Assembly (NCBI GenBank): GCA_002783205.1 | Contig: PFEY01000086.1 | Span: 1 to 59,494, forward strand | DNA: 59,494 nucleotides | DNA from: Rhodobacteraceae bacterium CG17_big_fil_post_rev_8_21_14_2_50_63_15 | GTDB taxonomy: Bacteria; Pseudomonadota; Alphaproteobacteria; Rhodobacterales; Rhodobacteraceae | Reading direction: 5' to 3' | Part shown: piece by piece, positions 1-59,494 of the stretch | Numbering within the stretch: position 1 is the first letter of the stretch | Layout of the letters: every line of letters begins with the position of its first letter | Notes under the pieces: model-generated | Databases searched by the model: none | Told to the model about the DNA's origin: nothing | What the model saw: only the letters and a program-made list of their open reading frames with translations | Program-made: the position numbers and the translations under genes

Positions 1-246
1 CCACAGGAATTCAGGGACACCCGTTTCCTTGATCTTTTTCACCCGCACCGGCACGCCCGCCTTGCGGAAATACTTCTGGGCAATCACGTCGCTCGCGACC
101 TGGCTCCAGCCAGCGGGCACTTCGACCTCATCGAGACGGAAGACCGTGCTGCCATCAGGATTGCGGATCTCAGAACTTGTGGTGACGAATGCCAGCGCGG
201 CATAGGCGTCTTGGCCTGCGGTGGTGAATTTGCGTTCGATCTTCAT
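1..246 (-). CDS. nrdJ: Adenosylcobalamin-dependent (class II) ribonucleotide reductase, N-terminal fragment
   Basis: Only the first 82 codons lie in the window; the gene runs off the left edge. The start is the ATG at 246, giving MKIERKFTTAGQDAYAALAF, followed by EIRNPDGSTVFRLDEVEVP and QKYFRKAGVP, the conserved opening of alphaproteobacterial NrdJ. The family reduces ribonucleotides to deoxyribonucleotides with coenzyme B12 and so works with or without oxygen. A near-perfect NrdR box lies about 170 bp upstream (418-433), as expected for a ribonucleotide reductase gene. The catalytic residues are outside the window, so the call rests on the N-terminal domain and the NrdR box. Confidence 0.88.
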   Translation of the reverse strand, partial: MKIERKFTTAGQDAYAALAFVTTSSEIRNPDGSTVFRLDEVEVPAGWSQVASDVIAQKYFRKAGVPVRVKKIKETGVPEFLW

Positions 247-774
247 CTGGTCTGCCCCATTCTCAGTTTTTCAGGCTTTTCGCCTGTGCATCGGATAGCC
301 GGGACGCTCATGTCGCACGCGACAAGTCTGTGACCGACGCAGTATGCTTGGCGCGGCCGACGACCCGAGCGGGTCCGGTTGTTCTAGGTTTGGGTTTCAA
401 GTCCCTGCCCGGGCTAGCCACTATATCTTGTGGCCTTTAAGCCCGCCCACACAAACTGACGTATAATGCCCCAGATGGTCAACGAAAAATTTCGCTGATC
501 TGACAGAAAAAATGTTTGACTGGCTCAGAGATCGCGATCCGGATCGGGACCTCGTGATTCCTCCACAGGCAAGCCAGCCGCCGAGCGTCTCGCCCGCGAC
601 GGAGAAGTCCTATCTTTTCTGGCGGCTTAGCGGGCGATGCTTGGAAGTTTCTGCAACTTGGATCGCGCGGACAGCGATTGCGCCGGGACCGCGATCAACA
701 CATGTTGACCTGCGCAGGCGAACAACCCGGAGCTCGCGCCGACGGCACGACATGAAACCCAGCACTGGCAGAAG
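247..774. other. Long gene-free stretch upstream of nrdJ
   Basis: No credible coding region was found here. Open frames that cross it on both strands run through the tRNA-Pro gene and have no recognisable protein features. It contains the NrdR box at 418-433 and, between the box and the nrdJ start, short hairpins in the presumed leader: TGTCGC-AC-GCGACA near 311-324 and a 4-bp stem with a 5-nt loop near 271-283. I looked for the conserved core of a cobalamin riboswitch in the nrdJ leader and did not see one. Confidence 0.6.
418..433. promoter_or_regulatory. NrdR box upstream of nrdJ
   Basis: CCACTATATCTTGTGG is a near-palindrome (reverse complement CCACAAGATATAGTGG) and matches the known NrdR-box pattern acaCwAtATaTwGtgt. 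NrdR is the ATP/dATP-sensing repressor of ribonucleotide reductase genes. On the nrdJ strand the box contains TATAGT, which could itself be the -10 element, so bound repressor would block the promoter. NrdR boxes usually come in pairs; I could not find a convincing second copy about 31 bp away. Confidence 0.8.
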
Positions 775-851
775 TGGTCGGGGCGGAGAGATTCGAACTC
801 ACGACCCCCTGTTCCCAAAACAGGTGCGCTACCAGACTGCGCTACGCCCCG
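775..851 (-). tRNA. tRNA-Pro (anticodon TGG)
   Basis: Reading the minus strand, the 7-bp acceptor stem pairs CGGGGCG (851-845) with CGCCCCG (785-779), followed by discriminator A and an encoded CCA (777-775). The anticodon stem CCTGT/ACAGG encloses the loop TTTGGGA, giving anticodon TGG. The T-loop GTTCGAATC is canonical. It lies 43 bp downstream of the DUF192 gene on the same strand and could be co-transcribed with it. Confidence 0.95.
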
Positions 852-894
852 GACCGTGTGTCTCAATACTGGTGATTCAAGGGATTGAAAAGCC

Positions 895-1392
895 CTAACA
901 GCCCCAGGCCGCAGAGTCCTGCGGTAGCCCCGGATGCTGCACTTGAGTGCCCGCCGTGATCCCCATGCGACGCGCCAACCCGCCATTGATCTCGAGCACG
1001 GCCAAGGTGTCATCGCCGCCAAAAATCGGGCGTTCATCATGCGGGATGGCCATGTGATGAAGGCTTGTCACTGTGCCAGTCGGATCAATGAAAAGCATGT
1101 CGAGGGGAATCAGCGTGTTCTTCATCCAGAAGCCCACCGGCTTGGGCGCGGGATAGACAAACAGCATCCCCGCCATGGTCGGCAGCGACTCGCGATACAT
1201 CAAACCGCGTGCTCGCGATTCGGCATTGTCAGCCACCTCGATCGAAAACCGTGCTTGTCCCCAATCGCCACGCAATGTGATCTGATCGTTGCTGCACTGC
1301 GCCTGCGCGACAGCCGCAAAACAAATTGCCCAGAGAAACATTGTCCAGAGCAAGACCAGCATTAGCCGGAACGTTTGACCGCCATTTCCCAT
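895..1392 (-). CDS. DUF192 family exported protein
   Basis: This encodes 165 aa. A hydrophobic stretch at residues 10-30 ending AVAQAQ looks like a signal peptide, so the mature protein is probably periplasmic. The rest is a DUF192 domain: ARGLMYRESLP, GMLFVYP, FWMKNTLIPLDMLFID and AVLEINGG are its hallmark segments. The biochemical role of this family is not established. The start at 1392 overlaps the end of the cold-shock gene by 31 nt and has a GAGG upstream. The alternative ATG at 1362 shares one base with the upstream stop (TAATG) and would drop the charged N-region of the signal. The pairing with a double-CSD gene suggests a co-transcribed unit. Confidence 0.85.
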   Translation of the reverse strand: MGNGGQTFRLMLVLLWTMFLWAICFAAVAQAQCSNDQITLRGDWGQARFSIEVADNAESRARGLMYRESLPTMAGMLFVYPAPKPVGFWMKNTLIPLDMLFIDPTGTVTSLHHMAIPHDERPIFGGDDTLAVLEINGGLARRMGITAGTQVQHPGLPQDSAAWGC

Positions 1393-1904
1393 CCGCAGAC
1401 CTCGGTTGCCATGCGCCCCCTCTTACCCTCGATCACGCGGATCGCCAAGGCCTCTCCCGGTTGCAGGTCGGCAAGACCGGAACGGCGAAGCACCTCGATA
1501 TGGACAAAGACATCTTCGTCGCAGCCAAAGGTGTTTGCAAAACCGAAACCCTTGCCCTTGTCGAACCATTTTACCCGTGCAGGCAACAGCGGTGCGGCAC
1601 GAATGATTTCCGGGTCGATATCATCGATATCGGCCAGACCCGAGCTTTCGATGTCGTCAGGCGGCTCGACCGAGTGGATCGCCACTGCCTGCCTGCCGCG
1701 CTCTGTCACTTGCACGTCAAGCTCCACGCCGGCGCGATCGGCAACAGAGCTCTGCCCAAAATTGCGCAACACATTGGCATGCAAAAGAATGTCTGGCCCG
1801 CCCTCGTCAGCGAGCACAAATCCAAAGCCCTTGACCGGATCGAACCATTTAACGCGGCCTTTCAGCCTGCGGACCTCTTCCTCGTCTATCGTCACAGTGT
1901 CCAC
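1362..1904 (-). CDS. Cold-shock protein with two CSD domains
   Basis: This protein of 180 aa carries two cold-shock (OB-fold) domains. The first starts at about residue 14 (GRVKWFDPVKGFGFV) and the second at about residue 108 (ARVKWFDKGKGFGF ... DVFVHIEVL), each with the RNP1 motif KGFGF. CSD proteins bind single-stranded RNA or DNA and melt structured transcripts. The linker is acidic. The start is a GTG at 1904 with only a weak ribosome-binding site (TTAGG). The 113-bp region upstream contains two palindromes that may be regulatory (1983-1992 and 1999-2017). Tandem-CSD proteins of this length are common in Rhodobacterales. Confidence 0.9.
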   Translation of the reverse strand: MDTVTIDEEEVRRLKGRVKWFDPVKGFGFVLADEGGPDILLHANVLRNFGQSSVADRAGVELDVQVTERGRQAVAIHSVEPPDDIESSGLADIDDIDPEIIRAAPLLPARVKWFDKGKGFGFANTFGCDEDVFVHIEVLRRSGLADLQPGEALAIRVIEGKRGRMATEVCGWEMAVKRSG

Positions 1905-1982
1905 CTAACAGTCTTCATCCCCAAGACATCAATAAGACTTGCGCCAATTCACCATCCGCTTGCAAGAGCAAAATACTTATTA

Positions 1983-2017
1983 GCTTATAAGCACTTGCAT
2001 TTCACGCAGCGTGAAAT
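1983..2017. promoter_or_regulatory. Two adjacent palindromes upstream of the cold-shock gene
   Basis: GCTTATAAGC (1983-1992) is a perfect 10-bp palindrome. ATTTCACGC-A-GCGTGAAAT (1999-2017) has perfect 9-bp arms around one base. The second directly abuts the pdxH stop codon. As RNA it could form an 8-bp stem with a 3-nt loop, but no T-run follows, so it is not a standard terminator. On the minus strand the first palindrome contains a TATAAG -10-like hexamer and the second would lie near the -35 position. An operator for the cold-shock gene is possible (inference). Confidence 0.4.
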
Positions 2018-2620
2018 TCACGGATTTAGGCGCTCGATCCTCCATGTTTCATCCGGCGTTCGCCTGCGCCAGACAAACCGGTCATGCAGCCGAAACGCAC
2101 CATCAGCCCAGAACTCAATCTGAACTGGCGCGATTCTGAAACCTCCCCAAAAGGATGGCCGTGGCGGATTTGGCCCCTTCTGCGCTGTCACCTTGGCCAC
2201 CTCTGCCATCAAGGCGCCGCGCGACCCCAGTGGTTGCGACTGCCGCGACGCCCATGCCCCAAGCCTGCTCTTGAGCGAGCGTGAGGCATAATAGGCATCG
2301 GCCTTGGGCCCCTCCTCGCGCGTCACCTCACCGCGGATGCGAATCTGACGGCGCAGCGATTTCCAGTGCAGAACCATCGCAGCCTTGGGATTGGCCCCGA
2401 GCTGTTGTCCCTTGGCCGAGGTGTAGTTGGTATAAAAAACAAACCCGTCGTCGGCGATCTCTTTAAGCAAAACCATGCGCACGTCAGGCAATCCCTCCGG
2501 GTCCACCGTGGCAAGTGCCACGGCGTTGGGGTCATTGATCTCGGTCCTTTCTGCCTCGGCGAGCCAACCACGCGCGATCTCGAAGGGATCGTCGCCTGCG
2601 AAAATGCCATCTCGTTCCAT
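2018..2620 (-). CDS. pdxH: Pyridoxamine 5'-phosphate oxidase
   Basis: PdxH uses FMN to oxidise pyridoxine or pyridoxamine 5'-phosphate to pyridoxal 5'-phosphate. Recognisable segments are [74 protein letters not shown] and the C-terminal DRFVWRR and WRIERLNP. I start at the ATG at 2620 ([13 protein letters not shown]), giving 200 aa, because family members begin at this point. An in-frame TTG at 2644 lies inside an inverted repeat that looks regulatory. The gene is divergent from fabI. Confidence 0.95.
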
Positions 2621-2636
2621 GTGAGTGCTGTTCCAG

Positions 2637-2691
2637 TCTGTCAAATTGGTTCTCGTTCAGGACTCTATTCCAAAATATGAAATTTGACAGA
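2637..2691. promoter_or_regulatory. 11-bp inverted repeat between pdxH and fabI
   Basis: TCTGTCAAATT (2637-2647) and AATTTGACAGA (2681-2691) are perfect inverted copies separated by 33 bp, in the divergent pdxH/fabI region. Each arm contains TTGACA, so the arms could be divergent -35 elements. However, no good -10 lies 16-18 bp outside either arm. They could instead be paired binding sites for a regulator; start-to-start spacing is 44 bp, about four helical turns. Confidence 0.4.
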
Positions 2692-2775
2692 GGCCTTCTG
2701 ACGATGCGCGCCCCTTGATGCACTCTCAGCAATCGCCTAAAGGTCGGGCAAAGCATAAATGGCCGGGGGCTGGGA

Positions 2776-3606
2776 ATGTCGAACACTCTGATGGCGGGAA
2801 AGCGCGGCCTGATCATGGGGCTTGCCAATGAAAAATCCATTGCGTGGGGGATTGCCAAGGCCTGCGCGCGCGCCGGGGCACAGCTTGCTTTCAGCTATCA
2901 GGGAGACGCGCTGAAGAAACGCGTCGATCCCTTGGCCGCGGAGCTTGGCTCGGATATCGTGCTGCCCTGCGATGTGGCCGATATGGCATCGGTCGATCAG
3001 CTCTTTGTCGATCTGGGGCAACGCTGGGACAATCTCGACTTCGTGGTTCATGCCATCGGCTTCTCGGACAAGAACGAATTGCGCGGGCGTTACGTCGATA
3101 CCAGCCGCAGCAATTTCCTGATGACCATGGACATCTCGGTCTATTCCTTCACCGCCGTGATGCAGCGCGCCGAAAGGATGATGCCTGCGGGCGGCAGCGC
3201 CCTCACCCTCACCTATTACGGGGCAGAGCAGGTGATGCCGCATTACAACGTCATGGGCGTCGCCAAGGCGGCGCTCGAGGCCAGCGTCAAATACATGGCA
3301 GAGGATCTGGGCAAGGATGGCATCCGCGTCAATGCGATCAGCGCCGGGCCGATCAAGACACTGGCTGCCTCCGGTATCGGGGATTTCCGCTATATCCTGA
3401 GATGGAACGAGTTGAACTCTCCCTTGCGCCGCAATGTGACTATCGACGACGTGGGCCGCTCGGCGCTCTATCTGCTGAGCGATCTGGCCAGCGGTGTCAC
3501 CGGCGAAACATTGCATGTGGATGCGGGCTATCACATCGTCGGCATGAAGGCCGTTGACGCCCCCGACATCGACGCCACCGGTGGCCGCAAGGATCAGGAC
3601 CAGTGA
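2776..3606 (+). CDS. fabI: Enoyl-[acyl-carrier-protein] reductase (NADH)
   Basis: FabI carries out the last reduction of each fatty-acid elongation cycle. The 276-aa protein has the short-chain dehydrogenase fold with a FabI-type nucleotide-binding start (GKRGLIMGLANEKSIAWGIA), Tyr147, and the catalytic pair Tyr157-x6-Lys164 (HYNVMGVAK). SAGPIKTLAASGI and GVTGETLHVDAGYH are also typical. The start ATG at 2776 follows a purine-rich stretch. The last 4 nt overlap the GTG start of the next gene. acpP, fabF and fabG occur at the far end of the window, so fatty-acid synthesis genes are not clustered in one place. Confidence 0.96.
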   Translation: MSNTLMAGKRGLIMGLANEKSIAWGIAKACARAGAQLAFSYQGDALKKRVDPLAAELGSDIVLPCDVADMASVDQLFVDLGQRWDNLDFVVHAIGFSDKNELRGRYVDTSRSNFLMTMDISVYSFTAVMQRAERMMPAGGSALTLTYYGAEQVMPHYNVMGVAKAALEASVKYMAEDLGKDGIRVNAISAGPIKTLAASGIGDFRYILRWNELNSPLRRNVTIDDVGRSALYLLSDLASGVTGETLHVDAGYHIVGMKAVDAPDIDATGGRKDQDQ

Positions 3607-4217
3607 CCCTCGCGGCCTTTGTCGCCGTTAGCCTGCTGCATCTCATGGCCGCGATCAGCCCCGGACCTGCGGTTCTGATGGCCGCACGCACCGGCGTCAC
3701 CGAAGGTCTGCGCACCGGCGCCTTTCTGGCGATGGGCATCGGCGTGGGTGGCGTGATCTGGGCGGCGGCGGCGCTCTTTGGGTTGGGGCTGGTGTTTCAG
3801 GCGGCCCCAGCCCTGCTCTGGGCGCTCAAGATCATCGGAGCCGCCTATCTCATCTGGATGGCCTGGGGGCTTTGGCGCGATGCCGACCGTCCGCTCGACA
3901 TGGGCGCAGAGGCGCGGCTGCCCCGCTCTGCGGCCTCGGCCTTTCGGCTGGGCCTGATGACGCAACTGGCCAACCCGAAACCGGCGGTGCTCTTTTCGGC
4001 GATCTTCATCGGCACCGTGCCGCCCGGCACCTCGCCCTTCATCTTTACCGCCTTGCTGACGGTGGTTTTTCTCAACGAAACGCTGTGGAACATCTTTGTC
4101 GCGCGCATCTTCTCGCTGGAGCGCAGTCGCACCGCCTATGTCAGCTTGAAATCCATCCTTGATCGCACGTTCGGCGGGCTTTTGGCCCTGCTTGGCGTCA
4201 AGATTGCGAGCACCTGA
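3603..4217 (+). CDS. LysE/RhtB family amino-acid exporter (first copy)
   Basis: This 204-aa integral membrane protein has about six hydrophobic segments. The N-terminal LHLMAAISPGPAVLMAARTGVTEG carries the family's SPGP motif, and KIIGAAYLIWMAWGLWRD and QLANPKPAVLFSAIF are also typical. The family exports amino acids or analogues such as lysine, homoserine or threonine. The substrate here cannot be told. The GTG start at 3603 overlaps the fabI stop (GTGA), so translation is probably coupled. A second family member follows 12 nt downstream. Confidence 0.87.
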   Translation: MTLAAFVAVSLLHLMAAISPGPAVLMAARTGVTEGLRTGAFLAMGIGVGGVIWAAAALFGLGLVFQAAPALLWALKIIGAAYLIWMAWGLWRDADRPLDMGAEARLPRSAASAFRLGLMTQLANPKPAVLFSAIFIGTVPPGTSPFIFTALLTVVFLNETLWNIFVARIFSLERSRTAYVSLKSILDRTFGGLLALLGVKIAST

Positions 4218-4229
4218 GAGGATAACTCC

Positions 4230-4835
4230 ATGACCGCGCTCAATCTTCTGGCTTTCAACGCGGTTCTGGCCGCCGCCATCCTCAGCCCCGGTCCGGCCCT
4301 GCTCTTTGCCCTGCGCACCGCATTGGCCGACGGACGCGTGGCAGGCATCGCGGCAGGCATGGGCCTTGGCCTTGTCGCGGCGCTCTGGACATTGGCGGCG
4401 CTCCTGGGGCTGGAGACGCTCTTTACCCTCTTTCCCTGGGCGTATCTGGCGCTGAAAATCGCCGGCACCGCCTATCTGCTCCTCATCGCCTGGAACACCT
4501 GGTGCGCAGCCCGGCACCCTGTGGCCGAAGGGGCGCGCAAACCGCGCGGGCAGGCCTTTCTCGACGGCATCCTGATCAATCTCGGCAATCCCAAATCGGT
4601 GATTTTCGCGGCCTCCGTGCTTGTGGTGATCTTCCCCAAGGGCCTGACGTCGGAGGAAATCGCGCTCATCACCGGCAATCACATGATCGTCGAGTGGATC
4701 TTTTATGCAGGAATCGCAACGGTCCTAAGCGGGACCCCGGCGCGCCGCATCTATCTCGGCGCAAAACCGTGGATCGACCGAGCCGCGGCGCTTCTCTTGG
4801 GGGCGCTCGGGCTGAAACTCTTGTTGAGCAGGTGA
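4230..4835 (+). CDS. LysE/RhtB family amino-acid exporter (second copy)
   Basis: This 201-aa membrane protein is paralogous to the preceding gene. It has [18 protein letters not shown] near the N-terminus, [17 protein letters not shown] mid-protein, and [18 protein letters not shown]. The two are side by side in the same orientation and share the domain layout, but are clearly diverged, so this is an old tandem duplication or two recruited members. An AGAGGA ribosome-binding site precedes the ATG at 4230. The exported substrate is unknown. Confidence 0.87.
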
Positions 4836-4840
4836 CTGAC

Positions 4841-5338
4841 ATGACCGATCGCCTTCCCCACGAAAAGGGATTTCACGTCAGTTGGGATCAATTGCACCGC
4901 GACGCCCGCGCGCTGGCCTGGCGGTTGCAACGCGAGGCACCCGAGGATGGCTGGCGCGCGGTGGTAGCGATCACCCGCGGCGGCATGGCCCCGGCGATGA
5001 TCGTCGCGCGCGAACTGGATATCCGCACCGTCGATACGATCAGCGTCAAATCCTACAACCATCAGGCGCAAACCGAGCCGAGGGTGATCAAGGCGCCCGA
5101 CATGTCCCTCATCGGCGACGGGGAGGGCGTGCTCATCGTCGATGATCTGGTCGATACCGGCCGCACGTTGCAAGTGGTCCGTGCGTTGATGCCGCGCGCC
5201 CATGTCGCCACCGTCTATGCCAAGCCGATGGGACGCGCGCAGGTGGACACTTTCGTGACCGAGGTGAGCCAGGACACCTGGATCTTTTTTCCCTGGGACA
5301 TGGCGCTGCAATATGTCGAACCCTACCGGGGGGCGTGA
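4841..5338 (+). CDS. gpt: Xanthine-guanine phosphoribosyltransferase
   Basis: This 165-aa purine salvage enzyme transfers phosphoribose from PRPP to xanthine or guanine. The PRPP-binding loop [13 protein letters not shown] is at residues 97-109, ITRGGMAPA at 44-52, and the C-terminal segment [12 protein letters not shown] is typical of the E. coli Gpt type. The start is ATG at 4841, just after the stop of the LysE-like gene. Its 3' end comes within 2 nt of the next gene, so 3.6-6.5 kb reads as one co-directional run. Confidence 0.92.
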
Positions 5339-5339
5339 C

Positions 5340-6545
5340 ATGACGAACCTGCCCGGCACGGCAATGACCTTTGCCCCCCCCGTGATGGCGGCGCGGCGCT
5401 GGCTTGACGGGGTCACCTTTCCGCCCGAGCGCCCGCTCATCAACGTGAGCCAGGCCGCCCCTGTCGCACCGCCCCCCGAGGCGCTGCGGCAGGTGATCGC
5501 CGAGGCGGCACTCACCGACCCGCAGGCGCATCTCTACGGCCCGGTGCTGGGCCTGCCCGATCTGCGCGCCGAAGTGGCGGGGCAGTGGTCGGCGGCCTAT
5601 GGCGGCGCCATCGCCCCCGATCAGGTGGCGATCACCTCGGGCTGCAATCAGGCGTTCTGCGCGGCCATCGCCACGCTCTGTAGCGCAGGGGATGAGGTTA
5701 TCCTGCCAACCCCTTGGTATTTCAATCATAAAATGTGGCTGGATATGTCCGGGATCCGGGCCGTGCCGCTGCCTGCAGGGGACGAGCTTTTACCTGATCC
5801 CGGCCGGGCCGCGGCGCTGATCGGCCCGCGCACCCGCGCCATCGTGCTGGTCAGCCCCAACAATCCTGCCGGTGTGGAATATCCCGCCGATCTGACCCAT
5901 GCCTTCTACACGCTCGCCAAGGACCGCGGCCTCGCGCTCATCCTCGACGAGACCTATCGCGATTTCGACGCGCGCCCCGGTGTCGGACATGACCTCTTTC
6001 ACGACCCCGACTGGGCGGACACGCTGATCCAGCTTTATTCCTTTTCCAAGGCCTACCGGCTGACCGGGCACCGGGTGGGGGCGATGGTGGCCTCGCCCGC
6101 CCGCCTGAGGGAGGTCGAGAAATTCCTCGACACGGTGACAATCTGCCCCAACCAGCTTGGCCAGATCGCAGCCCTCTGGGGGATGCGCCATCTCGGCCAA
6201 TGGCTGGCGGGGGAACGCGCCGAGATCCTCGACCGGCGCGCCGCCATTCACGACAACATGCCCCGGATCGCCGCACAGGGCTGGCGGCTTTTGGGCTGCG
6301 GCGCCTATTTCGCCTATCTCGCGCATCCCTTTGCCCTGTCCTCTGCCGATCTTGCGCCACGACTGGTGCGCGAGGCGGGGATCCTGCTCTTGCCAGGCAC
6401 GATGTTTCGGCCCGACGAGGACCACCACGGCGCGCGCGAGTTGCGCGTGGCCTTCGCCAATCTCGACCGCGCCGGGCTCGTCACCCTCTTTGACCGCCTT
6501 TCTCAGCTTGGCTGGCCCCTTGCCCCAGAACAAGCCAGCGCGTAG
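5340..6545 (+). CDS. Class I/II pyridoxal-phosphate aminotransferase
   Basis: This 401-aa protein has fold-type I aminotransferase hallmarks: SPNNPAG around Asn174-Asn175, LDETY with Asp203 (which pairs with the cofactor ring nitrogen), and SFSKAYRLTGHRVG with Schiff-base Lys237. It resembles aspartate/aromatic aminotransferases. The substrate cannot be assigned from sequence. An ATG at 5313 in the same frame would overlap gpt by 26 nt; I prefer the ATG at 5340, which directly follows the gpt stop. An amino-acid role would fit the two LysE exporters upstream, but that is only context. Confidence 0.85.
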   Translation: MTNLPGTAMTFAPPVMAARRWLDGVTFPPERPLINVSQAAPVAPPPEALRQVIAEAALTDPQAHLYGPVLGLPDLRAEVAGQWSAAYGGAIAPDQVAITSGCNQAFCAAIATLCSAGDEVILPTPWYFNHKMWLDMSGIRAVPLPAGDELLPDPGRAAALIGPRTRAIVLVSPNNPAGVEYPADLTHAFYTLAKDRGLALILDETYRDFDARPGVGHDLFHDPDWADTLIQLYSFSKAYRLTGHRVGAMVASPARLREVEKFLDTVTICPNQLGQIAALWGMRHLGQWLAGERAEILDRRAAIHDNMPRIAAQGWRLLGCGAYFAYLAHPFALSSADLAPRLVREAGILLLPGTMFRPDEDHHGARELRVAFANLDRAGLVTLFDRLSQLGWPLAPEQASA

Positions 6546-6596
6546 ATACGAACGCGCAAGGCATTGTCCGGTGACTGGCAATCAGAAGAGGATAAA

Positions 6597-8435
6597 ATGA
6601 AGAGCAAGGGCATAACGAAAACGGCCATCTGGATCCTGATGGGCCTGCTCGTTCTGGGACTGGGCGGCTTTGGTGCAACCAATCTCTCGGGCACCATCCG
6701 CAGCGTCGGGTCGGTCGGCACGGCCAAGATCGACGTGACCACCTATGCCCGCGCCTTGCAAAACGAACTGCGCGCGCTGGCCGCCGAACGCGGCACACCG
6801 GTGAGTTTTGCCGAAGCCCGTGCCAATGGTCTCGACGGTCAGGTGCTTGCACAGCTTGTCGCACGCGCCGCCCTGGAGCACGAGGCCGCACGGATCGGGA
6901 TTTCGGTGGGCGATGAAACCCTGCGCAACCAGATCATTGATATCCCCGGATTTCAGGGCCTGACAGGTGAGTTTGACCGCGAGGCTTATCGCTCAGCGCT
7001 TCAGCGGGCCGGACTCAATGAGGCCGAATTCGAGAAAAGCATCCGCGCAGAGACAGCAAGCAAGCTCATTCAGGCAGCCGCCGTGTCGGGCTTGCAGGTG
7101 CCGTCTGCCTACATCGACACCATGATGACCTATCTGGCCGAGCGCCGCAGCGTTACCTTCGCCGTGCTGGACCGCAGCCAATTGACCACCGGTCTGCCGG
7201 TTCCTTCAGACGATGATTTGCGCGCCTATCATCAGACTCACCTGCCTGATTTCACGACGCCCGAGACCAAGAAGATCACCTTTGCCTGGGTTACGCCGGC
7301 GCTGATCCTTGATACCGTCGAGGTCGACGAGACAGCGTTGCGCGAGGCTTATGCGGCGCATGAGGCCGAGTTCAACCTGCCCGAACGGCGTCTGGTCGAA
7401 CGGCTGGTCTACACCGAAACAGAGGCCGCCACGCGCGCCAAGGCGCAGATCGATCAGGGCATCCAATTCGAAATGCTGGTGTCTGAGCGCGGTCTTGAGA
7501 TGAACGATGTCGATCTTGGGGATGTTGTGGCCCGCGATCTGGGTATCGCAGCAGAGCCGGTCTTTGCCGCGCAGGTCGGTGACATTGTGGGCCCGGTGCA
7601 GACCGATCTCGGCCCCGCGCTGTTTCGGGTCAACGCCGTCCTGGCCGCGCATGTCACCCCTTTCGAGGCGGCGGAGCCGGAACTGCGCAACACTCTGGCC
7701 CTCGACCGCGCACGCCGCGTGATCGAAGATCAGGCCGACCGGGTTGACGATCTTCTGGCCGGGGGGGCCACGCTGGAAGATGTGGCGCAGGAAACCGATC
7801 TGGAACTCGGCAGCATCGACTGGCATCCCGGTCTTGCCGAAGGGATCGCGGGATACGACGACTTTCGCAAGGCGGCCGCCGAGGTCAACGCGGATGCCTA
7901 TCCGAAGGTCATGCGATTGGCGGATGGCGGTATCTTTGCGCTACGACTCAACGGCGTGGACGCGCCTCGCATTCAACCGCTTGAAGACGTGCGCAACGCC
8001 GTGTTGGCAGGCTGGCGATCGCAGGCGACGGTAACTGCCTTAAACGCGCAGATCGCATCACAGCTTGACGCTCTGCGCGGCGGGGCAGCCTTTGCCGATT
8101 TCGGTCTCACTGCCGCGGAGGTCAAGGACATCACCCGCAGGGATTATCAGCCAGACGCACCAGCCGCGTTCATCGAGACCGTCTTTGCGATGAAACAGGG
8201 CGAGGTGCGGGTCATCGAGGGGGAGGGGCGCATTCATGTCCTGCGCCTCGAGGCAATTCAGCCGCCCGCGGATGAGGATGCCGATCTGGACCGCCTGCGC
8301 ACCGCCGTGCAAGATCAGGTCGCTGGTGATCTTGGACAGGATCTGTTTCAGCTCCTGTCCGAGGATATCCGGGCCCGAGCCGGCGTCACGCTTGATCAGG
8401 CGGCCTTGAATGCCGTCCATGCAAATTTCAACTGA
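6597..8435 (+). CDS. ppiD: PpiD-like periplasmic folding chaperone (SurA_N/peptidyl-prolyl isomerase)
   Basis: This 612-aa protein is anchored by one N-terminal membrane segment at about residues 9-28 (ILMGLLVLGLGGFGATN). The remainder is predicted periplasmic. The N-terminal part (FDREAYRSALQRAGLNEAEFEKSIRAE) matches the SurA_N/PpiD chaperone region, followed by a weakly conserved parvulin-like domain and long helices. Family members sit at the SecYEG exit and help newly exported proteins fold. The ATG at 6597 has AGAAGAGG upstream. It ends 12 nt before trpE, which is a common neighbour in Rhodobacterales. The isomerase core looks degenerate, so enzymatic activity is uncertain. Confidence 0.85.
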   Translation: MKSKGITKTAIWILMGLLVLGLGGFGATNLSGTIRSVGSVGTAKIDVTTYARALQNELRALAAERGTPVSFAEARANGLDGQVLAQLVARAALEHEAARIGISVGDETLRNQIIDIPGFQGLTGEFDREAYRSALQRAGLNEAEFEKSIRAETASKLIQAAAVSGLQVPSAYIDTMMTYLAERRSVTFAVLDRSQLTTGLPVPSDDDLRAYHQTHLPDFTTPETKKITFAWVTPALILDTVEVDETALREAYAAHEAEFNLPERRLVERLVYTETEAATRAKAQIDQGIQFEMLVSERGLEMNDVDLGDVVARDLGIAAEPVFAAQVGDIVGPVQTDLGPALFRVNAVLAAHVTPFEAAEPELRNTLALDRARRVIEDQADRVDDLLAGGATLEDVAQETDLELGSIDWHPGLAEGIAGYDDFRKAAAEVNADAYPKVMRLADGGIFALRLNGVDAPRIQPLEDVRNAVLAGWRSQATVTALNAQIASQLDALRGGAAFADFGLTAAEVKDITRRDYQPDAPAAFIETVFAMKQGEVRVIEGEGRIHVLRLEAIQPPADEDADLDRLRTAVQDQVAGDLGQDLFQLLSEDIRARAGVTLDQAALNAVHANFN

Positions 8436-8447
8436 GGACGGCACCGC

Positions 8448-9959
8448 TTGGATCTGACTCCTTCGTTTGACGACTTTGCCCGCGCCTATGAGGCGGGGGA
8501 AAATCAGGTCGTGCATGCCCGCCTTGCCGCCGATCTCGACACGCCCGTGTCGCTGATGCTCAAGCTGACGGACGCAGCGCGCGATGCCTTCCTGCTCGAA
8601 TCCGTTACCGGAGGCGAGGTGCGAGGGCGCTATTCCATCATCGGCTTCAAACCTGACCTGATCTGGCTGTGTCATGGCCGCACGAGCCGGATCAACCGGC
8701 AGGCGCGGTTCGATCCGGAGAGTTTCGAGGACCAGAGCGGCGATCCGCTTGCTGCCCTGCGCGCGCTGATCAGTGAGAGCCGGATCGAGCTGCCCGAGGA
8801 TCTGCCCGCCGCCAGTGCGGGGCTCTTCGGCTATCTTGGGTATGACATGATCCGTCTGGTCGAGCATCTGCCCGATGTGCCGCCCGACACGCTCGGCCTG
8901 CCCGACGCGGTGCTCCTGCGACCCTCGGTGGTGGCGGTGCTGGATGGCGTCAAGGGAGAAGTGATCGTGGTCGCCCCCGCCTGGGTCGGGTCCGGGCAAT
9001 CGGCGCGCGCGGCCTATGCGCAGGCGGCCGAGCGGGTGATGGATGCGGTGCGCGATCTTGAGCGCGCGCTGCCGCAGGCCAGCCGCAATCTTGGCAAGGC
9101 GCATGAGGATGCGGCCCCGGTATCGAACTTTACCCGCGAGGGGTATATGGCCGCCGTCGAGACGGCCAGGGACTATATCCGCGCGGGCGACATCTTTCAG
9201 GTGGTGCCAAGTCAGCGCTGGACGCAGCCGTTTCACCAGCCGCCTTTCGCGCTCTACCGAAGCTTGCGGCGCACCAATCCCTCGCCTTTCATGTTCTATT
9301 TCAATTTCGGCACGTTTCAGGTGATCGGGGCCAGCCCCGAAATCCTTGTGCGGGTCTTTGGCCGCGAGGTGACGATCCGCCCCATCGCAGGCACAAGGCC
9401 GCGCGGGGCCACGCCGGCGGACGATCGCGCGCTCGAGGCTGATCTTCTGGCCGACCAGAAGGAGTTGGCCGAACATCTGATGCTGCTCGATCTGGGGCGC
9501 AACGACGTCGGCCGCGTCAGCCGGATCGGCACCGTGCATCCAACCGAGGAATTCACCATCGAGCGCTACAGCCACGTCATGCATATCGTCTCGAATGTGG
9601 TGGGCGAGTTGGCCGAGGATCAGGACGCGCTCAGCGCCCTGCTGGCCGGTCTGCCCGCAGGCACGGTCTCAGGCGCGCCCAAGGTCCGCGCGATGGAAAT
9701 CATCGACGAATTGGAGCCCGAGAAACGTGGCGTCTATGGCGGCGGCGTCGGCTATTTCAGCGCCGGGGGCGACATGGATGTCTGCATCGCCCTGCGCACG
9801 GCGGTGGTGAAGGACGACAAGCTCTATATTCAGGCCGGCGGTGGCGTTGTCTATGACAGCGATCCCGAGACGGAATACATGGAAACCGTCCATAAATCCA
9901 ACGCGATCCGCCGTGCTGCCGCCGATGCGGCGCGCTTTGGCGGTGATGCCAACACCTGA
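8448..9959 (+). CDS. trpE: Anthranilate synthase component I
   Basis: TrpE makes anthranilate from chorismate with ammonia supplied by TrpG. The 503-aa protein has the tryptophan feedback motif LLES at 49-52, then GASPEILV, IAGTRPRG, LLDLGRNDVGRV, AGTVSGAPKVRAMEIIDELE and GGGVVYDSDPETEY of the chorismate-binding domain. The start is TTG at 8448 with GAGG about 10 nt upstream. It lies 12 nt after ppiD. No leader peptide rich in Trp codons was seen. trpG is 2.4 kb away, past rluE and a divergent gene. Confidence 0.96.
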   Translation: MDLTPSFDDFARAYEAGENQVVHARLAADLDTPVSLMLKLTDAARDAFLLESVTGGEVRGRYSIIGFKPDLIWLCHGRTSRINRQARFDPESFEDQSGDPLAALRALISESRIELPEDLPAASAGLFGYLGYDMIRLVEHLPDVPPDTLGLPDAVLLRPSVVAVLDGVKGEVIVVAPAWVGSGQSARAAYAQAAERVMDAVRDLERALPQASRNLGKAHEDAAPVSNFTREGYMAAVETARDYIRAGDIFQVVPSQRWTQPFHQPPFALYRSLRRTNPSPFMFYFNFGTFQVIGASPEILVRVFGREVTIRPIAGTRPRGATPADDRALEADLLADQKELAEHLMLLDLGRNDVGRVSRIGTVHPTEEFTIERYSHVMHIVSNVVGELAEDQDALSALLAGLPAGTVSGAPKVRAMEIIDELEPEKRGVYGGGVGYFSAGGDMDVCIALRTAVVKDDKLYIQAGGGVVYDSDPETEYMETVHKSNAIRRAAADAARFGGDANT

Positions 9960-10001
9960 TCGCGCTTGCGCCGGGGCAAAGCCTGCGGCATCAGAGGATG
10001 C

Positions 10002-10547
10002 ATGGCCCGCCTGATCCTCTTCAACAAGCCCTACGGGGTGCTCACGCAATTCACCGACAAAGGCCCTGCCGACGGTCCCCGCGCAACGCTTGCCAATTAC
10101 ATCGATGTGCCGGGCGTCTATCCGGCAGGGCGGCTTGACCGCGACAGCGAGGGGCTCTTGCTGCTGACCGATGATGGCGGGCTTCAGGCCCGGATCGCCA
10201 ATCCCCGCTTCAAGACGGAAAAGACCTATTACGTTCAGGTCGAAGGCCTGCCGGAGGACGCCGAGATTGCGGCCTTGCGCGCGGGGGTGACGCTGAAGGA
10301 CGGCCCAACGCGCCCCGCGCGGGTGGACCGGATGGAGCCGCCTGTGCTCTGGCCGCGCACGCCGCCGGTCCGCTTTCGCAAATCCGTGCCCGATTGCTGG
10401 CTGAAACTCACCATATCGGAAGGGCGCAACCGCCAAGTGCGCCGCATGACCGCCCATATCGGCCACCCCACTCTGCGCCTCATCCGCTGGCGCATCGGGG
10501 AATGGACGCTGGACGGTCTTTTGCCAGGTCAATGGCGCAAGGTATGA
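10002..10547 (+). CDS. rluE: 23S rRNA pseudouridine synthase, RluE/RsuA family
   Basis: This 181-aa protein has the RsuA/RluB/E/F catalytic motif [17 protein letters not shown] with catalytic Asp46, preceded by [12 protein letters not shown] and followed by the C-terminal [21 protein letters not shown]. There is no S4 domain in front, as in RluE, which modifies U2457 of 23S rRNA. I chose the ATG at 10002 because AGAGGA precedes it. It sits 42 nt after trpE and is transcribed in the same direction. Confidence 0.9.
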
Positions 10548-10736
10548 GCAGAGGTGGAATCGCGGACAGGAACCGCTTTGGCCTGTGGCGATCATGCGCG
10601 CAGAGCACGGGCAGAACCTGCGCCGCCGCGCGATCACCGAGCAAGGCTCGCACACACACTCACATGCGGATCACACCCCCCGACAGGACCAGGATTTGCC
10701 TCTGTGCCGACAGACCCAACCAGCCCTACAGAGTGA

Positions 10737-12233
10737 TCACTCGCTCGCCGCCTTGAGCACCGCCGAAACGGGTGCCAGCGCCACGTTTGCCGCACGATCC
10801 TGGAGCCCCCAGACCAGCATCGCGCTGATGGTTTCGTCGCGTAAGCGGCCCAGCATGATAACCCCCTCGGGCTGCTGACCCGCTTTCATCACCGCTTGAT
10901 CGAGAAAGCGGCGCACGGCAGCAGCCTTTTGGCCCTGCGCGTCGATGTCGCGAAACAGGCTCGCCGAGGGCACGCCTTCCCGCGCGATCAGCTTTTGCGC
11001 GGTATTGAGCCCGTTGGGACGCGCCACCAGCCCGTGCCCTGTCTCGAGAAGAATAGGGGCCAGTTGCGCGCTCGCCTCGCGGCTTGACTGCAATCCGCTG
11101 CCGGTGCCCTCGAGGACCGCCACCGCCTGTGGCACGCGCGCGAGCCAGGTCTGCATTGCCACCTCGACATCCATGGCGCTTGCGCCTTCGGGCAGGTCGA
11201 TCATGGCCAGAACCTCGAAACCGGCGGAGTGGTAGCGCTCCGCTGCCGCCGTCGCGCCATCCCAGTTCACATCGACCGCAAAACTCACCGGATAGGGAAA
11301 ACCCATCAATGCATCCGGGTCGATGCCGCCCGAGCCATCGTCGATCAGGATCAACGCCATCAACGGCTTGCCCTCCGGGTTCTCAAAGCTCGCTGCATTG
11401 CGCCAGAGCGCGCCCTGTTGCGTCTCGGGCGCAGGATCTTCTGCAATCGTCTCGGTCGATTGCGGTGCATCCGTGATGGCGGGCAGACGATTGGTCGTCA
11501 CGCCCTCGGCGCGGTGCTCGATGATCCCCGCAGTCGCAAGCGTGCGGGCGGGTGCCGACGCGCTGTCGGTCGCCAGTTCGGCAACAGTGCCCTCGTCGGG
11601 GGCCACCGCATCGGTCATGTCGGGGGCCACCGCATCGGTCATGTCGGGGGGGACCGTGGCAGAGGTGTCCGGCATCAAAGTCGGGGCTGGTTCCTCGACA
11701 GGAAAGACCGGGGCTGCGACCTCGACGGTCTCTGGCGCATCGGTCTCCACTGCATCGCCAATGCCGGTCGGGGACAACTCCTGCGCCGGAATGGCAGGGG
11801 CAACAGCCTGAGGGCTGGGCAACACCGGACTGTCGGAGACAGCGGCAAGCCCGACAGCAGAATCGCCCGTGGCCGGCAACTGAGCCAGTTCCCCGGCCGT
11901 TCCGGTTTCCGGCAACAGCGCAGGAGCGGTATCGGTGCCGCCAAGCGCCGCGAGATCATCCGGCGCGGGGGAGTCGATTCGCTGCGTTTCTGCACTCACC
12001 GGCCCCTCTTGCAGCGTCGGCAACGCCGCCTCGGCATCTTCGCGGCGCAGCTCGAATTCCGAACCGGGCGTCACTTCGACGCTCGACGCTTCGGGCGCCA
12101 TGTCGGTTCGGGGGCTGTCCGGCAGACCGACGGATCGCCCGGTCGATCCACCGATCAGGATCGAGACCCCACCCAGCACGGTTGCCGAGACCAGCGTTCC
12201 CGTGATCAGTCCTGCCAGAAGTCCGCGTGCCAC
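10737..12233 (-). CDS. Divergent polysaccharide deacetylase family protein with long Pro/Thr/Ala-rich linker
   Basis: This is about 498 aa from the GTG at 12233 (MARGLLAGLITGTLVSATVLGG), where family members start. The N-terminus is a membrane or signal segment. Residues of roughly 30-285 are a low-complexity acidic linker rich in Pro, Ala, Thr and Glu that includes short tandem repeats. The C-terminal part (PLMALILIDDGSGG, YPVSFAVDVNWDGA, AMIDLPEGASAMDVEVAMQ, GHGLVARPNGLNTAQ, GVIMLGRLRDETISAML) matches the divergent polysaccharide deacetylase domain. Members are predicted envelope proteins; activity is not established. The frame is open further upstream with a Lys-rich stretch (KAKHKAKQ), so a longer N-terminus is possible. 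It is on the opposite strand to trpE and trpG. Confidence 0.8.
   Translation of the reverse strand: MARGLLAGLITGTLVSATVLGGVSILIGGSTGRSVGLPDSPRTDMAPEASSVEVTPGSEFELRREDAEAALPTLQEGPVSAETQRIDSPAPDDLAALGGTDTAPALLPETGTAGELAQLPATGDSAVGLAAVSDSPVLPSPQAVAPAIPAQELSPTGIGDAVETDAPETVEVAAPVFPVEEPAPTLMPDTSATVPPDMTDAVAPDMTDAVAPDEGTVAELATDSASAPARTLATAGIIEHRAEGVTTNRLPAITDAPQSTETIAEDPAPETQQGALWRNAASFENPEGKPLMALILIDDGSGGIDPDALMGFPYPVSFAVDVNWDGATAAAERYHSAGFEVLAMIDLPEGASAMDVEVAMQTWLARVPQAVAVLEGTGSGLQSSREASAQLAPILLETGHGLVARPNGLNTAQKLIAREGVPSASLFRDIDAQGQKAAAVRRFLDQAVMKAGQQPEGVIMLGRLRDETISAMLVWGLQDRAANVALAPVSAVLKAASE
11595..11642. repeat. 24-bp tandem repeat, two copies, inside the deacetylase-like gene
   Basis: Two perfect 24-bp units (11595-11618 and 11619-11642) are followed by a partial third. 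They keep the reading frame and encode PDMTDAVA repeats in the linker. Such repeats change copy number easily and alter linker length without breaking the frame. Confidence 0.9.
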
Positions 12234-12256
12234 TGCCTCTACCCTCGTCTCTGCCT

Positions 12257-12280
12257 GTTTTGCCTTGTGTTTTGCCTTGT
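12257..12280. repeat. 12-bp tandem duplication upstream of the deacetylase-like gene
   Basis: GTTTTGCCTTGT occurs twice in tandem (12257-12268, 12269-12280). On the minus strand it is in frame with the deacetylase-like gene and would encode KAKH-KAKQ if translation began further upstream than the GTG at 12233. If the GTG start is right, it is simply a direct repeat in the 5' region between this gene and trpG. Confidence 0.7.
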
Positions 12281-12380
12281 GACTGGTCTTGCGCCCCTTG
12301 ACGCTGGAGCCCAAGCCTGAACAAGTATATCGCGACCGGGGCCTTGGCCTCCAGCCCCCTTTGAACGAGGATAGGCAAGA

Positions 12381-12962
12381 ATGCTGCTCTTGATCGATAA
12401 CTACGACAGTTTCACCTATAACCTTGTCCATTACGTTGGCGAATTGGGAGTGGAGACGCAAGTGGTGCGCAATGACGCACTCGACGTGCAACAGGCCATG
12501 GCGTGCCATCCGAGCGGAATCCTGCTGTCTCCCGGACCCTGCGATCCCGATCAGGCAGGCATCTGCCTGCCGCTGACGCTGGCCGCAGCCGAGGCGGGCA
12601 TTCCGCTTTTGGGTGTGTGTCTTGGGCATCAGACCATCGGGCAGGCCTTTGGCGGCAAGGTGATCCGCCATTCAGAGATCGTGCATGGCAAGATGGGGCG
12701 GATCCATCATCAGGGCCACGGCGTCTTTGCCGGGCTGCCCTCGCCGTTCGAGGCCACGCGCTATCACTCGCTGGTGGTGGAACGCGCGAGCCTGCCCGAC
12801 TGTCTGGAGGTGACGGCGGAACTGGCGGACGGCACGATCATGGGGCTGCAACATCGCGACCTGCCGATCCACGGGGTGCAGTTCCATCCCGAATCGATTG
12901 CCTCGCAGCATGGTCATGCTCTGCTGAAGAATTTTCTCGACCTGATGCAGGTTCCGGCATGA
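12381..12962 (+). CDS. trpG: Anthranilate synthase component II (glutamine amidotransferase)
   Basis: TrpG frees ammonia from glutamine for TrpE. The 193-aa class I amidotransferase begins [16 protein letters not shown], has the oxyanion segment [13 protein letters not shown], catalytic Cys80 in GVCLGHQ, and His169/Glu171 in QFHPES. The ATG at 12381 follows a purine-rich GAACGAGGATAGGCAAGA. Its stop overlaps the trpD start by 4 nt (ATGA), so trpGDC is translationally coupled. Confidence 0.96.
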
Positions 12963-13981
12963 GCGACGTCATCAAGACTCTGATCGGCACCGCAGCCGAT
13001 CGCCCGCTGACCCGGACCGAGGCAGAATCGGCATTTCAGATCCTGTTCGAGGGCGAGGCGACCCCGGCGCAGACCGGAGGCCTGTTGATGGCGCTGCGGA
13101 CGCGCGGCGAGACGGTGGACGAATATGCCGCCGCCGCCGCGGTGATGCGCGCCAAATGTCACAGGGTGCGCGCACCCCAAGGTGCGATGGACATCGTGGG
13201 CACCGGCGGCGACGGCAAAGGCACGCTCAACATCTCGACCGCCACCGCCTTTGTCGTGGCGGGCGCGGGCGTGCCGGTGGCCAAGCACGGCAACCGCAAC
13301 CTGTCGTCCAAATCCGGGGCCGCAGATGCCCTGACGCAGATGGGTATCAATGTCATGGTCGGCGTGCCGGTGGTCGAGCGCGCGCTCGACGAGATCGGAA
13401 TCGCCTTCATGATGGCGCCGATGCATCATCCGGCGATGGCGCATGTCGGCCCGGTGCGCGCAGAGCTTGGCACCCGCACGATCTTCAACATCCTCGGGCC
13501 GCTGACCAATCCGGCGGGGGTCAAGCGGCAGCTCACTGGGGCGTTTTCGCGCCACCTCATCCGGCCGATGGCCGAGACGCTGGGTCAACTGGGATCGGAA
13601 CGCGCCTGGCTGGTTCATGGTAGCGACGGCACTGACGAGCTGACCATCACCGGCATAAGCTGGGTCGCCACGCTCGAGGAGGATGGCAGCATTCGCGAGG
13701 TTGAACTGCATCCCGAGGATTTCGGCCTGCCGGTGCATCCTTTCGAGGCGATCCTTGGCGGCACCCCTGAAGAGAACGCGCAGGCCTTGCGGGCGCTGCT
13801 CGACGGCACGCCGGGGGCTTACCGCGATGCAGTCCTGCTCAACGCCGCCGCCGCACTGACCGTGGCGGGTCACGCGACCGACCTGCGCGTCGGCGTGGCG
13901 CAGGCTGCCGAAAGCATCGACAGCGGGGCAGCGCGCGCCAAGATCATCGCGCTGGCGAAACTGACATCGGAGGCGAGATGA
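12959..13981 (+). CDS. trpD: Anthranilate phosphoribosyltransferase
   Basis: TrpD attaches phosphoribose from PRPP to anthranilate. The 340-aa protein has the PRPP/pyrophosphate loop [14 protein letters not shown] at residues 81-94 and [17 protein letters not shown] from residue 109, then [19 protein letters not shown] and [12 protein letters not shown], all hallmarks of the family. The ATG at 12959 overlaps the trpG stop and its own stop overlaps the trpC start, each by 4 nt. Confidence 0.96.
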
Positions 13982-14793
13982 GCACAACAAGCATTCTGGA
14001 GCGGATCAAGGCCTACAAGCTGGAAGAAATCGCCGCCGCAAAGGCCCTGCACCCGTTGGCAGAGATCGAGGTGCTCGCGAAGGACGCCCCAGCGGTGCGC
14101 CCGTTCTCACGGGCGCTCCAGAAAGTCAGCAAGGTTGGCTATGGCCTCATCGCCGAGATCAAGAAAGCAAGCCCCTCAAAGGGCCTCATTCGCGCGGATT
14201 TTGACCCGACGGCTCTGGCAGAGGCCTATGCAACAGGCGGGGCGACCTGTCTTTCAGTGCTGACCGACACGCCCAGCTTTCAGGGCGCGCCAGACCATCT
14301 CGGCCAGGCGCGGGCGGCCTGCGATCTGCCGGTGCTGCGCAAGGACTTCATGTATGATACCTATCAAGTCGCCGAGGCCCGCTCCTGGGGCGCCGATTGC
14401 ATCCTGATCATCATGGCCAGCGTCTCGGATGCGCTGGCCAAGGAACTGGAAGATGCGGCAACACATTGGGGCATGGATGCGCTGATCGAAGTGCATGATG
14501 CCGAGGAACTGGAGCGGGCATCGGCGCTTCATTCCCAGATGATCGGCATCAACAATCGCAATCTCGACACCTTCGAAACCTCGCTCGACGTGACCCGCAA
14601 ACTGTCAAAACTGGTGCCCGCCGATCGCATGATCGTCAGCGAGAGCGGGCTGGCCACCCCCGCCGATCTGGCCGACATGGCGCGCTATGGCGCGCGCGCC
14701 TTTCTGATCGGCGAGACGCTGATGCGCGCCGAGGACGTGGCACAAGCCACGCGAGCGCTTCTGGCCAATCCGCTGACCGCAGGCGGGATGTGA
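13978..14793 (+). CDS. trpC: Indole-3-glycerol phosphate synthase
   Basis: TrpC closes the indole ring from carboxyphenylamino-deoxyribulose phosphate. The 271-aa TIM barrel shows [12 protein letters not shown] at 58-69 with the catalytic lysine, then [39 protein letters not shown] and [11 protein letters not shown]. It is monofunctional; trpF is a separate gene at 22361. The start overlaps trpD (ATGA), and its stop lies against the GTGATG at the start of moaC. Confidence 0.96.
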
Positions 14794-15269
14794 TGGCCGA
14801 TCTCACGCATTTCGACGGTCAGGGCCACGCCCATATGGTCGATGTTTCCGACAAATCGGTGACCGCCCGCGTTGCGGTGGCCGAAGGTTACATCAAGATG
14901 GCGCGGGAAACCTTTGATATCATTTCGCAAGGACGCGCCAAGAAAGGTGATGTTCTGGCCGTCGCACGGCTCGCGGGGATCATGGCGGCCAAGCGCACGT
15001 CCGATCTCATCCCGCTTTGTCACCCGCTGCCCATCACCAAGGTTGCGGTGGATCTGACCCTCGATCCCGGCCTGCCCGGCGTGCGCATCGCAGCCACGGT
15101 CAAGACCACCGGCCAGACCGGGGTGGAGATGGAGGCGCTGACCGCTGCCACGGTGGCCGCGCTCACGGTCTATGACATGGCCAAGGCGGTGGACCGGGCG
15201 ATGGAGATCGGCGGCGTCCGGGTCAGGCTCAAGGACGGCGGCAAATCGGGGCGGTACGAGGCTCAATGA
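14793..15269 (+). CDS. moaC: Cyclic pyranopterin monophosphate synthase
   Basis: MoaC forms cyclic pyranopterin monophosphate, the first stable intermediate of molybdenum cofactor synthesis. The 158-aa protein has [36 protein letters not shown] around His77, and [20 protein letters not shown], which are the family's active-site segments. The start is either the ATG at 14793 or an adjacent GTG at 14790; both overlap the trpC stop. It sits between trpC and moeA in one coupled operon, a common Rhodobacterales order. Confidence 0.95.
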
Positions 15270-16438
15270 TCACTGTAGACGAGGCCCTCGCACGGCTTTT
15301 CGCGCTGGTCGAGCCGCTCGGGATCGAAGAGGTTCCGTTGGTTGAGGCCGCAGGTCGAGTGCTGGCGCGCGATGTGACCGCCAGCCGCGATCAGCCGCCC
15401 TTTGCCGCCTCGGCGATGGATGGCTATGCGCTGCGCGCGGGCGAGGCCACCCCGGGCGCCACCTTCACGGTGATCGGCGAGGCTGCGGCGGGGCATGGCT
15501 TTGCCGGTGCGGTTGGCCCCGGCCAGGCGGTGCGGATCTTTACCGGCGCGCCGCTGCCCTTGGGGGCCGGGCGGGTCATCCTTCAGGAAGATGTCACGCG
15601 GGACGGCGACCGGATGACGCTCGGCCCGGATTTCGGCCCCAAGGACAATATCCGGCCTGCGGGCTGCGATTTCTGTGTCGGACAGGCGCTGAACGCGCCC
15701 CGCCGCCTGAGACCGGCCGATCTGGCGCTGCTGGCGTCGATGAATGTGGACGCCGTGCCCGTGCGCCGCAGACCGCAGGTGGCGCTGATCTCTACCGGCG
15801 ACGAGCTGGTCATGCCGGGCGAAACGCCGGGACCAGATCAGATCATCGCCTCCAACACCTTCGGGCTCAAGGCGTTGCTGGAAGAGCGTGGGGCAAGGGC
15901 GCATATTCTGCCGATTGCACGCGATACGGTCCGTTCTCTTGAAACCGCCTTTGATCTCGCCCAAGGGGCTGATCTGATCATCACCATCGGCGGTGCGTCG
16001 GTCGGCGATCACGATCTGGTGGGCCGCGTGGCAGGCGATCTGGGGTTGAAACGCGCGTTCTACAAAGTGGCGATGCGACCAGGCAAACCGCTGATGGCGG
16101 GCCGTATGGGGTCTGCGGCGATGATCGGGCTGCCCGGCAATCCGGTCTCGGCGATGGTGTGCGGGCATGTCTTCGTGGTGCCGGTGATTACCCGGATGCT
16201 GGGGCTGACGGCGGCACCCGCGCCACGCCGCACCACACGCCTTGCCGCCCCCCTGCCCGCCAATGGCCCGCGCGAGCATTACATGCGCGCGCGCCTCACC
16301 CGCGAGGGTCTGGTGGCCGAGGATCGGCAAGACAGTTCCCTGCTGAGCATTCTCGCCAGTGCCGACGCATTGCTGGTGCGCCCGATCAACGATCCGGCAC
16401 GCCAGGCTGGCGAAGACGTGGCCTATCTGCCGCTCTGA
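15266..16438 (+). CDS. moeA: Molybdopterin molybdenumtransferase
   Basis: MoeA inserts molybdenum into molybdopterin. The 390-aa protein has [15 protein letters not shown] near the N-terminus, [34 protein letters not shown], the molybdopterin-binding [12 protein letters not shown], and [11 protein letters not shown], in the order expected for the family. The ATG overlaps the moaC stop by 4 nt. This is the last gene of the trpGDC-moaC-moeA run. Confidence 0.95.
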
Positions 16439-16460
16439 TGCATTTCGCCCTTTTCAAGAC

Positions 16461-16475
16461 TAGAGCAGTGCTCTA
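16461..16475. promoter_or_regulatory. Palindrome in the rplY promoter region
   Basis: TAGAGCA-G-TGCTCTA is a perfect odd palindrome of 15 bp about 70 bp before the rplY start. It overlaps CTATAG, a possible -10 hexamer, with TTTTCA about 16 bp upstream as a weak -35. An operator or simply a promoter with dyad symmetry are both possible. Confidence 0.35.
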
Positions 16476-16539
16476 TAGCCCCGGTTTCATGCGGGTCTAC
16501 AGCCTTGGAGGAGCCCGCGCTAACCGATGGAGAGATAAC

Positions 16540-17175
16540 ATGGCTGGAGAAATTCCTGATCTTCAAGCCCAGGAACGCACGGGGACAGGCAAGGGCGCCG
16601 CTCGTGCAGCCCGCCGTAACGGCATGGTTCCGGGGATCGTATTCGGGGGCGAAAAAGCACCGCTTCCGATCAATATTCCGTTCAATGCGTTGCTCAAGCG
16701 GCTGCGCAAGGGGCGCTTCAAGTCGACGCTTTTCAACCTTCAGGTCGAAGGCCATGACGATGTCCGCGTGATCTGCCGCGACGTGCAGCGCGATGTGGTC
16801 AAGGACCTGCCGACGCATGTCGATTTCATGCGCCTGCGCCGCACCACGCGGGTGAACCTGTTCATCCATGTCGCATTCATCAATCACGAGGACTGCCCGG
16901 CGATACGCAAAGGTGGGGTTCTGACAGTGGTGCGCAACGAGGTCGAATTGAATGTCACCGCCGGCGAAATTCCGGATCATCTGACGGTGGATCTCGCCAA
17001 GATCGAAAAAGTCGGCGAAGTGGTGACAATTTCGCAGGTTGCACTTCCCGAAGGCGCGGAACTGGTGATCAAGGACCGTGATTTCGTGATCTGCAACATC
17101 TCTGCTCCCTCGGCGCTGAGATCAGGCGGCGGGGCCGACGAGGACGAGGACGAGGACGAGGAAGGCGAAGCCTGA
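16540..17175 (+). CDS. rplY: 50S ribosomal protein L25/general stress protein Ctc
   Basis: This 211-aa L25 of the long (Ctc/TL5) type binds 5S rRNA. The N-terminal domain contains [22 protein letters not shown] and the C-terminal domain [24 protein letters not shown] and [17 protein letters not shown]. It ends in a strongly acidic tail ([12 protein letters not shown]). The ATG at 16540 has GGAGAG upstream. It is followed after 28 bp by a clear hairpin terminator. In many Rhodobacterales rplY is followed by pth, as here, with one gene on the other strand between them. Confidence 0.94.
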
Positions 17176-17203
17176 ACCGTTTTCGACCGCGCACGACCAT
17201 CAC

Positions 17204-17235
17204 ATGCGGTCTCCGATGCCGGAGGCCGCATTTTT
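17204..17235 (+). terminator. Rho-independent terminator after rplY
   Basis: ATGCGGTCTCCG (17204-17215) pairs with CGGAGGCCGCAT (17220-17231) with one G-U pair and a 4-nt loop, followed by TTTT. It lies between rplY and the converging FkbM-like gene, whose stop codon it touches. Confidence 0.85.
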
Positions 17236-17915
17236 CATGTCTCGCGCAGCTTGCGAAAGCCCAGAATGCGCCCACAGGACGGACCCGGATCATAGGTCAG
17301 CCCGGACTGCGACAGGCAGTCGACGATGCGCTTGATCACATGATCCGAATAGCGGCCCGGATGCAGTTCCATCATCACCGTGCGCACGAAGCCGGGCCAG
17401 GGCGCGTCAAAGAGCCGTTCCTCGGCCCCCTCGATGTCCATGATGACGACATCGGGGCGAAGGGTCTCCAAGAGATTGTCAAGCCCGAGATGCGGCACCT
17501 CGACCGCTGCGCCCGCTGCGCAATCCGCATCCGCCAGACGCGCCGCCCAGAAACTTTTGGCCGCATCAAAGCCGATCAGCGTCCCCGCGCCCGCCCGCCC
17601 CGCCACCGCGCCATGTAGGAGCTTGACCGCGCCCAGGCCGTTGCGCTCCAGATTGGCGCGGATGACCGGCAGCATCGCCGGATTGGCCTCGACCGTCGTC
17701 ACATTCTCGGACCCGGTAATGCGGGCGCAAAGGCAGGCGATAAAGCCGATGCCTGCCCCGAGTTCCAACACCCTTTGACCAGCGCGCAAACGCATCCGGG
17801 CGGCATGGGCCTCTTGCGCCTCATACCCACCCGAGGCGAGCTTGGCGGCAATCCTGTCGGTGAGCATTCCATCAGGCACCACGAGGGCCAGGCCGTCGAT
17901 CCGATACTCTGCCAT
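17235..17915 (-). CDS. FkbM family methyltransferase
   Basis: This 226-aa SAM-dependent methyltransferase has the SAM-binding motif LELGAGIG at 50-57 and later TTVEANP and [14 protein letters not shown], the FkbM signature. The family O-methylates varied sugars or antibiotics; the substrate cannot be told here. The ATG at 17915 has GGGG upstream and fits the family start; an upstream in-frame start at 17948 would add 11 residues. It converges with rplY and is divergent from pth. Confidence 0.82.
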
Positions 17916-17989
17916 CTGGCCCCTGCCCCCGGTTGATTCCACGGCCACAAGGCCCTAGACCATCCTCACCAATCATGGGGGCATCGGCA

Positions 17990-18679
17990 ATGCAGCTCTT
18001 TGTCGGTCTGGGAAATCCGGGCGCAAAATATGCGCGGAACCGGCACAATGTCGGTTTCATGGCGGTGGATGAAATTCACCGGGCGCATGGCTTTGGCCCG
18101 TGGCGGGCGCGGTTTCAGGGCGAGGTGAGCGAGGGCATCCTTGGCGGCGAAAAAGTGATCCTGCTCAAGCCCGCGACCTTCATGAACCTCAGCGGGCAGT
18201 CGGTGGGCGAGGCGATGCGGTTCTACAAGATCGACCCCGCTGCGGTGACGGTGTTTCATGACGAGCTTGACCTCGCGCCGGCCAAGCTGCGCGTCAAGCA
18301 GGGCGGCGGCCATGCGGGCCATAACGGGCTGCGCTCGATCCACGCCCATATCGGCGAGACCTATCAACGGGTGCGCCTCGGCATCGGTCATCCGGGGCAC
18401 AAGGACCGGGTGGCACAATATGTGTTGCAGGACTTTGCCAAGACCGATGAGTCATGGCTGGCAGACCTCCTGCACGGCATCGCCGACGGTGCGCCCTGGC
18501 TGGCGCAGGGCAAGGCAGACCGGTTTCTCACGAAAGTGGCAAGCCATGTCAGCCCGCCGCGATCCTCAACGACATCGGGATCGGGCGCGGCCCCGCCTTC
18601 TGAGGTCAAGGCCGATCCCTCCAACACGCCATCAGACAGCCGAAACCCGCTGCAAAAACTGGTCGACCGGTTCCGCTGA
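17990..18679 (+). CDS. pth: Peptidyl-tRNA hydrolase
   Basis: Pth frees tRNA from peptidyl-tRNA that drops off ribosomes. The 229-aa protein has [18 protein letters not shown] (Asn9, catalytic His19), [18 protein letters not shown] and [14 protein letters not shown]. Beyond the core domain it carries a C-terminal tail of about 35 residues rich in Ser, Pro and Thr ending [11 protein letters not shown], seen in several alphaproteobacterial homologues. The start is ATG at 17990. Confidence 0.96.
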
Positions 18680-18773
18680 GGCGCGCGGTTGCAGCACCCG
18701 AGGCGCGCGCTATAGTGCCGGTGAGACGCGGGCGCCAAGACGGCGTAAGGCTCGACCTGAAGGGACCATAGAG

Positions 18774-19118
18774 ATGACATTCATTGCGATGAACCGTTTT
18801 CAGGTGAAACCTGGCCATGAGACAGAATTCGAACGGATGTGGGCGGAGCGCCGGAGCCGCCTTGGCGAAGTACCGGGATTTCGCGAGTTTCGCCTGCTCA
18901 AGGGGCCAGAGGGTGCTGGCTACCGGCTCTATTCCAGCCATGTGCTGTGGGACAGCCGCGCGGCCTTTGAGGGGTGGACGAAATCCGAACAGTTCCGCGA
19001 CAGCCATCGCAATGCCGGTCAACAGGCAACCCGTGATGCAATGATCGGGCCGCCGCAATTCGAGGGGTTCGAGACGGTCCTGGTCGAAGGCAGAGACGCG
19101 GCAGGGGGAACAGAATGA
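18774..19118 (+). CDS. Antibiotic biosynthesis monooxygenase (ABM) domain protein
   Basis: This 114-aa protein has an ABM ferredoxin-like fold: FIAMNRFQVKPGHETEFERMW at the N-terminus, then FREFRLLKGPEG and YSSHVLWDSRAAFEGWTKSE. Small proteins of this type include haem-degrading HmoB/IsdG-like enzymes and quinol monooxygenases; I see no residues that decide between them. The ATG at 18774 has AGGGACCATAGAG upstream. The 3' end overlaps the DUF2237 gene by 4 nt, so the two are likely coupled. Confidence 0.8.
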   Translation: MTFIAMNRFQVKPGHETEFERMWAERRSRLGEVPGFREFRLLKGPEGAGYRLYSSHVLWDSRAAFEGWTKSEQFRDSHRNAGQQATRDAMIGPPQFEGFETVLVEGRDAAGGTE

Positions 19119-19489
19119 TGCAAAAGGACAAGTCGGTCAATGTCTTGGGGGGCGCACTTGAGACCTGCTCGCGCAATCCGCTGACCGGGTTTTTTCGCGA
19201 CGGTCACTGCAACACCTGCACCGAAGATCGCGGCAGCCACACGGTATGCGCGCTGATGACGGCAGAGTTTCTGGCATTCTCGAAATATGTCGGCAATGAC
19301 CTCAGCACCCCGCATCCCGAGTTTGGCTTTGCCGGGCTGAAGCCCGGCGATCAGTGGTGTCTGTGCGCCGCGCGATTCCTTCAAGCGCATGACGAGGGCT
19401 GCGCGCCGCAGGTGCGGCTTGAGGCCACGCATGAGCGCGCGCTCGAGATCGTGCCGCTCGTCATTCTCAAACAGCACGCCCCAGCCTGA
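19115..19489 (+). CDS. DUF2237 family cysteine-rich protein
   Basis: This 124-aa protein has VNVLGGALETCSRNPLTGFF, RDGHCNTCTEDRGSHTVCA, MTAEFLAFSKYVGNDLSTP and PGDQWCLCAARF, the recognised pattern of DUF2237. Seven conserved-looking cysteines including CxxC and CxC suggest metal binding or redox chemistry, but the family's function is not established. It is coupled to the ABM gene (4-nt overlap) and followed after 15 nt by an AhpD-like gene, so the three probably act together. Confidence 0.85.
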   Translation: MMQKDKSVNVLGGALETCSRNPLTGFFRDGHCNTCTEDRGSHTVCALMTAEFLAFSKYVGNDLSTPHPEFGFAGLKPGDQWCLCAARFLQAHDEGCAPQVRLEATHERALEIVPLVILKQHAPA

Positions 19490-19504
19490 GGAGAAAGCAC
19501 AGCC

Positions 19505-19900
19505 ATGGCCACGGTGCCCCTGATCGACGACGAGGGTGCGAGCGCCGAGGTGCGCGCCGTATTCGACGATATCCGCGCCACGCGCGGCAGCGATTTCATC
19601 AACAATTTCTGGCGTGCGCTGGCGCATGACCCGGCCCTGCTGCGCGCCACATGGGAGCGGCTCAAGGCGGTGATGGGCCCCGGCGCGCTCGATCCGCTAA
19701 CCAAGGAGATGATCTATATCGCGGTCTCGGTGGCCAATGGATGCAGCTATTGCGCGCATTCGCACACCGCGGCGGGGCGCGCCAAGGGCATGACACCCGA
19801 ACAGCATGGCGAGGTGATGGCCGTGATCGGCATGGCGGCGCAGACCAATGCGCTGGCGACCGCGCTGCAAGTGCCTGTGGACGAGGCCTTTCTGGCTTGA
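19505..19900 (+). CDS. Carboxymuconolactone decarboxylase/AhpD-like family protein
   Basis: This 131-aa protein has the AhpD-type redox motif CSYCAHSH (Cys80, Cys83, His87) and KEMIYIAVSVANGC before it. Members of this fold are peroxidase-linked disulfide reductases or lactone decarboxylases; the intact CxxC favours a redox role. The ATG at 19505 has GGAGAAAG upstream. It is the third gene of a small cassette after the ABM and DUF2237 genes and converges with trpB, with only 13 bp between stops. Confidence 0.85.
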   Translation: MATVPLIDDEGASAEVRAVFDDIRATRGSDFINNFWRALAHDPALLRATWERLKAVMGPGALDPLTKEMIYIAVSVANGCSYCAHSHTAAGRAKGMTPEQHGEVMAVIGMAAQTNALATALQVPVDEAFLA

Positions 19901-19913
19901 GGCGCCGCGCGCC

Positions 19914-21137
19914 TCAGATCTTCATGTCAAAGCCCAGATGCTTGGCGACGGTAAAGATGTCCTTGTCGCCGCGTCCGCACATGTTCATCACCAACAGATG
20001 ATCGGCGGGCAGGGTTGGGGCGATCTTCATCACATGGGCCAGCGCGTGGCTGGGCTCCAGGGCCGGAATAATGCCTTCGAGCGTGCAACTGAGCTGAAAC
20101 GCCTCCAGCGCCTCGACATCGGTGATCGAGACATACTTGGCGCGCCCGGTCTCGTGCAGCCAGCTATGCTCGGGGCCGATGCCGGGATAGTCGAGCCCGG
20201 CCGAGATCGAATGGCCTTCGAGGATCTGCCCGTCGGCATCCTGCAAGAGATAGGTGCGGTTGCCATGCAGAACACCAGGCCGCCCCCCGGTGAGCGATGC
20301 GCAATGCTCCATCCGCTCATCGACGCCATGGCCGCCCGCCTCAACCCCGATGATATTCACGGTCGGATCGTCGAGGAATGGGTAGAAAAGGCCCATCGCG
20401 TTCGACCCGCCGCCGATGGCCGCGACCAAAGTATCGGGCAGGCGGCCCTCGGCGGCCTGCATCTGCTCGCGCACCTCCTTGCCGATGATCGACTGGAAAT
20501 CGCGCACCATGGCCGGATAGGGATGCGGCCCCGCCACCGTGCCGATGCAATAGAAGGTGTCGCGCACATTCGTCACCCAATCGCGCAGCGCGTCGTTCAT
20601 CGCGTCCTTGAGCGTGCCGCGCCCCGAGGTGACGGGGATCACCTCGGCCCCCAGAAGGCGCATCCGGAACACGTTGGGCGCCTGCCGCTCGACATCATGC
20701 GCGCCCATGTAGACCACGCATTTGAGCCCGAACTTGGCGCAGACCGTGGCGGTGGCCACACCATGCTGTCCGGCGCCGGTTTCCGCGATGATCCGCTTCT
20801 TGCCCATGCGGCGGGCGAGGATGATCTGGCCCAGCACGTTGTTGATCTTGTGCGCGCCGGTATGATTGAGCTCGTCGCGCTTCATGTAGATCTTGGCGCC
20901 GGCCAGATGCTGCGTCAGCCGGTCGGCATAATAGAGCGGCGAGGGGCGGCCCACGTAATGCGTCCAGAGATCCTGCATCTCGGCCCAGAATGTCTGGTCG
21001 GTCTTGGCATGTTCATACTGCTCTTCCAGTTCCAGAATGAGCGGCATCAGGGTTTCCGAGACAAAGCGCCCGCCGAACATGCCGAATCGGCCCTTTTCGT
21101 CAGGACCGGTCATGAAGCTGTTGAAGAGATCGTTCAT
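19914..21137 (-). CDS. trpB: Tryptophan synthase beta chain
   Basis: TrpB condenses indole with serine using PLP. The 407-aa protein has [21 protein letters not shown] with PLP Lys97, [14 protein letters not shown] with the catalytic glutamate, [10 protein letters not shown] binding the phosphate, and GRGDKD at the C-terminus. The partner trpA is not in the window. Here trpB is separated from trpF by a methyltransferase and a GNAT gene on the same strand. Confidence 0.97.
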
Positions 21138-21218
21138 TGTCTCTGGCCTCTATCTTTCGGGAAACTCTGCCGATCAATAGGGGACGCGCTGAGGATTTTC
21201 CAGCGAAAAGCAGGGCTG

Positions 21219-21848
21219 TCAGAGCGCGCGGATCACATAGAGACGGGACCAGAGATCGGGCTCTGCGAGCAGAAAGGGCAAGAAGGGCTCCGAGCGTTGC
21301 ACAATTGCGATGCGGCCGCTGTCCACGAGGGCCTCAAGCACCACCTGAAAGCCTTGGGACTTCCATGTCGCCTCGAGCAGGTTGAAGACACCAAACCCGC
21401 CGGGGCGCATGACGCGGATCAGATGGATGAGGCTTTCGGGCGGGGCATGGCCGGGACCGAAGGCGCCGACACAGACAAAGCCCGCAAAGCTGTGATCTGC
21501 AAAGGGCAGGCCGCTGCCCATCTCCGCCTCGACCAGTTCGGCATAAATCCCAGTCGCCTGCGCGGCCGCCAGCATGCCGGGCGAGAGATCACAACCGGTG
21601 ATCGGGCCATAGCCAAGAACGTTGAGGCTTTCGCCGACCAGCCCGGTGCCGCAAGCGGCATCGAGCACCGGCCCCTCGGTCAGCCCCATGAAGCGGGCAA
21701 ACATCGCCGCGCCAAGGGCGGGGAGACGAAAACCGCGTGCCAGATTATCGGCGTCATAACTCTGCGCCCAGTCGTTGTAGAGGAGGCGGGACTGCTCGGG
21801 CGTCTTGGCGCCGTAGACATCGCTCAGATCATCTGGGTTGCGGGTCAT
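21219..21848 (-). CDS. Class I SAM-dependent methyltransferase
   Basis: This 209-aa protein has motif I VLDAACGTGLVGESL, GCDLSPGMLAAAQ, LPFADHSFAGFVCVGAF and VMRPGGFGVFNL, the usual class I layout. The N-terminal YNDWAQSYDADN resembles the Williams-Beuren/UbiE-like small-molecule methyltransferase group. No substrate can be assigned. It lies between trpF-GNAT and trpB with 66-81 bp gaps. Confidence 0.8.
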   Translation of the reverse strand: MTRNPDDLSDVYGAKTPEQSRLLYNDWAQSYDADNLARGFRLPALGAAMFARFMGLTEGPVLDAACGTGLVGESLNVLGYGPITGCDLSPGMLAAAQATGIYAELVEAEMGSGLPFADHSFAGFVCVGAFGPGHAPPESLIHLIRVMRPGGFGVFNLLEATWKSQGFQVVLEALVDSGRIAIVQRSEPFLPFLLAEPDLWSRLYVIRAL

Positions 21849-21914
21849 CGCGGCCTCTTGCTGATTTTACGGCCAAAGCATCGGGTGCCGCTTGAGCGAT
21901 GTCAACCGGATCGC

Positions 21915-22364
21915 CTAGTCGAGCGCGCGCTTGAAGCCCAGATGCGAGGCTGTGAAGCCAAGGCTCTCGTAAAAGCGGCGGCTGTCGCTGCGGGTCGCAT
22001 TCATCGTCAACTGGATCAGGCGACACCCGGCCGCGCGGGCGCGCGCCTCAACATCCTCGAACATCCGGTGGCCCAGACCCTGCCCGCGCAGAGGGCTGGC
22101 GATACGCACGCTTTCCACCTGTGCACGGCGTGCGGCCACGAGTGACAAACCGCTGACGAAGGTCAGCTGATAGGTTGCCACCACCGCCCCCGCCGTTTCA
22201 ACGCCCACGATCAGATGATTGCTGCCCTCGGCCTGCATCGCGTCGAAGGCCGCAAGGTAGTGGTTCATGTCAGCCATCTCGCGCCCCTGCCCCAGCATGT
22301 CATCGCGCAAGAGCGCCACGATCTGTGGCACCTCGTCACGGCGCGCCGGGCGAAAGGAGATCAT
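21915..22364 (-). CDS. GNAT family N-acetyltransferase
   Basis: This 149-aa single-domain GNAT has the acetyl-CoA binding signature [27 protein letters not shown] and the C-terminal [17 protein letters not shown]-terminal VAL-like strands and [18 protein letters not shown] are also consistent. The acceptor is unknown. The start overlaps the trpF stop, so it is probably translated with trpF. Confidence 0.82.
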
Positions 22365-23005
22365 CCGCGGGCATTCGCGATGAAGGCGCGGATCAGGTCC
22401 GCATCCTTGACCCCCGGCGCGGATTCAACGCCCGAGGACACATCGAGTTGTCGCGCCCCGGTGCGCGCGATGGCCTCGGCCACATTGTCGGGGGTGAGAC
22501 CTCCGGCCAGCAGCCACGGCAGCGGCCAGTCGCGCCCTGCAATCAGCGTCCAGTCAAAAGCCAAGGCATTTCCGCCGGGCCGGGTGGCCCCCTTGGGCGA
22601 CTTGGCGTCAATCAGGAGTTGATCCGCCACCCCGGCGAAGAGGTCGATCTGCGCCAGATCGGCGGCCCCGGCGATGCCGATGGCCTTCATCACCGGCAGG
22701 CCATAGCGTGCCTTGACCTCGGCCACGCGCGCCGGACTCTCATGACCATGGAGTTGCAGCATGTCGAGCGGCACTGTCGCAGTCAGCGCATCAAGGGCCG
22801 CGTCATCGGCATCCACCGTGAGCGCCACCTTGGCGACACCCGGCGGAACGCCGAGCGCAAGGGCGCGCGCCTGATCCGGCGTGACATGGCGCGGAGACCT
22901 GTCAAAAAACACAAACCCGACATAAGCCGCACCCGCCGAGACCGCGACGGCCACGTCGGCAGTTGCGGTCAGGCCGCAAATCTTGATCCGCATGTCCTGT
23001 GGCAT
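22361..23005 (-). CDS. trpF: Phosphoribosylanthranilate isomerase
   Basis: TrpF carries out the third step of tryptophan synthesis. The 214-aa TIM barrel has IKICGLT with the catalytic cysteine, [36 protein letters not shown] and [14 protein letters not shown]. The start could be the ATG at 23005 or the one at 22993, which gives the usual MRIKICGLT. It follows lapA after 9 nt on the same strand and overlaps the GNAT gene. Confidence 0.95.
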
Positions 23006-23014
23006 GGCCCGTGC

Positions 23015-23365
23015 CTAGCTGGCCCGGTCGAGAAGCGCCAGAACCTCGTCGCGGCTCTCGTGCTGCGTGCCTTTGAGCCGGGCAACCTCGGCCCGTAAGC
23101 TGGCCAATTCGCGGGCGGTGCGCGCCGCCGCCACGCGCTCGCCCGCCTCACGGATCCACTCCCAGATAAAGCCCACAATCAGCCCCATCAGGATACCACC
23201 GAAAATGACGACAAACAGCGGCAGATCATAGGTCGGGTTGAGCGCCGCAAACCCGGAGAGTTCATCAGGCAACACCCGGAGCGTGACCACTCCACGATTG
23301 GCCAACGCAATCAGAACAAGCGCAAGGCCGAAGATCGCAATCGAGGCGTAACGGATATAGCGCAT
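23015..23365 (-). CDS. lapA: LapA-domain (DUF1049) inner-membrane protein
   Basis: This 116-aa protein has two hydrophobic segments (about 5-25 and 48-68) and a C-terminal coiled-coil-like stretch (ARTARELASLRAEVARLKG). It matches the LapA lipopolysaccharide-assembly domain. In enterobacteria LapA works with LapB to control LpxC and LPS levels; whether it does so here is not known. It lies 3 nt after ihfB, an order typical of Rhodobacterales. Confidence 0.82.
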   Translation of the reverse strand: MRYIRYASIAIFGLALVLIALANRGVVTLRVLPDELSGFAALNPTYDLPLFVVIFGGILMGLIVGFIWEWIREAGERVAAARTARELASLRAEVARLKGTQHESRDEVLALLDRAS

Positions 23366-23368
23366 GGC

Positions 23369-23650
23369 TTACTTACCGTTCAGTCGGTCGCGCAAGAGCT
23401 TGCCGGTCTTGAAGAAGGGAACAAATTTTTCTTCGACATCGACACTCTCGCCGGTGCGCGGGTTGCGCCCGGTGCGGGCATCGCGCTTCTTGACCGAAAA
23501 CGCGCCAAAGCCGCGCAACTCGACCCGGTTGCCATTGGCGAGGGCATCCGAGATCTCGGTAAAGATGGTATTGACGATACGTTCGACGTCACGCTGATAG
23601 AGATGCGGATTATCGTCTGCAATTTTCTGGATAAGTTCCGATCGGATCAT
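23369..23650 (-). CDS. ihfB: Integration host factor beta subunit
   Basis: This 93-aa HU/IHF DNA-bending protein begins [11 protein letters not shown] and has [20 protein letters not shown] and NPRTGESV with the intercalating proline region. [16 protein letters not shown] separates IHF-beta from HU. It pairs with IhfA to bend DNA about 160 degrees. It heads the ihfB-lapA-trpF run on the minus strand. Confidence 0.95.
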
Positions 23651-23958
23651 CGGTCGTTTCTCCCCCGGCCTTATGGTTTGGTCTTTCTAGGCAGCTGCGC
23701 CGACTATAGCCAGAATGCCGCAAATCCCAAATAGAAAGCCGGGGCCAAGAGGCGGAAATCTATGCCATTTTTCACCATTTCCTGCAAATATTCTCAAACA
23801 TGTCCGGTCTGAACCCGGGATATCGCCGCCATCTGTCGGTTGCTGCGGCGCGGCATTGCTGTGATTCGGATTGTGGCCCGGGGGTCAGACCCGCCGCGCA
23901 GATGTGGACTTTGCGCCGCAAGCGCCGCATGGTCTGGCGCAATCAGCACGAGACGCGC
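23651..23958. other. Gene-free region between ihfB and the nucleoside hydrolase
   Basis: This divergent region holds the promoters of ihfB (minus) and probably of the nucleoside hydrolase (plus). On the minus strand TATAGT near 23704-23709 is a possible ihfB -10 with a poor -35. The hydrolase frame stays open back to 23800, but that extension has no similarity to the family and is rich in Arg and Cys, so I do not treat it as coding. Confidence 0.5.
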
Positions 23959-24900
23959 ATGTCGGCACACAAGATCATCATCGACACCGACCCCGGACAG
24001 GATGACGCTGTAGCCATCCTGTTTGCCTTGGCCTGTCCCGAAGCGCTCGAGGTGCTGGCACTCACCTGTGTCGCGGGAAATGTGCAGCTCGAGATGACCA
24101 CCCGAAACGCGCGCAGGATCTGCGAACTGGCGGGCCGATGCGATCTGCCGGTCCATGCCGGGTGTGACCGGCCGATAGGGCGCGATCTGGTCACGGCAGA
24201 GCAGGTGCATGGCCGCTCTGGCCTCGATGGGCCGGATCTGCCAGAGCCCCTGATGCCGGTGCAGCGGGTGCATGCCGTCGATCTGATCATCGACACGCTG
24301 CACCGGCAGCCGTCGGGAAGCGTGACTCTGGTGGCGATCGGGCCGCTCACCAATATCGCGACGGCCTTTGAAGCAGCCCCCGACATCATTGAACGCGTTC
24401 ATGAAATCGTTCTGATGGGAGGCGCCTATGCGGCCCATGGCAATGTCACGCCGGTCGCCGAGTTCAACATCCATGTCGATCCGCAGGCAGCCGATATCGT
24501 GGTTCATTCGGGTGTGCCCCTCGTAATGCTGCCGCTTGATGTGACCCACAAGGTGTTGGTGACGCGGGCGCGCAACGCGGCGTTTCGTGCACTTGGCACC
24601 CCGGTGGGCCGGGCAGTCGCGGATCTGACCGGGTTCTTCGGGCGCTACAATGCCGAACGCCATGGCGCGGATGCGGCGCCGCTGCATGATCCCTGCACCA
24701 TCGGCTGGCTGCTGCGCCCTGATCTCTTTTCCGCGCGCCGGGTCAATGTCGCGATCGAGACGCAATCAGAGTTGACGATGGGCATGACGGTGGTGGACTG
24801 GTGGGGCGTCAGCGGGCACGCGGCCAATGCAACCTTTGTCCATGATGTCGATGCGGATGGTTTCTTCGCGTTTCTGACAGACAGGCTGGCACGGCTATGA
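23959..24900 (+). CDS. Inosine/uridine-preferring nucleoside hydrolase
   Basis: This 313-aa enzyme hydrolyses the N-glycosidic bond of nucleosides. The calcium-binding motif IIIDTDPGQDDA gives Asp9, Asp11, Asp15 and Asp16; VHGRSGLDG, TLVAIGPLTNIATAFE, VLMGGAYAAHGN, AEFNIHVDPQAA and HDPCTIGWLL follow in family order. Base preference cannot be told. I start at the ATG at 23959, where homologues begin. The stop overlaps the following GNAT gene by 4 nt. Confidence 0.9.
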   Translation: MSAHKIIIDTDPGQDDAVAILFALACPEALEVLALTCVAGNVQLEMTTRNARRICELAGRCDLPVHAGCDRPIGRDLVTAEQVHGRSGLDGPDLPEPLMPVQRVHAVDLIIDTLHRQPSGSVTLVAIGPLTNIATAFEAAPDIIERVHEIVLMGGAYAAHGNVTPVAEFNIHVDPQAADIVVHSGVPLVMLPLDVTHKVLVTRARNAAFRALGTPVGRAVADLTGFFGRYNAERHGADAAPLHDPCTIGWLLRPDLFSARRVNVAIETQSELTMGMTVVDWWGVSGHAANATFVHDVDADGFFAFLTDRLARL

Positions 24901-25343
24901 CAGCGCTCACCTTGGCGCGGCCCGACGATCTGGAACGGCTTTTGCCGCTGGTTGCAGCCTGTCACGCCGAAACCGGAATTGTGCAGGATGACAGCCTGCG
25001 CCGCGCCGCACTGGTGCCGGTGTTGGAGGGCAACCCGCATGCCGCCGTCTATCTCATCGGACCGCGGCGCACGCCCATCGGCTATGTCATGCTCAGTTTT
25101 GGCTGGTCACTGGAATTTGCCGGTCTCGACGGCACGGTTGATGAGATCTACATCCGCCCCACCGTGCGCAGGCGCGGGATTGGCACCGAGGTGATGAGCG
25201 CCCTGCCCCGTGCGTTGGCGGGGGCAGGCCTGAAGGCGCTGCATCTCATCCTCCGGCACGACAATCACGGGGCACGCAAACTCTATGAAAGGCTGCAATT
25301 CGTCGCCAGAGACGATGACATCCGGATGACACTCAAGCTCTAG
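24897..25343 (+). CDS. GNAT family N-acetyltransferase
   Basis: This 148-aa GNAT has DEIYIRPTVRRRGIGTEVMSAL as the acetyl-CoA loop and HDNHGARKLYERLQF at the C-terminus. The acceptor is unknown. It is translationally coupled to the nucleoside hydrolase (ATGA overlap), so a role in nucleoside salvage or modification is possible but unproven. Confidence 0.85.
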   Translation: MTALTLARPDDLERLLPLVAACHAETGIVQDDSLRRAALVPVLEGNPHAAVYLIGPRRTPIGYVMLSFGWSLEFAGLDGTVDEIYIRPTVRRRGIGTEVMSALPRALAGAGLKALHLILRHDNHGARKLYERLQFVARDDDIRMTLKL

Positions 25344-25676
25344 ACATTTGCCGGCCTGACCTGAGGGCAGGATGAGATCGGGATGAGGCCTGCCCGCGGT
25401 GGCAGGGTCGTTTGCGACATCCTTCGCCGGGAAGCGGTCCGCAAGCGCCCCAATGCTGCTTGCAGCCTTCGGTCGGAGGCGGCACCCCGGAATGGTCTCG
25501 CGCTTGGCAAAGACCGACTCGATCGGGGTCGGGTCAGGGCTCAAGGGCGGGGCAGGAAGAACAGCGACGCCCTTGCCGGCCGGTTTCGCCTGCGTCCGAC
25601 ATGGGGCGGCTCGGACACCGGGCCCCGGACAAGACGACGCCAGGCCCCGGCGCTGCGGTCAGATCCGCAACCGGGC
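25344..25676. other. Gene-free, GC-rich region
   Basis: This lies between the plus-strand GNAT gene and the minus-strand amidinotransferase-like gene, so both neighbours end here. Several frames are open because of the high GC, but none shows a ribosome-binding site or a recognisable domain. I saw no clear terminator or insertion-sequence ends. It may be an old gene remnant that I cannot identify. Confidence 0.4.
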
Positions 25677-26606
25677 TCACGCCGCCTCGCGCCTCAGCGA
25701 TTGGGCCATGCAGTGAATGCCGCCGCCGGTTTTCGAGATTTCCGACATGTCGATGGCGGCCACGTCAAAACCGCGGGCGCGCAACTGCCCGATCAAGGAT
25801 TTCGAGATGGCGGGAGCGATCACCCGGTCACGACCGAGGGACATGAAGTTGCAGCCGAGCGCCATAGTGTCGCGGAACGGTACGTCGATGATCTCGTGGC
25901 CCTTGGCCTTGAGCCAGTCAACGATGCCCGGCTCGGTGCAATCCAGACAGACTGCGGTCAGCTTGGGGGCGATCGGCACCACCATCAGATCGATATGGAC
26001 GTAGTATTCGTCGATGAAGGCAAGCCGGGTCTCCCAACCCTCGGCCTCGAACCAGCTTTGGACCTGCCGCGCGCCTTCTTCCTGAGTGCGCGCTCCACCG
26101 CAGCCGATCAGCACGCAGCCTTCTTCGATGACGTTGAAATCGCCGCCCTCGAAGGTGCCTGCCGTGACCATGTCATAGATCGGGATGCCAAGCTGTTCAT
26201 AGGTTCTGATCGCGGCATAGTTCTCGCCGCGCCGCCACCAGTTCGCCATCGTGGTGATGATGGCGCCATAGGGCGTCATGACCGAGCTGTCGCGGGCGTA
26301 AACCTGCATCGGCAGTTCGGGGTTGGGCTTGTGCATATGCACCTTGACCCCGAAATGCTCGTAGGCCGAGACCAGTTCGGCATGTTGGGCCTGACCGACC
26401 TGAATGTTGCAGGGGTCTTCGCGCAGAAACTTGCGCGACAGCGACGATGTGGACAGATGCCGCAGATGCATGGGGCTGCCGAGGAGGACATCGGTCAGGG
26501 GATCGGTTTCGTTGCGAAACCCCCATCCCTCCAACGGTTTCGTGCCACCTTTGGGATTGCGGCGTTGCAGGTCAAAGGGTTCGGATCCGTGGCGATAGGT
26601 TTGCAT
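25677..26606 (-). CDS. Dimethylargininase/amidinotransferase-fold enzyme (arginine deiminase superfamily)
   Basis: This 309-aa guanidino-group modifying enzyme shows PMQVYARDSSV (Asp106 region), FEGGDF with Glu153 and Asp156, HIDLMV with His204, and a C-terminal GGGIHCMAQSLRR with nucleophile Cys299. This is the Cys-His-Glu/Asp layout of the superfamily that includes dimethylarginine dimethylaminohydrolase and glycine amidinotransferase. The exact substrate is unknown. The ATG at 26606 has AGGAGAG upstream; the frame stays open upstream but through the neighbouring gene. It is 17 bp downstream of an M20 amidohydrolase, and both face away from a LysR-ABC transporter unit, suggesting use of an imported guanidino compound. 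Confidence 0.83.
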   Translation of the reverse strand: MQTYRHGSEPFDLQRRNPKGGTKPLEGWGFRNETDPLTDVLLGSPMHLRHLSTSSLSRKFLREDPCNIQVGQAQHAELVSAYEHFGVKVHMHKPNPELPMQVYARDSSVMTPYGAIITTMANWWRRGENYAAIRTYEQLGIPIYDMVTAGTFEGGDFNVIEEGCVLIGCGGARTQEEGARQVQSWFEAEGWETRLAFIDEYYVHIDLMVVPIAPKLTAVCLDCTEPGIVDWLKAKGHEIIDVPFRDTMALGCNFMSLGRDRVIAPAISKSLIGQLRARGFDVAAIDMSEISKTGGGIHCMAQSLRREAA

Positions 26607-26623
26607 CTTCGGTCTCTCCTGTT

Positions 26624-28207
26624 TCAGGCACCGGGCATGGCGGAGGGAATCCACCAGTCGTGCCCGCGCGGGGTTGTAATGTATTCGGGCCAGCGAAAAT
26701 GGATGGGCGGGGGATAGTCGCACAGGGGCGGCGTCCAGTTGGTGCCGCCAATGCCGCCGCCGGTGCGGTGGACAAACTCGGCCATGGCCGCGTCGCGCGA
26801 TGGTTTGTCTTCCAGAAGGCGCAGCGCCGACAGGGCAAGGATCCTCGCTGCCGTCTGCACCATCGGGTCGATTGTCACGGGAATGCCGCCAAGAGCGTTC
26901 ATCACCCATCCGGGATAGGCCTGCCCCTCCGGGGCCTTCAGCGCGGGCCGAGCGACATAGAACCGCGCGGTGGGGGCATGCCATGTCATCTCTGTGTAAT
27001 CGTCAGAGGTGGAGTGCTGTTGCGAGGGCGGCAGATCGCGGCGCAGGATGGCCTCGGCCTGCTGCGGGTCGATCAGGCGGCTCATGTCGTCAATGAATGG
27101 TTCGGCCATCGGCTCCATCCCGAGGCCCGCCTGGATCTCCTGCGCTACGGCTGTTGCCGACTCGTCCCAGACCGGCGCGCCTACGGTCTGCATTGCCTCC
27201 CAGACCAATGCCGCAATCGCATGATTGGCCAGTCCGGGCCTTGACTTGCAGACCCAATGCCGCTCCCAGCGGCAGCCGGTCATCAGAGCGGCGGCAGCGG
27301 CATTGCGGTCCAGCACCGCTGTCACCTGATCGGCCATGGCGATGGTCGGCACCCGGATCATGTATTGCAGTTCGGCCAGTCCGGCAGGCAGGTTGTCGGC
27401 GGTGGCCTGCCCCGCCGTCAGGATCGCCTCGGAGACCGACCAGCCGCCCTGATGGGGAAGCATCGCCTCGCGCAGGGATTTCGAGGTCTGATACATCAGC
27501 GTCAGCGCATCATTCGCCCCCGGCGCGCGCGCGGCGGAATGCGCCTGCGGGATCGGAGCGCCGTCATCGCTGCACCAGCTTTCGGGCGCGTCACACCGAA
27601 AGCGGTAGACCATTGCATAGGCTGCACCGCAGTGGGTTTCCCAGCGCACGGTATTGCACATCGGCAGCATGTAGAACGGATGGAACGACAGGATCGCCGC
27701 CAAGCCGTCATAATAGCCCGCAGCAGCATGAATGGGCTTTGACCCGCGCACCTTTTCGGCAGGCTCACCGGTAAAGCGCAAACCGCCGGGGATGTTGTGG
27801 GCCACCATCGCCGCCTTGATCGCCAAGAGCGCGCCGAGCCCCGCTATCCCCAGCCCCGAATGCGGATCGGTATGCCCGCCGGCCTGATAGCCCAGCCCCG
27901 CGCGGGGTTCGCGCCTTGTGCTGGCGGCCTGACAATTGCCGGGCACCGCATCATACTCGGCATAAAGCCCGATCACCGGACCCGGCCCGTTCGACCAGTC
28001 GGCACAAAAGGCGGTGGGCATCCCGCCAGACCCTTCCTCGACCGCAAAGCCTTCGGCGCGCAGTCGCTCGACATACCACGCGGTCGAGCGATATTCACGC
28101 CACGCCGTCTCGCCAAAGCCAAAGATCGTCGCCGTCCAGTCCGACAGATCGCGGGCACGCGCAGCGATGTCGCGAAGGGCGAAGTTTTGGGCAGGGCTTG
28201 GGGTCAT
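26624..28207 (-). CDS. M20-family amidohydrolase (AbgB-like)
   Basis: This protein of about 527 aa has GLYAEYDAVPG and GHTDPHSGLGIAGLGALLAIK, matching the metal-site region of M20 peptidase/amidohydrolases, GGLRFTGEPAEK for the following site, and HSTSDDYTEMTWHAPTARFYVA near the C-terminus, as in AbgB-type aminoacyl amide hydrolases. The start is ATG at 28207 (GGATAGACAG upstream) or 28219. It lies next to an amidinotransferase-fold gene and is divergent from a LysR regulator, so it probably hydrolyses an amide in the same pathway. The substrate is not known. Confidence 0.82.
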   Translation of the reverse strand: MTPSPAQNFALRDIAARARDLSDWTATIFGFGETAWREYRSTAWYVERLRAEGFAVEEGSGGMPTAFCADWSNGPGPVIGLYAEYDAVPGNCQAASTRREPRAGLGYQAGGHTDPHSGLGIAGLGALLAIKAAMVAHNIPGGLRFTGEPAEKVRGSKPIHAAAGYYDGLAAILSFHPFYMLPMCNTVRWETHCGAAYAMVYRFRCDAPESWCSDDGAPIPQAHSAARAPGANDALTLMYQTSKSLREAMLPHQGGWSVSEAILTAGQATADNLPAGLAELQYMIRVPTIAMADQVTAVLDRNAAAAALMTGCRWERHWVCKSRPGLANHAIAALVWEAMQTVGAPVWDESATAVAQEIQAGLGMEPMAEPFIDDMSRLIDPQQAEAILRRDLPPSQQHSTSDDYTEMTWHAPTARFYVARPALKAPEGQAYPGWVMNALGGIPVTIDPMVQTAARILALSALRLLEDKPSRDAAMAEFVHRTGGGIGGTNWTPPLCDYPPPIHFRWPEYITTPRGHDWWIPSAMPGA

Positions 28208-28247
28208 CTGTCTATCCATCAGGCAAAGACTAATCAGCGCTGCCTTG

Positions 28248-28275
28248 GCAAAGGAAGTGAAACCTTTTCCTTTGC
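28248..28275. promoter_or_regulatory. Inverted repeat between the M20 and LysR genes, candidate LysR operator
   Basis: GCAAAGGAA (28248-28256) and TTCCTTTGC (28267-28275) are perfect 9-bp inverted arms with a 10-bp spacer, in the 147-bp divergent region. LysR-type regulators typically bind such a dyad next to their own gene. Assignment to this regulator is inference from position. Confidence 0.5.
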
Positions 28276-28354
28276 TCGGCAAACAGTTTTCACCTATCGA
28301 ATTGCAGGCTTGCTTGACCCGGCCAAACTCGGCCCAGAAAGAGGCGCTGCCGTG

Positions 28355-29269
28355 ATGAGAATTCCGTCCACACAAGCCCTGCGCGCGCTGGTCAGCTTTG
28401 CCCGCCATGGATCAGTCTGGCAGGCGGCAGATGAGTTGAACCTGACGCGGTCCGCCGTCAGTCATCAGTTGCGGATGCTGGAGCGAGATCTGGACTTTCA
28501 CATGCTGAACCGCGTTGGCACCCGGGTGGAACTGACCGCCCAGGGCCGCGCCTATGCCGAAGACGTGCGGCAGGCGCTTCTGGCCATCTCGGGCTCTGCC
28601 GCCCGAAACACCGGGCGCGGGGTTGCGGGCCGCCTTACGGTCAGCTGCGCGCCGGGCTTCGCCTCCAGTTGGCTGTGCAACAAGATCGCGCGCTTTACCT
28701 CTGCCTATCCCGATGTTGCCTTGTCGATCATCACGCCGCGCCGTCTGGGCGAAGTGACCAACCCCGATGTTGATCTGTTCATCACCTATGGAAATGGCGA
28801 ATTTGCGGATATGCAAAGCGAACATATCCTCGATGTAGTCTCCTCGCCGGTGTGCAGCCCGGCCATGGTGAACCGGTTGGGCGGCATGCCTGAACCCCGT
28901 GATGCGCTGCGTCTGGGGCTCCTGCATCTGTTGAATCACGAGGATTGGGCGCTGTGGTTTTCCTCGGTCGGGCTGGACCCCAGCCTTGCGGCAAGGGGGG
29001 TGGTGTTTTCCGATATGCATCTGGTCTATGCCGCCGCCCTTGCCGGTCAGGGCATTGCAATGGGCGACGTCATCCTGTCGCAAGGCGCCTTGAGCAGCGG
29101 CAAATTGGTGCGCCCCTTTGAGCACGAGGTCCGCGCGCCGCGCGCCTATTACATGGCTGTTCCTCTGGCCATCGCGGAAAACCCCACGGTCATGGCCTTT
29201 CGAAGCTGGCTGCGCGCCGAACTTGACCAGGGCTTCGCCCTGCCCCTGGGGGGAGCGGGAAACCGGTAA
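28355..29269 (+). CDS. LysR-type transcriptional regulator
   Basis: This 304-aa regulator has an N-terminal winged helix-turn-helix (TQALRALVSFARHGSVWQAA ... LTRSAVSHQLRMLERDL) and a C-terminal effector domain beginning VAGRLTVSCAPGFASSWLC. The N-terminus resembles GcvA-type members. The start is ATG at 28355, with GTG at 28352 as an alternative and AGAGG upstream. It is divergent from the M20 and amidinotransferase-fold genes and upstream of an ABC transporter operon, so it probably controls both. The inducer is unknown, possibly the imported guanidino compound. Confidence 0.88.
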   Translation: MRIPSTQALRALVSFARHGSVWQAADELNLTRSAVSHQLRMLERDLDFHMLNRVGTRVELTAQGRAYAEDVRQALLAISGSAARNTGRGVAGRLTVSCAPGFASSWLCNKIARFTSAYPDVALSIITPRRLGEVTNPDVDLFITYGNGEFADMQSEHILDVVSSPVCSPAMVNRLGGMPEPRDALRLGLLHLLNHEDWALWFSSVGLDPSLAARGVVFSDMHLVYAAALAGQGIAMGDVILSQGALSSGKLVRPFEHEVRAPRAYYMAVPLAIAENPTVMAFRSWLRAELDQGFALPLGGAGNR

Positions 29270-29362
29270 TGGAAAATTTTATTTGTCGCTAATATGAAAA
29301 ACTATCATTTGTGCCAGCCTGGCCCTGACCTTTAGGATTTGGGTCAAGACGGGGGATCACGG

Positions 29363-30433
29363 ATGAACAAGCCAAGGCCGGCAGAGATTGGCGCAGAAGG
29401 GATCAGCAAATCTTTCGGCACCTTTGTGGCCCTGTCCGATATCAGCCTGACCATTGGTAGAGGCGAGTTTCTGACGCTGCTTGGACCATCGGGTTCTGGC
29501 AAGACCACATTCCTGATGATTCTTGCCGGGTTCGAGGCAGCAACACGCGGCAGGCTGACGCTGGACGGCGCCGACATGACCCTGACCCCGGCCGAGGCGC
29601 GGGCCTTTGGCATGGTGTTTCAGGGCTATGCGCTGTTTCCGCACATGACGGCAGAAGAAAACATTGCCTTTCCATTGAAGGTGCAGCGCCGGTCGGCGGC
29701 GGACATCACACGCCGCGTGGCGGAGATGATCGAAATGGTAGGCCTCGGCGGGCACGGCCACAAACGGCCGTCAAGCTTGTCGGGGGGCCAGCAACAGCGC
29801 GTTGCTCTGGCCCGCGCGCTGGCCTATGATCCGCCGGTCTTGTTACTGGATGAGCCGTTTTCGGCCCTGGACAAAAACCTGCGGGGCCAGATGCAAGACG
29901 AGGCCCGCCGCCTGCACCGTGATCTGGGCACGACCTTTGTCTTTGTGACCCATGATCAGTCCGAAGCTCTGGCTCTGTCCAGCCGGGTCGCCATCTTCAA
30001 CCATGGCATCTTGCAGCAGATCGCCCCGCCAGAACAGGTATACGAGCGCCCGTCCAATCGCTTTGTTGCGGAATTTCTTGGTAATATCAATGTTTTGAAT
30101 CTGACCGATGTCAAGGCCGATACCAGTGGTGCAACCGGAAGTTTCGAAGGACAGACCCTGCGCATGGCGGCCCGTCTGGGCCCGGCAAGCGCCACCTTCG
30201 CTCTGCGCCCAGAGCACATGACCCTGCACGCAGACCACCCCCAGAGCGGCAATGCCATTCGGGTGCGCTTGATCGACATGACCTATCTTGGGGCAGAGAC
30301 CCAGCTTGCGCTGAAAACGCAAGGGGGGGTCACGATCACCCTCTCCCATCCCACCGCGACCTTGCCGGGCGATCTGTCTGCCGGGTCACGGGTCTGGGTC
30401 GGCTGGCCCGCCGATCAAGGAATCTTTCTGTAA
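29363..30433 (+). CDS. potA: Spermidine/putrescine-type ABC transporter ATP-binding protein
   Basis: This 356-aa importer ATPase has Walker A GPSGSGKT at 41-48, Q-loop FQGYALFPHMT, signature LSGGQQQR at 139-146, Walker B VLLLDEP at 159-165 and the H-loop THD, followed by a C-terminal TOBE domain (FALRPEHM). It matches the PotA/FbpC group that energises polyamine or related uptake. The ATG at 29363 has GGGGGA upstream. The gene looks intact, but the rest of its operon is not: the solute-binding and permease genes downstream are truncated, so it probably has no working partners here. Confidence 0.88.
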   Translation: MNKPRPAEIGAEGISKSFGTFVALSDISLTIGRGEFLTLLGPSGSGKTTFLMILAGFEAATRGRLTLDGADMTLTPAEARAFGMVFQGYALFPHMTAEENIAFPLKVQRRSAADITRRVAEMIEMVGLGGHGHKRPSSLSGGQQQRVALARALAYDPPVLLLDEPFSALDKNLRGQMQDEARRLHRDLGTTFVFVTHDQSEALALSSRVAIFNHGILQQIAPPEQVYERPSNRFVAEFLGNINVLNLTDVKADTSGATGSFEGQTLRMAARLGPASATFALRPEHMTLHADHPQSGNAIRVRLIDMTYLGAETQLALKTQGGVTITLSHPTATLPGDLSAGSRVWVGWPADQGIFL

Positions 30434-30493
30434 TTGCCTGCGGCCCGGATGCCCTGGGTCTTCGTTCAAAACACGTCACAAGGGAGACTGTCG

Positions 30494-31033
30494 ATGAATA
30501 CCCATTTTGAAGCCGACCAGTTCGAAATTCTGGCCGAAAAGGCCCGCAAGGGCACCATCTCGCGTCGCCGCTTTACCGAGCTTGCAGTGGCGCTGATGGG
30601 CACTGCCGCCGTGTCATTGCGCGGCACCCCGGTTCTGGCTGCCTCGGGCGAGCTGGTTTTCGTCAACTGGGGCGGCGATGCAGTGACCGCCTATGACACA
30701 GCCTATGGCGCCCCGTTTCTGGCCGAGACCGGGATCGTCGTCAAACAGGACGGGTCAGGCCCCAGCGAAGGTGCCATCCAGGCCCAGTTCGAAAGCGGCA
30801 AACCCTCATGGGACATCGTCGACGCCGATCCCTTCTCAGCTCAGTCCCTTGGCAAGAAGGGCATGATGGAGCCGATCGACTACACCGTGGTCGACAAGAC
30901 CAAGACGCGCGAGGGCTTTGGCTGGGAATATGCGGCGTCGAGCTATTTCTACAGCTATATCATCGCCTATGACGCCAAGAAGTTCGGGGCCTGCGAGACA
31001 ACATCGACCCGGCGATTGCCGCCATTTCGGTGA
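30494..31033 (+). pseudogene. Truncated periplasmic solute-binding protein (PotD-type), 5' part only
   Basis: The frame starts at ATG 30494. It has a twin-arginine signal (SRRRF at 23-27 plus a hydrophobic stretch ending VLAA), then ELVFVNWGGDAVTAYDTAYG and SWDIVDADPFSAQSLG, typical of extracellular solute-binding protein family 1 (PotD-like). After about residue 165 (YDAKKFG) the sequence changes: the last 14 codons are an out-of-frame read of a permease gene. Family members are roughly 340-380 aa, so about half is missing. The junction lies in the GGGG at 30986-30989. Confidence 0.82.
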
Positions 31034-31104
31034 TCCTGATCTGCGTCGTCGGGGCGGTGATCCTGATCAAGACCCTGTGGCAAAGCCGCAGCGAGGCAAA
31101 ATGA
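30988..31104 (+). pseudogene. 3' remnant of an ABC transporter inner-membrane permease (PotC-type)
   Basis: In the frame ending at the TGA at 31102-31104 the sequence reads LRDNIDPAIAAISVILICVV followed by GAVILIKTLWQSRSEAK. This is the C-terminal cytoplasmic loop and last membrane helix typical of binding-protein-dependent permeases (compare the PotC segment around SPEINAIST). No start or earlier part exists; it joins the truncated solute-binding gene directly. One deletion therefore removed the rest of the binding-protein gene, any first permease gene and most of this one. Confidence 0.78.
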
Positions 31105-31247
31105 CCGGCGGACAGGTCAAAAGCACAGGCGTCTATCTGACCCGGCTGTTGAATACACAAGGGATCGAGATCATTTCGACATGCGCAGCGCGCATCGGGT
31201 CGCACTGTTTCGGGGTCTGTCGGGGCGCGACCTGGTTTCTGTCGGGG
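31101..31247 (+). pseudogene. 5' stub of a thiamine-diphosphate-dependent decarboxylase-like gene, frameshifted
   Basis: The ATG at 31101 overlaps the permease stop by 4 nt (ATGA). It encodes TGGQVKSTGVYLTRLLNTQG followed by IEII, then the expected FGIPG motif of ThDP enzymes is lost. Restoring one T near 31174-31176 brings frame +2 into line and gives FDMRSAHRVALFRGLSGRD, which keeps F, H, V, L and RGL of the FGIPGVHTVELYRGL pattern I recall from the 5-guanidino-2-oxopentanoate decarboxylase (AruI) group. Similarity ends near 31247. This suggests a one-base deletion, several substitutions and loss of the rest of the gene. Confidence 0.58.
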
Positions 31248-31343
31248 CATGTGCGGACCGCTTCAAATCACAGGACGGCGTAAACGAGACTGTCACCGAA
31301 GGATGGGCTTCATTCCGATCTCATCATGCCCTAGGGTCACTTC

Positions 31344-32765
31344 ATGAGTCTGTGGATCCCCTTTCAGAACAGCTATGCCCAACTGCCCGCGCGCTTCTTT
31401 ACGCGACAGAGTGCCATTCCGGTATCGGCCCCGCGGCTGATCCGCTTCAACAGGGCGCTGGCCGAGGATCTGGGGATCACCGCGGATGACGATCTGGAAC
31501 TGGCGCTGGTCTTTTCCGGCAACGCGCTGCCGACGGGCGCAAGCCCACTGGCGCAGGTCTATGCGGGCCATCAGTTCGGCGGGTTTTCCCCGCAACTGGG
31601 TGATGGGCGCGCGCTGCTTCTGGGCGAGGTGGTCGATCGGCAGGAGCGGCGCCACGACATCCAGCTCAAGGGCTCCGGACCGACCCCCTATTCGCGGATG
31701 GGAGACGGCCGCGCCTGGCTGGGACCGGTCCTGCGCGAATACCTCGTGTCAGAGGCGATGCACAAGCTTGGCTTACCCACAACCCGCGCCTTGGCAGCCG
31801 TTGCGACCGGTGAACGGGTCTATCGCGAGGCGGGCGCGCTGCCGGGTGCGGTGCTGACGCGGGTCGCCGCCAGCCATCTGCGGGTCGGCACGTTTCAGTA
31901 TTTCGCAGCGCGGCGCGATATCGACGGGCTGCGCGCGCTCTATGACTACACCGTCGCGCGGCATTACCCAAAGGCCGAAGGCCCGGCGCATCTGCTGGCC
32001 AAGGTGATCCGGGCGCAGGCGCGGCTGGTGGCAGGATGGCTGTCGGTCGGCTTCATCCATGGGGTGATGAACACCGACAACACGGCAATTTCCGGCGAGA
32101 CGATCGATTATGGCCCCTGCGCCTTTCTGGATCAGTATCACCCGCAGACGGTGTTCAGTTCGATCGATGCCCATGGCCGCTATGCCTATGGCAATCAGGC
32201 GCATGTCATCGTCTGGAACATGGCGCAATTCGCCACCGCCCTCGTGCCGCTGATGCCCGATCAGGACGATGCGATTGCGGAATTCACCGCGCTCGTGCAT
32301 GCAATGCCCGATCAGATCGAAACCGAGTGGCGCCGCGCCTTTGGCCGCAAGATCGGGATCGCCGAGGCAACGGCGCAGGATGCCGCGATGGTGGGCGACC
32401 TGCTGGCGCGGATGGCTGCGGGACGGGCGGATTTCACCAATACATTCCGGGGATTGATCGATGGCACCGCGCGCGATCAATTTCTCGACCGCGCGGCATT
32501 TGACGCCTGGGAGAGGGGCTGGCGCGCACGAATTGCGCGCGAAGCGGATCCCGAAGGTGTGATGCGCGCCGCAAACCCCGCCTACATCCCGCGCAACCAC
32601 CGCATCGAGCAGATGATCGAGGCCGCAGTGGCAGGAGATTACGCGCCCTTCGAGCGGTTGCTGGCGGTGCTGGCAAGGCCCTATCAGGACCAGCCCGGGG
32701 CGGACGACCTGCGTCATCCGCCAGAGCCATCAGAAGTGGTGCGCGCCACCTTTTGCGGCACCTGA
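31344..32765 (+). CDS. selO: Protein adenylyltransferase SelO (YdiU/UPF0061)
   Basis: SelO is a pseudokinase-fold enzyme that transfers AMP to Ser/Thr/Tyr of proteins and takes part in redox stress responses. The 473-aa protein has AQVYAGHQFGGFSPQLGDGRA, IQLKGSGPTPYSRMGDGRA, REYLVSEAMH, GFIHGVMNTDNTAISGETID, YGPCAFLD and NQAHVIVWNMAQFA. It ends ATFCGT; bacterial homologues have Cys where animal SELENOO has selenocysteine near the C-terminus. The ATG at 31344 follows a gene-poor stretch left by the collapsed operon. It converges with a helicase gene, with only 5 bp between stops. Confidence 0.95.
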   Translation: MSLWIPFQNSYAQLPARFFTRQSAIPVSAPRLIRFNRALAEDLGITADDDLELALVFSGNALPTGASPLAQVYAGHQFGGFSPQLGDGRALLLGEVVDRQERRHDIQLKGSGPTPYSRMGDGRAWLGPVLREYLVSEAMHKLGLPTTRALAAVATGERVYREAGALPGAVLTRVAASHLRVGTFQYFAARRDIDGLRALYDYTVARHYPKAEGPAHLLAKVIRAQARLVAGWLSVGFIHGVMNTDNTAISGETIDYGPCAFLDQYHPQTVFSSIDAHGRYAYGNQAHVIVWNMAQFATALVPLMPDQDDAIAEFTALVHAMPDQIETEWRRAFGRKIGIAEATAQDAAMVGDLLARMAAGRADFTNTFRGLIDGTARDQFLDRAAFDAWERGWRARIAREADPEGVMRAANPAYIPRNHRIEQMIEAAVAGDYAPFERLLAVLARPYQDQPGADDLRHPPEPSEVVRATFCGT

Positions 32766-32770
32766 GCGGG

Positions 32771-34075
32771 TCAGGCCGCCGCTGCGCGCGCGCTGCCGCC
32801 GCCACCCGACCTGCGCCGCCGGTTGCCGGGCTTGCTCTGCGGCTTGCCGCCGCCAAACCCGCCCCCGAAACCACCGCCACCACCGCGCCGCTGCGGGCCG
32901 CCGCGCCCGCCCGCGGGTTTGGCCGCCTTGGGATCGGGCAGGACCTCCCACGGATGGCCCGAGGCCACCGGGATCGTGGTGCCCAGCACCTTCTGGATGT
33001 CCTTCAATTCACCCATCTCGTCGGGCGCACAAAAGGCAATCGCCGCGCCGTCGCGTCCGGCGCGCGCGGTGCGGCCGATCCGGTGGACATAATTGTCGGG
33101 CACATTGGGCAATTCGTAGTTGTAGACATGTTTGACATCCGGGATGTCGAGGCCGCGCGCCGCGACGTCGGTGGCGACCAGCACCTTGACCCGCCCGTCG
33201 CGAAAGGCCTGAAGCGCGCGCTCGCGCTGGCCCTGGCTCTTGTTGCCGTGAATCGCCGCCACCGCAAAGCCCGCCTGTTCGAGCCGCCGGGCGAGCTTGT
33301 CCGACCCATGCTTGGTGCGTCCAAAGACCAGCGCCAGTTCGGCCTTGTGCTTGCCCAGAAGTTCGATCAACAGATCGGGCTTGGCCGCCTTGGCGATGAA
33401 ATGCACCTCTTGGGTCACATTGTCGGCAGCCTTGCCCGGAGGGCTCACGGCGACGCGTTTGGGATGGCGCAGGTAGGCGCCGGCAATCTCTTCCATCTGT
33501 TTCGGCATGGTGGCCGAAAAGAGCATGGTCTGCCGTTCGGCCGGGATCAGCCCCGCAATCCGGCGCAAGGCGTGGATAAAGCCCAGATCGAGCATCTGAT
33601 CGGCCTCGTCAAGCACCAGAAAGCGTGCGGCATCAAGGCGCACGGCACGGCGGTCAATGAGATCGAGAAGACGGCCCGGCGTTGCGACCAGAATGTCGAT
33701 GCCCCGGTCAAGCTGCTTGATCTGGGGATTGATCGAGGCGCCCCCCACCACGACACCGATCTTGATCGGCGTGTCGCGGACCAGCGGCAGGAGTGCATCG
33801 CGGATCTGTCCCGCAAGTTCCCGCGTGGGCGCGAGGATCAGGCTGCGCACGGTTTTCGGCGCGGGACGGCCCGCATCCTCCATCAGCCGCGTGATCAGCG
33901 GCAGGCCAAAGGCCATGGTCTTGCCGGTGCCGGTCTGCGCCAGCCCGATCACGTCAAATCCGTTGAGCGCATGTGGGATCGCATGGGTCTGGATCGGGGT
34001 CGGCTCGCTGATGCCCTGAGCACCAAGTTTGCGCACGAGGACGGCCGGCAGGCCCATTTCGTCAAATAAGTTCAA
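32771..34075 (-). CDS. DEAD-box ATP-dependent RNA helicase
   Basis: This 434-aa helicase has Q motif PTPIQ, motif I AQTGTGKT (46-53), DEAD (156-159), SAT (187-189), and motif VI HRIGRTARAG in order. The C-terminal tail from about residue 395 is Gly/Arg-rich (GGRGGPQRRGGGGGFGGG), as in RNA-binding RGG tails of RhlE-type helicases. The start is the TTG at 34075, with AAGGA 6 nt upstream; an ATG at 34057 is an alternative. A long leader with a promoter, a small upstream ORF and hairpins precedes it, suggesting post-transcriptional control such as cold induction. Confidence 0.92.
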   Translation of the reverse strand: MNLFDEMGLPAVLVRKLGAQGISEPTPIQTHAIPHALNGFDVIGLAQTGTGKTMAFGLPLITRLMEDAGRPAPKTVRSLILAPTRELAGQIRDALLPLVRDTPIKIGVVVGGASINPQIKQLDRGIDILVATPGRLLDLIDRRAVRLDAARFLVLDEADQMLDLGFIHALRRIAGLIPAERQTMLFSATMPKQMEEIAGAYLRHPKRVAVSPPGKAADNVTQEVHFIAKAAKPDLLIELLGKHKAELALVFGRTKHGSDKLARRLEQAGFAVAAIHGNKSQGQRERALQAFRDGRVKVLVATDVAARGLDIPDVKHVYNYELPNVPDNYVHRIGRTARAGRDGAAIAFCAPDEMGELKDIQKVLGTTIPVASGHPWEVLPDPKAAKPAGGRGGPQRRGGGGGFGGGFGGGKPQSKPGNRRRRSGGGGSARAAAA

Positions 34076-34123
34076 ACTCTTTCCTTTCGGGGAAATCGGC
34101 CCGCAGGCCCGCACCCCATGACA

Positions 34124-34142
34124 GGCGGTGACAATCACCGCC
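34124..34142 (-). promoter_or_regulatory. Perfect hairpin in the helicase leader
   Basis: GGCGGTGA-CAA-TCACCGCC gives an 8-bp stem with a 3-nt loop. On the helicase strand it overlaps the stop codon of the small upstream ORF, so a ribosome ending there would disrupt the stem. No T-run follows, so it is not a plain terminator. Confidence 0.6.
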
Positions 34143-34248
34143 CGGTCGTCGTGGTTGCACCTGCGACAGACAGGAGACCGAATGCCCCCAGCTCCGACAG
34201 GTGTTTGGCCCCACGCGTGATCTTGGGAACAGGTCCGCGACGTTTCAT
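34135..34248 (-). CDS. Possible 37-residue upstream ORF in the helicase leader
   Basis: The ORF runs from ATG at 34248 to TGA at 34137-34135 and encodes MKRRGPVPKITRGAKHLSEL followed by GAFGLLSVAGATTTTGR. A GGGGCGA precedes the ATG by about 5 nt. It lies wholly inside the presumed leader and its stop codon lies in the perfect hairpin. The N-terminal half is basic. I do not recognise the peptide. It could be a regulatory upstream ORF, a small protein, or chance. Confidence 0.35.
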   Translation of the reverse strand: MKRRGPVPKITRGAKHLSELGAFGLLSVAGATTTTGR

Positions 34249-34304
34249 AAGGATCGCCCCACAGGGCAGTGCTGCTCACGCGGCAGGAAACATCGGTTAG
34301 GGTG

Positions 34305-34333
34305 CATATGGACAGTGCCGCCGCACAAGTCAA
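34305..34333 (-). promoter_or_regulatory. Sigma-70-type promoter for the helicase gene
   Basis: On the minus strand, TTGACT (34333-34328) is followed after exactly 17 bp by CATATG (34310-34305), a good -35/-10 pair. Transcription would start near 34298, about 220 nt before the helicase TTG start. Confidence 0.65.
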
Positions 34334-34398
34334 GCGCGCGGTTGGTTCGATTGTCGGCAAATACTCTCGCTTTGCAAGGTGAGCGCGGCCTGCGCCGA

Positions 34399-34932
34399 TC
34401 AGCGGGCCGCCGCAATCGCGGGCAGGATCGTGCTGTCCAACACCCTTTGGGTGATCGGTCCCGCAAAGCGCAGAACAATGTTTCCCTTGCCATCAATGAC
34501 ATAGGTTTCCGGCACGCCGTAGACCCCCCAGTTCAGCGCCATCCGTCCCTCTGCATCGGCACCCAGAGCAGTATAGGGGTTCCCCAACTCTTTCAGAAAG
34601 CCCAGAGCATTGTCGGGCTTGTCCTTGTAATTCACCCCATAGATCGTCACCCCATCCGCCGCCAGTTGCGCCAGATTGGGATGTTCGACCCGGCAGGGCG
34701 CGCACCAGCTTGCCCAGTAGTTGACCAGCTTCACTTCCCCGGTGCGCAGATCGCTGTCGGAGAACAGCATCGACTCGCCAAGCGGTGTGATCTGAACCGC
34801 CGGAGCGGGCTTGCCCGCCAGAGCAGAGGGCAGCTCATCGGGGTTCTCGCGTTGCAACCCAACCAGGGCCAACCCGGCGAATCCGGCGAAGATCACCAAA
34901 GGTGCCAGCATCAAGGGGGAGAGTTTAGCCAT
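34399..34932 (-). CDS. ccmG: Cytochrome c biogenesis thiol:disulfide oxidoreductase
   Basis: CcmG (DsbE) is a membrane-anchored periplasmic thioredoxin-like protein that reduces apocytochrome c before haem attachment. The 177-aa protein has an N-terminal anchor (about 5-25) and the active site NYWASWCAPCRVEHP with Cys77 and Cys80, then GVNYKDKPDNALGFL and the cis-Pro segment GVPETYVID. It overlaps ccmD by 8 nt. It is the last gene of a ccmA-B-C-D-G operon on the minus strand. Confidence 0.95.
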   Translation of the reverse strand: MAKLSPLMLAPLVIFAGFAGLALVGLQRENPDELPSALAGKPAPAVQITPLGESMLFSDSDLRTGEVKLVNYWASWCAPCRVEHPNLAQLAADGVTIYGVNYKDKPDNALGFLKELGNPYTALGADAEGRMALNWGVYGVPETYVIDGKGNIVLRFAGPITQRVLDSTILPAIAAAR

Positions 34933-35080
34933 CCGTTTTCAACTTCTTTTCAATCGTTTGCAGGTCGGTCCTCATGCGATTTGAGCGCAGAACGCTGACC
35001 ACGATCAGTGCCACGATCAGCACGACCGACAGGGCATAGGCGGACAGAACCGCGTCGGCATATTTCCCAAGATCCGGCAT
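34925..35080 (-). CDS. ccmD: Haem exporter protein CcmD
   Basis: This small 51-aa gene reads MPDLGKYADAVLSAYALSVV followed by LIVALIVVSVLRSNRMRTDL and a Lys-rich tail. It has one membrane helix and the typical CcmD layout: the Y-x-x-A-V-x-x-A-Y motif before the helix and basic residues after it. CcmD stabilises the CcmABC-CcmE haem-transfer complex. The ATG at 35080 shares one base with the ccmC stop (TGATG), and its end overlaps ccmG by 8 nt. Confidence 0.92.
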   Translation of the reverse strand: MPDLGKYADAVLSAYALSVVLIVALIVVSVLRSNRMRTDLQTIEKKLKTDG

Positions 35081-35823
35081 CAGGCGTGCTCCATCCGTTG
35101 CCGCGCGATCAGCACGCGCAACCGCCTCGCACGGATTTCCGTGCGCGTGCGCATCAGAACCAACGCGACGAACAAGAGCACGAATCCCGCCATGCTGACA
35201 TAGAGCGGCAGCTTGAAGGTCATCGCCATCCGCTCACCCGGCGCGACCGAGAGCGACGCCCCCTGATGCAGTCCCTGATTCCAGAAATTCACCGCATAGC
35301 GGCTCAGGAGGGCAAAGACCGACCCGACAAGGCAGAGGATCGAGGTGAGATCCGCCGCCGTGTCGTCATTCTCGATCGCCGCCCATAGAGCAATATACCC
35401 CAGGTAAAACAGGAACAGGATCAGAAAACTTGTCAGCCGCGGATCCCAGGCCCACCATGTGCCCCACATCGGCTGTCCCCAGATCGCCCCGGTGAGAAGC
35501 GCGATCAGCGTCATCACCAGCCCCACCGGTGCCGCCGCACGCGCGGCAAGCGCGCTGACATGATGCCGCCGGACGATCCAGACCAGCGACGTGATCAGCA
35601 TCATCAGCCAGGCATTGATCGCCATCAGCGCGCTTGGCACATGCAGATAGATGATCTTGACCGTCGATCCCTGACGATAGTCATCGGGCGTGAAGAAAAA
35701 TCCCCAGACCAGGCCAGCCCCCAGCGTCAGCGCTGCCAGCCCGGCAACCCAGGGCAGCACCCGGTCCGTGGTCTGAATGAATTTCTTGGGATTGGCATAT
35801 TCCCAGAGTGTGTTCAGGTTCAT
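35080..35823 (-). CDS. ccmC: Haem exporter protein CcmC
   Basis: CcmC loads haem onto the chaperone CcmE. The protein of about 247 aa has six membrane segments and the tryptophan-rich motif WGTWWAWDPRLTS, preceded by LHVPSALMAINAW and followed by SRYAVNFWNQGLHQG, which carry the haem-ligand histidines. I start at ATG 35823 (MNLNTLWEYANPKK) with GGGA upstream; ATG at 35835 and TTG at 35844 are alternatives. The stop overlaps the ccmD start by one base. Confidence 0.95.
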   Translation of the reverse strand: MNLNTLWEYANPKKFIQTTDRVLPWVAGLAALTLGAGLVWGFFFTPDDYRQGSTVKIIYLHVPSALMAINAWLMMLITSLVWIVRRHHVSALAARAAAPVGLVMTLIALLTGAIWGQPMWGTWWAWDPRLTSFLILFLFYLGYIALWAAIENDDTAADLTSILCLVGSVFALLSRYAVNFWNQGLHQGASLSVAPGERMAMTFKLPLYVSMAGFVLLFVALVLMRTRTEIRARRLRVLIARQRMEHA

Positions 35824-35840
35824 CGCAAGTCCCATTGTTA

Positions 35841-36497
35841 TCAACGCAGGTTAACCCTCAATACCGCAGCCGAGGCAAAGGGCAAAAGCGCGATCGTGCC
35901 GCAGGTGATACCGGCCAGCAACAAAAGCGGCGTCGTGACGGCTAGCCCCTCTGCCCCCCGACGCGCCACTTCCGCACCAAAGATCAGTGTAGGCACATAG
36001 AGCGGCAGCACAAGCAGGCTCAGCAGCAGCCCCCCCCGCTTGAGCCCCACGGTGAGCGCCGCTCCGAACGTGCCGATCACGCTGAGCGCCGGTGTGCCCA
36101 GAAAGAGCGAGATAATCACCCATCTGTAGCCCTCTTGCGGCAGGCTCAGCAACAAACCGAGGACTGGCGCGGCCAGAACCAGCGGCAAGCCCGTGGTCAG
36201 CCAGTGCGCCAGGGCCTTGACGCTCACGATCGCTTCCATCGGCAGAGGTGAGGTGGCCAGCAGATCAAGACTGCCATCCTCCCAGTCGAGGGCAAAAATC
36301 CGGTCGAGCGACAGCAGACAGGCCAACAGGGCCCCCAGCCAGAGGACACCCGGGGCAATTTCGGCAAGCAGCGCGTTTTGCGGGCCCACGCTGAACGGCA
36401 CCAGCACGACGACAATCAGAAAGAACGACAGCCCCAGGCCAAAGCCGCCGCCGGCGCGCATGGCCAATCGGAAATCGCGCAAAAGCAGCGCTCTCAC
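35841..36497 (-). CDS. ccmB: Haem exporter protein CcmB
   Basis: CcmB is the membrane partner of the CcmA ATPase, which releases haem-loaded CcmE. The 218-aa hydrophobic protein begins from a GTG at 36497 ([20 protein letters not shown]) and has [20 protein letters not shown] and [20 protein letters not shown], typical of the family. The GTG overlaps the ccmA stop by 3 nt. The frame stays open far upstream, but antisense to the real ccmA codons. Confidence 0.94.
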
Positions 36498-37111
36498 AGA
36501 AAGGATCCGTCGAAATCGTCCGTCGCAAGCGCGCGCGCCCGGTAGGGTTCGAGGTCGAGTAGCCGCGCCTCGCGCAGCCCAAGATCGATATGAGTGGCAA
36601 TCAGCGCGGCCCCTCCGTCCGCGACATGGGTGCGCACTGCGGTTGCGAACATCGCCACGGCCTCGGCATCGAGAGAAACCGTCGGTTCGTCCAGCACCCA
36701 GATCGCCCGCCCGGTGACAAGCAGCCGCGCCAACCCCAGACGCCGCTTTTGCCCCGCCGAGAGAGCCCCCGCCGGTCGGTCCGCGAGCGGGGCGAGGTGA
36801 AACGCCTCGATAGCTGGCATGATATTTTCTTGACCAAAGACCTGCGCCCAAAACCTCAGGTTCTCCGTGACTGTGAGTGTTGTCTTGATCCCATCGGCAT
36901 GCGCGGCATAGACAAGGCTCTCGGATGCGACGTCTATCCGCCCCGAAACCGGCAACTGCAAACCGGCCAGCGTGCGCAGCAAGGTTGTCTTGCCACACCC
37001 GTTCGGCCCGCGCAGCACCAGCACATCGCCTGCTCCAAGTGCAAAGCTCAGGCCTTCCAGCACCGGGATGCCGCCGCGCGATATCATCAGGTCCGAGACG
37101 CTCAACATCAT
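36494..37111 (-). CDS. ccmA: Haem exporter ATP-binding protein CcmA
   Basis: This 205-aa ABC ATPase has Walker [10 protein letters not shown] (35-43), signature [15 protein letters not shown] and Walker [13 protein letters not shown]. The signature with A in LSAGQ is the usual CcmA form. It powers release of holo-CcmE in cytochrome c maturation. It is the first gene of the ccmABCDG run; ccmE, ccmF and ccmH must lie elsewhere. The ATG at 37111 follows GACCC with a weak ribosome-binding site. Confidence 0.94.
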
Positions 37112-37155
37112 GGGTCTTGCTTAACCCAACGTGCTGGCAGCTAAAAGCACGATCA

Positions 37156-37509
37156 TCACACTGGCAAGAGCGCCACCGCCACGCGCCGCCCCTCTGACAA
37201 GAGCACGTTATAGGTGCGGCAGGCAGCGGGTGAATTCATCGTTTCCACGCCCAGACCGGCGTTTTCAAGTCGCGTGCGCAGAGGGGCCGGGATATGCGCC
37301 ACTTCGGCCCCGGTGCCGATGAAGATCACGTCAACCGTGCCGATCAGCGCAAGAAGCGTTTCAGAATCCTCATATCCACCCCAGCCCCTGGCACCGGTGA
37401 TGGTCACACAGATTGCCCCCTTCAGAACCTGCCCCGCAACCCGAAAGAACCCCGGCCCGTAGCCATCAATGGGAGTGGCCGCATCAAAGCGGATTTCTGT
37501 CATGCGCAT
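37156..37509 (-). CDS. Mth938-like domain protein (DUF498/NDUFAF3 type)
   Basis: This 117-aa protein contains DGYGPGFFRVAGQVLKGAIC, LLALIGTVDVIFIGTGAEVA and AACRTYNVLLSEGRRVAVALLP, matching the Mth938 domain. The mitochondrial relative NDUFAF3 assists respiratory complex I assembly; whether the bacterial protein does the same is not shown. It lies 3 nt after the TauE/SafE gene on the same strand and 44 nt before ccmA. The start is ATG at 37509 or 37503. Confidence 0.85.
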   Translation of the reverse strand: MRMTEIRFDAATPIDGYGPGFFRVAGQVLKGAICVTITGARGWGGYEDSETLLALIGTVDVIFIGTGAEVAHIPAPLRTRLENAGLGVETMNSPAACRTYNVLLSEGRRVAVALLPV

Positions 37510-37512
37510 GGC

Positions 37513-38286
37513 TCAGGCTCCCTCGCGCCAGATCGGAAGGCCGCTTAGCACGGCAAGCGCGATCACGGCATAGGCGGTCCAACGATAAAGTCGCTCGTGT
37601 CGCGGGTCAAACAGCGATTGGCCGATCAGCGAGGTCGTGAGATACGGCAGCGCCAGAGTCACGGCGAGCAGAAAGATCCTCACATCCAACGCCCCTTGAA
37701 CAAGCAGATTGAGCACGATCACGACATCGAGCGCCGCCAGAAAGAGGATCGTGTTGGCGCGCACCGACTGCGCCGCCGACTGCCCGGCAAGGTAGAAGAG
37801 AATGACAACCGGGCCGGTCAGCCCGGTCAGCCCGCCAATCACGCCCGCCACTGCGCCGATGGCGATCAGGACGGGGCGGCGCACGATGCCCGAAAACCGC
37901 CATCCCGCCACCAGGGCCCCCAGCGTCAGCGCCGCGACGGCCGCCACGATCCAGCGGATCGTGACCGGATCAAGCCGCTCCATCAGCCACAGACCCGCGG
38001 GCACCGTGACCAGCGCCGCCAGTGCCAGCACCGCCACCTCGGCGCGATCCGCCTGCCCCCACGCCCGCGGCAGCAGCGCCGATGTGCTGGCAATCCCGGT
38101 CAGCGTGATCACGCCAACGACAACCTGAGGGGGAAGGAATATTCCAGCGACCGGCACAAAGATGAGCGCCGTGCCAAACCCGGTAAACCCGCGCACGATG
38201 CCGGCCAGGCCGATTGTCAGCAACAGCCAGATCAGGCCGGGCGTCGCCCAGACCGTGAGCAGCGTCTCAGGCGTCAATATTGGCAA
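37513..38286 (-). CDS. TauE/SafE (TSUP) family permease
   Basis: This 257-aa membrane protein has about eight hydrophobic segments and the repeated TSUP pattern (GIVRGFTGFGTALIFVPVAG and GVIGGLTGLTGPVVILFYLA). Family members export sulfite, sulfoacetate or other organosulfur anions. The substrate is unknown here. The start overlaps the end of secDF by 20 nt, so it is probably co-transcribed with it. Confidence 0.87.
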   Translation of the reverse strand: MPILTPETLLTVWATPGLIWLLLTIGLAGIVRGFTGFGTALIFVPVAGIFLPPQVVVGVITLTGIASTSALLPRAWGQADRAEVAVLALAALVTVPAGLWLMERLDPVTIRWIVAAVAALTLGALVAGWRFSGIVRRPVLIAIGAVAGVIGGLTGLTGPVVILFYLAGQSAAQSVRANTILFLAALDVVIVLNLLVQGALDVRIFLLAVTLALPYLTTSLIGQSLFDPRHERLYRWTAYAVIALAVLSGLPIWREGA

Positions 38287-40903
38287 ACTGATTGCCGGAG
38301 GGAGTAGCCGGCTTGGACCAGTCGCGTTTCACACCGAGCCACATCAGAAGGGTGCTTGCCACGAAAATCGACGAATAGGTGCCGATGACGATGCCCCAGA
38401 TCATCGCAAAAACAAAGCCCCGGATCACGTCGCCGCCCAGAAAGTAGAGCGCGACCAGCGCTAGGAGCGTGGTCAGAGAGGTCATAGTGGTGCGACTCAG
38501 GGTCTCGTTGATCGACATGTTCAGCACTTCGCGCAGCGGTTTCTGCTTGTATTTGCGCAGGTTCTCTCGCACCCGGTCAAACACCACGACGGTGTCATTC
38601 AACGAGTAGCCGACAATGGTCAAGAGCGCTGCGATGATCGCCAGATCAAACTGGATCTGCAATTCGGAAAAGACGCCGATGGTGAGCGCCACATCATGCA
38701 CCAGCGCCACCACGGCACCGACGGCGAACTGCCATTCGAACCGCATCCAGATATAGACCAGCACCGCGCCGACCGCCAGTAAAACGGCAAGGATAGCCGC
38801 CGTGATGAGCTCTCCCGAAACCTTGGGGCCAACGCTCTCGACGGAGGTGAAGATGATATCCGGCACCGCCTGTCGCAGCGCTTCCTCGACCGCGGCAATC
38901 GCTTCGGGGGTGATCGCTTCGGCCTCGTCCTGCGCCTGAATTCGCAGCATGGCCACGTTCTCTTCTGGCCCGAAGGTCGGATCGAACACCTCGGTGATGC
39001 TGACATCGCCCAGACCCAGATCGCTGATGGCCGCGCGATAGCCGCCGATATCGACCGGCGTCGCGCTCTGCGTGCGGATCGTGGTGCCACCTCTGAAATC
39101 AATGCCGAAATTCAAGCCCTGAACACCGAAAGACCCGAGCGCGACAAGAATCATCAGGCCCGAAATGCCCAGCCACAGTTTCCAGCGTTTGAAGAAATCG
39201 ATAGTGGTGATGTCCGGGACGATCCGCAGGCTGCGCCCCTGAAGAACGGTCTTGGGCCGACGCTTGTCGAACCAGATGATCACGATCAGCCGAGTGACGA
39301 AAATGGCGGTAAAGACCGACGTGATGATGCCAAGACCAAGCGTTATGGCAAAGCCGTGCACCGGGCCCGACCCCATGACAAAAAGGATGAAGGCGGTCAT
39401 GAAGGTGGTGATGTTTGCATCGACAATAGCGCTCATCGCCTTTTCATAACCAAGCTCGATCGCCCGCGCCGCGCCGCGCGCCGATCTCATCTCTTCGCGG
39501 ATCCGCTCGAACACGAGCACGTTGGCGTCCACCGCCATCCCGATGGTCAGCACGATCCCGGCAATCCCCGGTAATGTCAGCGTCGCACCGATGAGGCTCA
39601 GCAATCCAAAGATCAGCCCGACGTTGATGATGAGCGCGATATTGGCAAAGATGCCAAAAGTGCCATAGGCAGCGACCATGAACACCAGAACGAGCGCAAA
39701 GGCCACCATGCTGGCGATCTTGCCCGCCTCGATACTGTCGGCCCCAAGCTCCGGGCCCACCGTGCGCTCCTCGAGAAAATCGAGCCCCGCCGGCAAGGCC
39801 CCGGCGCGCAAGAGCACGGCAAGATTGGTACTTTCCTCGACAGTGAAACTGCCAGTGATGATGCCCGAGCCACCCGCGATGTGGCTCTGGATCACCGGCG
39901 CACTGATCACCTCACCGTCAAGCACGATGGCAAACGGGTTGCCGATATTCTGCGCCGTGTAATCCCCGAATTTCCGCGCCCCCGTCGGGTTGAAGCGGAA
40001 GGACACCGCGGGCCGACCATTCTGATCGAAATCGGGTTGCGCATCGACGAGTTCCTCGCCAGTCACCACCGGGGCACGTTCGAGGATGTAGAACACGCCT
40101 TGTTCATCCAGCGAGGGCAGAACCTCATTGCCCGCACCGGCGCGTTCCTCGGCAGTGCCGGTGCGGCTGATGACCGGCTGAAAGGTCAGTTGCGCCGTCG
40201 TGCCGATCAACGCCTTGAGTTCTGCTGCGCTGCCGATACCGGGCACCTGAATAAGAATTCGGCTCGCCCCTTGCCGTTGGATCGTCGGCTCGCGCGTGCC
40301 CACTTCGTCGATCCGGCGACGGATGATTTCCAAGGCCTGCTGAACGGTGCGATCATCCATCGCACGGCGTTCCGCGTCGCTCAGGCGCACCACGACATCG
40401 GCGCCGTCGGTCGTCACCTCGATGTCGCTGCCGCCAATACCGGACAAGAGATCTGTCACCGGACGGGCCAGCCCCCGCACAACGGTTGCGGCCTCGCCTG
40501 CCATCTCGGGGCGTTCCACCAGACGCACGCGCAGTTCCGGCGCATCCGTGGCTTGCAAGCGGATCGGCCCCACCCGGTCTCGCGCATCGCGCAAGAGATC
40601 GCGGACTTCCGGCCACATCCCGTCAAGCCGGGTCTGATAAACATCGCCGACCTTCACTTCGGCCAGAAGATGCGCACCGCCGCGCAGATCAAGACCAAGA
40701 TTGACCAGCCCCGAAGGCAACCAGGCCGGCCACAGCGCCAGTTGATCCTGCACGCCTGCGGGATCGGCGCCGGCGACGACAGCCGCGGCGGCATCGTTGC
40801 GGGTCTCGACCCGACTGTAGAACGCATTGGGAAGCGCGAGCATCAGGCCAAAGGCGACAATGCCCCAGATCACGACGCGCTTCCATAGGTCGATTTGCAG
40901 CAT
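38267..40903 (-). CDS. secDF: Fused protein translocase subunit SecDF
   Basis: The protein is 878 aa. Residues 1 to about 545 are SecD: GLDLRGGAHLL, a large periplasmic domain (REPTIQRQGASRILIQVPGI), then IVLTIGMAVDANVLVFERIR. Residues from about 565 are SecF: LNFGIDFRGGTTIRTQ, GALLV-type helices, SLNDTVVVFDRVREN and the C-terminal helices. SecDF uses the proton gradient to help preproteins leave the SecYEG channel. Many bacteria, including many Rhodobacterales, encode SecD and SecF separately; here they are one uninterrupted frame. It lies 39 nt after yajC. Confidence 0.95.
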   Translation of the reverse strand: MLQIDLWKRVVIWGIVAFGLMLALPNAFYSRVETRNDAAAAVVAGADPAGVQDQLALWPAWLPSGLVNLGLDLRGGAHLLAEVKVGDVYQTRLDGMWPEVRDLLRDARDRVGPIRLQATDAPELRVRLVERPEMAGEAATVVRGLARPVTDLLSGIGGSDIEVTTDGADVVVRLSDAERRAMDDRTVQQALEIIRRRIDEVGTREPTIQRQGASRILIQVPGIGSAAELKALIGTTAQLTFQPVISRTGTAEERAGAGNEVLPSLDEQGVFYILERAPVVTGEELVDAQPDFDQNGRPAVSFRFNPTGARKFGDYTAQNIGNPFAIVLDGEVISAPVIQSHIAGGSGIITGSFTVEESTNLAVLLRAGALPAGLDFLEERTVGPELGADSIEAGKIASMVAFALVLVFMVAAYGTFGIFANIALIINVGLIFGLLSLIGATLTLPGIAGIVLTIGMAVDANVLVFERIREEMRSARGAARAIELGYEKAMSAIVDANITTFMTAFILFVMGSGPVHGFAITLGLGIITSVFTAIFVTRLIVIIWFDKRRPKTVLQGRSLRIVPDITTIDFFKRWKLWLGISGLMILVALGSFGVQGLNFGIDFRGGTTIRTQSATPVDIGGYRAAISDLGLGDVSITEVFDPTFGPEENVAMLRIQAQDEAEAITPEAIAAVEEALRQAVPDIIFTSVESVGPKVSGELITAAILAVLLAVGAVLVYIWMRFEWQFAVGAVVALVHDVALTIGVFSELQIQFDLAIIAALLTIVGYSLNDTVVVFDRVRENLRKYKQKPLREVLNMSINETLSRTTMTSLTTLLALVALYFLGGDVIRGFVFAMIWGIVIGTYSSIFVASTLLMWLGVKRDWSKPATPSGNQFANIDA

Positions 40904-40942
40904 TATTATGCCTTTTCAGTCCTTTGTGAGGGGAATCCGACC

Positions 40943-41224
40943 TTAACCTTCGGCTGGCTCGGTTTTTGAGAGCACCTGCGCAATGGTCGCGCGCACCACC
41001 CGCACCTTGACGCCCTCTGCCAGTTCGACTTCGATTTCGTTGTCATCCTTGACCTTGGCCACCTTGCCGATCAAACCGCCCTGCGTGACCACCTGATCAC
41101 CCCGTCTCAGCGCCCCGATCATCGCCTTGTGGTCCTTCAATTTCTTCTGTTGCGGTCGAATCAGCAAAAAATACATGATCGCAAAGATCAGAATGAGCGG
41201 AATGAACTGGCCAAAGGCGTCCAT
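40943..41224 (-). CDS. yajC: Preprotein translocase subunit YajC
   Basis: This 93-aa membrane protein has one helix (FIPLILIFAIMYFLLIRPQQKK) and a small cytoplasmic domain with GDQVVTQGGLIGKVAKV. YajC forms a complex with SecDF. The start is ATG at 41224. The frame stays open upstream, but that part lies antisense to the serS 5' region and is not similar to the family. It is in the standard order yajC-secD(F). Confidence 0.95.
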   Translation of the reverse strand: MDAFGQFIPLILIFAIMYFLLIRPQQKKLKDHKAMIGALRRGDQVVTQGGLIGKVAKVKDDNEIEVELAEGVKVRVVRATIAQVLSKTEPAEG

Positions 41225-41387
41225 GGGGGGTGTCCTCTTGTCTGTGGCGCAGGCGGCCGCCCGCGAATTGTTGCGGAACCTAGGCGGGGCGGGCGCTATT
41301 TGCAAGGCGCGAAAGCATGGCGGCGGCGCGGTTTCTGGTGCATAACGCCGCGCAACCGATTCATGCCGTGACCCAAGGATCAGACCC

Positions 41388-42680
41388 ATGCACGATATCC
41401 GCGCGATCCGCGACAACCCCGCCGCTTTTGACACCGCCCTCGCGCGGCGCGGGCTGGCGCCGGTCTCGGGCGCCATCCTCACACTCGATGAAGCACGCCG
41501 CGCCCGCATCCATTCGGCCGAGACAGCGCAAGCCGAGCAGAACCGCGCCAGCAAGGAGGCGGGCGTCGCCAAGGCGCGCGGCGACGCGGCCGAATTCGAG
41601 CGTCTGCGCGCGCTCGTCGCCGCCAAAAAGGCCGAGATGGCCGAGATGCAAGCCGAAGCCAAGGATCTGGACACCCGCCTGACCGACCTCTTGATGGGCC
41701 TGCCCAACCTGCCCGATGACGACACGCCGGACGGCGCGGACGAGACACAGAATGTGGAACTGCATCGCTGGGGCACACCACGTGCCTTCGATTTCCAACC
41801 GCGCGAACATTACGAGATCGCAGGCGTCCTGCCGGGAATGGATTTCGAACTCGCAGCCAAGCTGTCGGGATCGCGCTTTGTCGTGTTGCGCGGCGCGGTG
41901 GCGCGGCTGCACCGGGCGCTGGCGCAATTCATGCTCGACACGCATATCGAGGAGAACGGCCTGACAGAGATCTGGACCCCCGTTCTGGTGCGCCCCGAAA
42001 TGATGCTGGGCACCGGTCAGTTGCCGAAATTTGGCGAGGACAGCTATCAGACCACCAATGGCTGGTGGCTGGTGCCCACCGCCGAGGTGACGCTGACCAA
42101 TGTGGTCCATGACGAAACCGTGGACGAGGCCAGCCTGCCGCGCCGCATGGTCGCCCATACCCAGTGTTTCCGCTCCGAGGCGGGATCAGCCGGGCGCGAC
42201 ACCGCCGGAATGCTGCGCCAGCACCAGTTCGAGAAAGTGGAAATGGTCAGCCTCACCCATCCCGATCAGAGCCGCGCCGAGTTGGAACGGATGACCGCCT
42301 GTGCCGAGGGTATTCTTGAACGCCTCGACCTGCCCTATCGCACCATCGTGCTGTGCACCGGCGACATGGGCTTTGGCGCGCGGCGCACCCATGACATCGA
42401 AGTCTGGCTGCCGGGACAGAACAGCTATCGCGAGATCTCCTCGGTCTCGGTCTGTGGCGCGTTTCAGGCGCGCCGGATGAATGCGCGGTTCCGGCCCGAG
42501 GGCGGCGGCAAGCCGCAATTCCTGCACACGCTCAATGGCTCCGGCCTCGCCGTGGGTCGCTGCCTGATCGCGGTGCTCGAAAACGGCCAGCAGGCTGATG
42601 GCTCTGTGCGCCTGCCTGCGGCGCTGCACCCCTATCTCGGCGGCAAGACCCGGCTTCAGGCTGACGGCCGCCTCGCCTGA
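41388..42680 (+). CDS. serS: Seryl-tRNA synthetase
   Basis: This 430-aa class II aminoacyl-tRNA synthetase has an N-terminal coiled-coil arm (about 30-100, rich in Ala/Lys/Glu) that binds tRNA-Ser. The catalytic domain has [13 protein letters not shown], motif 2 [45 protein letters not shown] and motif 3 [31 protein letters not shown] precedes the ATG at 41388. It is divergent from yajC and followed by a GC-rich hairpin. Confidence 0.97.
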
Positions 42681-42683
42681 CTG

Positions 42684-42711
42684 CTGATTTCTTCTGGCTG
42701 ATTTCTTCTGG
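42684..42711. repeat. 14-bp tandem repeat, two copies
   Basis: CTGATTTCTTCTGG occurs at 42684-42697 and 42698-42711, followed by CTGAAAA, between serS and the desaturase gene. It directly precedes a GC-rich palindromic element. Confidence 0.85.
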
Positions 42712-42735
42712 CTGAAAATATCCTCGGGGGGAGCC

Positions 42736-42773
42736 GCCCCTTCGGGGCGACGGGGGGCGGACCGCCCCCCTTT
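42736..42773. terminator. REP-like palindromic element and terminator between serS and the desaturase gene
   Basis: GCCCCTTCGGGGC (42736-42748) is a hairpin with a UUCG-like loop. GGGGGGCGG-A-CCGCCCCCC (42752-42770) is a perfect 9-bp inverted repeat followed by TTT. The two converging genes end on either side, so it can terminate both. Similar GC-rich palindromic elements recur between genes in Rhodobacterales. Confidence 0.7.
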
Positions 42774-43786
42774 CACTCCGCGATAAGCACGCGCGCCGTG
42801 TGCGGCCGTGGAAACGCCACCAGCCGCTGAGTGTCCTCATCCCAGAGTTTCAGCCGGAAACTGCGGATCGCTTCGGGCCAGCGGATCACGTCATGCGATT
42901 TCAACGCCTCCGGCAGATCGTGCTGACAGCGGCGAAGGTTGTAGGACGGGATGCCGGGATTGTAGTGATGCAGGTCGTGATAGGCGATATTGCCGCTCCC
43001 CAGATCCCAGAGCCAGCCCAGATCGAGCGAGCTTGAGCCGACAAGCGTCGCCTTTCGGAAATCGAGATCGGGCTTGCGATCCCAGTAGGTTTCTTCGAAG
43101 TTGTGCTGGAGATAGACCATGAAGACGCCGATCACCCCCGCGAGCATCGCGCCCGCCCCCAGAACAACAAGCCCCGGCAGGCCGAGCATTTGCCAGACCA
43201 GCCAGACGGAGACCGCAAGCGCGAGGTTATGCGTGATCACCCCCACCACGCCGACGAGGCGGGCGTTGCGCGGCCAGCGATAGGCAATGAAATAGGTATA
43301 GAGCGCGCCAACCGGGATCATGACGAGCGGATTGCGATAGAGCCGGTACCAGAGCCGGCGCGACCAGGGTGCGGCCTGCCACTCGCGCAGGGTCATGGTG
43401 TAGATCTCGGTCGTTTCGCGGTGGTCGAGATTGCCCAGATAGGCGTGATGCTGGTTGTGATTGTACTGCATCACCCGGAACGGTGTCAGCGAAAAGAGCG
43501 AGAGCAGTTCGCCCGCCGTTTCGTTGATCCATCGCGTCTTGAAGAGCGAATGATGTCCGCAATCATGCTGCAATACATAGAGCCGCACCGCCGCGAAGGC
43601 CAGAACAACGATCACCGGGAGCGCAGCGCCCCAATGCCCCTGCCCCGCCAGATGCGCGCCGATGATGAGCGCCCCTACATGGACCGCGAGCGTGCCCACG
43701 AGCGATGCCGCACCGCGCCGGTCGCTCTTGGCGCTATAGGGCTTGAGAAATTCCCGAAGTGCGGGCCCGGCATCGGTTGCGCTCAT
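42773..43786 (-). CDS. Membrane fatty acid desaturase
   Basis: This 337-aa protein has the three histidine boxes of membrane di-iron desaturases: HDCGHH, HNQHH and HDLHH, with hydrophobic segments between them (VGTLAVHVGALIIGAHL and VVGVITHNLALAVSVWLVW). It likely places a double bond in phospholipid acyl chains; the position is unknown. The ATG at 43786 has a strong CCAGGAGG upstream, so I reject the longer frame. It lies between serS and der without being part of either unit. Confidence 0.88.
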   Translation of the reverse strand: MSATDAGPALREFLKPYSAKSDRRGAASLVGTLAVHVGALIIGAHLAGQGHWGAALPVIVVLAFAAVRLYVLQHDCGHHSLFKTRWINETAGELLSLFSLTPFRVMQYNHNQHHAYLGNLDHRETTEIYTMTLREWQAAPWSRRLWYRLYRNPLVMIPVGALYTYFIAYRWPRNARLVGVVGVITHNLALAVSVWLVWQMLGLPGLVVLGAGAMLAGVIGVFMVYLQHNFEETYWDRKPDLDFRKATLVGSSSLDLGWLWDLGSGNIAYHDLHHYNPGIPSYNLRRCQHDLPEALKSHDVIRWPEAIRSFRLKLWDEDTQRLVAFPRPHTARVLIAE

Positions 43787-43902
43787 CTCCGACCTCCTGG
43801 TCACAGAGGATTCACAGGCTGTTCTGCTTCCAAGATGTGCCGCAATCACGGGCGGTTTCAAGGGGGGATGTCGAATTTCCCAAGCGGTCCGCAACGCACC
43901 GC

Positions 43903-45369
43903 TCATCCCGGCTGTCGCCCGGCGAGATGCTTGCGAAGGCTCGACGGCCCCGCCTTCTTTCTGGCCTTGTAGGGGTTCCTGTCCGACTGGCTGCGCATGT
44001 AGAGGCGAATCGGCGTGCCGGGCATGTCGAAACTGTCGCGCAGCCCGTTGACCAGATAGCGCGTGTAGCTTTCCGGCATCTTGTCGGGATGCGAACACAT
44101 CACCACGAATCCGGGCGGGCGGGACTTGGCCTGCGTCATGTAGCGCAGCTTGATCCGCTTGCCGCCCGGTGCGGGGGGCGGGTGGCTCTCCAGCATGCCG
44201 GTGAGCCAGCGGTTGAGTTGCGCCGTGGTCACGCGCCGGTTCCAGACATCATAGGCCTTGGCCACCGCCGCGCGCAGCCGGTCGAGCCCCTTGCCGGTCT
44301 TGGCCGAGACCGCAACCAGCGGCGCGCCCCGCAGCTGCGGCAAGAGCCGCTCGAAGGCCTCGCGCAACTCGTGCAGCTTCTGCTGCTTGGCGGGTTCCAG
44401 ATCCCATTTGTTGACCGCCACCACCACCGCGCGGCCCTCGCGCTCGGCCAGATCGGCAATCCGCAGATCCTGCTGCTCGAACGGAATCGCGGCATCGAGC
44501 AGCACGATCACCACCTCCGCGAACTTGACCGCGCGCAGCCCGTCCGACACCGAGAGTTTCTCCAGCTTGTCCTCGATCCGCGCCTTCTTGCGCATTCCCG
44601 CCGTATCGAAAATGCGCATCGGTAGCCCGTCCCAGTCGATCTGCACGGAGATCGCATCACGCGTGATCCCCGCCTCGGGACCGGTGAGCAGGCGGTCCTC
44701 GCCGAGGATCGTGTTGATCAGCGTCGATTTCCCGGCATTGGGGCGGCCCACCACCGCCACCTGCATCGGGCGCGCCTTGGTTGGCTGACGAAACGCCTGC
44801 GCGTCCTCATCCTCTGACGCCTCGTCGATGTCGATATCGGTTTCGGGCGCTTCGCTCTCGGCGCGGGCGGCAAAGGCATCCGCCAGCGGCATCAGCTGAG
44901 AATAGAGATCGTTGAGCCCCTCGCCATGCTCCGCCGACAGACGGATCGGTTCGCCCAGACCGAGGGCGTAAGCCTCGTTCACGCCCGCGTCGGCGGCGGA
45001 CCCTTCGGCCTTGTTGGCCGCAAGAATCACATGGCCCGCGCGTTTGCGCAAAATCTCTGCCAGAGCCTCGTCGGTGGGCGTGACCCCTGCCCGTGCGTCG
45101 ATCAGAAAGAGGCACACATCGGCCATGTCCACCGCGCGCTCGGTCAGTTTGCGCATCCGTCCCTGAAGGCTGTCGTCTGTGACCTCCTCCAGACCCGCCG
45201 TGTCGATCACGGTAAAGCGCAGATCGGCCAGCCGCGCCGCCCCTTCGCGCAGATCGCGCGTCACCCCCGGCTGATTATCAACCAGCGCCAGCCGCTTGCC
45301 CACCAGACGGTTGAAGAGCGTGGATTTGCCGACATTGGGTCGGCCCACGATGGCAAGGGTAAAGGTCAT
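43903..45369 (-). CDS. der: Ribosome biogenesis GTPase Der (EngA)
   Basis: This 488-aa GTPase has two tandem G domains, unique to Der: G1 at 9-17 (GRPNVGKST) and 208-216 (GRPNAGKST), each with DTAG and NKxD-type motifs (NKAEG, NKWDLE), then a C-terminal KH-like domain. An acidic linker (about 172-195, [20 protein letters not shown]) joins the domains. Der helps assemble the 50S subunit. It lies 50 nt after bamB, the classic bamB-der order. Confidence 0.97.
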
Positions 45370-45419
45370 GTCACGGCGCTCCGCTGCGGATCAAGCCGCC
45401 GTGATACAGGATTGCCCGC

Positions 45420-46748
45420 TCAACGGAAAGCCAGCAACTGACCCTTTTTCGACACGACATAGAGCGTGCCACCCGCCACGACCGGATTGCTGGTCGCGCC
45501 CCCCGGCAGATCAACGGCGCCGGTCTGCTGGCCCGAAGCCGGATCGAAGAACCGCAACAGCCCGTCGCTCGACGCGAGAATCAGTTGGCCACCGGCGATG
45601 ATTGGCCCAAAATGGCCGATGATCTCGGCCTGCCGCCGTGGTCTGCGATCGGCGAAGAGCGACAGGTCTTGCCCCCAGATCCGAGACCCATCCTCGACCG
45701 ACAGCCGCACCAGTTGATTGCGGTCCGAGACCAGAAAGATCGAGTCGCCGGCGGGCCAGACCGGGTTGAGCGGTCCTTCATTGGCGGTCCAGATGCGATT
45801 GCCACTTCCAAGATAGAGCGCCACGACACGGCCTGAATGGCTGCCGGCAAACACCCGGTCGCCCACCACCACCGGATCGCCGGTGATGTCGGCGACGCGC
45901 GAACTGGCCACGCCAGCCCGCTCGCCCGCGATCTGCGCATCCCAGAGCCGCAGCCCGCCCTGCCGGAACGCCCCCTGCAATTCGCCCGCGCCAAAGGCGA
46001 GGATCGCATATTTATCGGTGATCGCCGGGGCAGGACCACCCAGCACGTTATGAATGTCCGGCGTGCCGCTCAACTGCCAGCGGATGCGCCCGGTCGCGGT
46101 GTCGATGGCCCAGGCCACGTCGTCGCCCGAAATGACATAGACCAGCCCGCCAAAAACCGAAGGTGTCCCGGTGCCAGTCGATTCCAACCGCTGTTGCCAG
46201 ATCACGCCACCGGTGGCCGGATCAAGCGCCGTCAGACGGCCAGATGCAGCCGAGACAAAGAGTTTTCCGTCGCCATAGGCGAGCCCGCCACCACTGGCGC
46301 TGTCGGCGCGCTGGTCGGGTGGGGTGAGATCGGTGGTCCACAAAAGCCGTCCACTCGTCGACACCGCCGCGACCTGCGCGAGCGCGTCAAGCGTGAAGAC
46401 GCGGCCTTCGGCCACGACCGGATCGGCGGTGATGCGCACACGCTTCCCGTCGCCCGCGCCGATATTGACCGCCCAGGCCAGTTTTGGCGCGCGACCCAGC
46501 GCGGGATGGGCCGTCCGTGTCGACGGCGTCCCAATCCGCTGACGCCACTCGGCATTGACGCTCGCGGCAGGCAGCGCCACCGGCAACACCCGGTTGGCGC
46601 TGACCACATCCACCTGTGCTCGCGCCGCCTCGGATTGCAGGGCATCGCGGATACCTTCGCGCTCGCCGCTCAGGATGGATTCTTTCCGGGTGCAGGCCGT
46701 AAGGGCAAGGGCCGCAATCAGACCGACGATTAGAATGTTTGCGTTCAA
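45420..46748 (-). CDS. bamB: Outer-membrane protein assembly factor BamB
   Basis: This 442-aa lipoprotein has a signal peptide with lipobox LTAC (Cys19) and a PQQ-like beta-propeller made of repeats such as LYVVSKKGQLLAF, RVFTLDALAQVAAVSTSGRL and GGLVYVISGDDVAWAIDTAT. BamB supports insertion of beta-barrel proteins through BamA. The yfgM-like gene, bamB and der follow one another on the minus strand, as in many proteobacteria. Confidence 0.93.
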   Translation of the reverse strand: MNANILIVGLIAALALTACTRKESILSGEREGIRDALQSEAARAQVDVVSANRVLPVALPAASVNAEWRQRIGTPSTRTAHPALGRAPKLAWAVNIGAGDGKRVRITADPVVAEGRVFTLDALAQVAAVSTSGRLLWTTDLTPPDQRADSASGGGLAYGDGKLFVSAASGRLTALDPATGGVIWQQRLESTGTGTPSVFGGLVYVISGDDVAWAIDTATGRIRWQLSGTPDIHNVLGGPAPAITDKYAILAFGAGELQGAFRQGGLRLWDAQIAGERAGVASSRVADITGDPVVVGDRVFAGSHSGRVVALYLGSGNRIWTANEGPLNPVWPAGDSIFLVSDRNQLVRLSVEDGSRIWGQDLSLFADRRPRRQAEIIGHFGPIIAGGQLILASSDGLLRFFDPASGQQTGAVDLPGGATSNPVVAGGTLYVVSKKGQLLAFR

Positions 46749-46815
46749 TGCCCTGCCCTCACCTGTTCCACCGAGCGCCTCTTCATGCGGGACGCAGACG
46801 GCTGCTGTTCAACAC

Positions 46816-47505
46816 TCATTCATCCGGCGTTGCGGATGGTTGCGCCAACAGCGGCGCTGCGGGCGGCTCTGCGCCCAGAGCCACAATCACTTGTGTCACG
46901 CGCCGACGCAAGCCCGCGCTGATCTCGGCATCACCGGATATCTGCATCAGCCGGTCGAGGGCAGCCTGCGTCTCTCCGGTTTCGAGGTCGATCATGGCCA
47001 GTTGCTCTTCGGCCAGAAGTCGCGTGAGACCGGTTGAAAGCGCAAGCCCGTCAAGTCGGTTGCGCCGTGTCTCGAGATCCAGCCCTGATCCCGGCAGGGT
47101 CACAGCCCGAAGCGTGGCGATCTGGCGGTAAATGCGATCGGTTCCCTGCCGATCCGCCACGTCAAGAAGCCGCGATGCGGCGGCTTGCGGGTCGCTTTGG
47201 GCCAAATCAGACGCCGCCAGCAGATCCAGCAAAGCCTGCGCCGAAGGGTTTGGAGCCCCGATCTCTTGTAGTGCCATGGCGCGCATATCGCTCTCCGGCT
47301 CTGCCAGGGCGGCCAGAATTCGATCGCCAAAGGATTCGGCTGTGGCGCGCGCCTGTGCCTTGCGCCACTCGTTCCACGCGGCCCCTCCGACCAGCACCAG
47401 AACCAGCACAATCGCAATCCAGCCATAACGCTTCATCAGAGCAAAAAGCCGATCGCGGCGCACCTCCTCCGTCACTTCGTCGATGAAACTGTCGTTGTGG
47501 CTCAC
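46816..47505 (-). CDS. YfgM-like tetratricopeptide-repeat ancillary SecYEG protein
   Basis: This 229-aa protein begins at a GTG at 47505 (MSHNDSFIDEVTEEVRRDRL), the family start, with one membrane helix at 27-43 and a periplasmic helical repeat domain (AALAEPESDMRAMALQEIGA). It matches the YfgM/ancillary translocon protein group, which helps proteins leaving SecYEG. In frame the sequence runs on upstream to TTG 47523. It lies 67 nt before bamB. Confidence 0.83.
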   Translation of the reverse strand: MSHNDSFIDEVTEEVRRDRLFALMKRYGWIAIVLVLVLVGGAAWNEWRKAQARATAESFGDRILAALAEPESDMRAMALQEIGAPNPSAQALLDLLAASDLAQSDPQAAASRLLDVADRQGTDRIYRQIATLRAVTLPGSGLDLETRRNRLDGLALSTGLTRLLAEEQLAMIDLETGETQAALDRLMQISGDAEISAGLRRRVTQVIVALGAEPPAAPLLAQPSATPDE

Positions 47506-47619
47506 AACCCATGCCCCTTGCAAATTGCGCCTCTCTTAACGCGAAGCCCCGGCCCTGCCAAGAGGCAGCGGCAGTTGCATGCACAGAGTGTCTTGCGACA
47601 ATGGGAGGACGCGTTTAAT

Positions 47620-47637
47620 CTGAACTGGTCAGTTCAG
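47620..47637. promoter_or_regulatory. TetR-type operator palindrome upstream of the RND efflux operon
   Basis: CTGAACTG-GT-CAGTTCAG is a perfect 8-bp dyad with a 2-bp centre, of the size and form of TetR/AcrR operators. It lies about 80 bp before the adaptor gene and next to a TATAAG (47640-47645) that could be a -10. No TetR gene is in the window, so the regulator would lie elsewhere. Confidence 0.55.
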
Positions 47638-47672
47638 CGTATAAGCTCTAATTACGTGTTATATATCTGTCG

Positions 47673-47689
47673 TCGCCACGCCGTGGCGA
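47673..47689. promoter_or_regulatory. Second inverted repeat upstream of the RND adaptor gene
   Basis: TCGCCACG-C-CGTGGCGA has perfect 8-bp arms around one base, 27 bp before the ATG at 47716. In RNA it could form a stem just ahead of the ribosome-binding site. It may be a second operator or a translational control element. Confidence 0.4.
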
Positions 47690-47715
47690 GCGAGTATAGT
47701 CCTGAAGGTTGCCGT

Positions 47716-48963
47716 ATGCGTCTCGTGCCGATCCTCATTGCCTTGGTGGTCTCCGGATTGATCTATGCCTTTGTGCTTGAACGCGACCGGCTGACTGCGT
47801 TTCTTGGTAACGATGCCAGACCTGCCGCAAGCGAGGACACCACCAAAGCGCAGCCTTCGGCAACCGAAGTGACCGCGGCTGAGCCCACGAGTGTCGTTCG
47901 GGTCATTGCGGTGAAGTCCCGCGCGCGCGAGGTGGACAGCAGCGTCATCCTGCGCGGCCGGACCGAGGCCAACCGGATTGTCGAGTTGCGCTCCGAAACC
48001 TCCGGTCTGGTGATCTCGGAACCTTCACGCAAAGGGGCGTCCGTGGAGGCGGGGCAGATGCTCTGCCGCCTCGATCCCGCATCGCGCGAAGCGAGTCTGG
48101 CGGAGGCGCGCGCACGACTGACCGAAGCACGCGCCCGCGTCCCCGAGTCGCAAGCCCGCGTGACCGAAGCGCAGGCGCAACTCGAAGAGGCCGAGATCAA
48201 CGCCAATGCAGCCGCCAATCTGGTGGAGGGCGGCTATGCCTCCAAGACGCGCGTGGCGGCAACGCGCGCGGCGCTGAGTTCGGCAAAGGCTGCGGTGCAA
48301 TCGACGCTGTCTGGCCTCGATGCGGCCAGTGCCGGGATCGAAGGCGCCCGCGCAGCCGTGGCCGCCGCGGAAAAGGAGATCGAACGGTTGACGATTTCGG
48401 CGCCGTTTACCGGCATTCTCGAAACCGATGCCGCCGAAATTGGCAGTCTGCTCCGTCCCGGCGATCTCTGCGCGACGCTGCTTCAAATCGATCCGATCGC
48501 GATTGTTGGCTTTGTGTCCGAATTGCAGGTGGACCGCGTCGAATTGGGTGCCAAGGCTACAGCGCGGCTTGCCTCTGGCCGTATCGCCCAAGGTCAGGTG
48601 ACGTTTCTGTCGCGGGCCGCCGATGACAAAACACGGACCTTTCGGGTGGATGTCACCGTGGCCAATCCCGATCTGACCCTGCGCGATGGGGAAACCGCCG
48701 AGATCACCATAAGTGCCGAAGGCAAGTCTGCGCATCTGCTGCCGCAATCGGCGCTGACCTTGAACGATTTGGGACAGTTGGGCGTGCGCTTCGTCGATCC
48801 CGAAAGCCGGGCGCAATTCGTCCCTGTCGCCCTTCTGCGGGACTCGCCGCAGGGGATCTGGCTGACCGGTCTTCCGCAAGAGGCCGACGTGATCATCATT
48901 GGTCAGGAATATGTCACCGACAACGTTGCGGTGGAGGCAACCTACCAGGAGCTTGGCCAATGA
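47716..48963 (+). CDS. RND efflux periplasmic adaptor subunit (HlyD/AcrA type)
   Basis: This 415-aa protein has an N-terminal membrane segment (LVPILIALVVSGLIYAFVL), a lipoyl half-motif (VILRGRTEANRIVELRSETS), a long Ala/Glu-rich helical hairpin (about 115-215, LAEARARLTEARARVPESQ), then the second lipoyl half and beta-barrel (ISAPFTGILETDAAEIGSLL). Adaptors of this kind link an inner-membrane RND pump to an outer-membrane channel. The ATG at 47716 follows the two palindromes. The stop overlaps the permease start by 4 nt. No TolC-type gene follows. Confidence 0.9.
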   Translation: MRLVPILIALVVSGLIYAFVLERDRLTAFLGNDARPAASEDTTKAQPSATEVTAAEPTSVVRVIAVKSRAREVDSSVILRGRTEANRIVELRSETSGLVISEPSRKGASVEAGQMLCRLDPASREASLAEARARLTEARARVPESQARVTEAQAQLEEAEINANAAANLVEGGYASKTRVAATRAALSSAKAAVQSTLSGLDAASAGIEGARAAVAAAEKEIERLTISAPFTGILETDAAEIGSLLRPGDLCATLLQIDPIAIVGFVSELQVDRVELGAKATARLASGRIAQGQVTFLSRAADDKTRTFRVDVTVANPDLTLRDGETAEITISAEGKSAHLLPQSALTLNDLGQLGVRFVDPESRAQFVPVALLRDSPQGIWLTGLPQEADVIIIGQEYVTDNVAVEATYQELGQ

Positions 48964-51900
48964 CCGGCCTCGTCGATTGGGCCGCAGCGCGCGCCCGCAT
49001 GGTGCTGGCCTTCATCATGCTCTCCGTGCTGGCGGGCACGTTGGCCTATATCAGCCTGCCCAAGGAAGGCGAGCCCGATATCGAGGTTCCGGCCCTTTTC
49101 GTTTCGGTCCCCTTTCCCGGCATTTCCGCCGAGGACAGTGAAAAGCTGATCGTCAAGGTGATGGAGAAAGAGCTGAGCGATCTTGACGGCCTCAAGAAAA
49201 TGACCGGCACGGCCGCCGAGAATTACGGCGGCGTCGCCCTGGAATTCGAATTCGGATGGGACAAGACCAAGACGCTCGCCGATGTCCGCGACGCGATGGA
49301 CAATGCCGAGGCCGAGTTTCCCGAGGGGTTCGAGAAATACATCATCAACGAGGTGAACTTCAGCGAATTTCCGATCATCATCGTCAACCTGTCGGGACCG
49401 GTGCCAGAACGGACCATGGCGCGGCTGGCCAAGGATCTTCAGGATCTGCTTGAAGGCCTGGAGCCCGTGCTCGAGGCGGGAATTGCGGGCAATCGTGACG
49501 AGATGGTGGAGGTCGTGATCGACCCGCTCCGCCTTGAGGCCTACAACGTCACGGCGCTCGAACTGATCAACGCGGTGCGCAACAACAATCAGTTGATTGC
49601 AGCCGGCGAGGTGGATTCTGCGCAGGGCACCTTTGCGGTCAAGATCCCGTCTTCCTTCGCCGAGACGCGCGACATCTACGCCTTGCCGATCAAGACCAAC
49701 GGCGACCGGATCGTGCGGCTGGGCGATCTGGCAACGATCAATCTCACCTTCGAGGACCGGCTTGGCACCGCACGGTTCAACGGAGAAACAACCGTCGCGC
49801 TGCAAGTGGTCAAGCGCAAGGGGTTCAACATCATCGAAACCGCCAATCTTGTGCGCAAGGTCGTGTCCGAGGCCGAAGCCGCTTGGCCCGCAGATCTTCG
49901 TGCTGCGGTGACTGTGGGCACCTCGAACGATCAGTCGCGCACCGTCGCCTCGATGGTCAGCCAGCTTGAAGGTTCGGTTCTCACGGCGATCGCGCTGGTG
50001 ATGATCGTGACGCTGGCGGCGCTCGGCATCCGTCCGGCTCTGCTCGTGGGATTCTCCATTCCGACCTCATTTCTTCTGTGTTTCGCGCTGCTCGCGGTGA
50101 TGGGCGTCACCATCTCCAACATCGTGATGTTCGGTCTCATCCTGGCCGTGGGGATGCTGGTGGACGGGGCCATCGTGGTGGTGGAATATGCCGACAAGCG
50201 TATCGCCGAGGGCGAGGGCCCGATGCATGCCTATGTTGGCGCCGCCAAGCGGATGTTCTGGCCGGTGGTCAGTTCCACGGCGACGACGCTTTGCGCCTTT
50301 CTGCCGATGCTGTTCTGGCCCGGGATTCCGGGGCAGTTCATGGGGATGCTGCCCGTCACGCTGATCTTCGTGCTCTCGGCCTCGCTGCTCGTGGCACTGG
50401 TCTATCTGCCGGTAATGGGGGGCATGACCGGACGGGCCGAGCGCTGGTGCTCCCAATGGATCGAGACCATCGTCAGCGGCTCCTGGCTGTGGCATATGAT
50501 GATCTTCCCGCTGGCGGGGGCGGCGCTGTTTCTCGCCGCTCAAACCCTGCCCATTCTGCTCGATACGGTCGCTGCGCAATTTGCCCAGATGGACAACACT
50601 CGGATCCTTGGCTCGGTCGTGCCGGTGCTGGTGCTGGTTTTCGGGCTGTCGCTCGGTCTGCTCGGACTGACCGTGATCGGGGTGAGCGCCATCGTGGCCC
50701 TGATGCTGGGTTTTCTGGCCGTCCTGCGCCGCTGTGGCAACGTGATGCGTTCCGTTCGACGGCAGGTGTGGCCAAGGCGCGACGCGCAGGTGAACGCCGG
50801 CTATCGGCGGTCTCTCTTTGGCCGGTTCACTTACCTGATCGCCGGAAATCCCATCGCGCCGCTTCTGGCCGTCGGCACGATCTTCGTGCTCGTGGGATCC
50901 ATGCTGATGTTCTACATCGGCAACAACAACGGCACCGAATTCTTCGTCAAGAGCGAGCCGGAACAGGCCATCGTCTATGTTCGCGGACGCGGCAATCTCT
51001 CGATCGACCAGAAAGACGCGCTCGTCCGGCAGGTCGAAGATATCGTACTGGCGCATCCTGGTGTAAAGACCGCCTTTGCCTTTGCCGGCAATGGCGGGCT
51101 GGACAACAATACCAAGGGCGCACAGCCGCCGCGCGACACGATCGGACAGGTCCAGTTCGAGACGATCCCGTGGGAGAATCGCCCGCAAACGTACGAAACC
51201 TGGTTCACCTTGCCGGTTCTGGGAATTCCTGTCACCCGCGCCGTCTCGGCAAAGGCCTTTGACGGCGACACCGTGGTTGCCGATCTGACAGCCCAACTCG
51301 AACAGATCCCTGGCATCAAGATAGAGATCGCCGCTCAGGCGCGCGGGCCGGCCTCGGCCAAGCCCTTGCATCTGCGCCTAAAGGGTGATGACTGGGAACA
51401 GCTCATCGCCTTTACCAAAGAGGCGCGGGCGCGGTTCGAAGGCACGCAAGGCCTGCGCCAGATCGAGGACACGCTGCCCCTGCCCGGCATCGACTGGCAG
51501 ATCGACGTGGATGTCGAGCGCGCCGGTCGGTTTGGCGCGGACGTGGCGACGGTGGGGGCCATGGTCCAACTCGTGACGCGCGGCATTCTGCTCGACACGA
51601 TGCGGGTGGACAGCAGCGACGAGGAGATCGACATCCGGGTGCGCCTGCCCGAGCGGGACCGTGTGCTGTCGACCCTAGATTCGCTCAAGGTGCGCACCCT
51701 GGACGGCCTCGTCCCACTCAGCAATTTCGTCACCCGCAAGCCGGTCAAGCAGCTCGCGCAGATCGACCGCATCGATCAGACACGGTTTTTCGACATCAAG
51801 GCTGCGGTGGCGGACAGTCTGACCAAAACCACAACCGATTCAAGCGGCAACACTCAGACCGTTCCGATCACCGCGAACGAGCGGATCGGGACGCTGACGG

Positions 51901-52751
51901 AGTGGCTTGACAGCGGCGTCCTGCCCGCCGGCATCAGCTATGAATGGACCGGCGATGCCGAGGATCAGGCGGAATCCGGTGTCTTTCTGCAAAAGGCATT
52001 CGCGGGCGCTCTGGGGCTGATGTTCATCATCCTTCTGGCGCAGTTCAACAGCGTCTACAACGCCGTGCTGGTGCTTCTGGCGGTGGTGCTCTCGACCACC
52101 GGTGTGCTGCTGGGGATGCTGGTGATGAATCAGCCGTTTTCGATCATCATGACCGGAACCGGGATCGTTGCGCTGGCGGGCATCGTGGTGAACAACAACA
52201 TTGTGCTGATCGACACTTATCAGGACTATGCCCGCTACATGCCCCGGATCGAGGCGATTGCCCGCACCGCCCAGGATCGCATCCGCCCGGTGCTGCTGAC
52301 CACCGGAACCACCATGGCCGGACTCGCCCCGATGATGTTCGGATTGAGTCTCGACTTCGTGAACGGAGGCTACGCCTTTGACAGCCCGACCTCGCTGTGG
52401 TGGAAACAGCTGGCCACGGCAGTGGTCTTCGGGCTTGGCATTGCGACGGTGCTCACTCTGATCATCACCCCCGCGATGCTTGCGCTGCGGGTCTGGGCGG
52501 AAACCTACGTGCTCTGGGTTGCACGCCTGTTGGCCAGGCTGTCGATGGGCCGCTCCAGCCGGGCCGCACAGGATTGGGCATTGGCGCGGGCCGCACGACG
52601 GATGCAAGACACCGAGATCATCTGGCCAGATGAAAACGCCGCAGCGAAGCCCTTGTTCGACGAGGCCATGGTCGGGGTGCCCCGGAACGAGACTCTCAAG
52701 GACATCCTCAAGCAACGCGAGAGCGAAAATCCCCTACGCGCCGCAGAGTGA
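48960..52751 (+). CDS. RND efflux pump permease, unusually long
   Basis: The protein is 1263 aa, against about 1030-1050 for typical AcrB-type pumps. The N-terminus (RMVLAFIMLSVLAGTLAYIS, LPKEGEPDIEVP, PGISAEDSEKLI) and the membrane segments (FGLILAVGMLVDGAIVVVEY and ALAGIVVNNNIVLIDTYQ) place it in the RND family. At the AcrB Asp407-Asp408 position it has Asp402-Gly403. Between helix 6 and helix 7 (about residues 490-625) there is an insertion of roughly 130 residues with two or three extra hydrophobic segments. It is coupled to the adaptor gene. Substrates are unknown. Confidence 0.9.
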   Translation: MTGLVDWAAARARMVLAFIMLSVLAGTLAYISLPKEGEPDIEVPALFVSVPFPGISAEDSEKLIVKVMEKELSDLDGLKKMTGTAAENYGGVALEFEFGWDKTKTLADVRDAMDNAEAEFPEGFEKYIINEVNFSEFPIIIVNLSGPVPERTMARLAKDLQDLLEGLEPVLEAGIAGNRDEMVEVVIDPLRLEAYNVTALELINAVRNNNQLIAAGEVDSAQGTFAVKIPSSFAETRDIYALPIKTNGDRIVRLGDLATINLTFEDRLGTARFNGETTVALQVVKRKGFNIIETANLVRKVVSEAEAAWPADLRAAVTVGTSNDQSRTVASMVSQLEGSVLTAIALVMIVTLAALGIRPALLVGFSIPTSFLLCFALLAVMGVTISNIVMFGLILAVGMLVDGAIVVVEYADKRIAEGEGPMHAYVGAAKRMFWPVVSSTATTLCAFLPMLFWPGIPGQFMGMLPVTLIFVLSASLLVALVYLPVMGGMTGRAERWCSQWIETIVSGSWLWHMMIFPLAGAALFLAAQTLPILLDTVAAQFAQMDNTRILGSVVPVLVLVFGLSLGLLGLTVIGVSAIVALMLGFLAVLRRCGNVMRSVRRQVWPRRDAQVNAGYRRSLFGRFTYLIAGNPIAPLLAVGTIFVLVGSMLMFYIGNNNGTEFFVKSEPEQAIVYVRGRGNLSIDQKDALVRQVEDIVLAHPGVKTAFAFAGNGGLDNNTKGAQPPRDTIGQVQFETIPWENRPQTYETWFTLPVLGIPVTRAVSAKAFDGDTVVADLTAQLEQIPGIKIEIAAQARGPASAKPLHLRLKGDDWEQLIAFTKEARARFEGTQGLRQIEDTLPLPGIDWQIDVDVERAGRFGADVATVGAMVQLVTRGILLDTMRVDSSDEEIDIRVRLPERDRVLSTLDSLKVRTLDGLVPLSNFVTRKPVKQLAQIDRIDQTRFFDIKAAVADSLTKTTTDSSGNTQTVPITANERIGTLTEWLDSGVLPAGISYEWTGDAEDQAESGVFLQKAFAGALGLMFIILLAQFNSVYNAVLVLLAVVLSTTGVLLGMLVMNQPFSIIMTGTGIVALAGIVVNNNIVLIDTYQDYARYMPRIEAIARTAQDRIRPVLLTTGTTMAGLAPMMFGLSLDFVNGGYAFDSPTSLWWKQLATAVVFGLGIATVLTLIITPAMLALRVWAETYVLWVARLLARLSMGRSSRAAQDWALARAARRMQDTEIIWPDENAAAKPLFDEAMVGVPRNETLKDILKQRESENPLRAAE

Positions 52752-52847
52752 GAACGACAGGTTCGCCGTGCGGGCTCCGGTTGAGGGTCTCGGTGGCAGG
52801 GCCGGAAACCTACCGCCAACGCAGGCCGGGTTGCCTCACACTCGGTC

Positions 52848-53513
52848 TCAGAGCCCCAGCTTGTCGCGCATGAAAGCCAGCGCCACGCTCAGCCCGTCAG
52901 GCGCGATGCCATGGCCCGTGCCCTTCATGATATGGGCATAGACATCCGTCCAGCCCGCCCCCTGCAAGGCCTCTGCCGCCTGCGGCAGGGATTGCACCGG
53001 CACCACGTCATCGGCATCGCCATGCACCAACAGCACCGGCGGGCGGCTCCGGGTCTCATCCGCCAGCACTTCCGGCGACAGCAGACGCCCGGAGAAGGCC
53101 ACCACGCCCGCCAGCGGATCCTCGCGCCGGGGTGCCACATGCAGCGCCATCATTGACCCTTGCGAAAAGCCGAACAGCACCACCTGTTCGGGCAGCAGAT
53201 CCTCGTCCACCATCAGCCCGTCGAGAAAGGCATCAAGATCGCGTGCCGCAGCCATCAGCCAGCGATGCGCCTCTTCCTCGCTCGACCCATCGATCCAGGG
53301 GATCGGAAACCATTGCAGACCGAACGGCATGCCGGGAATGCGCTCGGGCGCGTCGGGGGCGACAAAGAGCGTATCAGGCAGATGCCCGCCCAATGGATCG
53401 GCCAGCCCCAGAAGATCGGCGCCGTTTGCGCCATAGCCATGCAGGAACACCACCGCCGAGCGCGTCTCGCCCGACTGTGGCTCCTTGCGGCCCGCTCTCA
53501 ATCCCCGTGTCAT
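52848..53513 (-). CDS. Phospholipase/carboxylesterase family alpha/beta hydrolase
   Basis: This 221-aa hydrolase has the oxyanion HGYGANG, nucleophile GFSQGS with Ser118, VHGDADDVVP with Asp168 (or 169) and GHGIAPDG with His201. This matches the small carboxylesterase/acyl-protein thioesterase family (YpfH type). The natural ester is unknown. The ATG at 53513 overlaps the stop of the upstream glycosylase gene (ATGA), so the two are coupled. Confidence 0.88.
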   Translation of the reverse strand: MTRGLRAGRKEPQSGETRSAVVFLHGYGANGADLLGLADPLGGHLPDTLFVAPDAPERIPGMPFGLQWFPIPWIDGSSEEEAHRWLMAAARDLDAFLDGLMVDEDLLPEQVVLFGFSQGSMMALHVAPRREDPLAGVVAFSGRLLSPEVLADETRSRPPVLLVHGDADDVVPVQSLPQAAEALQGAGWTDVYAHIMKGTGHGIAPDGLSVALAFMRDKLGL

Positions 53514-54148
53514 CTGATCCCTTCCCGCTCCTTTGCCACCCGGTAATAGGCCCAGAGCAGGCGCGCCGCAACTGCCCGCCACGGCGCCCAGGCCTCGGCC
53601 ATCTGCCGCAAGGCTCGCTCTTTCGGTCGCTCCGGCAACGCATAGAGAAGCCGTGCCGCCTCCTGCAACGCGAGATCGCCGGGGGCAAAGACATCCGCCC
53701 GGCCAAGGCTGAACATCGCGTAGATCTCCGCCGTCCAGACGCCAATCCCCGGCACCTGGGTCAGGGTGGCGATCACATCCTCGGTCGGGGCGTGGCGCAG
53801 CGCGACGTAATCGATCCCCGCCCCGGCCAGCGCACGGGCATAGCGCGCTTTTTGCCGACTCAGGCCCACCGCCCGCAAATCCTCGTCCGTCACCGCCAGA
53901 ATCGCCTGCGGCTCGGTCAGGCCCGCCGCCTCCAGCCGTGCCCAGATCGCATCCGCAGAGGCCACGCTGACCTGCTGGCTGACGATCGTTTCCAGCAATT
54001 CCGCAAACCCGTCCGCGCGGCGACGCAGGGGCAGATCCCCGGTCAGGCCATGGGCATGTTTCAGGCGCGGGCAGATCCGGCACAGATGCGCGGTGCCTTC
54101 GGTCACATCCTGCGGCGTCTCTATGATCCGAATGATCCGACCTGCCAT
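53510..54148 (-). CDS. DNA-3-methyladenine glycosylase II-type (HhH-GPD)
   Basis: This 212-aa base-excision repair glycosylase has a helix-hairpin-helix at about 129-140 (LTQVPGIGVWTAEIYAM), catalytic Asp158 in PGDLALQEA, and the SQQVSVASADAIWARLE helix typical of AlkA-like enzymes. It removes alkylated purines. It is coupled to the downstream carboxylesterase gene and divergent from an MFS gene, with 71 bp between starts. Confidence 0.88.
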   Translation of the reverse strand: MAGRIIRIIETPQDVTEGTAHLCRICPRLKHAHGLTGDLPLRRRADGFAELLETIVSQQVSVASADAIWARLEAAGLTEPQAILAVTDEDLRAVGLSRQKARYARALAGAGIDYVALRHAPTEDVIATLTQVPGIGVWTAEIYAMFSLGRADVFAPGDLALQEAARLLYALPERPKERALRQMAEAWAPWRAVAARLLWAYYRVAKEREGIR

Positions 54149-54219
54149 GAATTTCCACTCCGATTGCCCCTGCGGGATTGCCCTTGCAGGTCCCGCGCCC
54201 CCGGTCTAGCACTCCGCCC

Positions 54220-55437
54220 ATGACCGATGCCAGCCTGCAAATCGACGATACCCGCGCCCGGCGCAACGTGACCGTTCTGGTGGCGGCGCAGGCAATCCTC
54301 GGTGCGCAGATGCCGATGATCTTTGTCGTCGGCGGATTGGCCGGGCAATCGCTGGCCTCCAACATCTGCTTTGCCACGCTGCCGATCTCGCTCATCGTGC
54401 TGGGCTCGATGCTCTCGGCCACGCCAATCTCGCATCTGATGCAGAGATTCGGCCGCCGCGCCGGGTTTCTGATCGGAGCGGGCGCGGGCGCGCTCGGCGG
54501 GGCGATCGGTGCCTACGGGCTCTATGTGGCCTCGTTTCCGATCTTCCTGTTGGGCAGCCTGATCACCGGCACCTACATGTCGGCGCAGGGCTTCTACCGC
54601 TTTGCCGCCGCCGACACCGCAAGCGAGCGCTTCCGGCCCAAGGCAATTTCCTATGTCATGGCAGGCGGCCTGCTGAGTGCTGTCATTGGCCCGCAACTGG
54701 TCAAGCTCACCTCGCAGGCGATGGTGATCCCGTTTATGGGCACCTACCTGACGGTGATCGCGCTCAATCTTGCGGGCGCGCTGCTCTTTTTCATGCTCGA
54801 CATCCCGAGGCCCGCGGCCCCCTCCGCCGATGCGCCCCGCGGACGCACGCGGCTGGAACTGCTCCGGACCCCGCGCATCGCGGTGGCGGTGATCTGCGCG
54901 ATGGTGTCCTATGCGCTGATGAATCTGGTGATGACCTCGACCCCGCTGGCGGTGGTCGGCTGCGGCTTTACCGCAAGCCATGCAGCCGATGTGGTTACGG
55001 CGCATGTTCTGGCAATGTATGTCCCGTCCTTCTTCACCGGGCATCTGATCGCGCGCTTCGGGGTCGAGCGGATCGTGGCATCCGGTCTTTTCATTCTCTC
55101 CGGGGCGGGCATGGTCGCGCTTCAGGGCGTGGCCTTGGAAAACTTCTTTGGCGCGCTGATCCTGCTCGGGCTGGGCTGGAATTTCGGCTTCATCGGGGCC
55201 ACCACGATGCTCGCCGGGGCACATCAGCCGCAGGAGCGCGGCCGGGTGCAGGGGCTCAACGATCTTCTGGTCTTTGGCGGCGTGACCATTGCCTCGCTCT
55301 CGTCGGGCGGGCTGATGAACTGTTCAGGCGGCAGCCCCGAGGCGGGCTGGGCTGCGGTCAACCTCGCGATGGCACCGTTCCTGGCACTGGCGGGCGGGGC
55401 GCTGATCTGGCTCATGCTCCGCCCGAAAGAGGCGTGA
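54220..55437 (+). CDS. Major facilitator superfamily transporter
   Basis: This 405-aa protein has about twelve hydrophobic segments. The loop HLMQRFGRRAGFLIGAGAG between helices 2 and 3 is the MFS signature. GLGWNFGFIGATTMLAG and ERGRVQGLNDLLVFGGV late in the protein are also typical. The substrate is unknown. The ATG at 54220 fits; a longer in-frame start at 54178 would add a Pro/Arg-rich segment. It converges with mltG, with 5 bp between stops. Confidence 0.87.
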   Translation: MTDASLQIDDTRARRNVTVLVAAQAILGAQMPMIFVVGGLAGQSLASNICFATLPISLIVLGSMLSATPISHLMQRFGRRAGFLIGAGAGALGGAIGAYGLYVASFPIFLLGSLITGTYMSAQGFYRFAAADTASERFRPKAISYVMAGGLLSAVIGPQLVKLTSQAMVIPFMGTYLTVIALNLAGALLFFMLDIPRPAAPSADAPRGRTRLELLRTPRIAVAVICAMVSYALMNLVMTSTPLAVVGCGFTASHAADVVTAHVLAMYVPSFFTGHLIARFGVERIVASGLFILSGAGMVALQGVALENFFGALILLGLGWNFGFIGATTMLAGAHQPQERGRVQGLNDLLVFGGVTIASLSSGGLMNCSGGSPEAGWAAVNLAMAPFLALAGGALIWLMLRPKEA

Positions 55438-55442
55438 CACCC

Positions 55443-56600
55443 TCAGTTGTTGCCTCTCTCGGCCTCGATCTGCCGCCATTTGACGACGTTTCGGTTATGC
55501 TCTTCTAGCGTTACGGCAAAGACATGGCCCCCCGTCCCATCCGCCACGAAGAAGATGTAATCGGTGCTCGCGGGATCAAGCGCCGCCTCGATGCTGGCGC
55601 GGCCGGGATTGGCGATGGGCGACGGCGGCAGGCCGTCGATCAGATAGGTGTTCCAAGGCGTTGCGCGGCGCAACTCGCTCTGCCGCAGACCACGGCCCAG
55701 AACGCCGCGCCCTTCGGTGAGGCCATAGATCACGGTCGGATCGGTTTGCAGGCGCATACCGCGCTTGAGCCGGTTGACAAAGACGCTGGCGACCTGACGG
55801 CGCTCTTCGGGAATGCCGGTTTCCTTCTCGATGATCGAGGCAAGGATCAGCGCCTCCTCCGGAGTTGCAACCGGCAGCCCCTCGGCGCGGTTCGCCCAGG
55901 CGGCGGCGAGGATCTCCGTCTGCGCCGCGCGCATCCGCTCGATCAGGTCCGCGCGCGCGTCACCCGAGCGCACCTCATAGCTGTCGGGGGCAAGCGTTCC
56001 TTCGGCCGGAACCGGCGCCACCTCGCCCGACAGGACATCGACCGCCTTCAGCCCTTCGACCACCTGCCAGCTGGTCACGCCCTCGGCAAAGGCGATGCGA
56101 TAGCGGGTATCCTTGCGCTCGCGCACCTGCTCAAAGATCTCGGGCCGCTCGCCTTCGGCCAGCGGATCAAAGGCGGCGCGTTCCTCATAGCGACCCGACG
56201 CGGTGTCGAGTTCACGCACGACGACCTGAGACTCGGTCACACCCACCCGATAGACCACCTCTGTGCCACAGGTGCTGGCCCCACCACGGGTGATGATCTC
56301 GGTGATCTCGCCCATGCTGGCGCCCTGTGGAATGAGCCAGCTGCCGGCCTTGAGATCCCCCGTCCGGTCGCCGTAATCCGCGCCGATGCGAAAAATCGCG
56401 CCGCTGCGCACAGCGCCCTCCTCCTCGAGTTGCCGCGAGACGCGGCGCATCGTGCTGCCGGGCTCGACCCGCAGACAGATCGGCGCCGAATTTGGCCCAG
56501 CGCTATTGTATTGCGACTGTCCCCAGAGGATGACCCCGCCCAGCAGAAAGATCGCGACCACCAGAAGCGTGAGAAAGTTGGAGACGATATGTCGCCACAT
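55443..56600 (-). CDS. mltG: Endolytic murein transglycosylase MltG
   Basis: MltG cuts nascent glycan strands and may set their length. The 385-aa protein has one N-terminal membrane anchor (FLTLLVVAIFLLGGVILWG), a LysM-like region, and the YceG catalytic domain with EALILASIIEKETGIPEERR (catalytic Glu), SVFVNRLKRGMRLQTDPTV, YNTYLI-type segment NTYLIDGLPPSPIANPG and FVADGTGGHVFA. The ATG at 56600 shares a base with the fabF stop (TGATG), so translation is coupled. Confidence 0.94.
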   Translation of the reverse strand: MWRHIVSNFLTLLVVAIFLLGGVILWGQSQYNSAGPNSAPICLRVEPGSTMRRVSRQLEEEGAVRSGAIFRIGADYGDRTGDLKAGSWLIPQGASMGEITEIITRGGASTCGTEVVYRVGVTESQVVVRELDTASGRYEERAAFDPLAEGERPEIFEQVRERKDTRYRIAFAEGVTSWQVVEGLKAVDVLSGEVAPVPAEGTLAPDSYEVRSGDARADLIERMRAAQTEILAAAWANRAEGLPVATPEEALILASIIEKETGIPEERRQVASVFVNRLKRGMRLQTDPTVIYGLTEGRGVLGRGLRQSELRRATPWNTYLIDGLPPSPIANPGRASIEAALDPASTDYIFFVADGTGGHVFAVTLEEHNRNVVKWRQIEAERGNN

Positions 56601-57859
56601 CAGCGGGGCTTTCCGAGCACGAGGCTCGCATTGGTGCCGCCAAAGCCGAAGCTGTTGGACATCACCACATCGATCCGGCGCTCGCGCTTGACATTGGGCG
56701 CCAGATCGAGCGGCGTGTCCACCGCCGGATGATCGAGGTTGATCGTCGGCGGCGCCACCTGATCGCGCAGCGCGAGGATCGAGAAGATCGCCTCGACCGC
56801 CCCCGCCGCACCAAGGAGATGCCCGGTTGCAGATTTTGTCGAACTCATCGTCGTCTTGCCCGCCGCGTTGCCCAGCAGGCGCTCGACCGCGTGCAACTCG
56901 ATGGTGTCGGCCATGGTCGAGGTGCCATGCGCATTGATGTAATCGACCTGCTCGGGGCTGAGGCCCGCGTTCTTCAGCGCCGCCCGCATGGCGCGCGTAC
57001 CACCATCGCCATCCTCGGCCGGCGCAGTGATGTGATAGGCATCCCCCGACAGGCCATAGCCCAGAACCTCAGCATAGATCTTCGCGCCGCGCGCCTTGGC
57101 GTGCTCATATTCCTCAAGCACCAGAACCCCCGCGCCCTCACCCATCACGAATCCGTCCCGGTCGATGTCATAGGGACGACTTGCCGCTTGCGGATCGTCG
57201 GCGCGCTTGGTCGAGAGCGCCTTGCAGGCGTTGAAACCGGCGATCCCGATCTCGCAGATCGAGGCCTCCGCGCCACCCGCCACCATGACATCGGCATCGC
57301 CGAACATGATCAGCCGCGCGGCATCGCCGATGGCATGGGCGCCGGTGGCACAAGCGGTGACAACCGAATGGTTCGGCCCCTTGAAACCATGCCGGATGCT
57401 GACCTGCCCGCTGATCAGGTTGATCAGCGCGCCGGGAATGAAAAAGGGCGACACCCGCCGCACGCCCTTGTCGCGGATGATGTTGGTCGTCTCCTCGATC
57501 GAGCGCAGCCCGCCGATGCCCGATCCCATCATCACGCCGGTGCGTTCGCGCGCCGCCTCGTCCTCGGGCATCCACCCGGAATCGAGAACCGCCTGCTGCG
57601 CCGCCGCCACCCCATAGAGGATGAAATCATCCACCTTGCGGCGCTCTTTCGGTTCCATGTAGGTCACTGAATTGAACGTGCCGTCGCTGCCATCGCCGAG
57701 CGGCACCTCGCAGGCGTATTTCGTGATCACGTTGACCGGATCGAAACGGGTGATGGTGCCGGCCCCAGACTGCCCCGCCAGCAGGCGCGCCCAGCTTTGC
57801 TCTACCCCATCGGCCAACGGGGTCACCAGACCCAGTCCCGTGACAACGACACGCCGCAT
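56600..57859 (-). CDS. fabF: 3-oxoacyl-[acyl-carrier-protein] synthase II
   Basis: FabF condenses malonyl-ACP with acyl-ACP in fatty-acid elongation and acts at low temperature to lengthen palmitoleate. The 419-aa protein has the Cys-His-His triad: Cys170 in TACATGAHA, His311 in NAHGTST and His347 in SATGHLLGA. It is coupled to mltG downstream. acpP lies upstream, with a HisA-like gene between them. Confidence 0.97.
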   Translation of the reverse strand: MRRVVVTGLGLVTPLADGVEQSWARLLAGQSGAGTITRFDPVNVITKYACEVPLGDGSDGTFNSVTYMEPKERRKVDDFILYGVAAAQQAVLDSGWMPEDEAARERTGVMMGSGIGGLRSIEETTNIIRDKGVRRVSPFFIPGALINLISGQVSIRHGFKGPNHSVVTACATGAHAIGDAARLIMFGDADVMVAGGAEASICEIGIAGFNACKALSTKRADDPQAASRPYDIDRDGFVMGEGAGVLVLEEYEHAKARGAKIYAEVLGYGLSGDAYHITAPAEDGDGGTRAMRAALKNAGLSPEQVDYINAHGTSTMADTIELHAVERLLGNAAGKTTMSSTKSATGHLLGAAGAVEAIFSILALRDQVAPPTINLDHPAVDTPLDLAPNVKRERRIDVVMSNSFGFGGTNASLVLGKPR

Positions 57860-57982
57860 GATGCTGCCCTTTCCTTGCTCCTGCTTTCGCTGCTCTTACC
57901 CCGGCTTGGACCCGGGGAGCAAGAGCATCGCGAATTTGAAAGCAAGGGCCCGCCGTTTCAGCCAAGGCCCGTCAACGTGATG

Positions 57983-58726
57983 TCAGATGAATGCGGCCGT
58001 GGTCTCGGGGGTCGGGCGCGCGACCTTGATGGCCTCGCTTAGATCAACGCTCCGGGTCAAGAGCGCGCGGCTGATCATCGCGCCCGCGATGTTTGGAATG
58101 TATTTCAGCCGCGCCACATCGTCGATGCTGCGCACCGTGCCGCGCGCGATGACGGCGTGGCGGGTCTGCGCCGCAAGCCCGGATATGACACCCAGATGGC
58201 CGTCCGTATCCTCGATATCCGCGTCGATATCGGAAATCAGGACCGCCGCCAGCGGCACTCCGTCGAATTCCTTGATGAACGCGTCCGCCTCAAAGACGCT
58301 GGGGGTGCGCCAGCCATTCGTCATCAACTGCCCGCGATAGATGTCGATCGCCACCACGATCTGATCGGGGTGATATTTTGCCAGTTCCTTGACCATGTCG
58401 GGCTCCTGCGCCGCGAGTGTGCCCAGCACGATCCGGCCCGCGCCCTTGTCGATCCAGCGATGGATCGTCTCGCGCGAGCGAAAGCCGCCGCCCAACTGCA
58501 CCGGGATGCCCGCGGCGCGGATGATGTCCTCGATCAAATCATTGTTACTCTTCTCACCGAGCAATCCGTTCAGGTCGGTCAGGTGCATCCATTCCGCCCC
58601 CGCCGCCGCAAAACTGCGCGCGGTCGCCACCGGGTCGATATGCCAGAGCACCGGCTCGGCAAGACGTCCGCGCGTGAGGCTCACGCATGTGCCGTTGAGA
58701 ATTTCCAGAGTGGGATAGAGGATCAT
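57983..58726 (-). CDS. HisA-like TIM-barrel protein (HisA paralogue)
   Basis: This 247-aa protein resembles phosphoribosylformimino-AICAR ribotide isomerase: LTDLNGLL, VQLGGGFRSRETI, RIVLGTLAA, IVVAIDIYRGQLMTNGW with Asp128. At position 8, where HisA has its general-acid Asp, this protein has Glu (ILYPTLEIL). It lies alone between acpP and fabF, away from any his genes. True HisA in related bacteria usually sits with hisH and hisF, so this may be a paralogue with altered or unknown function. It could still be a working isomerase. Confidence 0.75.
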   Translation of the reverse strand: MILYPTLEILNGTCVSLTRGRLAEPVLWHIDPVATARSFAAAGAEWMHLTDLNGLLGEKSNNDLIEDIIRAAGIPVQLGGGFRSRETIHRWIDKGAGRIVLGTLAAQEPDMVKELAKYHPDQIVVAIDIYRGQLMTNGWRTPSVFEADAFIKEFDGVPLAAVLISDIDADIEDTDGHLGVISGLAAQTRHAVIARGTVRSIDDVARLKYIPNIAGAMISRALLTRSVDLSEAIKVARPTPETTAAFI

Positions 58727-58941
58727 CGCCGTGCCCCTTGTGTTAGCAGCAAAGTGTCAGCAGAAACCCCGGCGTGACTGCCGGGACAGGCGATCCCTGA
58801 CCCCATCTGGCAATCGACGCTGTTCCTGAACCGGCATGATAGCCTCTTTTCGCGCCCTGCGCATCACGGTTGTGAAGGAAAGCGCCGGCCGTCGCTCGCG
58901 GCCCCTTGAACCGGTCCCCAGTCGCGCAGCCCCTGCAAAGC

Positions 58942-58965
58942 AAAAAACCCCGCCGGTTGGCGGGG
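58942..58965 (-). terminator. Rho-independent terminator after acpP
   Basis: On the minus strand CCCCGCC-AACC-GGCGGGG is followed by six T residues. It lies 24 bp after the acpP stop. Confidence 0.92.
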
Positions 58966-58989
58966 CCTTTGCACGCGATGCGCGAAATC

Positions 58990-59223
58990 TCAGGAGGCGT
59001 CGGTGATGAACTTCACGGCATCGCCAAAGGTCTGGATCGTGTCGGCGGCATCATCCGGGATCTCGATCCCGAACTCTTCCTCGAAGGCCATGACCAATTC
59101 GACCGTATCCAGGCTGTCCGCGCCCAGATCGTCGATGAAAGAGGCCTTGTCCGTGACCTTGTCCTCTTCCACACCCAGGTGTTCGACAACGATCTTTTTC
59201 ACGCGGTCTGCGATATCGCTCAT
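58990..59223 (-). CDS. acpP: Acyl carrier protein
   Basis: This 77-aa acidic four-helix protein carries growing fatty acids on a phosphopantetheine arm. [20 protein letters not shown] and [19 protein letters not shown] give the DSL attachment motif with Ser37. The ATG at 59223 has GAGGA upstream; the frame is open to 59286, but that part is not similar to the family. A promoter and a strong terminator bracket it as a single transcript. Confidence 0.97.
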
Positions 59224-59378
59224 GTTGGTATCCTCATCTTGACTTGGGCTGTTTCGCCCGTTTTGTGCCGCCGCCCCGTCAGGCAAGCCGCTGTGATCAT
59301 GCCCTAGCGGGCGGCTCTCGACTGCCTGAACGGCCAGGCGACCGGGAGACTCCGCATCCCTCCGGCAAATCTGGGTGG

Positions 59379-59406
59379 CCTATAGCATATGCGCAGGCAA
59401 TGGCAA
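59379..59406 (-). promoter_or_regulatory. Likely acpP promoter
   Basis: On the minus strand TTGCCA (59406-59401) is followed after 16 bp by TATAGG (59384-59379). It lies about 155 bp before the acpP start and in the fabG-acpP interval, which fits separate transcription of acpP. Confidence 0.5.
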
Positions 59407-59447
59407 ATGCTTTCCCATGAACCGCGACGCAGGCAACGGGCAAGGCG

Positions 59448-59494
59448 TCAGATCATCGCCAGCCCGCCGTTGACATGCAGCGTGGCGCCGGTGA
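59448..59494 (-). CDS. fabG: 3-oxoacyl-[acyl-carrier-protein] reductase, C-terminal fragment
   Basis: Only the last 14 codons are in the window: TGATLHVNGGLAMI then TGA (59450-59448). TGxTLHVNGGMAM is the characteristic C-terminus of FabG. It is the gene upstream of acpP in the usual fabG-acpP-fabF order. Confidence 0.85.
   Translation of the reverse strand, partial: TGATLHVNGGLAMI

Follow-up and report, generated by a model that had tools for sequence, protein, structure and literature searches.

In E. coli, the 5' UTR of rne acts as a sensor of the RNA enzyme that this gene encodes. This UTR, which is named in the accessible part of PMC10989929, belongs to another gene than the one considered here, and our leader has no Rfam match, rne leaders included. 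For helicase genes, the closest reported counterpart is rhlE of Caulobacter crescentus, which carries a 186-nt 5' UTR; expression from its translational fusion increases strongly at 10 °C, transcriptional fusions are more active when RhlE is absent, and the UTR is needed for full expression (PMC5472812, available sections). An alphaproteobacterial RhlE gene is here preceded by a long leader, with post-transcriptional cold induction and evidence of negative autoregulation by RhlE, but the available sections of PMC5472812 describe no conserved structure, and the likeness to the locus described here rests on description, not on sequence. The RNA helicase encoded by crhR of Synechocystis likewise adjusts its own expression to temperature, but the organism belongs to another phylum, and neither "UTR" nor "untranslated" occurs in the text of PMC3485376 as far as it was available. 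The SAM/SAH, HRC-8-4, and uORFC-8-2 motifs are order-specific leader or intergenic RNAs of the Rhodobacterales that were likewise found by comparison, but they adjoin metK, cco, and cysS genes, and the accessible portions of PMC2864571 and PMC8632094 hold no passage on a DEAD-box gene. We found no description of the present leader in the open-access literature, where it may figure as an unnamed entry in supplementary motif lists. Rfam 15 at the gathering cut-off returned only a tRNA in the window (the whole 59,494-nt stretch analyzed) and no family at the leader, and a permissive Rfam search of 33950-34420 gave a single chance hit on the other strand.

The locus in the window resembles Caulobacter rhlE in that a long 5' UTR, predicted at 223 nt from a transcript start near 34298 to the start codon, lies before an RhlE-type gene, for which the best NCBIfam model is RhlE at 441.5 bits, below the model cut-off of 743. 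The preliminary description had proposed a distant promoter, a leader of about 220 nt before a DEAD-box gene, and a weak TTG start, and all three stand: the promoter TTGACT-17-CATATG is present at 34333-34305, the Pfam DEAD and Helicase_C domains are confirmed, and the TTG codon lies at 34075-34073 on the minus strand (Table 1). A promoter with a spacer of exactly 17 nt was found in 176 of the 206 leaders holding GCGTGA and not found in the other 30, and a strict promoter-consensus scan listed no site at the helicase leader. Across the aligned relatives both promoter boxes are preserved, with a variable spacer sequence between them, and the leader is kept from AACCGA to about CCACGACG, whereas the section with the 8-bp hairpin varies; leader length in relatives has a median of 231 nt (166 leaders). 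Among 211 leaders, the codon at the expected place is TTG in 95, ATG in 69, GTG in 23, and another in 24, so that TTG is the commonest start of this gene, consistent with deliberately weak translation. Judged by the pattern-found relatives and by helicase identity (88.9% to L098 of Roseovarius mucosus and 89.9% to L182 of a Roseovarius sp.), the window is placed near Roseovarius. Its genome holds 15 DEAD-family matches and one copy of the leader.

Table 1. Features of the helicase gene and its leader (positions in the window)
Feature	Position	Strand	Remarks
RhlE-type DEAD-box RNA helicase	32771-34075	-	434 aa, TTG start; Pfam DEAD and Helicase_C over cut-off
Ribosome-binding site GAAAGGA	34082-34088	-	sequence and alignment of relatives
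P7, 8-bp hairpin GGCGGTGA-TTG-TCACCGCC	34124-34142	-	perfect; poorly conserved
P4 3' strand CCACG	34150-34154	-	moderate support
P5	34158-34203	-	CACCTG 34203-34198 with CAGGTG 34163-34158; encloses P6; subgroup covariation
P6	34188-34185 with 34177-34174	-	inside P5
hp3, CCCA-AGATCACGCG-TGGG	34210-34227	-	both-side changes in 2/4 pairs
P4 5' strand CGTGG	34211-34215	-	moderate support; overlaps hp3 and kissing strand
3' kissing strand TCACGCG	34214-34220	-	complement of hp1 loop; 6-bp core widely kept
P1 3' strand GAAACGTCG	34238-34246	-	covariation, 56 distinct sequences
hp2, GCCC-TGTG-GGGC	34256-34267	-	variable arm inside P1
hp1, CTGC-CGCGTGA-GCAG	34272-34286	-	near-invariant; 5' kissing strand in the loop, 34282-34276
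P1 5' strand CGATGTTTC	34287-34295	-	pairs with 34238-34246
-10 box CATATG	34305-34310	-	17-nt spacer from TTGACT; kept in relatives
-35 box TTGACT	34328-34333	-	conserved CTTGACTT in alignment of relatives

The leader is widespread in the family and strictly placed. A BLASTN search with the leader at E up to 0.01 hit 67 of the 84 genus genomes; among the weakest of these hits, some are short alignments to other places. A covariance model built from 34299-34205 (R1) matched 66 of these 84 genomes and 87 of 295 sampled family genomes. A second covariance model (R2) matched 130 of 295 sampled Rhodobacteraceae genomes, 138 of 244 genomes in an order sample (all Rhodobacteraceae among the matches listed), and five of 289 in a class sample, of which three are Rhodobacteraceae, one (G455) is real, and one (G503) is false; L200 and L214 are false positives of the model. 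The helicase lies directly downstream in 19 of 20 weak R2 hits that were fetched. Model negatives mostly reflect insensitivity of the model: the helicase is present in 29 of 30 model-negative genomes, and both hexamers occur in order in 23 of 29 model-negative leaders by eye (13 and 12 by script counts). A pattern scan of GTDB contigs returned at least 117 stretches, from Rhodobacterales among the matches listed. As would be expected of a cis-regulatory leader, the element holds a constant position upstream of one gene: the helicase is directly downstream in all 59 model-found loci, window included, and lies 109-166 nt downstream in 115 of 117 pattern-found stretches among the matches listed, while the remaining two extend past the end of the fetched piece. 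A helicase orthologue also follows the leader directly in the 19 best relatives, and in genome G155, which carries the helicase twice, each copy has a leader of its own (L201 and L202). From this arrangement, the leader very probably acts in cis on the helicase. Among 29 fetched alphaproteobacterial helicase loci besides the window, the element was seen only at L278 and L279, which lie outside the family and have 61-63% helicase identity, and it was not convincingly seen at those class-level loci where helicase identity is 55% or less. Three class-level loci (L291, L298, and L299) were rejected as carriers, both hexamers co-occurring there by chance without the right context. Some Rhodobacteraceae helicase orthologues are without the element (L225, L226, L234, and L277), L226 having a promoter immediately before the gene.

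A conserved complex RNA, missed by the preliminary description, occupies 34299-34150 on the minus strand. Its stems carry the compensatory changes of a cis-regulatory leader: among 56 distinct sequences, both sides have changed in eight of nine pairs of P1, in two of four pairs of hp3 (A-U to C-G in five sequences and C-G to U-A in one), and in one of four pairs of hp1. In a larger set of 205 leaders, the third pair of hp1 changes from U-A to C-G in six and to A-U in two, and the fourth from C-G to G-C in two, to A-U in two, and to U-A in one. The variable arm hp2 is paired in 82.5% of cells of an alignment that is misaligned there, and P5 and P6 show both-side changes within subgroups of relatives. 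The covariation score over the 59 model matches (56 distinct), in an alignment that was fitted to the model and so favors it, is 0.260, compared with 0.114 (sd 0.007) in shuffles, none of 500 being as high, and with at most 0.068 in slid versions. These comparisons make it almost certain that the leader holds a conserved RNA structure. The single-sequence fold of the leader was no better than those of shuffles (z -0.67; 50 of 200 at least as good). Although the RNA as a whole covaries, the covarying stems differ from those first named, which were a perfect 8-bp hairpin and a masking of the ribosome site by TTTCC pairing with GGAAA. The hairpin is present (P7) and exceeds shuffles of its stretch (8 bp versus a mean of 4.4), but it is little conserved, a perfect hairpin of at least 7 bp occurring in only four of 20 aligned relatives (the window, L003, L004, and L005) and its columns being missing from seven of the 20 rows. 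Similarly, TTTCC (34095-34091) and GGAAA (34084-34080) both exist on the minus strand, but the pair is private to the window (one of 20 rows). The hairpin and the TTTCC/GGAAA pair are the least conserved parts of the leader.

The fold would include a loop-loop contact: CGCGUGA in the loop of hp1 and UCACGCG in that of hp3 are complementary. Of 211 distinct leaders, most of them motif-chosen, 203 hold the 6-bp core of this complementarity exactly, against 0.35 expected after shuffling; two more (L202 and L215) keep it through G-U, and it is missing from L225, L226, L229, and L234. Since the pairs are almost invariant, covariation is hardly able to test them, and double compensation was seen in no leader apart from the doubtful L227 and L228. 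In these two hp1 is absent, and TTGCGC in an hp3-like loop closed by CCAC/GTGG has a possible partner in a 5' GCGCAG or GTGCAG; this may be a doubly compensated kissing helix or a chance match. Invariant complementarity on this scale makes a kissing contact between the hp1 and hp3 loops probable.

The 3' kissing strand and hp3 also overlap a further helix, P4, and since P4 shares bases with hp3 the leader may be bistable. Runs of P4 of at least 5 bp occur in 111 of 204 leaders versus 55.4 in shuffles, whereas runs of at least 7 bp occur in none of the 204 versus 3.0 in shuffles. CCAC is carried by 77 of 154 leaders whose 5' strand is GUGG versus three of 31 in which it is AGG; AACCYU, which is not among the sequences listed for the GUGG class, occurs in 11 of the 31 AGG-class leaders. 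With kinship left in, pairing with the downstream windows of the own class rather than of other classes is better for GUGG (4.51 versus 3.84) and AGG (4.81 versus 4.28), but no better for the small classes GAGG (3.50 versus 3.69) and GGG (4.10 versus 4.38). In one subgroup all 26 of 26 pairs form, a count that is circular because the subgroup was picked for the P4 3' strand. Nested energies at 37 °C, the kissing term not counted, differ little, at -99.9 kcal/mol with hp3 and -104.6 kcal/mol with P4. Taken from these comparisons, the reality of P4 is held with moderate confidence, and we regard a switch between hp3 and P4 as evenly balanced between true and false. The leader showed no direct route by which hp3 or P4 could act on the ribosome site.

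The best explanation, to which we give about an even chance, is a cis-acting structured mRNA leader that gives cold- and helicase-responsive control of the helicase. Post-transcriptional control had been suggested at the outset as the likeliest purpose of the leader, and we judge that suggestion right as far as function may be inferred. Transcription would start near 34298, and the 5' domain would fold as P1 around hp1 and the variable arm, with the hp1 loop kissing the hp3 loop. The GUGGGG that closes hp3 could instead pair downstream as P4, giving two competing states, a step with moderate support. Cold, or scarcity of free helicase, would change the balance of the P4 state against the kissing/hp3 state, and with it make the helicase mRNA better translated or more stable; abundant helicase would unwind the leader back, as negative feedback, on the pattern of Caulobacter rhlE. 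Control by cold or by the helicase through the leader is proposed because Caulobacter rhlE behaves in this way in the accessible sections of PMC5472812, and whether this is the signal here is, on that analogy, a matter of equal chances. The fold is well supported, whereas for the mechanism beyond fold and place we infer. A bolder reading, which we put forward tentatively and think rather unlikely, is that the leader represents a previously undescribed Rhodobacterales RNA class sensing RNA-unwinding capacity, in which the kissing fold would itself be a helicase substrate whose opening and closing flips hp3 into P4 and so sets helicase translation. If true, the leader would measure free helicase, or cold-stabilized RNA structure, and not a metabolite. 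RNA folding, RNA decay, and growth at low temperature all require DEAD-box helicases, yet how bacteria sense the need for helicase is poorly known; the leader would provide a concrete, testable sensor with a defined fold conserved across a large, mostly marine group and add a new entry to RNA-family libraries.

The most durable of the alternatives is that the leader is a site for another RNA-binding protein or RNase E, setting mRNA stability. The effect of the Caulobacter rhlE 5' UTR, which raises transcriptional fusions and was read as mRNA stabilization in the available part of PMC5472812, would agree with this, but no known protein motif was identified in the leader, and we consider this reading unlikely. 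A metabolite-binding riboswitch with the invariant loops as ligand pocket would account for the very high conservation of unpaired and tertiary bases and for a possible two-state design; however, the sole gene found behind the leader encodes an RNA helicase and not a metabolite enzyme or transporter, which leaves this explanation quite improbable. A small RNA cut from the leader and acting in trans would suit an element with its own promoter and a compact fold, but the strict linkage to the helicase gene and the lack of a conserved terminator make it very improbable; no intrinsic terminator was found in the region, a run of five T occurring in only 18 of 205 leaders. That a conserved 37-codon frame upstream of the gene (34248-34135) works by attenuation is scarcely credible, for although 126 leaders hold a closed ATG frame of at least 10 codons, the peptide of the window matches one of 295 family genomes, its own, and no Pfam family, ruling it out as a conserved peptide. 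Equally hard to credit is a DNA-level element, for instance a site for a regulator at CACGCGTG, a palindrome that does not vary in the genus alignment: P1 covaries as RNA, and in 34 of 205 leaders the palindrome is lost (TCACGC followed by A) while the complement of the hp1 loop and the kissing core are unchanged, and a core that stays while adjoining bases change makes a palindromic site in DNA, or a protein motif in repeated copies, less likely.

A candidate mimicry of 16S rRNA by hp1, over an 11-base likeness, was rejected: the 11-mer occurs five times in the genome's own assembly, which may lack rRNA, and as the four places outside the window have no Rfam match nearby, the idea found no support. 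Besides G155, three genomes (G726, G740, and G782) carry two model matches apiece. Upstream of the helicase in the window lies a thioredoxin-like gene (34399-34932), which was not found at that place in the 19 other aligned relatives. Finally, ahead of the TTG the helicase frame runs on for 95 codons without a stop (34076-34360), so that gene callers may set the protein start too early and thereby hide the leader.
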